Below are positions 1-44,915 of a stretch of 44,915 bases of DNA, in pieces (position 1 is the first letter of the stretch; every line of letters begins with the position of its first letter). The translations under genes and the position numbers were made by a program. This DNA is from Methylovulum psychrotolerans (GTDB lineage: Bacteria; Pseudomonadota; Gammaproteobacteria; Methylococcales; Methylomonadaceae). The DNA is taken from NCBI RefSeq assembly GCF_002923755.1, contig NZ_PGFZ01000004.1:382350-427264 (forward strand). The letters are read 5' to 3'. The notes beneath the pieces are model-generated. The model was not told the DNA's origin and ran no database searches. It saw only the letters and a program-made list of their open reading frames with translations.

Positions 1-1
1 C

Positions 2-85
2 GGTTTTAGGATTAACCGAAAACTTGACCGTTCAGAGTATAAGTTTGAATCAGAATGGGCTATGGGGATAACGTGTATACAATAA
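2..85 (+). CDS. possible 3' end of an upstream gene (partial)
   Basis: An open frame enters from the left edge and stops at 83-85. It reads as a charged tail (RINRKLDRSEYKFESEW near its start) that could be the C-terminus of a gene overlapping the pyruvyltransferase start, as other genes in this block overlap. It is too short to assign. It may be a chance open frame. Confidence 0.25.
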   Translation, partial: GFRINRKLDRSEYKFESEWAMGITCIQ

Positions 86-939
86 AAGAAATTAAAGCTT
101 TTGTCCGGTTTTGTGAAAAAAGTATAAGTTATAGGGTTGGACGACTCCCTTCGCAATGTAGGGCCTCCATATTAGGGAATGGCATTCATGCATTCTGGTT
201 TAGGAGGGAGGTTAATTTTGGTGATTTAATTACCCCTTTGATATTAAATAAGTATGGGTATACTCCTATTTATACTCAACCTAACAAGGCTCGGTTGATA
301 GCCACTGGCAGTATCCTTGAATTCCTCACGGAGGATTATTCTGGGTTAATTGTCGGTTCTGGCTTTATCTCTAAAGGAGATAACAGGCAATTTCCCCATG
401 CAAAAATTCTATCCGTTCGAGGCGAATTAACCCGTAAACGTTTAAGCTTACCCGCCGATATAGCGTTAGGTGATTCTGGGCTTATCGCTAGTGACTTAAT
501 GCCAAAGCGGCAAAGCAAGCAATATGTTTTAGGTATAGTAGCCCACTATGCCGAAAAAAATGATGCTGTTTATCTGAAACTTCGTGCCAACTTAGGTGAT
601 GCCGTGTTATTCATTGATCCGCAAAACCAGCCATTAAAGGTATTTGATGAAATAGATCGATGCGAAAACATATTGTCATCTTCTCTACATGGTCTAATTG
701 CGGCTGATTCAATGGGTATTCCTAACCGTTGGTTGTCATCAACTAAATTAGTTGGAGGGGAGTTCAAGTTCCATGACTATTATTCATCAATTGAGTTTTA
801 TGATACCCCAATAACGCTGTTGGGTAATGAAAGCCTTCATGAATTAATTGCACAGGTAAAACCAAAGCGATATGACATTATCCAGAGGCGAAAAGATTCA
901 ATATTGAATATTTGGGGGAATATTGGTGCTTATATCTGA
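55..939 (+). CDS. polysaccharide pyruvyl transferase family protein
   Basis: Likely adds a pyruvate ketal from phosphoenolpyruvate to a sugar of an exported glycan, in the cytoplasm. Seen: an NFGD motif near residue 54 at the N-terminal nucleotide-binding fold, a VGSGF segment near residue 100, and the family signature SSSLHGLIAADSMGIP near residue 210. The length (294 aa) fits the shorter ExoV-like members. ATG at 55 has only weak Shine-Dalgarno support. GTG at 73 follows a GGGG run and is an alternative start. It is the first complete gene of the left glycan block and overlaps the next gene by about 17 bases, implying one transcript. Donor is known for the family; the acceptor cannot be read from sequence. 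Confidence 0.85.
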   Translation: MGYGDNVYTIKEIKAFVRFCEKSISYRVGRLPSQCRASILGNGIHAFWFRREVNFGDLITPLILNKYGYTPIYTQPNKARLIATGSILEFLTEDYSGLIVGSGFISKGDNRQFPHAKILSVRGELTRKRLSLPADIALGDSGLIASDLMPKRQSKQYVLGIVAHYAEKNDAVYLKLRANLGDAVLFIDPQNQPLKVFDEIDRCENILSSSLHGLIAADSMGIPNRWLSSTKLVGGEFKFHDYYSSIEFYDTPITLLGNESLHELIAQVKPKRYDIIQRRKDSILNIWGNIGAYI

Positions 940-1864
940 CCACATTCCATTTTTTTCCGTTGTTATGCCTGTTTACAATGCGGAAAACTATCTGCAAAGA
1001 AGTATAAGCTCCGTTCTTAGCCAGTCTTTTCGGGACTTTGAACTGATTGTAATAAATGATGGTTCGACAGATAACAGTCTTGCCATAATAACCGGTTTTG
1101 ATAATACAAAAATTCGGCTTATTAGTCAGGATAATAGAGGTGTTAGTGCCGCTCGGAATCTGGGAATTGCTATGTCTAGAGGCCAGTGGGTAGCTTTTTT
1201 AGATGCTGATGATGAATGGGCAAATGGATTTTTAGGCAGTATTTTTTCGGCCATTGGACAATATCCTGCTAGTGGTGTTGTTTACTCGATGACGGCGACA
1301 ATGATGGGATCAAAAATCATTCATTCGCGTATAAGTAAAAATAAAGAGCCATTGGCGATTGATTATTTCTCATTTGTTCTGGCGAATGGTGATGAGATGA
1401 ATAGCTCTTGTGCCGTGATCCGCCGCGATGTATTTGATGTTGCAGGCGTTTTCCCAGAAGGAATTAAGCTGGGCGAAGACACAGATATGTGGATGAGGGC
1501 AGCATGGATTACTCAAGTAGTACATGTGCCTGATGTTTTAGTGACAGTCCATGCTGATGCCAGCGGCAGAAAATTAATGGATTTTCAAGAATGGGTACCA
1601 TATTGGGTGTCAACCTACAATGAATGGTTACATGCAGGAAAAATTCCTCCCCAGCAAATAAAAGCCGCCCTTGAATATTATCAAAGGTTTGTTTTTGACA
1701 GATCCCTTATCTGTGCAAAGAAAGGCCTCCGTCTTAAGGCTTGCATCGGATTAAGGGACGTTACTAAGCCGATAATAGTCCATAAGAAGGTCATTATAAG
1801 GACGCTTGCTTATATTTTTCTTCCAAAATTAATGATCGAGTCATTGAGGATTATTTTTAAATGA
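923..1864 (+). CDS. family 2 glycosyltransferase
   Basis: Inverting GT-A glycosyltransferase expected to transfer a sugar from a nucleotide-sugar to a lipid-linked oligosaccharide at the inner membrane face. Seen: the FSVVMPVYNAE opening, INDGSTD at about 45-50, and the metal-binding LDADDEW at about 93-99. A GEDTDMW motif near residue 190 is the usual acceptor-side ED motif. The open frame can begin at TTG 923, but GTG 926 is 8 nt after the GGGGG run and is an equally good start. The stop overlaps the next start as ATGA at 1861-1864, so the two are translationally coupled. Sugar specificity is unknown. Confidence 0.88.
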   Translation: MVLISDHIPFFSVVMPVYNAENYLQRSISSVLSQSFRDFELIVINDGSTDNSLAIITGFDNTKIRLISQDNRGVSAARNLGIAMSRGQWVAFLDADDEWANGFLGSIFSAIGQYPASGVVYSMTATMMGSKIIHSRISKNKEPLAIDYFSFVLANGDEMNSSCAVIRRDVFDVAGVFPEGIKLGEDTDMWMRAAWITQVVHVPDVLVTVHADASGRKLMDFQEWVPYWVSTYNEWLHAGKIPPQQIKAALEYYQRFVFDRSLICAKKGLRLKACIGLRDVTKPIIVHKKVIIRTLAYIFLPKLMIESLRIIFK

Positions 1865-3009
1865 AATCTTTTGCTCCTTACCATAGGATGAAAACGCTGT
1901 TTGTTGTTCCGACTGGGCAAGCGTTTGGATCAGAAAAAAGTTTGTTGGGGCTATTGTCGGCAGCCCGACAAATCATCCCTCATGTCATCTGCGCGCCCAT
2001 CGGCCCCTTGAATACCACGTTGCAGACAATGGGAATAAACACCTATACTATTGAGTTTGGCAAATACGCATTCAAAAAACAGCCGCTTTGGCATTTAATG
2101 TTTTTAATAAAAATCATTATAATCATAAAAAAAGTAAATCCAGATGTTTTAGTCATAAATCTCGAAGGAAATACGCCATTGATTGTTTTTGCGGCTTTTT
2201 TGATGAGGGTTCCGGTTATAAGATTCAGCCGTTTTGAATTTACCCCGCCCAAGCGCTGGATTGATAAACTGTCTTGGTTAAAATGTGCGGCGGTAATTTG
2301 CCCATCAGACTACGTTTGCCAGCAGGTATTAAGTTGGGTTCCAAGCCATCATTCCCTCATTGTGCAGAGATTGTATAATCCACAGGCTATCGATAGCTCC
2401 GTCCAATGCTTGGAGGATGATACGGGCAGTAAAGGATCTTCGAAAATTATCGTTTTTCTAGGCCGCATCCACCCTGGCAAACGGGTAGATACAGTTATTC
2501 GGGCGTTACAAAGATTAAAGTTAGCGGATTTTACTATACGGTTGCTTATTGTCGGTTCTCCTGAAAAATCGGTCGAGGGAGAGGCGTATTTTCAGTCGAT
2601 GGTAAGCCTTGTCAACCATCTTGGATTAGAAGACTCGGTGGATTTCCTCGGTTATAGGAATGATATTCCAGCGATTATGTCGGTTTGTGATGCGTGTGTT
2701 TTACCAAGCGAGTCTGAATCTTTCGGTCGAGTATTGGTTGAGGCTTGGGCATGTGAAGTACCCACTGTGGCCTCTAATGTGAGCGGATGCAGAGAGATTA
2801 CTTTAGCATCAAAAGGGGGGTTTTTAGCCGAGGTTGGTGATGACGAGGAATTTGCAGGGTGTATCTTACAGTTGCTAGAGAATCCTCTTTTATCTAAAGA
2901 GATGGGACGGCTGGGGAAAAAATGGGTCACCGAAAACTGTAATCCTCAAATCTACGCCGAAGCTTTTGAAAACATTATTTACAGGTCTTTGAATGCTAAT
3001 AAAGGCTAA
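1861..3009 (+). CDS. family 4 glycosyltransferase
   Basis: GT-B retaining glycosyltransferase for glycan assembly. Seen: the second Rossmann domain opens with VFLGRIHPGKRVDTVIRAL (about 200-218). The donor-binding E-x7-E motif is in PSESESFGRVLVEAWACEVP (about 277-296), typical of GT4 enzymes. The N-terminal half is very AT-rich (AAA/ATA/ATT runs around 2100-2160), unlike the genes after 13000. The first ATG overlaps the previous stop. An internal ATG at codon 10 (1888) aligns better with the family beginning (KTLFVVPTGQAFGSEK) and has a modest AGG upstream, so the true start could be there. Acceptor and sugar unknown. Confidence 0.87.
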   Translation: MKSFAPYHRMKTLFVVPTGQAFGSEKSLLGLLSAARQIIPHVICAPIGPLNTTLQTMGINTYTIEFGKYAFKKQPLWHLMFLIKIIIIIKKVNPDVLVINLEGNTPLIVFAAFLMRVPVIRFSRFEFTPPKRWIDKLSWLKCAAVICPSDYVCQQVLSWVPSHHSLIVQRLYNPQAIDSSVQCLEDDTGSKGSSKIIVFLGRIHPGKRVDTVIRALQRLKLADFTIRLLIVGSPEKSVEGEAYFQSMVSLVNHLGLEDSVDFLGYRNDIPAIMSVCDACVLPSESESFGRVLVEAWACEVPTVASNVSGCREITLASKGGFLAEVGDDEEFAGCILQLLENPLLSKEMGRLGKKWVTENCNPQIYAEAFENIIYRSLNANKG

Positions 3010-3015
3010 TATCTT

Positions 3016-4245
3016 ATGGTAGATCGTTTCAAACTCGTTTCTGTGATCCCTTCGTTCAGTGCTGGGGGCATCGGTACAGTATGCAGATATGCGGCTGAGA
3101 GCATAGCTTGCCTATCCGATTGGGAGGTGACGTTGCTTAGCCTACATGACCCCTCAGGATCTGAGATTGATGCGGCTAGCGGTTTGCGGCTTGAAGCACT
3201 TGGGTTGCAAGAAAATTGCGCCGGACTCTTTCTCGATTGGCTATCTGCTAAGCCACAAGATATGGTGATTACCAGCGATGTATCATATATAGAGCCAGCC
3301 TTCCCCTATTTTCCGGCGACCACGAAACACATCGTGCAGCTACATGATTCAAGTCGTCAGTACCGCGAAGTTGCAATCAGAAATCGGGCATGGATTGACG
3401 GTGTCATCTGCGTGGGACAGCATATGGAAGAACCTCTTCGAACTGGCTTGGATAGCGCATCTTACCTCGGCTTGTTAAGAACAATCCACAATGGGGCTAA
3501 TTTTCCTCCCTTGAAAGCTAGGCGACTTTATGATGGGCCAATACGTTTGCTTTTCATGGGTCGGGTGGATGCCCTCAAAGGTGTTTTTGATTTTATTCCT
3601 ATCTTGCGGCAACTGAAAAAACGCAAAATTCCCGTGGTTTTGAGTATTGTTGGCGGGGAAAATAACGCATTGCGTCAGCGTTTGATCTATGCAGATATCG
3701 ATGAAATGGTTCAATGGCATGGGCGACTACCACATGATCAGTGTTATTCAATTGCTGCGGAGTCAGATATTTTCATGATGTGTAGCCGTAAGGAACCTTT
3801 TGGAATGGTTACCGTGGAAGCTATGAGTATGGGCTGTTTGCCGATTGCTTATGACACACCTTCCGGAAGTAAGGAAATCATCGAGCATGGCAAAAGCGGT
3901 TTATTAGTGCCGCTCGGCGATTATTGTGCCTGGGCGGCTGCTATAGAAAACCTTTATCATGACCAAAAATACCTGGAAAAACTTTCTGCCGGAGCCATTG
4001 AGCGTGCGCGTACTGACTTCACGTCAGTTGTAATGGCGGAAAACATGATTCGCTTTATCGAAGATGTAAAGCTACATGCCGATGCTTATCCCTCGCTACG
4101 CGAAAAGGGAAAGCCATTAGATAATCAATCAGGTCAGGTATCGAGAAAAAGTTTACGTCAGAGAATACCCCAAAGTTTGCGGTTATGGCTGCGCAATCAG
4201 GTGTATTCGTACCCGAAATTTTCATTTTGGCTATTAAGCCGATAA
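3016..4245 (+). CDS. family 4 glycosyltransferase
   Basis: GT-B glycosyltransferase of 409 aa. Seen: the Gly-rich acceptor-domain opening SAGGIGTVCRYAAES (about 14-28), the domain-2 start LLFMGRVDALKGVFDFIPIL (about 180-199), and the E-x7-E motif in RKEPFGMVTVEAMSMG (about 259-274). ATG 3016 is preceded by AAAGG at 3001-3005. It lies six bases after the previous gene, in one operon. The last ~45 residues are basic and hydrophobic and may sit against the membrane. Specificity cannot be read from sequence. Confidence 0.87.
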   Translation: MVDRFKLVSVIPSFSAGGIGTVCRYAAESIACLSDWEVTLLSLHDPSGSEIDAASGLRLEALGLQENCAGLFLDWLSAKPQDMVITSDVSYIEPAFPYFPATTKHIVQLHDSSRQYREVAIRNRAWIDGVICVGQHMEEPLRTGLDSASYLGLLRTIHNGANFPPLKARRLYDGPIRLLFMGRVDALKGVFDFIPILRQLKKRKIPVVLSIVGGENNALRQRLIYADIDEMVQWHGRLPHDQCYSIAAESDIFMMCSRKEPFGMVTVEAMSMGCLPIAYDTPSGSKEIIEHGKSGLLVPLGDYCAWAAAIENLYHDQKYLEKLSAGAIERARTDFTSVVMAENMIRFIEDVKLHADAYPSLREKGKPLDNQSGQVSRKSLRQRIPQSLRLWLRNQVYSYPKFSFWLLSR

Positions 4246-4276
4246 GTAGGGCTATGTTATCCGTACCGAATACAAG

Positions 4277-5389
4277 ATGGCTACAACCATGACCGCTAAA
4301 CAGTGTCATTTTTATTGGCTCGATTGGGTAAGGTTCATTGCCGCGTTCATGGTTGTCGCCATTCATGCGCGTGGTGGCGTATGGCTTGATTGGGGGCGGC
4401 TTCAGGCGGGTTCGCGGACATTGCTTTCCGCAATTTTTTTTGCTGTTACCCGTGCCGGAACCGAATGGGTGCTGGTGTTTTTTATCTTAAGCGGATTTTT
4501 AGTGGGTGGAAAGCTGATTGAACGGTTGGAAAACAACACTTTTGATCTACGGGTTTATATGATAGATCGGATTACCAGAATTTGGGTTCCGTTGTTGCCG
4601 GCGCATATTTGGGCGGCTTATGTGGCGTACATGGCGGAAAAATCACTTTCATGGCGTGAATTGTTCGGAAGCCTTATCGGTTTGCAAGGGATATTCACTA
4701 GGGCTTTCGCCGAAAACTATCCCTTATGGTCGCTGGCCTATGAAATATGGTTTTATTTTTTAGGTGGCTGTTTGGCCATTTGGCTCCGTTCCGCTTCTAG
4801 ACTGCGGATTTTGGCTGGCTTCGGCATTGTTGTGGGGATGGCGATATTTACCCAATTGAATGTCGTATTTTTGTTTGCATGGATTCTTGGCGCATCAACG
4901 TATTGGATGTGTCACGAAAAATCAAATACGGGACTTGGGGTACTGGGTTGTTTTTTAATCGTTGTAGGGTTTGCGCTGTCCCAAGTCCGCTCTGCATCGG
5001 TATCGGTAGATTTATCCGCATGGCTGCAATATGTGCCTTCAAGCAACGTAGCTATGCTGGTACTATCGTTAGGGATCGCCTTGGTATTCCCTATTTTGAC
5101 CCAACTTAGGCCGAAATCGAAATTTGGCGGGCAGATTAATGCGGTGGGAGGGAAGTTTGCTGCATTTTCTTATACGCTCTACTTGACACACTATCCGTCG
5201 CTTTATCTTTGGGAACACTATATGCCTGGCCGATATGACGCAATTGATTGCCAATCGGCCTTATGGTATGGGCTAAGGATTGTGTCCTGCCTTATTCTGG
5301 GGTGGTTGTTTTATTTGCCATTCGAAAGGCAAACACCGCAGGTACGCAATGTTTTAATGAGCATCAAATACGGTAACCAGAAAATGTGA
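4277..5389 (+). CDS. acyltransferase-3 family membrane protein
   Basis: Integral membrane O-acyltransferase of the acyltransferase_3 family, expected to acetylate or otherwise acylate glycan hydroxyls. Seen: the N-terminal signature YWLDWVRFIAAFMVVAIHA with the conserved Asp/Arg pair and His about 25 residues in. About ten hydrophobic helices follow, with FFILSGFLVGGKL near 75 and the ENYPLWSLAYEIWFYFLGG segment near 150. Length (370 aa) is typical. Two near starts exist (4277 and 4289), both with poor Shine-Dalgarno sequences. It sits between glycosyltransferases, consistent with decorating the same polymer. Confidence 0.9.
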   Translation: MATTMTAKQCHFYWLDWVRFIAAFMVVAIHARGGVWLDWGRLQAGSRTLLSAIFFAVTRAGTEWVLVFFILSGFLVGGKLIERLENNTFDLRVYMIDRITRIWVPLLPAHIWAAYVAYMAEKSLSWRELFGSLIGLQGIFTRAFAENYPLWSLAYEIWFYFLGGCLAIWLRSASRLRILAGFGIVVGMAIFTQLNVVFLFAWILGASTYWMCHEKSNTGLGVLGCFLIVVGFALSQVRSASVSVDLSAWLQYVPSSNVAMLVLSLGIALVFPILTQLRPKSKFGGQINAVGGKFAAFSYTLYLTHYPSLYLWEHYMPGRYDAIDCQSALWYGLRIVSCLILGWLFYLPFERQTPQVRNVLMSIKYGNQKM

Positions 5390-5395
5390 ACTCTT

Positions 5396-6709
5396 ATGAA
5401 TAATAACCATGCAAACTGGTTTTGCGCGCAGATGGGAGCCCGCGAACACTATGCGGTTCCGCGTTCCCTTAGTGCAAAAGGGGCTTTAAGTCGGCTGATG
5501 ACCGATTACTGGTCAGATGGCCTTACCCGCTCGCTTGCTAACGCTTTGCCGAGTAAATTGATAAACTCGCTCGCCCAACGTTTTCATCCCGGTATTCCCG
5601 GTGAGCTTATTCATTCATGGAATTTGCAGGCTATCTCATGGGATGCCAAAATTAAAATGATGACATTAACCGGAGGCGTTACAGGGCGTTATTTGGGATA
5701 TTGTAAAGTGGGTAAGCAATTTGGTGATGCGGTTATTCGCCGTATGGATAGCGGCAGGGATTTGCCAAAGGGGAGTCTCTTTTTTGGGTATGATACCTGT
5801 AGTTTGGAGATAATGCGGCATCTCAAAAAGTCTGGTGTTGTTTGTATTCTTGACCAGATTGATCCCTGCCAAGTGGAAATCGAATTGGTGTATGACGAAC
5901 AACAGGCATGGCCGGGCTGGCAAAGCTATGATTTGACAGTTCCCGATGAATTTTATCAACGGCATCAGGATGAATGGGCATTGGCGGACAGCATTGTCGT
6001 AAATTCACATTTTAGCCGTGAGGCTCTGGTCAGGCAGGGAGTCAACCGTAACAAAATTTGTGTCGTTCCGCTCAGTTATGAAATGGTCGGATACCCGGAA
6101 GTAAGGAAAAATATCAATTTTGAATCTAGGCAGTACATATTAAAACACGGCTTCTCAACCAATAGGCCTTTGCGTGTGTTGTTTCTTGGTCAAATCATGC
6201 TAAGGAAGGGCATACAATACCTTATGAAAGCGGCCGAATTGCTTAAAAATTACCCAGTCGTTTTTGATATTGTCGGTCCTTTATATATTTCCGACAAGGC
6301 CATGGCAACGGCAAGTAGAAATGTTCGTTTTCATGGGCGCGTTACCAGAAATGAAATTGGTGGATGGTACCGTAATGCCGATGCGTTTATTTTACCAACC
6401 CTTTCCGATGGTTTTGCTATTACGCAACTTGAAGCAATGGCTTATGGTTTGCCGGTTATCACTACGGCAAACTGTGGGGACGTAGTTACGGATGGCATTG
6501 ACGGGTTTATTGTGCCTACACGCGATCCTGAAGCAATAGTGCGGGTAATTTGCCAGTATCTGGAGCAACCCCATAATCTGGAAAATCATCGGGAAGCAGC
6601 ACTCTGTAAATCCAAAACATTTTCTCTCAGTCGGATCGGCGATGACTTACTGTCATTGGAGCGGGCTATTTTAGGCCAATATGTTTTGAAAGGTGTGTAT
6701 TATGCTTAA
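5396..6709 (+). CDS. family 4 glycosyltransferase
   Basis: GT-B glycosyltransferase of 437 aa. The N-terminal half (1-230) is not diagnostic by eye. The C-terminal half has VLFLGQIMLRKGIQYLMKAAE (about 260-280), a FHGRVTRNEI segment, and the E-x7-E motif in TLSDGFAITQLEAMAYGLPV with the first acidic position replaced by Asp. It starts six bases after the acyltransferase stop and overlaps the following membrane gene. Specificity unknown. Confidence 0.86.
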   Translation: MNNNHANWFCAQMGAREHYAVPRSLSAKGALSRLMTDYWSDGLTRSLANALPSKLINSLAQRFHPGIPGELIHSWNLQAISWDAKIKMMTLTGGVTGRYLGYCKVGKQFGDAVIRRMDSGRDLPKGSLFFGYDTCSLEIMRHLKKSGVVCILDQIDPCQVEIELVYDEQQAWPGWQSYDLTVPDEFYQRHQDEWALADSIVVNSHFSREALVRQGVNRNKICVVPLSYEMVGYPEVRKNINFESRQYILKHGFSTNRPLRVLFLGQIMLRKGIQYLMKAAELLKNYPVVFDIVGPLYISDKAMATASRNVRFHGRVTRNEIGGWYRNADAFILPTLSDGFAITQLEAMAYGLPVITTANCGDVVTDGIDGFIVPTRDPEAIVRVICQYLEQPHNLENHREAALCKSKTFSLSRIGDDLLSLERAILGQYVLKGVYYA

Positions 6710-8075
6710 CACATTATTCGTACTGCCTTTAGAATACTGGGTAGCCTGCATATTGCTCGTGGCCGGTTTTTTTTGGAGTGCTGTGAATGTCAAAAATGGT
6801 ATAGGTGTGCCTATGGCTGTTGTCTTAGCGACAGTATCGGTTTGGTACATGGTTGATGTAATTTATAACGATTACGAAACAACTTATATGCAGATGTTTC
6901 CAATAGAAATTTTGGCGGTTGCTTGGTGGCAGGTTATTATATTTCTTTTAGTGTTTTTATTTTTCGCCCCTATTTTTCATTTTCAAATAAATAGGCGCTA
7001 TTTGACGAGCCGAAGTCAAATTATTAAGTATTTTAAAACACAGAGCAATGACCCTGAGTTTCAGTTAAACCTTACGGTTTTGTTCCGTTTGGTGCTTTCG
7101 GTATGGTGGGGGTTGTTGGTCGTTGCCATTTTCAGGTATCAGGAAAATGTTTTCTTTTTCCTTTTCCCCTATCTTGGTAAACATCCGGGTCCTTGGCTTA
7201 TTTCTGGGGTTGGAGGGGGCATACAAAGCTTATTCGCATTGGCAACCAATTTACACATGCTTGTAGGCTCAGTTTTTGGCGTGATTGCGGCTCTGTCAAG
7301 AGATAAGCGAGTTCGGAGGCTTGCTTTGTTGGGCATCCTGTTATCATGGCCGCTTTATTTCTTTGACAGAACCCGTAGTTACATTCTTTTAATTGTCATC
7401 CCTGGTGTGTTGGCGTGGGTTTTTCTTCGACTTAGGGGGGGGCTGTTAAAGAAGTTGGTGGTGCTTGCGCTTGTTTACATGTTTATCAATGCTTGGTTTG
7501 GTTTTATTATCGCCACCCGTGTAGACGGTACGATTACAAATGCAATTTTGGATGGTAAGTTTTCATTGATGCAAGCTAGCGAAGAACACCATCAGGGGTT
7601 GAATATGTTCGAGGAATTGTCTTGGATTGTGAAGATAACTGAAAATGGCACGTTCCATCCTGAAATAGGTGAAAATTATTTTGCAAATTTGGTAAACGTC
7701 ATCCCTCGCAATTTCTGGCCCTCAAAACCTACCATTGGCCTTGATTATGCAATTGCTCGGGGACTAGGAGATTCTGGTAATGACGCAGGGGTTGCCGCAA
7801 CCCTTTCTGAAGGATTAATAGGCCAAGGGGTAGTGAACTTTGGAGTCTATTGGGGTTCTGCATTTGCCGCGCTTCTAATGAGCTTATGGGTCTGTTTGCT
7901 GGCACGAATTGATCTTATGAGGGGAAAAATCGGATATCTTCCACTGTTCGGCTTAGGCTTAATCCTCACGTTCAATCTTGGCCGTGATATTACGTTTCTA
8001 AGCCTATATCCGTTTGTTTTTGGTTATATCATTCTCTGGTGGGTCAATAAGCGTAGAAAACGCAAAATGCTATAG
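6702..8075 (+). CDS. wzy: Wzy-like oligosaccharide repeat-unit polymerase (left block)
   Basis: Polytopic inner-membrane protein of about 457 aa. Many hydrophobic helices are separated by a large periplasmic loop (about 290-380) carrying VNVIPRNFWPSKP and, later, ATLSEGLIGQGVVNFGVYWG. That arrangement and the NxIPRxxWPxKP loop are typical of O-antigen/oligosaccharide repeat polymerases. The frame is open from GTG 6693, but ATG 6702 is 8 nt from GAAAGG and is the better start. It overlaps the previous gene by 8 bases. A second Wzy candidate occurs at 27606-28865. No flippase was found in this left block. Polymerase rather than ligase is inferred from the operon. Confidence 0.8.
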   Translation: MLNTLFVLPLEYWVACILLVAGFFWSAVNVKNGIGVPMAVVLATVSVWYMVDVIYNDYETTYMQMFPIEILAVAWWQVIIFLLVFLFFAPIFHFQINRRYLTSRSQIIKYFKTQSNDPEFQLNLTVLFRLVLSVWWGLLVVAIFRYQENVFFFLFPYLGKHPGPWLISGVGGGIQSLFALATNLHMLVGSVFGVIAALSRDKRVRRLALLGILLSWPLYFFDRTRSYILLIVIPGVLAWVFLRLRGGLLKKLVVLALVYMFINAWFGFIIATRVDGTITNAILDGKFSLMQASEEHHQGLNMFEELSWIVKITENGTFHPEIGENYFANLVNVIPRNFWPSKPTIGLDYAIARGLGDSGNDAGVAATLSEGLIGQGVVNFGVYWGSAFAALLMSLWVCLLARIDLMRGKIGYLPLFGLGLILTFNLGRDITFLSLYPFVFGYIILWWVNKRRKRKML

Positions 8076-8195
8076 CATCCGAGAACCGCAATTTAAATGC
8101 AAAAATCACCGATGCGTTGGCAAAATGCCCATTGAATGATCTGAAGAATAGCTTTCAATCGGACAGGTTTTATACATGATAACTAACGGAAAACC

Positions 8196-9290
8196 ATGAA
8201 GCTTGTTTTTTGGCACAATATCATCAGCCCACATCAGTCGCCTGTTGTGAGGGAGCTTGCGAACGCCGGACATGATGTACTCTTGGTTACTTTCGAAGAC
8301 ATGTCTGAAGATAGGCGGCAACTTGGATGGGATATACCCTTGCTAGCTCCGGCTCGAATCCTTCTTTGTCCGAAACTTAGCCAAGTCGATAACATTGTCA
8401 GGGAAAGCCCGCCTGATGCTATTCATATCATAGCTGGAGCCAGAGCGGTGCCTCTCGGAGCCAAAGTTGCAATCAGTTGCCATACAATTGGCCGCAGAAT
8501 GGGGATTATTACCGAGTCTCCCGATCCGCGCGGTCTGGGCGGCCTATTGCGCAGATTGAAGTATGGTTGGGAGCGGCTTTATATAGGCGGCCATTTTGAT
8601 TTCATTTTAGCGATGGGGCAGCAAGGTGTAGAGTGGTTTAGGCTGTGTGGCTATCCAAGCGAGCTAATTTTCCCTTATTCATATGTTACGGAGCCGCAAC
8701 CCGTAAGTCCGGCACAGGAGGCGCACCGACGGTTCCGATTTATATTTGTTGGCCGTCTTGTCCACTTGAAAGGTTTGGATATTTTATTAAAGGCCCTGAA
8801 GAATATTCCTGATGTCGAGTTACTGGTAATCGGTGATGGGCCAGAGAGAAAATCGCTCGAAGATTTGGCGGCTAAATGTAAAATCGTAAGTCAAATTCGC
8901 TGGATGGGGCAAATGCAGAATAAGCAAACTCTCGCCTATCTTGCCGATGCTGATGTGCTAGTTTTGCCAAGCAGAAAAGATGGTTGGGGAGCCGTTGTCA
9001 ATGAAGCCTTGATGGCAGGAATTCCTGTTATCTGTAGCAGTGCCTGCGGTGCCTCTGATTTAATATGCCATTCATGGCTGGGGACAGTTTTTCCGGCCAA
9101 CCACGAAGTGTCACTTAAAGAGGCTTTATTGGCATGGAGCCAAAAAGGGGTGATGAATGCCGAACAGAAGCAAAAGGTAAAACGTTGGGCGCAGTGCATT
9201 GAAGGTAGGGCTATTGCCAGATATTTGGAAGAGATATTAGCCCATGTTTATGAAGATAAATCTCGGCCTGAAGTGCCTTGGCGAGAATAG
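8196..9290 (+). CDS. family 4 glycosyltransferase
   Basis: GT-B glycosyltransferase of 364 aa. Seen: the N-terminal MKLVFWHNIISPHQSPVV, domain 2 beginning RFIFVGRLVHLKGLDILLKA (about 180-199), VIGDGPERKSLE, and LPSRKDGWGAVVNEALMAGIP, where the usual first Glu of E-x7-E is replaced by Asp. A 120-bp gap with no clear gene precedes it, so it may have its own promoter. ATG 8196 follows ACGGAAAACC. The C-terminal 47 bases overlap a possible upstream extension of the next gene. Specificity unknown. Confidence 0.87.
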   Translation: MKLVFWHNIISPHQSPVVRELANAGHDVLLVTFEDMSEDRRQLGWDIPLLAPARILLCPKLSQVDNIVRESPPDAIHIIAGARAVPLGAKVAISCHTIGRRMGIITESPDPRGLGGLLRRLKYGWERLYIGGHFDFILAMGQQGVEWFRLCGYPSELIFPYSYVTEPQPVSPAQEAHRRFRFIFVGRLVHLKGLDILLKALKNIPDVELLVIGDGPERKSLEDLAAKCKIVSQIRWMGQMQNKQTLAYLADADVLVLPSRKDGWGAVVNEALMAGIPVICSSACGASDLICHSWLGTVFPANHEVSLKEALLAWSQKGVMNAEQKQKVKRWAQCIEGRAIARYLEEILAHVYEDKSRPEVPWRE

Positions 9291-9300
9291 GGGATTAAAT

Positions 9301-10020
9301 ATGATCGATTCAGAAAGTAAAATTTTGCAACAGTATTATAGCAAAACAGCACATGATTATGATGCACTGCACGTCAGCATAGACGAAAAAGATGAGCACT
9401 TTTTAGCTTTAGCATTTATGGTGGCGGCATCGGGGTTATTAGGCATAAAATCAATTTTGGACATTGGATCCGGTACCGGAAGAGCCATAAAATATGTCAA
9501 ACAACATGCGCCCGATATCCTTATTGTTGGTATTGAACCTGTAGAAGAGCTTCGTTCCATTGGCTATCAAAAGGGTATAGCTGAGGAAGAGTTAATTGAA
9601 GGCGATGCTACTAACTTAGCATATTCAGATGCATCCTTCGATTTGGTTTGTGCGTTTGGTGTGTTGCACCATATTAAATACCCCGAATTGGCCGTATCGG
9701 AAATGCTGCGAGTCGCTAAAAAGGGGATATTTATTTCAGACTCAAACAATTTTGGCCAGGGTTCAGTTTTGTCAAGAACCGTTAAGCAAATTATTAATGA
9801 AGTAGGATTATGGAAAGTTGCTGACTTTATAAAAACCTTGGGAAAAGGATATACTCTTTCAGAAGGTGACGGATTAGCGTATTCATATTCAGTATTTAAT
9901 AACTACAATCAAATACAGAAAGCTTGCAACAACATTCATATATTGAATACTAAAACAGGTTCTGCAAATCTTTATCGGACTGCCAGCCATATAGGATTGT
10001 TAGGCATAAAAAATGAATAA
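9301..10020 (+). CDS. class I SAM-dependent methyltransferase
   Basis: Predicted cytosolic methyltransferase of 239 aa, likely methylating a sugar or its precursor. Seen: motif I LDIGSGTGRAIKYV, motif II acid in GIEPVEEL, the EGDATNLAYSDASFDLVCAFGVLHHI stretch (motifs III/IV) and a typical post-motif. The frame extends back to 9244, but ATG 9301 sits 8 nt after AGGGG and begins the recognisable domain, so I place the start there, 10 bases after the glycosyltransferase stop. Its own stop overlaps the next start by 8 bases. The substrate is inferred only from context. Confidence 0.83.
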   Translation: MIDSESKILQQYYSKTAHDYDALHVSIDEKDEHFLALAFMVAASGLLGIKSILDIGSGTGRAIKYVKQHAPDILIVGIEPVEELRSIGYQKGIAEEELIEGDATNLAYSDASFDLVCAFGVLHHIKYPELAVSEMLRVAKKGIFISDSNNFGQGSVLSRTVKQIINEVGLWKVADFIKTLGKGYTLSEGDGLAYSYSVFNNYNQIQKACNNIHILNTKTGSANLYRTASHIGLLGIKNE

Positions 10021-11086
10021 GACCCGTTCCGCACTTAACGCATCTCATCTATTCACAGATGAGATCAGGATAAGGTTTGTCCTTCCTCCAAAATCCCAGC
10101 ATATTGCAGGGATAAAACTTGCCGTAGACGGTTTGTTCGAATCCCTTCAACAGCGAGGGATTGCCGTTCACCAAGGTGGGGATATTACTGATACGGCAGC
10201 TTTACATCATTTTCATGGCTTGTGGCAGCCATCGCATAGCTGGTTGGCTACCCGTCTCCGACGGCTTGGCCGGCCTTATGTGGTATCGCCGCACGGTATG
10301 TTGGAACCATGGGCATTACGCCACCGCAGTTGGAAAAAACAGCCTTATTTCAAATTAATAGAACGGCAATATCTTGAAAGTTCGCAAGCCCTTTTTGTAA
10401 CAAGCGATATGGAGGCTAAGCATTTAGTCACTATGATTTCGCATCCTCAGGTTGAAAATCTTCGCATCGGCTGTCAAGATCGGCATCGGCCTGACTATAT
10501 GGCGGCAAGAACGGCATTGAATTGGAAAAAAGATGAACGAATTTTGCTATTTCTTTCCCGTATTGATGTAAAAAAAGGCCTTGATATGCTTATTCAAGCC
10601 ATAGCAATTAGCCAGTTCAAGGAAAAATGGCGACTGGTGATTGTGGGTGACGGTGACCCTGCTTATGTAGAGTCACTAAAGTCCACTGTGGCCTCCCTGG
10701 GAAATAACATGCCCATCATTGAATGGATAGGGCCGGTTTGGGGTAAAGCGCGGTGGGTTTATCTTCAAGGGGCAGATTTGTTTTGCTTACCAACGCATTC
10801 TGAAAATTTTGGCTTGGCGGTGCTTGAGGCACTTCATGTAGGTACGCCTGTATTGACTACCGAACAAACACCATGGGTGGAATATCGCGATAAAGAGGGT
10901 TTTTTTATAGCCAAACCAGAAGTTTCGAGTATTCATGAAACGCTGTCAGCGGCATTTGCAAGTTTTCAATTAGGCTGGTCATCTGTTGATCGGGAATCTC
11001 TTGCCGATTGGACAGACAAGAAATTTTCTTGGCCATCAATTATCGATTCATATATCAATGCCTATGAACAGCTTATTAGAAAGTAA
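10013..11086 (+). CDS. family 4 glycosyltransferase
   Basis: GT-B glycosyltransferase of 357 aa. Seen: HHFHGLWQPSHSW and PYVVSPHGMLEPWALRH in the N-terminal domain (the SPHGML motif is common in this GT4 subgroup), domain 2 LLFLSRIDVKKGLDMLIQAI (about 181-200), and E-x7-E in PTHSENFGLAVLEALHVGTP. Start ATG 10013 overlaps the methyltransferase stop. It is the last gene of the tightly packed part of the left block; a 328-bp gap follows. Confidence 0.88.
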   Translation: MNKTRSALNASHLFTDEIRIRFVLPPKSQHIAGIKLAVDGLFESLQQRGIAVHQGGDITDTAALHHFHGLWQPSHSWLATRLRRLGRPYVVSPHGMLEPWALRHRSWKKQPYFKLIERQYLESSQALFVTSDMEAKHLVTMISHPQVENLRIGCQDRHRPDYMAARTALNWKKDERILLFLSRIDVKKGLDMLIQAIAISQFKEKWRLVIVGDGDPAYVESLKSTVASLGNNMPIIEWIGPVWGKARWVYLQGADLFCLPTHSENFGLAVLEALHVGTPVLTTEQTPWVEYRDKEGFFIAKPEVSSIHETLSAAFASFQLGWSSVDRESLADWTDKKFSWPSIIDSYINAYEQLIRK

Positions 11087-11414
11087 CAGGTTTATTGTGC
11101 TTAGATTTGATTCCGTGTTGTGCCATCTTTATTGGTTTGTACAAACTATTTACGGGTTGCTCTTACTTATCATAGGTTCTATTTTCTGACCTCTTTTTGA
11201 AAGGCACATGGTGTTAGTGCATAAATTAATAATTATTTGATTTTGAATGATAAATTTTTCGATCAAAAACTACTGATTTTTAATGAAAACAATTTTTTAT
11301 CATGGACTTATAAACCGCCGTCAAGGCAGGCTATTTTATTTTATCAGGAAGAGGGTTAAGAAAACCATTGCAATGGTTTGACATATTAACATAACTATTA
11401 CCTAGCTAAACAAA
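11087..11414 (+). other. 328-bp AT-rich intergenic region
   Basis: No convincing gene. It is strongly AT-rich (for example 11215-11300) and ends in a perfect 18-bp palindrome listed separately. A TTGACA hexamer at 11378-11383 partly overlaps that palindrome, but no good -10 box lies 16-18 bases downstream. It probably holds the promoter and control site for the following acetyltransferase gene. Confidence 0.6.
11362..11379. promoter_or_regulatory. perfect 18-bp palindrome, candidate operator
   Basis: AAACCATTGCAATGGTTT reads the same on both strands with no spacer. It lies 35 bases before the ATG of the WcaF-like gene and touches a TTGACA-like hexamer (11378-11383). A dimeric transcription factor bound here could block that hexamer. 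The palindrome is seen directly; the operator role is inference. Confidence 0.45.
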
Positions 11415-11960
11415 ATGTATCTTGATTTATACGAAAATAGTAATTTTAAACGTGGTGCTTCGCGTATTAAGGAAGTGTTCTGGCTTTTAAGTGGGGATAT
11501 GTTTTTAGCGGGTTCGCTTCCAGGATCTTTTTGGCGGGTAGGGTTACTGCGATTATTTGGCGCAAAAATTGGTGTTGGCGTTGTAATCAAACCGAAATTA
11601 CGCGTGAAATTTCCCTGGCGGCTGAACATCGGAAATTACTGTTGGTTAGGTGAAAGTGTATGGATCGACAATCTAGCCGAAGTAAATCTTGGAGACCATA
11701 TATGTATCTCACAAGGAGCCTATTTTTGTACAGGAAGTCATGACTGGGGCAAACAGAGTTTTGATCTGATCGTTAAACCGATTAATGTTGCATCACATTC
11801 CTGGATTGGTGCCATGAGCCGGGTCGGCCCAGGAGTGACTATAGGCGAAGGGACTGTATTAACGTTTGGTAGTGTAGCTACACGAGCCCTGGCTCCATGG
11901 TCAATTTGTAGTGGCAATCCTGCCATCGAAATCAAAAAGCGGTCAATGGTGAAAAGATAG
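11415..11960 (+). CDS. wcaF: WcaF-like left-handed beta-helix acetyltransferase
   Basis: O-acetyltransferase of the hexapeptide-repeat family, transferring acetyl from acetyl-CoA to a glycan sugar, as proposed for colanic acid WcaF. Seen: LLRLFGAKIGVGVVIKP, FPWRLNIGNYCWLGESVWI, ISQGAYFCTGSHDW with the catalytic-type His, PGVTIGEGTVLTFGSVATR, and the terminal SGNPAIEIKKR. Length (181 aa) matches WcaF closely. No strong Shine-Dalgarno precedes ATG 11415; the N-terminal LYENSNFKRG fits the family. It lies apart from its neighbours with gaps on both sides and may be transcribed alone under the palindrome. Confidence 0.9.
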   Translation: MYLDLYENSNFKRGASRIKEVFWLLSGDMFLAGSLPGSFWRVGLLRLFGAKIGVGVVIKPKLRVKFPWRLNIGNYCWLGESVWIDNLAEVNLGDHICISQGAYFCTGSHDWGKQSFDLIVKPINVASHSWIGAMSRVGPGVTIGEGTVLTFGSVATRALAPWSICSGNPAIEIKKRSMVKR

Positions 11961-12114
11961 TTTCACTCAACACGGGTAAATATTGTGGCTCACCTTCTCA
12001 ATTTTACTCAAGTTTATTGAGGGATAACACCTATGGCTTATCCTTAAGCGGAGCCATATACAATTTCAGCCCCTTATTGCAGCCAGTCAGTGCCACAAGT
12101 AAACGGAGTCCAGT

Positions 12115-12867
12115 TTGAAAATTTCCCTCATCACTTCAGTTTATAATAACCAAGAAACCATCGCCGAAGCCATCGGTTCGGTGCTGTCACAGACGTACCC
12201 GAACATTGAATATATCATTATCGACGGCGGCTCCACCGATGGTACGGTGAATATTGTCAGATCTTACCAAGACCAACTGGCCGCGTTTGTTTCCGAACCG
12301 GATCGGGGCATTTACGACGGCCTCAATAAAGGCATAAGGTTGGCGACGGGGGATGTCATCGGTTTTTTGCATTCGGATGATTTGTATCAAGATAACAAGG
12401 TGATTGCAAAAGTCGCCCAAGCCTTTACTGATAATCCTGTCGATTCCGTATACGGTGACCTGACCTATATCGATAAAAATGATCCTACGAAAATTATCCG
12501 CTATTGGCAGAGCGGTCTGTTTTCCTTGAAGAAGCTGCGCTATGGTTGGATGCCGCCCCATCCGACTTTTTTTGTCAAACGGGACATCTACGAACGCTAT
12601 GGTATGTTTGACACTAGTTTTAAAATTGCCGCCGATTATGATTTGATTTTGCGTTTTTTAGGTAAAAACCGAATTTCAACGTACTATATCCCTAGCGTCT
12701 TAATCAAAATGCGGTTAGGTGGGGCAAGCAATAAAAATTGGAAAAATGTATTACTAAAAAGCACAGAATATCTTCAAGTCATGAAAAATAATGACATAGG
12801 TAGTGTATTAAGTTTGCTGATCAAAAACCTTTCAAAGCTACAACAATTTTTTATAAAAAAACCTTAA
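12115..12867 (+). CDS. WcaE-like family 2 glycosyltransferase
   Basis: GT-A glycosyltransferase of 250 aa. Seen: ISLITSVYNNQETIAEAIGS, IIDGGSTDGT (about 36-44), the SEPDRGIYDGLNKG stretch typical of the WcaE-like group (about 60-72), HSDD at 86-89, and FKIAADYDLILRF near 165. The start is TTG 12115, preceded by ACGGAG; no ATG fits better. In colanic-acid loci this type is near WcaF, as here. It is the last gene of the left block, and the - strand Anbu cluster converges on it. The 3' end (12770-12867) is very AT-rich. Confidence 0.87.
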   Translation: MKISLITSVYNNQETIAEAIGSVLSQTYPNIEYIIIDGGSTDGTVNIVRSYQDQLAAFVSEPDRGIYDGLNKGIRLATGDVIGFLHSDDLYQDNKVIAKVAQAFTDNPVDSVYGDLTYIDKNDPTKIIRYWQSGLFSLKKLRYGWMPPHPTFFVKRDIYERYGMFDTSFKIAADYDLILRFLGKNRISTYYIPSVLIKMRLGGASNKNWKNVLLKSTEYLQVMKNNDIGSVLSLLIKNLSKLQQFFIKKP

Positions 12868-13093
12868 GAATTAAACTGTCGTTATATCGGGTTAAGATAA
12901 AACCCTAACTTACCGTTAACGTCTATGTTGTTATCCTCTTGAAAGTTTCTGATTGCCATAGATTAAGCCAGAAATGAGATTTTATATCGGTTTTAAACGT
13001 CCCATTATCAGCTCAACCAGTATAGTTCTGTAACGGAGTAGCACTTCGTGGAGTTAGGTAGGCATGAATGAGACATTTTCGATTGTCGATAGG
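12868..13093. other. convergent intergenic region with weak hairpin
   Basis: A 226-bp space between convergent genes. GGGTT/AACCC arms with a 7-base loop (12889-12905) could be a weak terminator, but no T-run follows on either strand. A second possible stem TTTCTG/CAGAAA lies near 12947-12975. Nothing else is recognisable. Confidence 0.3.
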
Positions 13094-13957
13094 CTAATAA
13101 TAGAATGACGACGAAATGTTGGGCTTATCATTCTGCAAATAATTTTCTAACTCGGTTGCCTCGTCAGTTCTGACCCTGAATTTGACCAGCGTATTAGGAC
13201 CAAAGGTAGAACTGATAGCGACATCGGCGGCATCGCGGCCACGCGCTATCAATACCCGTCCAATTCTGGGCGTATTGTTACGCGCATCGAATGTGTACCA
13301 ACAGCCATCAAGGTAAGCCTCAAACCAACCGGCAAAATCCATCACGCCAGGCAACGGCGCTATACCTATATCACCTAAGTAGCCTGTGCAGTAGCGAGCG
13401 GGGATATTCATGCAACGGCAAAAGGTGATGGCAAGATGGGCGTAATCACGGCAAACGCCGGCTTTTTCCTGAAAGGCTTCCCAAGCCGTCTTAGTGCGAC
13501 GGGCATGTTGATAACCAAAGGCAATATGTTGGTTAACATAATCGCAGATGGTTTGGACACGCATCCATCCCGTCGGGGCTTTGTCAAACAATTGCCACGC
13601 TATTTCAGACAGGCGGTCGGTTTCGCAATAGCGGCTCCCCAACAGAAACACCAACGTCTCGTCTGGCAAAGCTTCTACTGGCATTTGTTTTGCGTGTGGG
13701 ACAAAACTATCCGTTTGCCCTGTATCACGGATAACCGCATTGGCGGACAGCCGCAACTGGCCTTTAGGGGCGACGATGCGGCTGCACCAGTTGCCATAAC
13801 TGTCATGATACGCGGTAATTGGTATGGGTGGGTCGGTGATCATGTTGTCAGGAATAATTAAATCTGAGACGCGTGTGTGATGCACATTCAAGGTCAGGAT
13901 CATTGGGGTCGGCTGCGGACAGTCGTAAATTACTTCATAGCCTATATTGATTTTCAT
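13094..13957 (-). CDS. transglutaminase-like protein, probable missing catalytic His
   Basis: Protein of 287 aa with an N-terminal beta-rich region of the bacterial transglutaminase-like type (about 1-90) and a transglutaminase-like core (about 120-230). The nucleophile motif is GVCRDYAHLAI, Cys169. The third triad residue is FDARNN, Asp224. Where the family has His before Ala-Trp, this protein reads MDFAGWFEAY, so Ala209 occupies the aligned place. Cytoplasmic: no signal peptide. ATG 13957 follows AAGGGC. It is third in an Anbu-led cluster, 61 bases after the amidohydrolase. Anbu genes commonly neighbour transglutaminase-like genes. The His loss suggests a non-hydrolytic role or a shifted catalytic residue, which is inference. 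Confidence 0.87.
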   Translation of the reverse strand: MKINIGYEVIYDCPQPTPMILTLNVHHTRVSDLIIPDNMITDPPIPITAYHDSYGNWCSRIVAPKGQLRLSANAVIRDTGQTDSFVPHAKQMPVEALPDETLVFLLGSRYCETDRLSEIAWQLFDKAPTGWMRVQTICDYVNQHIAFGYQHARRTKTAWEAFQEKAGVCRDYAHLAITFCRCMNIPARYCTGYLGDIGIAPLPGVMDFAGWFEAYLDGCWYTFDARNNTPRIGRVLIARGRDAADVAISSTFGPNTLVKFRVRTDEATELENYLQNDKPNISSSFYY

Positions 13958-14018
13958 GGTGATTGCCCTTAATTGATTGCAAAACTAGCCTGAGGCAAGT
14001 TCTAATGTATTGATTAGC

Positions 14019-14804
14019 TTATGAGGATGTTCCGTAACATTGGCTCACAAGGGTTTGTCCTAACGATTCGATAAGGACTTTGCGTAGGTTTGGCCAAGCT
14101 TGACCTGCCCTGATAACATGCTTCTGATTGATTTCCAGCTCAATGCCCAGGTAGGTTCCGGGCGGCATTTGTTGGCGTAACCAAGAGGTCAAGCCATCGC
14201 CTTTTCCTAAATAAGGGTAATTGCGGCGGACTTTTAAATCAGGTGCGCATCGCTTGAGCGCGAACTGCCAACGCCCGCACAAATCCGCTTCCCCTGGTCG
14301 GGCAGGATCGTACAGCAAGCCTATATCGGCGGTGCGTATTTTGCCGTTTAATTCGGGCGTAAAGCTATGCGACGAAACATGAATCACCAGCCCATGATAG
14401 GCAATCCCCTGCCTGACCAAACGTTCCACTTGCTCGCGGTAGGGTTGGTAATAGTATTGCAAAATTTCCTGCCGCGCAGCCACTGAAAGGCGACGGATCA
14501 CCTCTGCATGGAGGCGCGGATGACCGACAGAACGGTTCAAGTCAACCAACAAGCGGCTAACAGTGGCCGCCACTAGCGGCGCAGATAATGCTGTTGCCAG
14601 TTCTTTTGCCATCAGCAACGCACCGAAATCAAAGCCACAATGGGTTGCCAATTGCGCTTGATAGCTATGGAAAAAATCCTGATACGGTAGGGGGATTAAG
14701 TTGCCGCCATGCTCGCAAGTCACCACAAAGCCTTGGCTGATACAGTCTGTTACCGATTTATCCATGGCCTCAGTTTGTGGTTTTATAGCCAAGGCTTTCA
14801 CCAA
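14019..14804 (-). CDS. N-formylglutamate amidohydrolase family protein
   Basis: About 260-aa zinc amidohydrolase-like protein. Seen: TCEHGGNLIP (about 29-38, the metal-binding E/H pair), DLNRSVGHPRLH with the conserved Asn-Arg, VIHVSSHSFTP, DIGLLYDPAR, and GIELEINQKHV near the end. Known members hydrolyse N-formyl-glutamate or act on gamma-glutamyl-type amides. There is no histidine-degradation gene nearby, so a different amide substrate in the Anbu cluster is likely (inference). The frame begins at TTG 14804; GTG 14801 overlaps the Anbu stop as GTGA and is the likely translationally coupled start. ATG 14765 is possible but its GAGG is only two bases away. Confidence 0.87.
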   Translation of the reverse strand: MVKALAIKPQTEAMDKSVTDCISQGFVVTCEHGGNLIPLPYQDFFHSYQAQLATHCGFDFGALLMAKELATALSAPLVAATVSRLLVDLNRSVGHPRLHAEVIRRLSVAARQEILQYYYQPYREQVERLVRQGIAYHGLVIHVSSHSFTPELNGKIRTADIGLLYDPARPGEADLCGRWQFALKRCAPDLKVRRNYPYLGKGDGLTSWLRQQMPPGTYLGIELEINQKHVIRAGQAWPNLRKVLIESLGQTLVSQCYGTSS

Positions 14805-15523
14805 TCCAAATTGGGCAGGCGGTTGAATACCTCCCGCGTACCTTCAGTCCATTGCTTACCCAAGGTACTGAAGTAGTCATCCCCCACCTCAAAGCGGCGG
14901 CGCATCTGCACCTCAAGGCTATCACGCCGATAACAAACTAAATCAATCGGCATACCGACAGATAAATTACTGCTCATTGTTGAGTCAAAAGACACGAGGA
15001 CAGACTTTGCGGCATTGTTCAGAGACGTTGAGCGGGTAATGACCCGATCAATAATCGGCTTCCCGTATTTGGTCTCCCCTGTTTGGAAGTAAGGTGTTTC
15101 AACGCTAGCCTCGATAAAGTTGCCCTGCGTATAAATTCGGAACAGGCGGGGCGGTTCACCTTTGACCTGCCCCCCCAATATGAACGAGGCGTTAAAACTG
15201 ATCGCACTTGCGGCCAAATGTTGGCCATCACGACGGTTAATGTCACGCATGGCATCCGACACCTGTATGGCCACATCGAAAAGTGTTTTCGCGCTCCAGA
15301 GATTAGGTTCGTCGTTATTTTCATTCCGCTGCTTCAATACGCTGACCACCGCTTGTGTCCCTGCCAAATTGCCCGAACTTAATAGCACAATGACGCGGTC
15401 AGCAGCGCGTTCAAACACTGTCATTTTACAAAAGCTCGCAATATCATCGACACCCGCATGAGTGCGCGAATCCGATGCAAATACTAGCCCCGTGTCGAGC
15501 ATGATGCCTATACAGTAAGTCAT
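14798..15523 (-). CDS. anbu: Anbu-type proteasome-like peptidase
   Basis: Ancestral beta-subunit-like Ntn hydrolase of 241 aa, forming a self-compartmentalised peptidase ring in the cytosol. Seen: the sequence opens Met-Thr-Tyr-Cys, so removal of Met exposes the catalytic N-terminal Thr. Asp18 (ASDSR) and Lys33 match the Ntn triad positions, and THAGVDDIASF is a strong Anbu signature. Later SGNLAGTQAVV and the KYGKPIIDR stretch also fit. The gene leads a - strand cluster with an overlapping amidohydrolase and a transglutaminase-like gene. The alpha-E and ATP-grasp amide ligase partners often found with Anbu are absent from this window. No strong Shine-Dalgarno precedes the start. Confidence 0.93.
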   Translation of the reverse strand: MTYCIGIMLDTGLVFASDSRTHAGVDDIASFCKMTVFERAADRVIVLLSSGNLAGTQAVVSVLKQRNENNDEPNLWSAKTLFDVAIQVSDAMRDINRRDGQHLAASAISFNASFILGGQVKGEPPRLFRIYTQGNFIEASVETPYFQTGETKYGKPIIDRVITRSTSLNNAAKSVLVSFDSTMSSNLSVGMPIDLVCYRRDSLEVQMRRRFEVGDDYFSTLGKQWTEGTREVFNRLPNLDW

Positions 15524-16193
15524 GGATAAATTAGTCGGTTAAGTCATTGAGAGATCGGCTCTATAACCCTTAAAGAAAAAAGATGGGCAGAGTCGGTTGG
15601 GATTTTGTTGTCATTTTACCCCTTACTCAAGGATTGTCTGTGTGCTATCTAACATTGTGTGAGTTTAAGATGGAGGCTTGTAAAAACGCTTTTGTCGCAA
15701 AATTTACCGCATCTGCCTTATCCTACAACGGCAAACCATCTATTGCCTGATTATGCCCATCTGGCATTAGCTGCGCCCGTAGGACGCTGAGCTCAGCATA
15801 AGCTATAGCGTCATAATAAGCCGCTTTCCGGCATCATATCCCATTAAAAACACAAGGTTATTCCTGCGGCAACGTCTATGCTTGCCGAAAAATTGCCCGA
15901 CTTTGTCATAAAAGCACCAAAACAGGCTATTTAATTACTGGCTAATATAATAAATAATCTTTATTTTTCAAAAAATTATATATTTCCCGAAATTTTTTTT
16001 ATTTATTTCCGAAAATATTTACAAAAGTGTGAACTATTCACTCTACCTGAAATATAAATTATGATTTAATTCGGAAATGGTGAGTTAATAAAATTGTAAC
16101 AATAACCCCTTAAGGCATTTCCAAGAAAAATACGCAACCGGAAATCGCCTTGATACCGTATTTTTTCTGCAATGGCTTACAGGAGTTACCTTA
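15524..16193. promoter_or_regulatory. 670-bp divergent, partly very AT-rich leader region
   Basis: No gene found. It separates the divergent Anbu cluster and hydrolase operon, so it should carry promoters for both. Contents: a hairpin at 15783-15812 (GACGCT/AGCGTC arms, with inner AGCT/AGCT pairing); a perfect TATAAT at 15946-15951 without a clear -35; three related motifs TTTCCCGAAA (15983-15992), TTTCCGAAA (16006-16014) and TTCGGAAA (16070-16077); and a 13-bp inverted repeat GTGAA-CTA-TTCAC (16029-16041). Bases 15940-16130 are far more AT-rich than the genes on either side. Promoter roles are inference. Confidence 0.5.
15783..15812. other. hairpin in divergent intergenic region
   Basis: Outer arms GACGCT (15783-15788) and AGCGTC (15807-15812) are perfectly complementary. 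Inside them AGCT pairs with AGCT around a 7-base loop. The perfect palindrome GCTGAGCTCAGC (15787-15798) overlaps the left side. No T-run follows, so this is more likely a structured or protein-bound element than a terminator. Confidence 0.4.
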
Positions 16194-17243
16194 ATGTCTT
16201 TACACACTTCGTTCGGCGAATCGGTCTATGAAGAACGGGTCGTACCGTTTACTGCCGCAGACGGTTTAGCCCTTAACCTGATTAATCTGCGTGGCCAGAG
16301 AAAGCCGCATAAATGTCCGGTGCTGTTAGTGCATGGGGCAGGGGTGCGCGGCAATATTTTCCGCGCCCCAGTCACTAAAACCATTGTCGATGCCCTGATT
16401 GAAGAAGGCTATGATGTCTGGCTAGAGAACTGGCGGGCGAGCATTGCCTTCCCGCCAAATTTGTGGACGTTAGACCAAGCCGCGCTGTACGACCACCCGC
16501 AGGCGGTCTACACCCTATTGCGGGAAACCCGTGCCGACGAAATCAAGGCTATCATCCACTGCCAAGGCTCCACTAGCTTTACCATGTCCGCCATTGCCGG
16601 ACTCGTCCCCGATGTTACGACCATTATCAGTAACGCCGTATCGTTACATCCGATTGTGCCGTGTTGGTCACGTTTTAAATTGCAATGTTTGGTGCCGATA
16701 GTCGGCCTAATGACCGACTACCTTAATCCTCATTGGGGGGTCTATGCCCCTAACCTCATCGCCAAATTTATTACCCTGCTGGTCAACCTGACTCATCATG
16801 AATGCCATAACGCCGTCTGTAAACAAGTCAGTTTTACTTACGGCAGCGGTTTTCCGGCACTATGGCGCCATGAAAACCTCAACGAGGCAACCCACGAATG
16901 GCTAAAAGAAGAGTTTGGTGCCGTGCCGTTGCGCTTTTTTGCCCAAATCACCCGCTGTATCCAGCAAGGCCATTTAGTGGCGGTTGAAGACCTTGAAGGC
17001 TTGCCCGACGACTTTACCGCCGCACCGCCAAAAACCGCCGCCCGTTTTGCCTTTTTTGCGGGTGAGGACAATCTGTGCTTTTTGCCCGACAGCCAAACCA
17101 AAAGCCATGCGTATTTTTCGGCTTTGCGCAGCAACTACCATACGTTGCACCGCCTGCCTAACTATGGGCATTTGGATATGTTTATGGGCAAAAATGCCGC
17201 CCAAGATGTCTTTCCGTTAATGTTGCAAGAACTTGCCAAATAA
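16194..17243 (+). CDS. alpha/beta hydrolase with Cys nucleophile
   Basis: Hydrolase of 349 aa, cytosolic, with no signal peptide. Seen: oxyanion region LLVHGAGVRGN (about 44-54); nucleophile elbow IHCQGS, where Cys123 replaces the usual Ser; acid candidate Asp292 in FAGEDNLCF; His326 in NYGHLDMF. A Cys nucleophile occurs in dienelactone hydrolases, and I recall an HCxGS elbow in alpha/beta-hydrolase domains fused to GMC oxidoreductases in other bacteria. A GMC enzyme gene lies three genes downstream. Strong AGGAG precedes ATG 16194 by 8 bases. It is first in the five-gene set, 20 bases before the decarboxylase-like gene. Substrate unknown; an ester, lactone or thioester of a hydrophobic alcohol is plausible. 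Confidence 0.85.
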   Translation: MSLHTSFGESVYEERVVPFTAADGLALNLINLRGQRKPHKCPVLLVHGAGVRGNIFRAPVTKTIVDALIEEGYDVWLENWRASIAFPPNLWTLDQAALYDHPQAVYTLLRETRADEIKAIIHCQGSTSFTMSAIAGLVPDVTTIISNAVSLHPIVPCWSRFKLQCLVPIVGLMTDYLNPHWGVYAPNLIAKFITLLVNLTHHECHNAVCKQVSFTYGSGFPALWRHENLNEATHEWLKEEFGAVPLRFFAQITRCIQQGHLVAVEDLEGLPDDFTAAPPKTAARFAFFAGEDNLCFLPDSQTKSHAYFSALRSNYHTLHRLPNYGHLDMFMGKNAAQDVFPLMLQELAK

Positions 17244-17263
17244 TTTTCACTCAGGGGCTGACC

Positions 17264-18136
17264 ATGTTGTGTTTTTCTAACCGTATTAAAAATTATGCCG
17301 GACGCTATTCGTTGGTCGACGGTATCCCTTTCAAGCTGCCGGTGGCGGCGGTCAATTCGCCTGCGCTCATGGCGGTGTTTCCGATTGATGCCGAAAAAGC
17401 CAAGCAGTTTTTGCCGCACGGTATCCATCCACTCCGATTATGGACACAGAGCCTGTTAATTGTCACGGTGATTGATTATCGGGAGACCACCATAGGCAAA
17501 TATATCGAGTACAGCATCGCCATTGCCTGCACCCACGGCGAAAAGCCCGCGCCGCGCCTGTTGCCCGGGCTGTTCCAACGCTTTTTTAAAGCCGGGCAAT
17601 ATGTTGTCGACCTGCCGGTCTCTTCGGAAATTTCTGTCAAAGGCGGCAAGGGCATTTGGGGTATGCCCAAGCATCAGGCCAATCTGGATTTTAAGATTAG
17701 CGAGACCAAAGTCAGCAGCCAGTACGATTTGGACGGCAAATTGGTGGCTTATGTCGAAATCGAACCCGCCAAATGCACAAAAATTCCGGTGAAAGCCAGA
17801 GCGTCCAATTATTGTTCGTTTCGCGGCATGTTAATGAAATCGGACATCCTGCTCGACACCCACTGCGGGGTGAGGTTGCTGAAAGCCGCCAAGGCGCGTT
17901 TTGTCATCGGCGACCATCCCCGCCTGCAAGCGTTAAAAGAACTGGACATCGGTGCCGCCATCGCTACCGTGTATTTGCCGTCGATTACCGGCACGTTAGA
18001 TGACCATATCGAAAGCTGGTTTTTGGACTTGGCGCAATTGCCCGAAAAAGCTCCCGAAGGTTTTGAGTCGGTGATTAATTTAGGCTTGAGCGAAGCCTGG
18101 CTGGCTCCGCCGGATGCGCCTATACCGCCGTCATAA
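17264..18136 (+). CDS. acetoacetate decarboxylase-like protein
   Basis: Protein of 290 aa in the acetoacetate decarboxylase superfamily. Seen: FPIDAEKAKQFLPHGIHPLR in the N-terminal part, a VTVIDYRETTIGKY segment, and the active-site region GGKGIWGMPKHQANLDF. There Lys136 aligns with the Schiff-base Lys of the decarboxylase, but the following Lys that lowers its pKa is His137. Superfamily members with changed active sites perform aldolase, dehydratase or unknown chemistry, so decarboxylation should not be assumed. CAGGGG precedes ATG 17264. It lies between the hydrolase and an unknown gene in the same transcript. Confidence 0.82.
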   Translation: MLCFSNRIKNYAGRYSLVDGIPFKLPVAAVNSPALMAVFPIDAEKAKQFLPHGIHPLRLWTQSLLIVTVIDYRETTIGKYIEYSIAIACTHGEKPAPRLLPGLFQRFFKAGQYVVDLPVSSEISVKGGKGIWGMPKHQANLDFKISETKVSSQYDLDGKLVAYVEIEPAKCTKIPVKARASNYCSFRGMLMKSDILLDTHCGVRLLKAAKARFVIGDHPRLQALKELDIGAAIATVYLPSITGTLDDHIESWFLDLAQLPEKAPEGFESVINLGLSEAWLAPPDAPIPPS

Positions 18137-18205
18137 ACCGACGGTGTCACCTGAGCAAATTCACGTTGTACCCTCCCATTCACTATAACTAAAAGGACAG
18201 AAACA

Positions 18206-18814
18206 ATGACTACACCCTGCGGTTTCCAATTTAAAGAAACAATGGCGGGCGGTTTTGCCCTGGGCGTTGACACGCCTGCCGAAGGCCTGCATCAGGGCAA
18301 CCGCCTCGATACCAAGTTGGCCATCCATGTCACGGTGTCGATTGATGATGTGGAACGCTTTATTAAAGAGCCTGAGCATCCTGGGCATTTATCAGGCACT
18401 ATCGACTTTGCGCCTATGGGCTTGGGGATAGTCGCCAATACGGGTGTGTTTAACCTGTTCTCGCCCACCGACGATCCAGAATTAAAACTAATGGTGTATG
18501 AACTGGCTTTTGAGCATGACGGCTCAGCATATTATCTGGCGGGTAAAAAAGAAGTCCGCGACGATCCGGGTTTTGATTTGTGGTCGGACACCACCACTCT
18601 CTATACACAACTGCATAAAGGCACGGATAAAAGCGAGCCGCTGGCAGGGGCGGGGATTTTGACCTTAGGTGTTACCGACCTGATCAAGTTGGTCTCCACC
18701 ATGACGGTGACCAATGCCAGTTGTGCCGCCGATAAGGCGAAAACCCTCAGCCAATTTGGCGGTTTCTTCTTAGGCGAGCTTTGGGACACTTACGGCTTAC
18801 ATCTGGGCAAGTAA
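18206..18814 (+). CDS. conserved-looking protein of unknown function (GMC-associated domain)
   Basis: A 202-aa soluble protein without signal peptide or clear membrane helix. Seen: FKETMAGGFAL at the start, a beta-rich middle with GTIDFAPMGLGI and GVFNLFSPTDDPELKLMVYEL, then AGKKEVRDDPGFDLWSDTTTLYTQL near 115-139. I recall a similar stretch (KEVxDDPGFDxWxDTTTLYT) as a linking domain in large fused GMC oxidoreductase-hydrolase proteins, though I could not check this. If right, this operon encodes as separate proteins what others make as one polypeptide. The fold looks barrel- or lipocalin-like, which is a guess. AAAAGGA precedes ATG 18206. Function unknown. Confidence 0.75.
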   Translation: MTTPCGFQFKETMAGGFALGVDTPAEGLHQGNRLDTKLAIHVTVSIDDVERFIKEPEHPGHLSGTIDFAPMGLGIVANTGVFNLFSPTDDPELKLMVYELAFEHDGSAYYLAGKKEVRDDPGFDLWSDTTTLYTQLHKGTDKSEPLAGAGILTLGVTDLIKLVSTMTVTNASCAADKAKTLSQFGGFFLGELWDTYGLHLGK

Positions 18815-18879
18815 GCATCCCTAGCACTTAACGTGATCGTCACCTTAACAAAAATAATAAAAAATAGGCCTTAATGGCC

Positions 18880-18912
18880 CGCCCTACCCAAGCGCATAGC
18901 TTGGCACGGGCG
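18880..18912. repeat. strong intercistronic hairpin, REP-like
   Basis: CGCCC-TAC-CCAAGC-GCATA-GCTTGG-CAC-GGGCG forms an outer 5-bp and inner 6-bp stem with a small symmetric internal loop and a 5-base loop. It lies in the 125-bp gap before the GMC gene, 28 bases upstream of its ATG. There is no T-run, so it is more likely an mRNA-stabilising or REP-type repeat than a terminator. Confidence 0.6.
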
Positions 18913-18939
18913 TAGCAAACAAAAAAAGGAGGAAATACC

Positions 18940-20664
18940 ATGTCTATCCCTTATGACTACGAAGCCATTGTTATCGGCAGTGGTTTTGGCGGTTCCATTA
19001 ACACTTGCCGTTTGGCAAAAAAATGGCCGGGGCAAGTGCTGTTGTTGGAACGCGGTAAGCGTTACCCGAAAGGCTCTTTTCCCCGCTCGCCCCAGACGAT
19101 GGCGGACAACTTCTGGAATGTCCCGCTAGAACAGCGCAAACGCCCGAAAAACATTGCCACTAAGCGCCAAACCCACGGCATGTTTGATGTGCGTAATTTT
19201 GACAATATGGATGCTTTGGTTTGTGCTGGCTTGGGTGGCGGTTCGTTGATTTATGCCAATGTGTTCTTGCAACCGCCTGACGAGGTGTTTGATGAAAATT
19301 GGCCGGAAACGTGTAAAAAAGCCGCATTGCAACCCTATTATGCGGTCAGCAAAGCCGTATTGGGCGCACGGCCTATCCCGCAAAACGACGACCCGCGTCG
19401 GCAGATTATCCGTACCGGCTTATTTAAGGCATTTGCCGAATCCGAACAGCGCGATTCCAAGTTATTGGACATTAACGTTTTCTTCGGCAATGATTTTGAC
19501 AATCCTTTGGATATCGGTGAGCAGGACAAAAACCGTTATGGCGCCACCCAAACCTCTTGTGTCTATTGTGCCGAATGCGATGTGGGCTGCAACACCCATT
19601 CCAAGAACACCTTAGACTTGAATTATTTATTTGTCGCCGAACGCCGCTATGGGGCGCAGATTAAGACCGAAGTGCTGGCGCAAAAAATCGTCCCGCTGAA
19701 TGCTGACGGGGCTGAGGATAGCTCTGCCAATGGCGAATACGGCTATAAAGTGTACTGGCTGAATCTGCATGGCAATACCGAATGCGTTGCCGTGAGCCGC
19801 CGCGTCGTCGTGTCAGCAGGTACTTTAGGCACCAATGAGTTACTGATGCGCTGCCGCGATGTCCATAAAACCTTACCGAACATTAGCCAACAGTTAGGCA
19901 AGCATTTTTCCGGCAACGGTGACTTTTTATCGTTTGTCATCGACGGTGACAAACCCGCCGACCCCAATTATGGACCGGTCATTACCCAAGGCACGGATTA
20001 TAATTTGTTTAAGGATTTCAACCGCGAAAACGCTTTTATCTTAGAAGATGCCAGTTTCCCCAATTTTGCCGCGTGGTATACCGAAGGTTTGCGTCCCGGC
20101 TTCTCGCATTGGCGGGCGTTTATCAGAACCGCGACGCTGGTGTTTTTGCGTTTTGTACGCGGCATTACCACCGGAGAGATCGGTTACGCCTTCAACGCCT
20201 TGTTAAAAGATAATTTATCGTTTACCACCGCTGTCTTGTTGTGTATGGGTATAGATAAAAGCAACGGGGTCATGCAGCTCGACGCGCACGGCGCATTGAA
20301 CGTGAAATGGCCGTATAGGGATAGCCTGCCTTTATACGAAGCGATTTTAGCGGTAGGCGAGCGTTTTAAAACATGGGCGGGCGGTAAGTTCTTTTTGCCG
20401 CTACCTAATTGGATTTGGCCAATCCGCAATAATATCACTGTCCATTCACTAGGTGGCTGCCGCTTGGCAGAAGATGCTTGCCAAGGCGTGACCAGTTCGG
20501 CATTGCATAATTTTGGCCAAGTATTTGGCTATCAAGGCTTGTATGTAGCGGATGGGGCGTTATTGCCGACCGCCGTTGGGGCTAACCCGGTGGCGACCAT
20601 TTCGGCCTTGTCGGAACGGGTTGCCGAAGGTATTACCGGTATCGCACCTGATGCCGATCTATAA
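18940..20664 (+). CDS. GMC-family (cholesterol oxidase-like) oxidoreductase with CxxCxxCxxxC motif
   Basis: FAD-dependent alcohol oxidase/dehydrogenase-like protein of 574 aa, without a Tat or Sec signal. Seen: FAD-binding IGSGFGGS (12-19), ERGKRY, the AGLGGGSLIYANVF segment (about 96-110), the active-site His502 in VHSLGGCRLAED, and Asn549 in GANPVATISAL, matching the His/Asn pair of cholesterol oxidase. Residues 207-217 hold four cysteines spaced C-x2-C-x2-C-x3-C, the spacing of a [4Fe-4S] ligand set. The start has the best ribosome site in the window (AAAGGAGG, 8 bases before ATG). Electrons may go to a quinone or cytochrome rather than oxygen. The substrate is probably a hydrophobic alcohol; sterol is only one option. 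Confidence 0.88.
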   Translation: MSIPYDYEAIVIGSGFGGSINTCRLAKKWPGQVLLLERGKRYPKGSFPRSPQTMADNFWNVPLEQRKRPKNIATKRQTHGMFDVRNFDNMDALVCAGLGGGSLIYANVFLQPPDEVFDENWPETCKKAALQPYYAVSKAVLGARPIPQNDDPRRQIIRTGLFKAFAESEQRDSKLLDINVFFGNDFDNPLDIGEQDKNRYGATQTSCVYCAECDVGCNTHSKNTLDLNYLFVAERRYGAQIKTEVLAQKIVPLNADGAEDSSANGEYGYKVYWLNLHGNTECVAVSRRVVVSAGTLGTNELLMRCRDVHKTLPNISQQLGKHFSGNGDFLSFVIDGDKPADPNYGPVITQGTDYNLFKDFNRENAFILEDASFPNFAAWYTEGLRPGFSHWRAFIRTATLVFLRFVRGITTGEIGYAFNALLKDNLSFTTAVLLCMGIDKSNGVMQLDAHGALNVKWPYRDSLPLYEAILAVGERFKTWAGGKFFLPLPNWIWPIRNNITVHSLGGCRLAEDACQGVTSSALHNFGQVFGYQGLYVADGALLPTAVGANPVATISALSERVAEGITGIAPDADL

Positions 20665-20693
20665 GCAACCCTACTACAACGGAGATTTTATTT

Positions 20694-22295
20694 ATGCAAG
20701 CAGCCACACCAGAAAACCCTACGCCGGATTTGTATTTTGAACTGATCACCCATGCCAAGCCCGAACGGGCGAACCGTATGTGCGTGGTAGTCAGCGACCT
20801 GCATTTTACCGACGGTACTGTCGGCTTCCAGAACCTCGGCGATTATGCTTGGGAAGCTTTTTACAGCACTATCCTGCAACGTTGCCTGACTTACCGCATC
20901 CATGAACTGGTGCTGGTTTTGGACGGCGATATTGTTGATATGATCCGTAGCAGCAAATGGGCCGAAAAAGGCATTTATCCGTGGGAGCGTGACCGCAAGG
21001 AATGCTTTTCCGCTGTCGTCAACGCCATTTTAAAAGATGTCATTGATGTGCAACACGCCAATTTCTTTAAATTGCTAAGGGACTTGGAAGGTAGGTTAAC
21101 CGCCGATACCCACAGATTAGACCGCCGTACCGCGTTTAAAAAAGTGAAAATCGTCGTGACGGTCGGCAACCATGATAAGGAACTGCTGTGCGACAACGCC
21201 GCGCTGACCTATTTTTATGAGCAGGGGCTAGGCATTAAACTGACTGACATAGAACCGGAACGCCGTCAAATGATGGGACGTATGTACGGCGACGAAACGA
21301 TGTTTGACAGTGTAAAAACCGCGCCGTACTTGCCATTTTATTATGGTGACACTGGTTTCCGTTTTTTCACCACCCACGGGCAATGGCGCGACCCGGACAA
21401 TAGCGCCGTAGTCGCCGCTGATCCCGACAAAGGTTTACCCGGTTGGTCGGCGAAAGACGGTTGGACGCTTGCGGTTTGGCAAAAATTAAAATTTTCGCCG
21501 TTTTTATTGCCGTGTTTTGGCGATACGGTGGCGGCAGGGGTGTTATCGACGTTTATCTATAAAACCAAAATTGCCATGGATCAACAAAATTGCCATGACC
21601 CAGTGATTGATTCCATTCTTGATGAATTGGATTTATACCGCCCCACTTATGCGGCCATCGAACGCATTCTGGAAGTCGCCGCCAAAAACCGTGCCGCCCA
21701 AACCAATCTGGATGCCGTGCAAATTATTGAGGATAAGCTTTATGAGTGCCTGCTCGATTGGCTGGGTTGGGATTTTACGTTGCAATCGTCACCGCCGTTG
21801 CGCCGGGTTGCCCTGATTGCCGCCAAATGGCTGCTGAAGCTGATGAGCCTATTTGGGCACAGCCTGCGCATTAGCGTTATCGGCGGCTTAATTAAGTTGC
21901 TTAAAATCGGCAACGTTCATGATACGCCCCCTACCTTCAATGAAATGGCGACCTTTCCGAGCTTCTTACCCGCTTATCGCCATTACGGTTTCCAAATCCA
22001 CGGTGAAGGCCATACTCATGTGCCTTTACAGGGAGAGGCTAATATTGATAATGAAAAATATGCCAGCACTTACATCAACTTTGGGACGTGGCGGGATCAG
22101 ATTGTGTTGCGGGAAAAGCAAGGCTACCGCCGCCGAGGCACTTTACGCAGCTTGTTTATCTTAGATTTGGAGAACTTGACCAAATCCAAAGACAGATTCC
22201 CCAGAAGTTTCGACTATTTTGTCTCCGATGCCATTACTTGGAGTGATTTAAACGACAATACGCATGAAGTAGGTAAAAACTCGGCGAAAATATAA
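20694..22295 (+). CDS. large calcineurin-like metallophosphoesterase
   Basis: Protein of 533 aa with a dispersed metallophosphoesterase core. Seen: SDLHF (Asp35, His37), LDGDIVD (Asp79), TVGNHDKE (Asn159-His160-Asp161), TTHGQW (His228) and HGEGHTHVPL (about 440-449) with the last metal-binding His residues. An insertion of roughly 200 residues (about 240-430) separates the last two motifs. It includes hydrophobic stretches such as LKLMSLFGHSLRISVIGGLIKLL that may contact membrane or lipid. The family cuts phosphomono- or diesters. In this operon a lipid-phosphate substrate is plausible but unproven. GGAG is 9 bases before ATG 20694, and the gene is 29 bases after the GMC stop. A terminator-like hairpin follows. 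Confidence 0.85.
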   Translation: MQAATPENPTPDLYFELITHAKPERANRMCVVVSDLHFTDGTVGFQNLGDYAWEAFYSTILQRCLTYRIHELVLVLDGDIVDMIRSSKWAEKGIYPWERDRKECFSAVVNAILKDVIDVQHANFFKLLRDLEGRLTADTHRLDRRTAFKKVKIVVTVGNHDKELLCDNAALTYFYEQGLGIKLTDIEPERRQMMGRMYGDETMFDSVKTAPYLPFYYGDTGFRFFTTHGQWRDPDNSAVVAADPDKGLPGWSAKDGWTLAVWQKLKFSPFLLPCFGDTVAAGVLSTFIYKTKIAMDQQNCHDPVIDSILDELDLYRPTYAAIERILEVAAKNRAAQTNLDAVQIIEDKLYECLLDWLGWDFTLQSSPPLRRVALIAAKWLLKLMSLFGHSLRISVIGGLIKLLKIGNVHDTPPTFNEMATFPSFLPAYRHYGFQIHGEGHTHVPLQGEANIDNEKYASTYINFGTWRDQIVLREKQGYRRRGTLRSLFILDLENLTKSKDRFPRSFDYFVSDAITWSDLNDNTHEVGKNSAKI

Positions 22296-22304
22296 AACTT
22301 GTCC

Positions 22305-22330
22305 GACCCTGCCGCAATGGCGGCAGGGTC
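22305..22330 (+). terminator. hairpin terminator after the GMC operon
   Basis: GACCCTGCCGC and GCGGCAGGGTC form a perfect 11-bp GC-rich stem with an AATG loop, 10 bases after the phosphoesterase stop. The following TTCGATCATT is only a weak T-tract, so termination may be partial or Rho-assisted. Confidence 0.8.
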
Positions 22331-22663
22331 TTCGATCATTCCAATACCTCACAACCTAGTTCTGACAAAATCCCGCTGAGTTAAATGGGAGCGTATGTCC
22401 TTCAGGCCTTGCCGACGACTTATTATGCGTCAAATAACAAGACAAAGCAGCTTAACTTGAAAGCTAGCTTCAGTTCCCTCATCAAAATCTAACCCAATCC
22501 TCATCCAATCTTAATCAAACCGCCCCATTTTTTCTCATCTTGCTTCTGTAACCTTTACATCAAATCATTGTAACTGCCCTATTCAGGCTATGGCAATGAA
22601 CTTCGGTTGGGTCGGCTGTCGCCGAGTCCTTATGATGTATTGATAAAACAGAGGGTTAGTGTC
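22331..22663 (+). promoter_or_regulatory. upstream control region of the exopolysaccharide operon
   Basis: No gene supported. AATC occurs at 22486-22489, 22496-22499, 22507-22510 and 22513-22516. The first three are about one helical turn apart, as in tandem response-regulator sites. TGTAA-CCT-TTACA (22547-22559) is a 5-3-5 inverted repeat, and TGTAAC recurs at 22569-22574, 22 bases after its first copy. An exact sigma-70 or sigma-54 promoter could not be placed with confidence. Confidence 0.45.
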
Positions 22664-24085
22664 ATGCCACTTGGATTAGGAACTATTTTCAACGGGCTTT
22701 TCAGGCAATATGGGCATACGGTCATTCTGTTGCTGCGCTTTATCGACATAGTCATGCTGTTGTGCGCCGCTTGGCTTGCTTACTATTACTGGCACAGCCA
22801 AGCCATTATCGACCAGGATCACCGGATTGTCATCGCCTTGGGGATGCTGGCGGCCATTATCTTTTTTGAAATGGGGCAAGTTTACCAACCTTGGCGCAAT
22901 GATGCGGTGCGCGGGGAAATCGCCCGTATTGTCAGGGCGTGGGTATCGGCTTTGGTGTCGGTCATCACCATTGTTGCATTAATTAGGCTGCATTTTTGGC
23001 TGGGCTCCAGTTACCGCTGGATTGCCACTTGGGGCGGTTTGGGACTGGTATTTGTCTTGACCGCGCGGGTGTTGCTGTCCCGGTTGTTGCATTGGCTGCG
23101 GGCGCGGGGCTGGTCACAGAGGCGTATTGTGATGGTTGGGCTTAACCAGATGGCGGTGGCGGTATGTCGGCAATTGCACGATTCCACTTGGGCGGGTTTG
23201 CAGGTTGTCGGTTTTGTCGATGATAAGCCGGATAGCCTACCCTCTGGTCTTAGTATTGCTTTGCCCCATCTTGGCCGCTTGGATGACTTGGCGGAGTTGG
23301 TGGCCGTGCAAGCCATTGATGAAGTCTGGGTGGCGTTTCCGGGTGAAGCCCTGGCGGAACGGGTGCAGCATGAACTGCGCCACTTACCCGTCAGTATCCG
23401 CTTAGTGATTGATTGTTTCGCCTTCAAGCAAAGTAAGTTTTTAAATCTGAACAGTGTCGCGGGCATTCCAACTTTGGATGTCTCGGTCTCACCATTGCAT
23501 GGTGTCAACCGCTATGTCAAAGAACTCGAAGACCGTATCTTGGCGGCCATTATCCTGCTGTTGCTTAGCCCTTTGATGTTAAGCATTGCTATCGGGGTCA
23601 AATTAAGTTCACCCGGCCCGGTGTTTTATCGCCAAGAACGGGTCGGTTGGAACAACCGCAAATTTATTATCTTAAAATTCCGCTCAATGCCGGTAGATGC
23701 CGAAGCCAAAACCGGTGCCGTGTGGGCGAAACCTGGCGAGCAACGCGCCACCCGCTTCGGCGCGATCTTACGCAAGACCAGCCTGGATGAACTGCCGCAA
23801 CTGATTAATGTGCTTAAGGGCGATATGTCGTTGGTAGGGCCTCGTCCTGAACGGCCTGATTTTGTCGAGGTGTTTAAAGAGCAAGTGCCCAATTATATGA
23901 AAAAGCACATGGTCAAGGCGGGCATCACGGGATGGGCGCAAGTGAATGGTTGGCGGGGTGACACAGACCTTAACCAACGTATCGAACACGATTTGTATTA
24001 CATCCAGCATTGGTCGGTTTGGTTTGATCTGGAAATTGCTTTGCGCACCGTGGTGTTTGGTTTTGTTAACAAGAACGCTTATTAA
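22664..24085 (+). CDS. undecaprenyl-phosphate sugar phosphotransferase (initiating enzyme)
   Basis: Polyisoprenyl-phosphate hexose-1-phosphate transferase of 473 aa that loads the first sugar phosphate onto undecaprenyl phosphate, as WcaJ does with glucose. Seen: four to five N-terminal hydrophobic helices, a CoA-binding-like middle domain (RRIVMVGLNQMAVAV, VVGFVDDKP), then the catalytic bacterial sugar transferase domain. That domain carries SSPGPVFYRQERVGWNNRKF, ILKFRSMPVDAE, KTSLDELPQLINVLKGDMSLVGPRPE and GITGWAQVNGWRGDT. The frame extends to TTG 22607, but ATG 22664 is 9 bases after GAGGG and starts the first helix region. It heads the right-hand glycan operon. Glucose is the commonest substrate for this type, not shown here. 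Confidence 0.93.
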   Translation: MPLGLGTIFNGLFRQYGHTVILLLRFIDIVMLLCAAWLAYYYWHSQAIIDQDHRIVIALGMLAAIIFFEMGQVYQPWRNDAVRGEIARIVRAWVSALVSVITIVALIRLHFWLGSSYRWIATWGGLGLVFVLTARVLLSRLLHWLRARGWSQRRIVMVGLNQMAVAVCRQLHDSTWAGLQVVGFVDDKPDSLPSGLSIALPHLGRLDDLAELVAVQAIDEVWVAFPGEALAERVQHELRHLPVSIRLVIDCFAFKQSKFLNLNSVAGIPTLDVSVSPLHGVNRYVKELEDRILAAIILLLLSPLMLSIAIGVKLSSPGPVFYRQERVGWNNRKFIILKFRSMPVDAEAKTGAVWAKPGEQRATRFGAILRKTSLDELPQLINVLKGDMSLVGPRPERPDFVEVFKEQVPNYMKKHMVKAGITGWAQVNGWRGDTDLNQRIEHDLYYIQHWSVWFDLEIALRTVVFGFVNKNAY

Positions 24086-24097
24086 GGGGTAGTTGCC

Positions 24098-25207
24098 ATG
24101 TATAGCATGTATAGATTGATGCCTTTGTTACTGGCCTTGCTGTTGCCAGCTTGCTCCTTAACGCCAGGTATGCAGATGAAGGCGGAAGACAATTTGTCGG
24201 ATGTGCTGGTACCCGTATCGGTCAACGGTAAGATGACCAAGGCCAAGCTCAAGATTGTCCCTATCACCGCCGACCTGATCATCGAACGGGAAAATGTCCG
24301 GCAGGGAGCAGCCGACACGTTGCCGCCAGTGGATAACAGTAAAACGGTGTATCGGCTGGGACCCCACGATAGGGTGCAGATTACGGTGTGGGAGCATCCC
24401 GAACTGAACGATCCGGGTGGTGAAAAGATTCTCCCCGAACTGGCGGGTAAGGTGGTCGATGACGATGGGCTGTTGTATTACCCCTACATCGGCAATCTGC
24501 CTGTGGCAGGTAAAACCGTGCCGGAAGTCAGAATGATGTTAACCCACGAACTGTCCAAATATTTCAAGAAGGTCAAACTGGATGTCCGGGTGCTGTCGTT
24601 CCAAAGCCATCGGGCGGCAGTGGTCGGCGAAGTGAAAACACCGGGTATCCAAGCGATGACGGAAACGCCCTTGACGGTTGCCGAAGCCATCAGCCGGGCG
24701 GGTGGTGCTAGTGAAAATGCCGACCTGAGCAATGTCGCTTTGGCGCGGGGCGGCAAGCTCTACAAACTGGATGTTTTGGCCTTGTATGAAACAGGCGGCA
24801 TTAAGCAAAACCTACTGCTCCAAGACGGTGATGTCCTGAATATTCCTGACCGTAAAGATAATAAGGTATTTGTGATGGGTGAAGTGGGCAGGCAACAGGC
24901 GTTAGACATCCATAAGGGCAGGTTATCTCTAGCACAAGCGTTGTCGGAAGCGTCCGGGCTTGATTTTAATTCTTCCAGGCCGGAACAGATTTATGTGATC
25001 CGAACAAGTGCCGTAAATCCTGAGATCTTCCAATTGAACGCCGAGTCGCCTGATGCCCTGATTTTGGCGGATCAGTTTCCGCTCCAAGCACACGATACCG
25101 TCTTTGTCGGCACGGCGGGAGTTACCAAGTGGTCGCGGGTGCTTAACCAAATATTGCCCGGCTCTTTCACATCGATCATGACCCGCGCTTCTTATGTGGG
25201 CATGTAG
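24098..25207 (+). CDS. wza: Wza-like polysaccharide export outer-membrane lipoprotein
   Basis: Outer-membrane export channel protein of 369 aa. Seen: a lipoprotein signal ending LLPAC with Cys19 as the lipidated residue; a poly_export domain (YRLGPHDRVQITVWEHPEL, about 85-104); DDDGLLYYPYIGNLPVAGKTVPEVR; SLBB-type repeats (RAAVVGEVKTPGIQAMTETPLTV and KVFVMGEVGRQQALDI); and a C-terminal segment that in Wza forms the outer-membrane helix barrel. AAGGGG is 8 bases before ATG 24098. It is 12 bases after the initiating transferase gene and works with the Wzc homologue downstream. Confidence 0.95.
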   Translation: MYSMYRLMPLLLALLLPACSLTPGMQMKAEDNLSDVLVPVSVNGKMTKAKLKIVPITADLIIERENVRQGAADTLPPVDNSKTVYRLGPHDRVQITVWEHPELNDPGGEKILPELAGKVVDDDGLLYYPYIGNLPVAGKTVPEVRMMLTHELSKYFKKVKLDVRVLSFQSHRAAVVGEVKTPGIQAMTETPLTVAEAISRAGGASENADLSNVALARGGKLYKLDVLALYETGGIKQNLLLQDGDVLNIPDRKDNKVFVMGEVGRQQALDIHKGRLSLAQALSEASGLDFNSSRPEQIYVIRTSAVNPEIFQLNAESPDALILADQFPLQAHDTVFVGTAGVTKWSRVLNQILPGSFTSIMTRASYVGM

Positions 25208-25235
25208 CGGCGGCTTTGTTTTACACCATTAGGAT

Positions 25236-27602
25236 ATGAACGCTATGTATTTACAAAACGAAACGGCAGAATTGCCGCCTTTAAGTCCGCAGGTCACGGT
25301 TGATTATGGTGTGGGTATCCGAGATTACGTTGACTTGTTGCACGAAGGTAAAGCGACCATTGTAAAAGCGGTGTTGTTGGCGGTGTTGGTGACAGCCGTG
25401 TATTTAGTTTTGGCTCCGCGTACTTACAAGGCGGACACATTATTGCGCATCGACCGCAATAAGGCCTTGCTGGCCGCCACTTTGCGCAGCGAAGCCAATC
25501 CGGCGCCAGCGACCGCCGAAAGCCCCAGGGCGCAACGCGAGGTGGAAATTCTCCGCTCCCGTTCAGTGCTGGGCAAGGTGGTCGATGATTTGAATCTGGT
25601 GGTGGAAAGCTCACCCAGTTATTTTCCGGTTATTGGCGAAACACTGGCCCGTAAGCATGATGCCCATGATGGTTTGGCTGCGCCTTGGTTGGGGCTGAGC
25701 CGGTGGGCTTGGGGCGGCGAAAAGCTGAAGGTCGCCACGTTTACCGTACCTGACCGTTATCTGGATAAAGAATTTACGCTGATTGCTCTGGCAGAAGGAC
25801 GCTTCCGTTTACTCAGCCCCAAAGATGAGGTATTAGCCGACGGGACGGTAGGCGAATGGGTCAATGCCGATATGGGTGAAGCGGGCCAGGTCACCCTTAA
25901 GCTGACCGAACTGAAGGCCAATCCGGGTACACAGTTTGAATTGACACGCAAAACCTCGTTGGCAGCCATCGAAACCTTACAAAAGGCCTTCTCTGTTAAG
26001 GAAGTGTCCAAAGACACAGATATTCTCAGTGTTGAACTGAAAGGCCGTGACCCTGAACAACTGGCCAAGTCGGTCAATGACATCGCCACTATTTATGTTA
26101 ATGCCACCGTCCATTGGGAGTCTGCCGAAGCGGGGCAAAAATTGGCGTTTTTGGAAAGCCAATTGCCTATCGTCAAGGACAGTTTAGAAAAAGCCGAGCA
26201 AGGTTTGAGTGCGTACCGACAAAAACATGGGGCTATCGACATCTCCACCGAGGCGGAAATTTTGCTCAAACAGGTGTCAGAAATGGAGACGCTAGGCATT
26301 CAGTTGAAACAGAAGTACGAAGAGCAGAACCAACATTTAGAAGGCGAACATCCTGACATGATCGCCACCAAGGCGCAAATCAAGCGTGTTGACCTTAAGT
26401 TGTCGGCATTGAACAAACGCATTAAGGATTTGCCGCGCACCCAACAAAATATGGTCAGCTTGGCGCGGGACGTACAAGTCAATACCGAGCTTTATACCTC
26501 TTTGCTCAATAGTGCCCAGGAGCAGCGCATCGCTGCCGCCGGCTCAATCGGTAACTCGCGTATTGTCGATTTTGCCGTCATCCCCGAAAAACCGTATTGG
26601 CCTAACCCCAGCCTGTTATTGGCTATCGCCACTTTGTTGGGCTTAAGTGCGGGTTCGGCGTTGGTATTTCTGAGGCATTCTCTGCAACGCCATGACAATT
26701 ATCCCGCTTTGCTGGAGCATCGGGTAGGTTTGCCGCTGTATGCCGCCATTCCGCATAGTAAAAAGCAACGGCACTTGGCCCGTCTGATTTGCCAAGGCAA
26801 GGAACGCCAACCCGGCATTTTGGCCAGTCAAGCGCCGCAAGATATTTCCGTGGAGTCACTGCGCGGCTTTCGGACAACCTTGGAGGCGACCCTCGCTAAC
26901 AGCGAGAGCAAGGTCATTATGGTCAGCAGTCCAGCCCCCGGCATGGGCAAATCTTTTGTCAGCACGAACTTGGCGGCATTGTTGGCGAGCATTAAAAAAC
27001 GGGTGTTGGTGATTGATGCCGACATGCGCAATGGCCAATTACACGAGGCCTTTTCTGTCCCCCGCCAACCTGGGCTTGCTGATTTATTAGCGGGTAGAGC
27101 GACCTTAGGAGAGGTGATTGTCAGCTTGCCGGATGTCGGGGTGGATTTTATCCCTAGGGGCGGCACGGTGTTAAATCCGGCGGAATTGCTGGTGTTGGGT
27201 AATCTGGAAGAAACGCTCGGCCAGTTGAAGAGTTTTTACAATCATATTGTGATTGATTCGCCGCCTATTTTGGGGGCGACGGATGCCGCAATTTTAGGCA
27301 AATACGCCGATGCCACCTTTTTGGTTGTTAAGGAAGGCCGCTATACGGCGCAAGAATTGGAAGTCAGTTTTAGGCGTTTCCAGCAAGTCGGTATCAAACC
27401 GAACGGTTTTATTATCAACGATATGAAAGAAGGTTCGTCGTATTCGCCTTATTACGGTTATGCCTACAGCCATACCGATAGGGTGCAGCAAAACCCGTCT
27501 GCCAAGATACCCGGTTATCAAGCTATTGGCGCTTGGTTCAGAAAAAACCGGACTATCGATGTGCTGCCTCCTTTAGTGACCGACGATGACGTGCAGGTGT
27601 AA
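25236..27602 (+). CDS. wzc: Wzc-like polysaccharide co-polymerase and BY-kinase
   Basis: Inner-membrane protein of 788 aa that controls chain length and export and autophosphorylates on tyrosine. Seen: first membrane helix about 41-60, a large periplasmic Wzz-type domain with coiled-coil stretch (about 310-410), second helix about 450-475, then a cytosolic kinase. Kinase motifs: Walker A SSPAPGMGKS (about 564-573), Walker A' DADMRNG from 594, Walker B HIVIDSPP near 670. A tyrosine cluster at 736-744 has five Tyr in nine residues. ATG 25236 is only two bases from AGGA; ATG 25245 has better spacing. No Wzb-type phosphatase gene was seen in the window. Confidence 0.94.
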   Translation: MNAMYLQNETAELPPLSPQVTVDYGVGIRDYVDLLHEGKATIVKAVLLAVLVTAVYLVLAPRTYKADTLLRIDRNKALLAATLRSEANPAPATAESPRAQREVEILRSRSVLGKVVDDLNLVVESSPSYFPVIGETLARKHDAHDGLAAPWLGLSRWAWGGEKLKVATFTVPDRYLDKEFTLIALAEGRFRLLSPKDEVLADGTVGEWVNADMGEAGQVTLKLTELKANPGTQFELTRKTSLAAIETLQKAFSVKEVSKDTDILSVELKGRDPEQLAKSVNDIATIYVNATVHWESAEAGQKLAFLESQLPIVKDSLEKAEQGLSAYRQKHGAIDISTEAEILLKQVSEMETLGIQLKQKYEEQNQHLEGEHPDMIATKAQIKRVDLKLSALNKRIKDLPRTQQNMVSLARDVQVNTELYTSLLNSAQEQRIAAAGSIGNSRIVDFAVIPEKPYWPNPSLLLAIATLLGLSAGSALVFLRHSLQRHDNYPALLEHRVGLPLYAAIPHSKKQRHLARLICQGKERQPGILASQAPQDISVESLRGFRTTLEATLANSESKVIMVSSPAPGMGKSFVSTNLAALLASIKKRVLVIDADMRNGQLHEAFSVPRQPGLADLLAGRATLGEVIVSLPDVGVDFIPRGGTVLNPAELLVLGNLEETLGQLKSFYNHIVIDSPPILGATDAAILGKYADATFLVVKEGRYTAQELEVSFRRFQQVGIKPNGFIINDMKEGSSYSPYYGYAYSHTDRVQQNPSAKIPGYQAIGAWFRKNRTIDVLPPLVTDDDVQV

Positions 27603-27605
27603 GCC

Positions 27606-28865
27606 ATGACGATACGTTTTGAAAAAGATTTGCCGATTATGCTATTTGCTTTGGTCTGCGCGTCGGTTTTTGCTTCTTTGCCGCAAGTCGAATCGGCTTG
27701 GCTGGGCATAAAAGAGGTGTATGGCGAGCAGGATTTCGGCCTGCGCATTCTGCGTGAACTGATGCTGGTGGTGCTGAGCGGCTATGCCTTGCTGGAACCA
27801 CGTTTGCGGGGCGGTATTTTTATCAGCCCGGTGTTGGCGTTTCTGGGGCTGTTAGCCACCTATATCCTGTTGGAAATCGGCTACGCCCTGTATTTAGATT
27901 TACCGTTGGTGGTGCCGATGGCGGGGCTGCGGGTTTTTGAATATTTGCCTTTAGCGTTGATCGGCTTCGTGACCAGCCGCTTAGGGGCGGGTACACACGT
28001 CATTGCTACCTTTGCCAGCTATCTGCGTTATTTCATTGCCTTGCAGATGGTGTTGGCACTGGCTCAGGCAATATGGGCGCCGCCTCTGTTTGGGGTATCG
28101 TTTTTGGGCGGTGGGCGGCCTTTTGGCACGTTTGTCAGCCCGAATTTGTTCGGCGCGACGATGGCGACGTGCGCCTTACTATTTGCGTTAGTGCCAGGTC
28201 GGCGCAAATGGGTGGCAATGAGCGTGTTTCTGGCGTTGCTGAGTGGCTCGCGGACGGCTTTCATCAGCGCCTTATTGGTGGTGTTCTTTCAAGTGTACGC
28301 AGGGATGCGCCCACGCGACCGCTGGGCCTTGCTTATGCCCGCACCGATACTGGCGGTGGGCGCGTTGATTTTGGCATCCAGCCCTTTGTTGAGCGGGCGT
28401 GACGATGCCGACCCTACCGAAGATGGCCGTATCGACCTCTGGCAGCGGGTATTTTCCGCCCATATCCACGGCCCTGAGGATTTGCTGTTCGGTTGGGGTT
28501 TGGGGCTAAGCTCCAACACGATCAATATCCTCTATGGCGCCGAACATTTTCGGGGGCAGTTCGATTCCGACAGCCTGTATTTGTTTTTGCTGAACGGTTA
28601 TGGCTTGATCGGGTTGTTGGCTTACCTTGGCTTTTTAGGATTAACGTTAAGGACATCTGCCCACCCCAACAAAAGCTTGGTGATGCTGTTTATTTTCGTG
28701 GCGGGACTGACCTTCAATATGTGGGAATATTTCCCACAAAACGCCCTGCTGATGTTGCTATGGGGGATTGTGTTAGGCACTGGCTATCAAGCCAATTCGG
28801 GCTTGGTGCCACTTAAGCCGATAGCTGGGACGACTTTTTCGGCACTCTTAAAAATCCATCGATAA
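27606..28865 (+). CDS. wzy: Wzy-like O-antigen polymerase/ligase family membrane protein
   Basis: Polytopic protein of 419 aa with about ten hydrophobic helices. Seen: GGGRPFGTFVSPNLFGATMATC (about 166-187), SGSRTAFISALLVVFF and a periplasmic loop with DPTEDGRIDLWQRVFS and LFGWGLGLSSN, which resemble the Wzy_C/O-antigen ligase signature. Located directly after wzc and before the flippase, so polymerase is the likely role. It differs in sequence style from the Wzy-like protein at 6702-8075. Start ATG 27606 is four bases after the wzc stop. Confidence 0.83.
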   Translation: MTIRFEKDLPIMLFALVCASVFASLPQVESAWLGIKEVYGEQDFGLRILRELMLVVLSGYALLEPRLRGGIFISPVLAFLGLLATYILLEIGYALYLDLPLVVPMAGLRVFEYLPLALIGFVTSRLGAGTHVIATFASYLRYFIALQMVLALAQAIWAPPLFGVSFLGGGRPFGTFVSPNLFGATMATCALLFALVPGRRKWVAMSVFLALLSGSRTAFISALLVVFFQVYAGMRPRDRWALLMPAPILAVGALILASSPLLSGRDDADPTEDGRIDLWQRVFSAHIHGPEDLLFGWGLGLSSNTINILYGAEHFRGQFDSDSLYLFLLNGYGLIGLLAYLGFLGLTLRTSAHPNKSLVMLFIFVAGLTFNMWEYFPQNALLMLLWGIVLGTGYQANSGLVPLKPIAGTTFSALLKIHR

Positions 28866-28877
28866 GGGGAAGCACCT

Positions 28878-30233
28878 ATGTTCACGCTATTGAGAGAAAA
28901 ACGTTTATTCGGCGATGCCTTATGGGCGTTATTTGGCCAATTCGGTTCGGCTCTGGCTTTACTGGCAGGGACGCGGATGCTGACCGAATGGGTAACACCT
29001 GATATGTACGGCAAGGTTGCGTTGTTGAACGGTTTTGTCGCCTTAGGCGTTAGCCTGTTTTCTTACCCTTTCATCGGTGCAGGGATGCGGATTGTCTCGG
29101 AGTGCAAAAATGCCCTGGAAAGGGCGGATTTATACACGGTTGTGGCAAGCCTGACGGTTTGTTCAACCGCTATGGCCATCACGTTTCTCATGCTGGGCGG
29201 GGCGGCTTATGGCTATTTTACCGATAGCGACATCCGGCTGTTCGCACTGGCCAGCCTCTTACTGGCGATCACGGTACGCCGCGAGCTAGGCATCCAGTTA
29301 TTGATCGGTGAGCGCAAACAACGCGGCGCAAGCTTTTGGCAAACCAGCGACAGTATTTTACGGCCTGTCTTGGCACTGGTGCTGGTTTGGTATTTTGGCG
29401 GTAGGGCGGAGTGGGTGTTGTCGGGGTATATCTTAGCCAGCCTGTCCGCCAATACCTTATGGGGCTTCGTCCAACGCCTGCAAACCGCTAAGCCAGAACC
29501 GCAAACCCAAACGGGTAAAGGCCGTGATTTCAGAAGCGAAGTATGGCTCTATGCCTTACCACTGATTCCTATGGAAGTGATTTTTTGGCTCAACGGCTTA
29601 GGGGACCGATATGTCATTGGCTATTTTATGACGGCGGCGGATGTGGGTTTATATGCGGCAACATACACCATCATTAACGAAGCGTTTAACCGAAGCGCAA
29701 TGGTACTGTTGCGGACTTTCCAACCCGCCTATTTCCAAACCGTTGCCAAGAACCAGAGCCGCGAAGGCTCTGTACTGTTGTGGGCATGGATAGGCGGTAT
29801 TGTCGCCTTAGGGGTGGGCGGTGTGGCGGTATTGCTGATGACTAAAGATTGGTTGGCGGATTTGCTGCTGGCCAAAGCCTACCATTCGGCGGTGCTGCTG
29901 ATGCCGGCCATCGCTATCGGCTCGGCGTTACATGCCTTAGGAACGGTGGTGGCGCAACCGCTGTTGGCGAACAAACGCCCGCAAGCCGTATTAAAAGGCC
30001 GGATCTGCGGGGCAGTTATCGCTGCTATCAGTATCCCGTTACTGGTCAAGTACGACGGCTTAGCAGGCGCGGCTCTCGCCAATCCCCTTTATTTTGGCGT
30101 TGAAGCTTTGGTGTTGGCGTTATTGGCTAAGCCTTGGCGGGCCATTAGCCCAAAGGCCAACCAAAGCGAAGACAGCAGATGCGATGTCAGGCTGCGGCGT
30201 ATCAATTTAACAAAAATTCTAATAAAAAGTTAA
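28878..30233 (+). CDS. wzx: Wzx-like polysaccharide flippase
   Basis: Membrane protein of 451 aa of the MOP/polysaccharide-synthase type that flips lipid-linked repeat units to the periplasm. Seen: the opening FGDALWALFGQFGSALALLAGTRML, paired hydrophobic helices through most of the length (about 12-14 in total), and a central cytosolic stretch at about 200-220 (QTAKPEPQTQTGKGRD) dividing two halves, as in this superfamily. ATG follows AAGGGG. It is the only flippase seen in the window, so it might serve both glycan blocks. Confidence 0.87.
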   Translation: MFTLLREKRLFGDALWALFGQFGSALALLAGTRMLTEWVTPDMYGKVALLNGFVALGVSLFSYPFIGAGMRIVSECKNALERADLYTVVASLTVCSTAMAITFLMLGGAAYGYFTDSDIRLFALASLLLAITVRRELGIQLLIGERKQRGASFWQTSDSILRPVLALVLVWYFGGRAEWVLSGYILASLSANTLWGFVQRLQTAKPEPQTQTGKGRDFRSEVWLYALPLIPMEVIFWLNGLGDRYVIGYFMTAADVGLYAATYTIINEAFNRSAMVLLRTFQPAYFQTVAKNQSREGSVLLWAWIGGIVALGVGGVAVLLMTKDWLADLLLAKAYHSAVLLMPAIAIGSALHALGTVVAQPLLANKRPQAVLKGRICGAVIAAISIPLLVKYDGLAGAALANPLYFGVEALVLALLAKPWRAISPKANQSEDSRCDVRLRRINLTKILIKS

Positions 30234-30249
30234 AAGGAGCATAAAGATA

Positions 30250-31194
30250 ATGATTTATACATCGGTTGTTTCAGGGGTTTATGGCGATATTTTGCAAGAA
30301 TGTGTGGCTTGCCGGAATCCGCATATCCGTTATTGGCGGAAAAAAAACTTCCATTACACAGACGGTGAAGCCCAGAAGGAATTTCATATTTACCGTTGCG
30401 CTAACTGTGGCACGGGCTTTTTAAATAGGCCACCCCATAAGCAATGGTTACAGGCCATTTACCAGTATTCAGGCCAAGCCTTAACTCAAGCGATAACCTT
30501 AGCGGAGGTTTTAGCGCGGGAGACGGAGTTTCCCAATTGCACAGCAGATGCCAGCCGCATGACTGAACGGGCCAGCCAACTTAACCGCTCAGGCAATCGG
30601 CAGGCGCTTGATATTGGTTCGGGCTTTGGTTTTTGCACCCACTCCCTGAGAAAATTGGGCTATCGGACGGTCAGCATTAATCCGGGCCAATACGAAAATG
30701 CGGTGTTTAGGGAGTTGAATGGCGACGAACCACTACCTGTCGTGTTTGAGGACTACCATGCCGCAGAGCCTTTTGGCATCGTGATGCTGTCGCAGGTCTT
30801 GGAGCATTTGCTTGAGCCGGAGCAGGCCATCGCTAAGGTCGGCGGCTTATTGGCTCAAAACGGCGTGTTGGCTTGTGCTGTGCCTAATTACCATTCGGTT
30901 TTGGTCAAGCTATTGGGCACTAAGGATAACGCCTGTTTATGGATCCCCGAACATGTCAATTATTTTACCGAAAAAGGTCTGACGACCCTACTTGAGCGCA
31001 ATGGCTTTAACGTGGTTAAGGTGGAGCAAATCACCCGCATCCCTGCCAAGGCCTTATCTAAACGCTTAGGCTTACAGGGTAAATCGGCGGCGGTAATGGA
31101 TGCACTGACCCAGCGTTGGCAAAACCCGTTTGCACGTCTGATGAATGCCCTGGGTTGGGGTATTTATCTCAATGTATATGCGGTCAAGCAATGA
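30250..31194 (+). CDS. zinc-ribbon class I SAM methyltransferase
   Basis: Cytosolic methyltransferase of 314 aa. Seen: an N-terminal four-Cys zinc-ribbon-like module (Cys18-x2-Cys21 and Cys50-x2-Cys53), then SAM motif I ALDIGSGFGFCTHSL (119-133). VMLSQVLEHLLEPEQAI near 178-194 and the NHxxYF-like stretch PEHVNYFTEKGLTTLLERNGF (about 234-254) follow. The combination is common in polysaccharide loci and in sugar C- or O-methyltransferases. Strong AGGAG precedes ATG 30250. Probable target is a nucleotide-sugar or glycan residue. Confidence 0.85.
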   Translation: MIYTSVVSGVYGDILQECVACRNPHIRYWRKKNFHYTDGEAQKEFHIYRCANCGTGFLNRPPHKQWLQAIYQYSGQALTQAITLAEVLARETEFPNCTADASRMTERASQLNRSGNRQALDIGSGFGFCTHSLRKLGYRTVSINPGQYENAVFRELNGDEPLPVVFEDYHAAEPFGIVMLSQVLEHLLEPEQAIAKVGGLLAQNGVLACAVPNYHSVLVKLLGTKDNACLWIPEHVNYFTEKGLTTLLERNGFNVVKVEQITRIPAKALSKRLGLQGKSAAVMDALTQRWQNPFARLMNALGWGIYLNVYAVKQ

Positions 31195-31235
31195 CAGTAT
31201 CGCCCCCATTAACCCCACAATAGTAAAGGAGCCTT

Positions 31236-32021
31236 ATGTTAACCGCCGTTATTTTGACCCAAAACGAGGAAGCGAATTTGCCGCGTTGTCTGGCGGCAAT
31301 TCCTGAGCGCTATGCCATTGTTATTGTCGATTCTGGGAGTACAGATAACACCTTGGTGATTGCCAAGCAACGGGGATGCACAATTTACAGAAATCCCTGG
31401 CCCGGTTTTGCCGAGCAGCGTAACTTTGCCATTAAGCACTGCGCCATCAGTACACCGTGGATCTTGTTTATCGATGCCGACGAAATCTATCCCGAAGCGT
31501 TTTACGCTTGGTTTGAGTCGGGGATGGCTGGAATCGCTTCAGTGGATGTATTGATGGTGCCATCGCTCTTGTATCTGCGGGGCAAACGCCTAAACCACGC
31601 GCCCGGCTACCCGATTTATCACCCCCGCCTGGTGCGTAGGAAAACCGTCCGCTTTGTCCGCAACCATACCGGGCATGGTGAAGCGGTCATCAATACTTGC
31701 CGGATGGGTTATGGCGATATTCCCTACCAGCATTATTTTTATCATGGCGAAATCACTGCGTGGATGCACAAGCATATCGGTAAGGCCGCCCAAGAAGTGC
31801 AGCTACATCCTAACAACGGGGCGGTAATGACCACGCGCGGACGCTTAAGCGTGTTATTGGGACGTTCATGGCTAAGGATACTAGCGCGGTTTTTCTACCA
31901 TTTTGTCCTGCGCGGCGGTTTTTTGGACGGGGCAGGGGGGCTGGAGTTCGCACTTATGTTTACTTGGTATGAGGCGAGCATTTATTTACAAGCCAAAGCA
32001 GGCGTCCAAGCCGGGGGCTAA
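31236..32021 (+). CDS. family 2 glycosyltransferase (WaaE/KdtX-like)
   Basis: GT-A glycosyltransferase of 261 aa. Seen: LTAVILTQNEEANLPRCL at the N-terminus, VDSGSTDNT (31-39), NPWPGFAEQRNFAI (53-66) and the metal-binding DADE (80-83), all typical of the LPS core beta-glucosyltransferase-like group. GHGEAV and HKHIGKAAQE follow. AAAGGAG precedes ATG 31236. It stops three bases before the next gene. The true acceptor here is the lipid-linked repeat unit rather than LPS core, inferred from the operon. Confidence 0.9.
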   Translation: MLTAVILTQNEEANLPRCLAAIPERYAIVIVDSGSTDNTLVIAKQRGCTIYRNPWPGFAEQRNFAIKHCAISTPWILFIDADEIYPEAFYAWFESGMAGIASVDVLMVPSLLYLRGKRLNHAPGYPIYHPRLVRRKTVRFVRNHTGHGEAVINTCRMGYGDIPYQHYFYHGEITAWMHKHIGKAAQEVQLHPNNGAVMTTRGRLSVLLGRSWLRILARFFYHFVLRGGFLDGAGGLEFALMFTWYEASIYLQAKAGVQAGG

Positions 32022-32023
32022 CG

Positions 32024-32878
32024 ATGAAAGTATCACTTATTTTAGCAACATTAGGCAGAGATGCCCAAGTATTGGATTTTTTAAAGTCTTTACAAGCACA
32101 AAGCTATGCAAACTTTGAGTTGGTTATTATCGACCAAAACCAAGACGGCAAAATTGACGCAGTGGTCGGGCAATTTAAAGGCTGTTTTGCAATGCGGCAT
32201 ATCAAAGTCAATTTTGTCGGCAACGCCAGAGCGCGGGATTACGGCATTGGTTTTGCCCAAGGCAACATCATCGCCTTTCCTGATGACGATTGTATCTATG
32301 ACACGGATGTTCTTAAGGCGGTTGTCGCGGAATTTGTGCGGCGGAACACCCTCGCCATTTTAGTCGCGGGTTCCTACGATTTTTCATCAACCCGCTTCAG
32401 CATTGGCGTTAATAGCCACAAAGCTGGGTATTTTTCCCGGTTCCAAATGATGGGGGTCGAGTTTACGCACTTTTTTGCTGTGGACAGGATTGATCGGCGG
32501 CTGTTCTATTTTGACCATGATTTTGGCATCGGTTCGAAATATGCCGGAGGTGAAGGTTTTGAGCTGATGTACCGCTTGCTGCGGGCCAGAAACAGTGCGT
32601 TCTATAACCCACAGATACGGATTTTCCACGCCAACAAAGATCACTATACCTTGGGGACGGCAAGAATGCTGATGTATTCCACCGGAGTGGGCGCTTACAT
32701 CAGAAAATTCGCCAACCAGCGTGATAGGTTCATGCTCTATTACATCGTCCGCAAAATGTTCATCGCGCCCCTTTTTAAGATGCTGCTGGCGGGGATTTTA
32801 TTTAACCGCAAAAGGCTGGCTTATGATTTTTACAATCTACTGGGGGTTTGGCGGGGATTTTTGGCGTATCGCAGGTGA
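32024..32878 (+). CDS. family 2 glycosyltransferase
   Basis: GT-A glycosyltransferase of 284 aa. Seen: KVSLILATLGRDAQVLDFL, FELVIIDQNQDGKID (about 31-45), the PDDDC metal site (86-90), and a GGEGFELMYRLL acceptor-site motif near 178-189. It has two basic hydrophobic stretches at the C-terminus (VRKMFIAPLFKMLLAGIL) that may anchor it to the inner membrane. Three bases separate it from the previous gene. Specificity unknown. Confidence 0.88.
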   Translation: MKVSLILATLGRDAQVLDFLKSLQAQSYANFELVIIDQNQDGKIDAVVGQFKGCFAMRHIKVNFVGNARARDYGIGFAQGNIIAFPDDDCIYDTDVLKAVVAEFVRRNTLAILVAGSYDFSSTRFSIGVNSHKAGYFSRFQMMGVEFTHFFAVDRIDRRLFYFDHDFGIGSKYAGGEGFELMYRLLRARNSAFYNPQIRIFHANKDHYTLGTARMLMYSTGVGAYIRKFANQRDRFMLYYIVRKMFIAPLFKMLLAGILFNRKRLAYDFYNLLGVWRGFLAYRR

Positions 32879-32933
32879 TGAGGCTGCATCATGCGGCCTT
32901 AGATGGTTTACAAATAAATCCAGGAGAAATGTT

Positions 32934-34133
32934 ATGGATGTAGGTATTGTTGCAACGCATATCCCACCCGCCAAAGGCTATGGCGGCGTATCAGTCACGG
33001 CGGCAGTCTTAACGAAAGCGTGGGCGGAACGCGGTTATCAACAGGTGTTGATTGCCGCCGACGAATCGCTGGATGGCCGTTTATCGGCTAAGGATGTTCG
33101 GCTAGGCCAACAAGTGGAAGTCAGGCTTTATCAGTGCTATGGGTTCCGGCGCTGGGGATTTGGCTTGGGAGCCATCCCTAAAATATTCAGCGTCTGCCGA
33201 CAAGCCCCTGTCGTTTATATCCACGGCATTGCCACTTGGCCGTCGACTTTGGCGGCGGTGTTTTGCACCTTGTTGCGCCGCCCGTTTATGGTGGCAGTGC
33301 ATGGTGGATTAATGCCCGAACATGTCGGGCTAATCCGACGGCAAAAACCCCACAAATGGCTATTTTATCAATGGCTGACCTTGCCTACCTTGCGTAAGGC
33401 CATTGCCGTGCATTGCACCAGTCCGACGGAAGCCGAAGGAGTGCGTCAGGTATTGGGTGCAGATACCCGTATCGTCTTAGTGCCGAACGGTATAGACAGC
33501 CGGGATTTTAAGGTGGCTGATTATCCAACCGGAACGGGGCTTAAGCTTTGCTTTCTGGGGCATATCCAACAGGAAAAAGGGATTAATGCCTTTATCCGCG
33601 CTTGGTTAACGGTGCGCAATCCGAAGGATAGCTTACTGATTGCCGGCAGGAGTGTCGACGGAGCGTATTTTGAAGAATTTCAGACATTGGTCGGGCAGGC
33701 GCAAGGGGCTATCCGTTATCTGGGGTATTTACCGCGCGACGAAATTATGACGGTGCTGGCCGACAGCCATTTTTTAGTGTTGCCTTCGGGTTTGGAAGCC
33801 GCTGGCGGTATGCGTGAAAACTTCGGCAATGTGGTGGCCGAAGCGATGGCGGCAGGAAGGCCGGTTTTAGTCGCCAAAGGCTTGGCTTGGGATCATCTGG
33901 AAACCGTGGGTGTAGGCTGGGTTTTCGAAAGGTCTGCCGCATCTGTGTGTGACGTGCTGCGTAAGGCACAAGCGGTGAACCAGCGCAAATGGGAGCAGAT
34001 GTCACGGCAAGGGCGGCAGTATGTCGAAACCCAGTTAAATCCGGTGACGCTTGGCGAACGGATCTGGCAGGTGTTGACCCAAACAGTCGCGGTCAATAGG
34101 CCGCAATCGGCAATGGAGACTACTCATGACTAA
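32934..34133 (+). CDS. family 4 glycosyltransferase
   Basis: GT-B glycosyltransferase of 399 aa. The open frame runs back to 32721 inside the preceding gene, but ATG 32934 is preceded by AGGAGA at 32922 and begins the typical fold VGIVATHIPPAKGYGGVSVT. Domain 2 has LCFLGHIQQEKGINAFIRAW. The donor site GGMRENFGNVVAEAMAAGRP carries E-x7-E. VVYIHGIATWP and FMVAVHGGLMPEH in domain 1 are usual for this subgroup. The stop overlaps the next start by 8 bases. Confidence 0.9.
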   Translation: MDVGIVATHIPPAKGYGGVSVTAAVLTKAWAERGYQQVLIAADESLDGRLSAKDVRLGQQVEVRLYQCYGFRRWGFGLGAIPKIFSVCRQAPVVYIHGIATWPSTLAAVFCTLLRRPFMVAVHGGLMPEHVGLIRRQKPHKWLFYQWLTLPTLRKAIAVHCTSPTEAEGVRQVLGADTRIVLVPNGIDSRDFKVADYPTGTGLKLCFLGHIQQEKGINAFIRAWLTVRNPKDSLLIAGRSVDGAYFEEFQTLVGQAQGAIRYLGYLPRDEIMTVLADSHFLVLPSGLEAAGGMRENFGNVVAEAMAAGRPVLVAKGLAWDHLETVGVGWVFERSAASVCDVLRKAQAVNQRKWEQMSRQGRQYVETQLNPVTLGERIWQVLTQTVAVNRPQSAMETTHD

Positions 34134-35076
34134 TATCGGCCTTATCGTACCAACCCTCAATGCGGGCTTGGCTTGGGAAGTTTGGCTGAAAGCCTTCGCA
34201 CAACAGACCCGAAAACCGGACACGCTGTTGCTGATCGATTCTTCATCCCAAGACTACACCGTGGCTTTGGCTCAAGCCTACGGCTTCACCGTACAGCAGA
34301 TTGCTAAAGCCGAATTTAACCACGGTGGCACCCGTCAGATGGGAATCGGTATGCTGCCGGAAGCGGAGATTATCGTCTTCTTAACCCAAGATGCCTTATT
34401 GGCTAGCCCCGATGCCATCGGACGGCTCTTGGCGGCATTTACCGATGCCCAGGTTGGTGCGGCTTACGGACGGCAGCTTCCGCACCGCCATGCCGGACCG
34501 ATTGCCGCCCACGCCCGCCTGTTCAATTATCCGGTGGCCAGCCAAGTGCGCAGTCTGGAAGATAGCAGCCGCTGGGGCATTAAAACGGCTTTTATCTCCA
34601 ACTCCTTCGCCGCCTATCGGCGTAGCGCCTTAGTCCAGGCTGGCGGTTTCCCTGTTGATACCATCATGAACGAAGACACTTTTGTCGCGGCTAAGATGCT
34701 GGTTAACGGCTGGAAAATCGCCTATTGCGCCGATGCGCAAGTGTTCCACTCCCACGACTATGGCTTTCTGGACGAGTTTAAACGCTATTTTGATATTGGC
34801 GTATTCCACACCCAGAACAATTGGCTACAAGAGCTATTGGGCGGGGTATCCGGCGAAGGCTGGCGTTTTATGTACTCGGAACTGCGCTTTTTGTTAAGAC
34901 GGGCACCTTGGTTCATCCCGTCAGCCTTGTTGCGGACAGGACTTAAAGGCTTGGGCTATAAAATGGGCGGGACTTTACCAAGAGCCGTCAGCCGCTGCCT
35001 TAGCCTACATCCGACTTATTGGCTACAAACCCGGATCTCCAAAAAACCAGCAGCTAGCCTAGCCGTTAAGCGCTGA
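34126..35076 (+). CDS. rhamnosyltransferase-like family 2 glycosyltransferase
   Basis: GT-A glycosyltransferase of 316 aa. Seen: IGLIVPTLNAGLAWEVWLKA, LLIDSSSQDYT, FNHGGTR (64-70) and FLTQDA (85-90). The FNHGGTRQ/TQDA pair is characteristic of the bacterial rhamnosyltransferase-like group (RfbN/WbbL-like). Residues ISNSFAAYRRSAL and MNEDTFVAAKML supply the usual acceptor and ED motifs. The last 70 residues are basic and partly hydrophobic. It is the final gene of the right block. Rhamnose as donor sugar is suggested by family resemblance; no dTDP-rhamnose genes (rmlABCD) were seen here. Confidence 0.88.
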   Translation: MTNIGLIVPTLNAGLAWEVWLKAFAQQTRKPDTLLLIDSSSQDYTVALAQAYGFTVQQIAKAEFNHGGTRQMGIGMLPEAEIIVFLTQDALLASPDAIGRLLAAFTDAQVGAAYGRQLPHRHAGPIAAHARLFNYPVASQVRSLEDSSRWGIKTAFISNSFAAYRRSALVQAGGFPVDTIMNEDTFVAAKMLVNGWKIAYCADAQVFHSHDYGFLDEFKRYFDIGVFHTQNNWLQELLGGVSGEGWRFMYSELRFLLRRAPWFIPSALLRTGLKGLGYKMGGTLPRAVSRCLSLHPTYWLQTRISKKPAASLAVKR

Positions 35077-35160
35077 CTTCTTTTTTCCAAAAATTGTAGG
35101 GTTGTCTGTTCGGCGGCAACACGACCTAAACCAAGCTCTTTTTTTGTCCATGTAAGCGGC

Positions 35161-35180
35161 TTAACCGTTTGCTGGGTTAA
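35161..35180. other. hairpin upstream of the L,D-transpeptidase gene
   Basis: TTAACC (35161-35166) and GGTTAA (35175-35180) pair around an 8-base loop, ending 16 bases before the ATG at 35197 and close to its ACGGA ribosome site. It could be a regulator site or affect translation. No T-run follows. Confidence 0.3.
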
Positions 35181-35196
35181 TGAACGGATCATTATT

Positions 35197-36537
35197 ATGT
35201 CAAATACCCAAAAATCACTATTGCCATCGACGCTAGGCTTAGCGGTTATTTTTGCCGCTATTGTACTTAGCGGTTGCCAGAGCCTGAGTGTGTCGCCCGA
35301 CCCTAAAACTATCACACAGGTGGCATCTGAAATTACCCAAACCAGTATTCCGACCCATGAATTTGCGCTCACCGATGGTCAAACGTTAATAGGCACATTG
35401 GCGACGGTCAACACCCGAGAAAATGATACGCTCTCTGATATTGCCCGGCATTTTGGCCTAGGCTACAATGATATTACCTTGGCTAACCCCAATATCCCCG
35501 CGTGGACACCCGCCACGGACAGCCGGGTACTGTTACCGTTAAGCTTTATTCTGCCGGATTCGCCGCATCAGGGCATCACCCTTAATCTGGTCAATATGCG
35601 GATGTTTTATTATCCTAAAAGCCAACCTGACAAGGTTTACACTTACCCTATCGGCATTGGCCGACAAAGCTGGAATACCCCCACGGGATTGACCCGCATC
35701 GCCACTAAAAAAGCCAATCCTAGCTGGTATGTGCCTGCCTCGATACAGAAAGAACATGCCCAAAAAGGCGATTCCTTACCGACTGTCATAGGGCCAGGCC
35801 CTGACAATCCCTTAGGGCTTTATGCCATGAACCTGGGTTTTGAGCGTTATCTGATCCACGGCACCAACAAACCCTACGGCATCGGTATGCAGGTCAGCCA
35901 CGGCTGCGTACAGCTTTACCCGGAGGATATTGAAGCGTTATTCAATAATATTGCGGTCGGTACACCTGTGCGCATTGTCCATCAGCCGTATTTGACGGCA
36001 TGGCACAACAATATGCTCTATCTTGAGGCCAATGAGCCGCTAGCCAAATGGGCGCATGATAAAAGCCACCAAAAGAAACAGTTATTGAAACAACTGCGCC
36101 AACTCAGTGCCGAAAAAAACTCGGCGGTTGATTGGGAAAAAGTCGAGCGTATTATTGCCCGCGCCGATGGCATTCCGACACCGGTAAGCCTATCCAGCCC
36201 TAATGAAGCGGAATTGGCAAAAGCAGCCGTGCCGATTAAGCATCCTGACCAACTTAACCAACAGCCGGTGGTTGCCGAATTGACAGACGGCGACTGGTCG
36301 GCGGTGGTCAGCCGCTTTGATAATGGGACGGAAGCGCAAAAACTGGCCGCCATGCTCAATCACCAAGGCCCTATGATACCGGCACGGAAAGTTCAGCAAG
36401 ACCATAGCTATCTGGTAGTTGCCGGGCCTTTTAAAAATAAGCAAGAAGTCAATGCCGCCGCCAAACGTATCCACATGGATTTCGCCATTGACATAAAACC
36501 CTTACAGCCTAATTCAAGCCTGTCAAAGAAGTTATAA
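35197..36537 (+). CDS. L,D-transpeptidase lipoprotein with LysM and SPOR-like regions
   Basis: Predicted lipoprotein of 446 aa acting on peptidoglycan in the periplasm. Seen: signal peptide ending LSGC (Cys27 lipidated); a LysM-like stretch RENDTLSDIARHFGLGYNDI (about 74-93); a YkuD L,D-transpeptidase domain (about 126-265) with catalytic HGTNKPYGIG and SHGCVQL (His235, Cys237); then a linker and a C-terminal SPOR-like region (about 365-440). The usual Arg two residues after the catalytic Cys (SHGCIRL) is Gln239. ErfK/YbiS-type enzymes make 3-3 crosslinks or attach lipoproteins. It is transcribed separately from the glycan operon (120-bp gap). Confidence 0.92.
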   Translation: MSNTQKSLLPSTLGLAVIFAAIVLSGCQSLSVSPDPKTITQVASEITQTSIPTHEFALTDGQTLIGTLATVNTRENDTLSDIARHFGLGYNDITLANPNIPAWTPATDSRVLLPLSFILPDSPHQGITLNLVNMRMFYYPKSQPDKVYTYPIGIGRQSWNTPTGLTRIATKKANPSWYVPASIQKEHAQKGDSLPTVIGPGPDNPLGLYAMNLGFERYLIHGTNKPYGIGMQVSHGCVQLYPEDIEALFNNIAVGTPVRIVHQPYLTAWHNNMLYLEANEPLAKWAHDKSHQKKQLLKQLRQLSAEKNSAVDWEKVERIIARADGIPTPVSLSSPNEAELAKAAVPIKHPDQLNQQPVVAELTDGDWSAVVSRFDNGTEAQKLAAMLNHQGPMIPARKVQQDHSYLVVAGPFKNKQEVNAAAKRIHMDFAIDIKPLQPNSSLSKKL

Positions 36538-36673
36538 ACCATTGCGGCATCACCAGAGACTGACATTTTTCGGCTTTAATTCAACCTTTATTTGGATAAA
36601 AATGCGTCTCTTTATTAGTTTTAGCTAAACGTAAGAATATAACCGTCATTTTCATCACCATAAGCCAAACTGC

Positions 36674-36958
36674 TCAATTCAGATTCACGATCCCAAACAC
36701 TTGGTGTTTTTGGTTGTCACTTTCCATTCCGACATACATAAATCCGGTTGGCAAACCTACCGTTTTAGTGTGCAGTTCAACAATGTGGATCGCATCATCC
36801 GCTGAAAAATCGCCGTCGTCTTGTAACTGACCCAAATCTTGCCGATAAGCTTCATCCAGTAAATCCAATGACGTAGATGTCATGAACGCTGTATAGGATT
36901 CGGCAACACCTAATTGTTGCGCGGCTGATCGGTTTTGTGTGGGGGATAATTTACTCAT
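36674..36958 (-). CDS. small protein of unknown function
   Basis: A 94-aa acidic protein that I do not recognise. ATG 36958 is six bases after GAGA; the frame could begin at TTG 36970, giving 98 aa. It starts SKLSPTQNRSAAQQLGVAESYTAF and is rich in Asp/Glu in the middle (LGQLQDDGDFSADDAIHIVE). It contains no Cys, signal peptide or membrane helix. It is flanked by 136-151 bp gaps and is probably its own transcript. Coding is plausible from composition and a start with a ribosome site, but not certain. Confidence 0.6.
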   Translation of the reverse strand: MSKLSPTQNRSAAQQLGVAESYTAFMTSTSLDLLDEAYRQDLGQLQDDGDFSADDAIHIVELHTKTVGLPTGFMYVGMESDNQKHQVFGIVNLN

Positions 36959-37121
36959 ATTTTTTCTCAATTTGGTGGCCAGTTTAATTAATGGCTTTTG
37001 GCGGATACGGGAGATTGTAAAGCATAGGCCGGGTTTATGTGTTATGGCAATACGCTAAAGCAACGTGCAAATGATGCCCCATAACAAAAATGGCGATAAG
37101 TTGCATTTTCCAAGATGCCTG

Positions 37122-39359
37122 TCAAAGATCAACAGAATCCCGAGCCGTTATTTGGATTTTCTCCACAAGTTCCATGATTTGCTGGTCTAGCCTAAAGCGC
37201 AGTTCCCATTCCAAAGCCAAATCAGCAGGTAAGCTGTCGATACGGTGATGTTTGGTATAACTTTGTTTCAGCAACTCGTGGATATCGGCAACCTCAGTCC
37301 AAGTTTCTTGTTGCCCGCCTTGCAGCATCAATGCCGCATTCTCCAACTCGCTTGCCAAAGCCTTATCGAAAGCGCGGCTATATTGTTGCAACTCATCAGG
37401 AAAATGGCTAAATTGCTGCCCGCTCAACAAACGATAGCGGCGCCGAATCTGTAGCAGGCCAGACAACTTTCCGGCGGCTTCAATCAACGCACTCAGCGTT
37501 GTCCTTTCATAGATTTTGTGGCTTAATTTGGCATCCGGTTCCAGTATCGCGTGAACCACCAAATCCTGAGCCGCGGCCAAATCTTTATCTGCCGACAAAC
37601 GTAATGGCAGGGTATGCGTGAGTAACACGCCTAAATCCGGCAATCGGGCAGTCAGCTTGGCTATGGTGTGCAATGCGGCTATGCTATGGTGGCGGGCAAG
37701 CACAATCGAACGCCGCGGCCATAGCGCGTAATCGAGCACGCCCATCACGATAATGCCCAGAAAAATGCCGGCAACGCGGTCACGCGGCAAATAAAGATCG
37801 GAAACCGGGCCAAAATCATGTAACACGAACATGGCGAACGAAAACCCCAGTTGCCTGCCCAGATAAGCGATACGCTCACTACCCGAGGAAATCCAAGCAG
37901 CCAAAGCCCAAAACGGCGCCGTTGCCAGCGCAAAGCCCGCTACCGTGTCAAGCTGGGACTGGAAAACCAGCACGTAAAAATAGGCGCACAAGCCACCTAC
38001 AACCGCACCCGACAAACGCAATAGCGATAAACGGTAGTCGGCGCCAAGACTGGTCTGCGCGGCAACCAGACAAGTCGGGATGGCGGTATTGATAGCTGGC
38101 CAACCTAAACTTTCCACGATCAATGCACAAACTATCGCCCCTAAAGAAAATTTAATGCCAAATTGTAAGCTATCTGCATGGGTGGCCCAAAATGCATAGC
38201 CAAACCAAGCCGGAAACCAACGGCCCTCTGTTTCGTCATCGTCCGTTTCGCCAGCCAAAGTTGGCACGTCCGTATCGGGCTGATGCAAGTCATGCAGCAG
38301 TCCGGTAATCCGTTGCAGTGCCCGCCACATAGCCGTTAATATCGAGGGGTTGGTTTGCGGCGCATAACTATGCAGCACCGCGTCGGTCAGCAGCGTACCG
38401 ATTTGCCCGGACACATCGCGTGATTCCTCCACGCCTTGCCGTAACATTGCGCAGGCACTTTGTAAGGCCAGATAGACATTTAACTTCTCCTGATCCATCG
38501 GTTGCCTACGAAACGCTGGTGTCAAGGTCTGATCCAGCCAGATGGCGATCTGCCGCAGGCCATCAATTTCCAGCAATAAGGCAAGATAAGTGTCGTGCTG
38601 CTGATGTGTGGAGGGATGTAGCAGTTCCGTGTTGGCCAGCAATACCAAAATCTTACCCAAGCTGTCTGGGATGGTATGCTTTGGCATAGCCTGTGTCTGA
38701 AGCGTCACACCGCTGTCGGCCAGACGTGTACTTAAAATAGTTTCCACGGCCGCCAATTGCGCCGCGATACTTGCCTTCAGTTGTTTGAGCGGGTCTTGCG
38801 GTTTAATGGTCAGATGCACCACTGTCCATGAACCGATAGCCAATACGCCGATAATAGGGATATTCCACAACGCATTGTAAATGCCTTGTTCGGGCGTGCT
38901 TGGGCCATACAACACCGCTACTGAATACCATAGCGCGATACCGGTAGGCCAAGCGATCAAGCGGGCATGAAACAGGGCTACCGCTAAGATGATAAAAGAC
39001 AGGGGCAGCAACAGCCAAGCATCATTACCGGCAAACATCAGCGTCACTACCGATATTAAGGTAGTGACGCTAATATATCCCAGTTGGCGCATCCCGAACG
39101 CCAGGGATTGGCCGGCATTCGCATACGCGTCGTAACTCAGGCAGATCAGCAACGCAATCGCCCCCAATGGCGGCACATGCAGGGTTTGGCTGACCAAAGC
39201 AATGATTAGCGAAACGATGAACAAACGCAATGCGGCAACCCGCCGCCCCGGAAAATCCCTAAGTTCAGCTATCAGGAATTGTGTCAGGCTGGTGCCGAAC
39301 CAGAGGCCGCCGCGCCTTTCGTTCGGCACCGAAGCGGGCTGCGGGCCGCCGTTGCTCAT
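37122..39359 (-). CDS. mdtO: FUSC-family inner-membrane efflux component (MdtO/AaeB-like)
   Basis: Inner-membrane protein of 745 aa with two hydrophobic blocks of about five or six helices each (about 45-180 and 395-540). Large cytosolic segments lie between and after them, as in the fusaric-acid resistance/AaeB family. Seen: the repeat-unit start RRVAALRLFIVSLIIALVSQ and its second copy FGIKFSLGAIVCALIVESL, plus SGAVVGGLCAYFYVLV and RDRVAGIFLGIIVMGVLDY. The ATG overlaps the MdtN-like stop by four bases. E. coli encodes the same order ytcA-mdtN-mdtO. It should export aromatic or other small compounds together with the fusion and outer-membrane proteins; substrate unknown. Confidence 0.92.
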   Translation of the reverse strand: MSNGGPQPASVPNERRGGLWFGTSLTQFLIAELRDFPGRRVAALRLFIVSLIIALVSQTLHVPPLGAIALLICLSYDAYANAGQSLAFGMRQLGYISVTTLISVVTLMFAGNDAWLLLPLSFIILAVALFHARLIAWPTGIALWYSVAVLYGPSTPEQGIYNALWNIPIIGVLAIGSWTVVHLTIKPQDPLKQLKASIAAQLAAVETILSTRLADSGVTLQTQAMPKHTIPDSLGKILVLLANTELLHPSTHQQHDTYLALLLEIDGLRQIAIWLDQTLTPAFRRQPMDQEKLNVYLALQSACAMLRQGVEESRDVSGQIGTLLTDAVLHSYAPQTNPSILTAMWRALQRITGLLHDLHQPDTDVPTLAGETDDDETEGRWFPAWFGYAFWATHADSLQFGIKFSLGAIVCALIVESLGWPAINTAIPTCLVAAQTSLGADYRLSLLRLSGAVVGGLCAYFYVLVFQSQLDTVAGFALATAPFWALAAWISSGSERIAYLGRQLGFSFAMFVLHDFGPVSDLYLPRDRVAGIFLGIIVMGVLDYALWPRRSIVLARHHSIAALHTIAKLTARLPDLGVLLTHTLPLRLSADKDLAAAQDLVVHAILEPDAKLSHKIYERTTLSALIEAAGKLSGLLQIRRRYRLLSGQQFSHFPDELQQYSRAFDKALASELENAALMLQGGQQETWTEVADIHELLKQSYTKHHRIDSLPADLALEWELRFRLDQQIMELVEKIQITARDSVDL

Positions 39360-40528
39360 CGCGAAACAGGGGTTTTACTGACTGGCGTAAGCTCCGGCAG
39401 TTCGGAGAGGCGACCTAGAACGGTGACAAAGGCGGTCATACCCATGCGTAAAGGATGATCGGGATCCCGTTCGGGTATCTCAATCCGAACTTGGAAACGG
39501 GATGCCAGAATAACCCAGTTCAACGTGCGCTGAACCTCCGGCAGTACGCCTTGCTGCTTGATATTATCAGGAGAATTCGCCCAGCCTATGCCGGTCACGA
39601 CACCCCGGTAGCGTTTGCCCGGATAACCGACCAAGAATACTTCCGCTTCCTGGCCTGGGTGGATAGATTGCAAATAGGTTTCTTTAAAGTTGGCAATGGC
39701 ATACCAATGGCGGTCATCAACCAGAGCAAACATTTGCGTTCCGGCTTTGGCGTATTCGCCCTCACGGGTATTCAGGTTTGTGACATAGCCATTGAAAGGT
39801 GCGCGTACTGAACAGTATTCCACATCAAGTTCGGCGGCAGCGACAATCGCCTTAGCCACTTCGGTACGCGCATTGACGTTGCCGGACTGGGCAATCAACG
39901 ATACCGCGCCACGGCTCTCGCTTTTGGCCTCGGCAATGGCACTTTGAGCCGACAGCACTTTGGCGCGGGCATCCGCCAACTCAGCGCGTGAAGCGGCGTA
40001 CTTGGAACGCGCTTGCTTGAGTTGGTCTGCCGTGACGTATTGCTTCTCCGCTAATGGCTCAAGGCGTTCCAAATAGCTATGCAGATACTCATCTTCCGCC
40101 TCAATCCCTTTAACTTCCGCTTCGGCAGCCGTGCGTTGGTGTTCCAGCCGTCCGATGGCGATTTCTGCGGATCTGCTGGAGGCACGCCGTGAATCCACGT
40201 CTTTTTCCGCCAACAGCAATTCTGCCTTGGCCTGGTCCAGTTTGGCCTGGTACGGGCGCGGATCGATAACGTACAGCAGATCGCCCTGTTTAACATACTG
40301 ATTGTCTTCAACATGCAGTTCGACGATACGGCCACTCACTTCCGGTGCAATGCCGACGATGTCGGCCCGCACCATCGCGTCGTTAGTACGGGGATGCTGA
40401 TAGTTGATGCGCCACGCCAAAGCCCCAGTTACCAGAGCGCCGAGTACGATTAAGATACCAATGAGCCGTCCTAGCAAGATGCGGCGCTTAAGATTGATAA
40501 CATGGTTATCCATTGGCTTGTTTTCCAT
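39356..40528 (-). CDS. mdtN: HlyD-family periplasmic adaptor (MdtN/EmrA-like)
   Basis: Membrane-fusion protein of about 390 aa. Seen: one N-terminal membrane helix (LLGRLIGILIVLGALVTGALAW), the lipoyl half-motif GIAPEVSGRIVELHVEDNQYVKQGDLLYVIDPRPYQ, an alpha-hairpin rich in Ala/Glu/Arg (about 90-215), the second lipoyl half VRAPFNGYVTNLNTREGEY, and a beta-barrel. ATG 40546 touches the ytcA stop, but ATG 40528 is 9 bases after CCGGAG and is the better start. It links the inner-membrane FUSC protein to an outer-membrane channel. Confidence 0.93.
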   Translation of the reverse strand: MENKPMDNHVINLKRRILLGRLIGILIVLGALVTGALAWRINYQHPRTNDAMVRADIVGIAPEVSGRIVELHVEDNQYVKQGDLLYVIDPRPYQAKLDQAKAELLLAEKDVDSRRASSRSAEIAIGRLEHQRTAAEAEVKGIEAEDEYLHSYLERLEPLAEKQYVTADQLKQARSKYAASRAELADARAKVLSAQSAIAEAKSESRGAVSLIAQSGNVNARTEVAKAIVAAAELDVEYCSVRAPFNGYVTNLNTREGEYAKAGTQMFALVDDRHWYAIANFKETYLQSIHPGQEAEVFLVGYPGKRYRGVVTGIGWANSPDNIKQQGVLPEVQRTLNWVILASRFQVRIEIPERDPDHPLRMGMTAFVTVLGRLSELPELTPVSKTPVSR

Positions 40529-40546
40529 ATTGGGCGGCTCCGGCAT

Positions 40547-40816
40547 TTAGGTCGAGTAAAATAACAACCAGATGGAAAAAGTGCATAACGCCCATAAGCT
40601 CGGCACAATCAACAGCGGCGATCCCAGATGCGCGGCCAGCCGGTATCGCACCAATTGCCACATCAGCACCATACTTGTCGCCAAGCCAGCAAGGATGCAG
40701 ATAATCCAAGCGGGCCAGAATGAACCCTCAATACTCAGTATCGGGTCGCAAGCCGGCAAAAAAACCGCCAAAACCGCCAGAACCCCTGATTTTTGCAATA
40801 TCGCTTTGGACATCAT
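40547..40816 (-). CDS. ytcA: YtcA-family small lipoprotein
   Basis: An 89-aa protein with a lipoprotein-like signal (FLPACDP, Cys23) followed by two hydrophobic helices (about 31-55 and 68-87). CDPILSIEGSFWPAWIICILAG matches my memory of the YtcA family, encoded upstream of mdtN in E. coli. Role not established in the family; gene order indicates an accessory part of the efflux pump. It heads the - strand operon, with a 184-bp divergent gap to the channel gene. Confidence 0.88.
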   Translation of the reverse strand: MMSKAILQKSGVLAVLAVFLPACDPILSIEGSFWPAWIICILAGLATSMVLMWQLVRYRLAAHLGSPLLIVPSLWALCTFSIWLLFYST

Positions 40817-41000
40817 AAGCTGTAACTAAACGAAAAACTCAATTTCGATGATCTTAATAACAACATTTGCTTGGTTTTGATTTGGGTCGTGTATCACTCG
40901 GATGCTTATTGTTATATTATGGGCGTAATTTTTCTGTTGAGCCACTCAATTAAGCGGACAAGCAGTTATTTATCCCACAACAGATCTGGCATTTGAAAAA
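40817..41000. promoter_or_regulatory. divergent promoter region of the efflux genes
   Basis: 184 bp, AT-rich, between ytcA (-) and the channel gene (+), so it must drive both. TTGAG-CCA-CTCAA (40937-40949) is a 13-bp inverted repeat, 52-64 bases before the + strand ATG, and could be an operator. A TATATT/TATTAT run near 40911-40920 is a possible -10 for the channel gene. No regulator gene is adjacent. Confidence 0.45.
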
Positions 41001-42566
41001 ATGGTTTCACGTTTTGCGGCATTACTGGGTTACCGAAGCAGCAATTTACCATTATGCCTAGCCTACTTGCTACGGGGCGGCCAGTTTTTGGCAATGGCTT
41101 TGGCGGTGGCATTAACAGCCTGTATGTCGCCAGGCCCCCTGCCGTTTAGCAACCCTTATGGGGCGGCTCCGGCTGACCCTGCCGCTTATTGGCAGGGCGA
41201 GAGTACCGCCGGTATGCAACAAACCGCTATATCCAGCCATCCGCCTGAAGAAAGTCCGGTCGATACCAAGCTAACTTACGATCTGCCTGCGCTGGTCGAT
41301 CTTGCCCTGAATTGCAACCCGGAAACCCGGATTAGTTGGGAAGAGGCAAAAGCCGCCGCCGCTAAGCTAGAGAGGAATCGCGCTGCTTGGTACCCGACTC
41401 TAACGGCAATGGCGTTCGGGCAATATTTCAAAACCAGTTTCCCTATCCCCGGCGGGGCGCTGACTAGCTATGGCTATTCTTCTTTGGGCAGTTTAAATTT
41501 GGCATGGACATTGTTCGATTTCGGACGCAGGGAGGCGGTGATCGACGCGGACGTACAACGTTTGAGCGCCGCTAATTTTACCTTCAACCGCAAACATCAA
41601 GAAATTGCCTATCGGGTCGCCAACAGTTTTTTTGCTTATCAGGCCGTCCTGGCTAAAGTAACGGCGGCGCAGCAAACATTGGCGGCAGCAAATGCCGGTA
41701 CCGCGTCAGTCCGGGCGAAGCTTGACCAAGGTCTGGCGACGCGCCCCGACGTGCTGTTGGCGGTCCAGGAGCAAGCCAAAGCCAACTATGACCTCCAAGA
41801 TGCCCGCGGTTCGGTCATTCAGGCAAAAGCCGATCTGACAACGGGCCTGGGCATCTCGCCCTCTTATTCCTTGCGGCTAATAGACCTGAGCAAATTGCCG
41901 TTACCCGCAGAATTGGTGCAGTCGGTTGAAAAAATTGCCGATCAGGCTTTGGAACAACGCCCCGATCTGATGGCACGGCTTGCACAATTGCGTGCCCGCG
42001 AAGCGGAAGTAAAGAAGGCCAGAGCCGAATTTTGGCCGAAGGTCTCTCTCGGCGGTAGCTTAGGTAATCAATACTGGGGCGATGTGCATACGACACCGCC
42101 CGGTTATGGGAGTTATTCGGCCAGCAATCTGGTCGGCACGGCATTGCTGACGATAGAATGGACGTTGTTCGATGGCTTTGAGCGCAGCAATGCCGTCCAT
42201 GAAGCCGAGGCCAAGAAACAAGCCTCCAAAGCCGAACTTGAGGCCTTGCGCCTGGAAATCATCCGTGATATCTGGAAAGCTTACGCCAACACCAAGACTA
42301 TGTTGGAAAAACGCGAATTTGCGCTAGCCTTGTTGAAAGCCGCTGAAGAATCATACGCCGCCACCCAAGAATCTTATAACCATGGCTTTTCCACGGTGAT
42401 AGAACTGTTGTCCGCGCAAAAAGATTTGGCACATGCGCGTTATACCGAAATCGACAGCCGCGCCACCTTGCTACAGTCCGCTGCCACCTTGGTTTATGCG
42501 ACCGGCAATCAAGGTAAGGAAGAACGCAATGCGGGTAGTGAAACGTTTGGCCACCGTCTGCCATAG
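41001..42566 (+). CDS. mdtP: TolC-family outer-membrane efflux lipoprotein (MdtP-like)
   Basis: Outer-membrane channel of 521 aa. Seen: a long signal with lipobox ALTAC (Cys41), then two OEP repeats of alpha-helical barrel. First: LVDLALNCNPETRISWEEAKAA, LAWTLFDFGRREAVIDADVQ. Second: ALEQRPDLMARLAQLRAREAEVKKARAEFWPKVSL, IEWTLFDGFERSNAVHEAEA, TQESYNHGFSTVIELLSAQKDL. The paired TLFDFG/TLFDGF motifs mark the two halves. No strong ribosome site precedes ATG 41001; an internal ATG at codon 32 (41094) would leave too short a signal. It is divergent from the pump genes rather than in their operon, unlike the E. coli arrangement. Confidence 0.92.
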   Translation: MVSRFAALLGYRSSNLPLCLAYLLRGGQFLAMALAVALTACMSPGPLPFSNPYGAAPADPAAYWQGESTAGMQQTAISSHPPEESPVDTKLTYDLPALVDLALNCNPETRISWEEAKAAAAKLERNRAAWYPTLTAMAFGQYFKTSFPIPGGALTSYGYSSLGSLNLAWTLFDFGRREAVIDADVQRLSAANFTFNRKHQEIAYRVANSFFAYQAVLAKVTAAQQTLAAANAGTASVRAKLDQGLATRPDVLLAVQEQAKANYDLQDARGSVIQAKADLTTGLGISPSYSLRLIDLSKLPLPAELVQSVEKIADQALEQRPDLMARLAQLRAREAEVKKARAEFWPKVSLGGSLGNQYWGDVHTTPPGYGSYSASNLVGTALLTIEWTLFDGFERSNAVHEAEAKKQASKAELEALRLEIIRDIWKAYANTKTMLEKREFALALLKAAEESYAATQESYNHGFSTVIELLSAQKDLAHARYTEIDSRATLLQSAATLVYATGNQGKEERNAGSETFGHRLP

Positions 42567-42909
42567 TGAAGGTAACATGCCGTACGGAAAGGCGGGTTCA
42601 GTCAATTACGGCTGGACAATACCGTAAAACATAGGCGGGGCGGAAGCTCCCTCGGCTGCTCAGACACCATCCGGCCTAAGCCGAAGTGGAAATGATTTTT
42701 TATGCGCCAATTTTGGGCGGCTCTGTATCTGGACATCAACGTCAATACGTTGCATACTTAAGGATAATAAGGCGGCTGTGCGTCCCTGGCGCCTGCCGCA
42801 ACAGTGCGCACGGACAGATAGCCCGGCAACACATTAAAAAGCTTAACATTAATGACACTCTCAGAAGTGAACCGATACAATAACAATTGGCAAAAAAGGA
42901 ATGCTTAAT
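42567..42909 (+). other. 343-bp intergenic/leader region before the STAS gene
   Basis: No gene. CGGC-CTAA-GCCG near 42673-42684, within wider TCGGCT/AGCCGA arms, is followed by a T-run (GATTTTTTAT at 42692-42701) and may terminate the channel transcript. Between 42770 and 42830 are GC-rich segments with complementary pieces (GCGGC/GCCGC; GTCC/GGAC; the palindrome GTGCGCAC) that could fold in the STAS leader. No known riboswitch consensus was recognised. Confidence 0.4.
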
Positions 42910-43248
42910 ATGATTATCAACGAACAAAAACAGGGTGACATAGATATTGTGGCTTTATCTGGCCGCTTTGTGATGGTGGAGGCATCCGAAGTACGCGAGC
43001 GCTTAAAAACGCTCATTGATGAAGGGCAGGGGCTACTGGTGATTGACATGGAGCAAGTCACGTTTATAGATTCCAGTGCTTGTGCCGTACTGATTTCGGC
43101 ATTTAAAGCCATGCAAATAAAATCTGGGCGCTTAATATTGGTCACCAGTCCGATGGTGCAATCATTAATTGAACTGACCCGCCTGCATACCGTTTTTGAA
43201 ATTCTGCCGACCCAAGTGGCGGCCTTATCGGCATTGCTGGGCGATTGA
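42910..43248 (+). CDS. STAS-domain anti-sigma-factor antagonist
   Basis: A 112-aa cytosolic STAS protein of the SpoIIAA/RsbV type that switches partner binding by Ser phosphorylation. Seen: DIVALSGRFVMVEASEVRERL, LLVIDMEQVTFIDSSACAVLISAF, with the phosphorylation-type Ser pair at 55-56, then RLILVTSPMVQSLIELTRL. The frame begins at ATG 42901, immediately after AAAAAGGA; ATG 42910 has 9-base spacing and is preferred. It lies 40 bases before a receiver-PP2C gene that should dephosphorylate it. No kinase (RsbW-like) gene was seen in the window. Confidence 0.92.
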   Translation: MIINEQKQGDIDIVALSGRFVMVEASEVRERLKTLIDEGQGLLVIDMEQVTFIDSSACAVLISAFKAMQIKSGRLILVTSPMVQSLIELTRLHTVFEILPTQVAALSALLGD

Positions 43249-43288
43249 ATTGGCTAACGCACTTTTTTAAAAACCACAACCCTAATCT

Positions 43289-44500
43289 ATGCATATTCTA
43301 GTTGTCGAAGATGACCCGATCACGCGGCTCATGATCCAAGGTAGCTTGAAAAAATGTGGCTACGATATTATTGCCACCAATAACATCAATACGGCAATAA
43401 GCTTGGTTTTAGAGGGGAATATCCAATTCGTCATTACTGATTGGTTGATGCCAGGCGGTAACGGTACAGAGCTGTGTGAGCAAATACGCGCCTTGGCATT
43501 GCCGTTCTATATCTATATTATTTTAATCACCGCTCTTGAGGATGCCCAGTCGGTGGTACAGGGCATGGATGCGGGGGCGGATGATTTCATACGCAAACCC
43601 ATCCAGTTTGACGAATTGCACGCCCGCATCCGCGCCGGGGAGAGAATTTTGCTTCTGGAGCAAGAACTCCAAGAAAACAATTTGCGCCTGACTGAAACCA
43701 GCAAAAAATTATTGGCGGCGAATGATATTATCAACCGGGATTTGAAAATGGCGGCGGCCATGCAGCGTAGCTTACTGCCCGATGCCGCAACCCAAAACCA
43801 AGGCATCGCCATCGACTGGCTATTCCATCCCTCAACCCATTTATCGGGCGACATTTTCAATTTTTTTCCGTTGGATGACCACCATTGTGGATTTTATATC
43901 ATCGACGTGGCGGGACATGGTATTGCTTCCGCCATGCACTCGTTTACCCTCAGCCGCTTATTGTCTCCCGACACCCACCAAGGCAGCAATTATCTAAAAC
44001 ATAGCCTGCCAAACGCACCGTACCGCCAAGTTGTACAGACTGCGCCTGCTGTTGTCTCTGCGTTGAACCACCAATTCCAGACTGACATCAATAATATCCT
44101 CTACTTTACGATGACTTATGGCGTGATTGATACTAAAGCCAAAACTATCGAACTATGCCAAGCCGGACACCCCCCCGCACTGTATCTGCACCAACAACAA
44201 CCGACAGAATTGATTGTTAATGGCGGCTTAGCAGTCGGCATTATTGCCGATGTCCATTATGAATCCATCGTACTCAACTACTGTTCTGGTGATAGGCTGG
44301 TTTTGTATTCTGACGGCATAACCGAATGCGAATCACCTGCCGGAGAAATGTTCGGTAGCGAGCGTTTGCGGATAGCCGTGGAAAAAACCCGGGGGCTACC
44401 TGTAGCAGAAGCGATCCGTTTGTTAGATAGCGACATCCATTTATGGCGCGGCGGAGCCGATTTTGAAGATGATATTTCTTTGTTAGTTTTAGAAATGTAA
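43289..44500 (+). CDS. response regulator with PP2C/SpoIIE-type phosphatase domain
   Basis: A 403-aa cytosolic phosphatase controlled by a receiver domain. Seen: receiver about 1-120 with acidic pair Glu7-Asp8/Asp9, phosphoacceptor Asp51 (VITDWLMPGG) and Lys103 (DDFIRKPI); a coiled-coil linker (about 122-155); an RsbU/SpoIIE PP2C domain with AAAMQRSLLP, SGDIF (Asp188), DVAGHG (Asp206), LYSDGITE and the terminal DDISLL. It likely dephosphorylates the STAS protein encoded just upstream and so releases a sigma factor or other partner. The control target and sensor kinase are outside the window. It has no strong ribosome site. Confidence 0.94.
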   Translation: MHILVVEDDPITRLMIQGSLKKCGYDIIATNNINTAISLVLEGNIQFVITDWLMPGGNGTELCEQIRALALPFYIYIILITALEDAQSVVQGMDAGADDFIRKPIQFDELHARIRAGERILLLEQELQENNLRLTETSKKLLAANDIINRDLKMAAAMQRSLLPDAATQNQGIAIDWLFHPSTHLSGDIFNFFPLDDHHCGFYIIDVAGHGIASAMHSFTLSRLLSPDTHQGSNYLKHSLPNAPYRQVVQTAPAVVSALNHQFQTDINNILYFTMTYGVIDTKAKTIELCQAGHPPALYLHQQQPTELIVNGGLAVGIIADVHYESIVLNYCSGDRLVLYSDGITECESPAGEMFGSERLRIAVEKTRGLPVAEAIRLLDSDIHLWRGGADFEDDISLLVLEM

Positions 44501-44539
44501 GGTAGCGGCTTAGTTCACTGCTTTTATTAGACATCTTTC

Positions 44540-44704
44540 CTAAATGTTGCCATACCTCAGGTTAACCAGTGCGGCCACCAGGCTCCATGTCAGGGAGTAG
44601 TTTTTGTGTTTTCCCCGGTAAACGTCCTTGACGATCCTAAAAATCTCGCAGCGGCGGTTGACATGCTCAATCAAAACACGCCGTTTTGAAAGGACTTCCT
44701 GATT
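44540..44704 (-). pseudogene. 3' end of an IS5-type DDE transposase (partial)
   Basis: Only the C-terminal 54 residues remain recognisable: SKRRVLIEHVNRRCEIFRIV and RGKHKNYSLTWSLVAALVNLRY, the end of an IS5-like DDE transposase. Upstream on this strand, homology stops at about 44704, where the end of a different transposase begins. The frame stays open further upstream by chance. TTATTAGACATCTTTCC just outside the stop (near 44524-44540) may be the IS terminal end, at low confidence. Confidence 0.75.
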
Positions 44705-44915
44705 AGCAAGATGCTTCAGCCGAGCGGATCCAAACCTCTGGGCGAGGCCCAACGGCGATGGCGGCAACAAGCAGGCGCATGGGAAGCTTATCGAGCTGGA
44801 ACCTGCGGTTGAAGCGATAGGCGAACGCCCCCAGATAACGCGAGGCATATTTTGCGAACCCAAACGCATGGTAAGCACCACCAAGGCTGGTCTTAAGGTT
44901 GCCCAGTATGGTATT
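44703..44915 (-). mobile_element. 3' end of an IS1595-like transposase (runs off window)
   Basis: The frame enters from the right edge and stops at TAA 44703-44705, giving 70 residues. TSLGGAYHAFGFAKYASRYL and GAFAYRFNRRFQLDKLPMRL resemble the C-terminus of IS1595/ISXO2-type DDE transposases (HAF...KYxxRYLxxFxYRFNRR). The stop abuts the IS5-type piece with no spacer, so two elements are joined here. The rest lies beyond the window. Confidence 0.7.

Follow-up and report, generated by a model that had tools for sequence, protein, structure and literature searches.

The five-gene set and its surroundings

The window, a stretch of 44,915 nucleotides from Methylovulum psychrotolerans, carries five co-directional genes between positions 16194 and 22295, as the first-pass annotation had described. 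The features are listed below, with the genes taken from the open reading frame list.

15930-16193, no strand assigned: AT-rich leader, presumed promoter region, read from the sequence
16194-17243, + strand: alpha/beta hydrolase gene, intact
17264-18136, + strand: acetoacetate-decarboxylase-superfamily (ADC-like) gene, intact
18206-18814, + strand: u202 gene (202 aa), intact
18815-18939, + strand: 125-bp gap between the u202 and GMC genes, with a hairpin inside (RNA fold z -3.35)
18940-20664, + strand: GMC oxidoreductase gene, intact
20694-22295, + strand: calcineurin-like metallophosphoesterase gene, intact
22305-22330, + strand: hairpin 3' of the last gene, without a T-tract (RNA fold z -5.5)

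The intergenic gaps measure 20, 69, 125 and 29 bp from 5' to 3', and a purine-rich ribosome site lies upstream of all five genes, the weakest-looking being that of the ADC-like gene (CAGGGG). The AT-rich leader reported ahead of position 16194 is visible in the sequence; the 12 promoter-like matches in the region scanned are not above chance (mean 9.7). The strong hairpin reported at the end of the set is real as a fold (-25.2 kcal/mol), but it lacks a T-tract and is not among the calls of the terminator scan. The 125-bp gap sequence has a single copy in the genome when up to three mismatches are allowed, so its hairpin does not belong to a repeat element.

The same five genes, in unchanged order, recur in another genome of the genus (G010), at 75-85% protein identity and in a different neighbourhood. 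Relative to this genome, dN/dS is 0.05-0.08 for every gene, with dS near 2 and hence saturated, and purifying selection acts on all five. Because the order is shared at another place in a genome and the dN/dS values are this low, the set is non-random. Its position between two glycan blocks had been remarked on, and a special relation to these blocks, or a link to glycan synthesis, is not borne out: in genomes G006, G007 and G019 the EPS block is present and the five-gene set is not beside it, while in G010 the set is flanked on both sides by other genes, with no match to the EPS transferase. Since either can occur in relatives in the absence of the other, a tie between set and blocks is rejected; the set is a cassette that has spread horizontally and has no relation to the surrounding glycan genes.

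Family relationships of the five proteins

Of the domains that the first-pass annotation regarded as seen, those of the ADC-like and GMC proteins score above their Pfam cut-offs, but the hydrolase falls below its cut-off (19.8 against 25.8 bits) and the phosphoesterase and the 202-aa protein have no Pfam match. The hydrolase has a Cys at the nucleophile position (C123, motif HCQGS) plus H326; C123 is found in all 61 aligned homologues and H326 in 60, the remaining one being gapped. It shows a weak acid-lipase/PhaC-like resemblance, extending to a cholesteryl ester hydrolase (E 0.036), and its 22.9 bits against the NCBIfam model of class III PHA synthase (PhaC) fall far below the cut-off of 365.

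The GMC oxidoreductase is cholesterol-oxidase-like, and among solved structures it is closest to the cholesterol oxidases of the GMC class (PDB 1b4v, 4u2l, 1coy), with which it shares the FAD domain and the catalytic His and Asn. These residues, H502 and N549, align with the HPLGGC and GVNP motifs of a solved cholesterol oxidase and are present in 79 of 80 alignment rows, the remaining row being gapped. However, only profile positions 10-331 and 448-574 align with the solved enzyme, leaving the substrate region (332-447) unaligned, and the protein further differs in its four-Cys motif (CxxCxxCx3C) and in keeping company with u202 (85/93 loci, see below). Against the cholesterol oxidase model NF058674 it scores 208 bits, well under the curated cut-off of 850. 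The Cys motif is similar to one found in alcohol oxidases. Similarity to the mycofactocin-associated GMC protein MftG and long-chain alcohol oxidases is weak and far under the cut-off (44.6 against 400 bits). Another GMC oxidoreductase of a methanotroph, from the 2-propanol cluster of Methylacidiphilum, is described as TAT-transported, accompanied by a small subunit and clustered with pmoCAB3 (PMC8630023); the window protein, in contrast, begins directly at the FAD motif.

The ADC-like protein belongs to the acetoacetate decarboxylase superfamily (PF06314, 62.1 bits against a cut-off of 29.8) and has an invariant Lys within Gly-Ile-Trp-Gly-Met-Pro-Lys. Its GMPKHQ motif is invariant, with K136 and H137 present in all 19 aligned sequences. 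In classical acetoacetate decarboxylases the Schiff-base Lys is followed by a second Lys; judged by the motif, the ADC-like protein would have Lys-His there. Neither the single sequence (threshold E 0.01) nor a profile of 16 rows (threshold E 0.1) matched any PDB entry, and hits up to E 10 were chance rows only, so that no alignment to a solved decarboxylase was obtained.

The u202 protein is a domain of about 200 residues, predicted to form a closed beta-barrel with helices (AlphaFold pLDDT 91.9, pTM 0.87). Among 53 members, Pfam gave only scattered weak matches (best E 0.0072, in one member), and a search of PDB sequences returned mostly antibody chains, with E values no better than 0.07. 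No family was found for u202, which appears to represent an undescribed one; its barrel could be of a lipocalin-like, ligand-binding kind.

The phosphoesterase is calcineurin-like, with its metal ligands (D-x-H, GD, GNHD, H, GHxH) invariant in all 27 aligned sequences; 15 of 25 alignment members match Metallophos (PF00149) at E<=0.01. Its profiles have no match among PDB sequences, and in the structure model the nearest fold is that of LpxH, the phosphoesterase of lipid A synthesis that hydrolyses a lipid phosphoester, UDP-diacylglucosamine. The predicted likeness is one of fold only: the window protein is 14-18% identical to LpxH and carries a large helical insertion of about 170 residues (about residues 259-430, as judged by eye from the model).

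A recurring core of GMC oxidase, u202 and hydrolase

We followed the set through 93 loci with a GMC gene, that is, 95 loci (the best 80 of 92 relatives in the GMC scan plus 15 from other genomes) minus two without GMC (L107 and L121); L039 and L128 are one contig, and L030 is counted as a fusion though it has a short odd frame. GMC and u202 occur together in 85 of these loci. The commonest architecture is a u202-hydrolase fusion next to GMC (44 loci), followed by separate genes plus ADC (18), GMC and u202 with no hydrolase found (11), a single GMC-u202-hydrolase protein of 1,135-1,332 aa (10) and separate genes without ADC (2). Of the eight loci without u202, five (L035, L060, L063, L065, L087) end at a contig edge near the gene. 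In the reverse direction, two samples of 398 and 369 genomes gave 18 distinct u202 genes; 16 of them adjoin GMC or share a protein with it, and the other two adjoin hydrolase and ADC genes.

The core consists of GMC, u202 and the Cys-nucleophile alpha/beta hydrolase, and its fusion into single proteins suggests that it probably has one defined job. Other genomes have u202 joined with the hydrolase, with a patatin lipase, or with both GMC and the hydrolase in one protein. The three-domain core is found in Pseudomonadota, Spirochaetota and Bdellovibrionota, and GMC with u202 in Actinomycetota, where a hydrolase gene adjoins the pair on a Pseudonocardia plasmid. In the GMC tree, one 22-row clade spans distant families (SH-aLRT 93-94 across two quick trees with long branches, the second using the GMC part cut by profile), four of its members being truncated or variant loci (L013, L023, L030, L033). 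Carriers include named isolates of Methylomonas, Azotobacter, Shewanella and Rheinheimera, which opens the question of function to bench work; Methylomonas sp. LW13, for one, has GMC, a u202-hydrolase fusion and a phosphoesterase.

Since the ADC-like gene is present in only 19 of the 93 loci, it lies outside the core. It occurs mainly in one GMC sub-clade (methanotrophs, Azotobacter, Rheinheimera, Shewanella, Paraglaciecola) in which a patatin lipase is usual; a patatin domain is present in 18 of the 93 loci overall. One locus with ADC and patatin genes (L077) is placed among the u202-hydrolase fusion loci in the profile-cut tree. A phosphoesterase is encoded within 6 kb, on either strand, at 50 of 93 loci. 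These enzymes belong to several distant groups (the window's own family, two further calcineurin-type and a PhoD-like one), and near versus far counts of loci for three of them are 27:0, 9:0 and 11:0, for neighbour families picked after being noticed near the core.

The GMC-u202 pairing, the core fusions and the recurring hydrolase, lipase and phosphoesterase partners uphold the proposal that the genes are a functional set. The open-access literature searched, mostly the openings of abstracts, yielded no name, pathway or description for it, in agreement with the earlier statement that no named pathway with this gene order was known to its author.

Proposed function and alternative readings

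We give about even credence to the set being a portable cassette that processes lipids, with its enzymes acting in the cytoplasm or on the inner membrane face; the target is most likely a membrane-derived lipid. Membrane phosphates or esters would first be cleaved by the LpxH-like phosphoesterase and by the Cys hydrolase, in most relatives of the window's GMC sub-clade also by a patatin lipase, setting free a hydroxylated lipid. The u202 barrel, which other genomes join covalently to a hydrolase, a lipase or an oxidase, may then hold the lipid or hand it between enzymes. The GMC flavoenzyme would oxidise the lipid hydroxyl, as its family and intact active site indicate, and where its gene is present, the ADC-like protein could act through its invariant Lys on the keto compound, by decarboxylation or an aldol-type step. 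Observed are the gene order, the co-occurrence, the fusions, the intact catalytic residues and the spread over lineages; the steps and their order we infer. The earlier scheme of release and oxidation of a hydrophobic alcohol or ester fits the recurring partners and GMC; its final ADC-like step lies outside the core, with the gene in 19/93 loci.

Unexpectedly, a gene for a 7TMR-DISM receptor adjoins 11 of 93 loci and is absent from the farther flanks, which makes lipid signalling a serious, if unlikely, alternative: the core would make an oxidised lipid messenger, sensed by a membrane receptor with kinase or cyclase output that is encoded alongside it in other lineages. The receptor gene lies within 2.5 kb at these loci, against none in 451 kb of 4-8 kb flanks (p 0.002 with a near zone of 4 kb, a value too small since the loci are related and the choice of family followed its sighting beside the core). 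It is downstream in Leptospirales and upstream, on the opposite strand, in Burkholderiales and Chitinimonas, and this difference in position implies that the linkage arose separately at least twice. In L038 and L044 the core is followed by class III cyclase proteins, as is GMC on a plasmid of Leptospira, but taken by itself the enrichment of cyclases lacks significance (7 near, 2 far, p 0.18). Against this reading, the window copy has no receptor gene beside it, so that the methanotroph version would have to have lost or unlinked the receptor, and the receptor could merely control the pathway. P450 and RoxA-like proteins are also encoded near some core copies, the latter as same-strand genes no more than 6 kb away in L026, L041, L063, L065 and L103, and beside G015's copy (L008, around 1406). 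However, RoxA-like proteins (PF21419) match in 59 of 61 relatives, 54 of them over the cut-off, which weakens the case for this oxygenase as a specific partner. A DyP peroxidase shows no enrichment (1 near, 1 far).

A fuller version, which we rate slightly lower still, would have lipases and the LpxH-like phosphoesterase free a lipid, the new-family barrel carry it, GMC oxidise it (helped in some lineages by heme oxygenases), and the neighbouring 7TMR-DISM receptor read it; if true, bacteria might have a counterpart of eicosanoid-type signalling. With a receptor linked to the core, a lipid signal in bacteria could be put to the test.

Catabolism of imported sterols or steryl esters, with the hydrolase as cholesteryl esterase and GMC as cholesterol oxidase, is much less probable. 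The structural affinities of GMC and the weak acid-lipase likeness of the hydrolase point this way, but the low NF058674 score and the unaligned substrate region of GMC do not, many carriers are methanotrophs, and the scanned neighbours (a selection) include no steroid-degradation family. We consider processing of a cell-made hopanoid or sterol marginally less credible again. The genome of the window does have two squalene-cyclase-type (PF13243) matches; among 30 carrier genomes, however, 13 have a match, one of them marginal, and 17, some of them drafts, have none; among these 17 are genomes with the ADC form from Rheinheimera, Shewanella, Neptunicella and Azotobacter chroococcum. The suggested hopanol or sterol is accordingly rejected as the shared substrate, which, if there is one, must also exist in bacteria without hopanoids or sterols. 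Least probable of all is a defence or stress module, in which the lipase, CHAT protein and cyclase would play the parts they have in anti-phage systems: a CHAT protein adjoins 9 of 93 loci (that of L019 matches PADLOC SAVED_CHAT at 44 bits) and patatin domains are present, but none of the five window proteins has a PADLOC match at E<=0.01, and the core consists of metabolic enzymes.

A three-protein core around one family-less domain

The set brings known enzyme superfamilies together in a new way, built around one domain of about 200 residues without a family (here u202), and is spread across lineages; our searches of the openly licensed literature turned up no account of it. All five genes proposed by the first-pass annotation are present:

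16194–22295, + strand: Cys-nucleophile alpha/beta hydrolase, acetoacetate decarboxylase (ADC)-like protein, u202 protein, GMC oxidoreductase, calcineurin-like phosphoesterase

The intervals between them are, in order, 20, 69, 125 and 29 bp. Each gene has a recognisable ribosome site before it, as had been claimed, with that of the ADC gene looking weakest. The hydrolase scores just under the Pfam cut-off, the second protein belongs to the ADC superfamily, the 202-aa u202 protein has no match in Pfam or NCBIfam, the GMC enzyme is closest to cholesterol oxidases, and the 533-aa phosphoesterase retains all metal ligands of its type. No hydrophobic stretch of transmembrane strength occurs in the five proteins (highest 19-residue mean 1.66). 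The strong hairpin reported after the set is there (z −5.5), but lacks a T-tract and is absent from the terminator scan's list. Another hairpin, found once in the window's genome, lies within the stretch that separates the u202 and GMC genes (18815–18939); the gap sequence differs in the copy of G010, the second genome of the genus.

When a six-sequence GMC alignment was used to query the genome collection, u202 was present in 72 of the 80 loci retained as the best of 92 relatives. Across 93 GMC loci, several architectures recur.

Architectures of GMC loci (of 93)
GMC with u202-hydrolase fusion: 44
Separate genes with ADC: 18
GMC and u202, no hydrolase found: 11 (some contigs cut short)
One GMC-u202-hydrolase protein: 10
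No u202: 8 (5 cut by a contig end)
Separate genes without ADC: 2

In the reverse direction, u202 was carried by 8 of 398 genomes in a phylum sample and 10 of 369 in a class sample, both counts including the window's genome and G162. The two samples contain 18 distinct u202 genes: 16 adjoin a GMC gene or are fused with one, and the remaining two adjoin hydrolase and ADC genes. The fusions and shared neighbourhoods argue that GMC, u202 and hydrolase act jointly. On a Pseudonocardia plasmid the hydrolase, GMC and u202 genes are annotated "alpha/beta fold hydrolase", "GMC family oxidoreductase" and "hypothetical protein". In Leptospira borgpetersenii plasmid lbp2 (L129, 8992–15018), a very large adenylate/guanylate-cyclase-domain protein directly follows a GMC homologue of 59.8% identity; u202, hydrolase and phosphoesterase of the core families were not found in this 19.7-kb stretch.

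Partner genes

An ADC-like gene occurs in 19 of 93 loci, 16 of which also encode a patatin domain (18 loci overall), usually fused ahead of u202. Patatin is missing beside the ADC gene in the window, L014, L015 and L028. A phosphoesterase lies within 6 kb of the core, on either strand, in 50 of 93 loci. Near-to-far counts are 27:0 for the window's own family, and 9:0 and 11:0 for two further calcineurin-type groups; PhoD-like proteins occur in L035 (above the Pfam cut-off) and L123 (under it). The first two of these families are remote relatives (hhalign probability 93.6), which suggests that one has taken the place of the other.

In nine Azotobacter-type loci a CHAT-domain protein comes next. 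Such a protein closes the cassette in Azotobacter, Rheinheimera, Shewanella and some Methylobacter (L016, L018, L020, L022, L040, about 13270–15340), and that of L019 weakly matches the SAVED_CHAT defence model. Rarer neighbours are a P450, a RoxA-like di-heme cytochrome, a DyP-type peroxidase, a fatty acid cis/trans isomerase, a class 3 lipase, an SDR and DUF6765, the last near core genes in L061, L064, L102 and L122 (L102 by Pfam, the others by similarity). The case for RoxA-like proteins as specific partners is weakened, because matches are common among relatives.

A proposed membrane-lipid substrate

The earlier observation was confirmed, and its interpretation gained support in part. Sterols and hopanoids had been named as candidate substrates, and a squalene/oxidosqualene-cyclase match is found in 13 of 30 carrier genomes, one of them marginal. 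The other 17, which include ADC-form carriers (Rheinheimera, Shewanella, Neptunicella and A. chroococcum), have no such match, and therefore a triterpene made by the cell can hardly be the substrate that all share. A commoner lipid, such as a phospholipid, fatty alcohol or hydroxy-acid ester, is more likely. In a chemically coherent order, a phosphoesterase, hydrolase or lipase would first release the substrate, GMC would then oxidize it, and only where the ADC-like gene is present would the keto product undergo an ADC-type reaction.

A 7TMR-DISM receptor is encoded no more than 2.5 kb away in 11 loci, and none is found in the 4–8 kb flanks (p 0.002 in a post hoc test uncorrected for relatedness of loci), and class III cyclases are not significantly enriched near the core (7 near versus 2 far). 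Lipid signalling proper seems to us distinctly less likely than membrane-lipid processing, which is our best guess and to which we lend about even credence.

Spread between lineages and flanking blocks

In the GMC trees, both quick and with long branches, the ADC-form rows and four truncated or variant rows form one clade of 22 (SH-aLRT 94 in the first tree, 93 in the corrected one), comprising Methylobacter, Methylovulum-type genomes, Azotobacter, Rheinheimera, Shewanella and Paraglaciecola. Within it, one group (support 99 in both trees) unites Azotobacter with Methylobacter luteus, Shewanella and Rheinheimera, unlike the species order; judging by this grouping, the cassette has most likely passed from one lineage to another. 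Single-protein loci make up a clade of their own. In the corrected tree ADC-bearing L077 is placed outside the clade of 22, among fusion loci, and L107 and L121 are u202-ADC neighbourhoods without an adjoining GMC gene; the ADC part can therefore be recombined. In L077 (4609–13824, Candidatus Methylumidiphilus) elements of the two forms stand in tandem: a fusion-locus-type GMC and a u202 frame are followed by genes for hydrolase, ADC-like protein, patatin-u202 and phosphoesterase. L107 (9091–12723, in G162) has hydrolase, ADC-like and patatin-u202 genes and no adjoining GMC or phosphoesterase; elsewhere G162 encodes the single-protein form.

Among 61 genomes (own and relatives, single-sequence query) the 202-aa protein is found in six, hence its patchy distribution. 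G010 keeps all five genes in unchanged order at 75–85% identity (dN/dS 0.05–0.08 per gene, with dS saturated), and both flanks differ. The blocks flanking the set do not belong to it. Upstream lies

13094–15523, − strand: transglutaminase-like, N-formylglutamate amidohydrolase-like and proteasome-type genes, together in G010, G013 and G015 at 80–93% identity

Other genes follow this block in G013, block and set are on separate contigs in G010, and the two G015 contigs do not extend far enough for linkage to be judged. The downstream EPS block adjoins other genes in G006, G007 and G019. A second proteasome-type copy, about 41% identical, is found on contig C1 of the window's genome.
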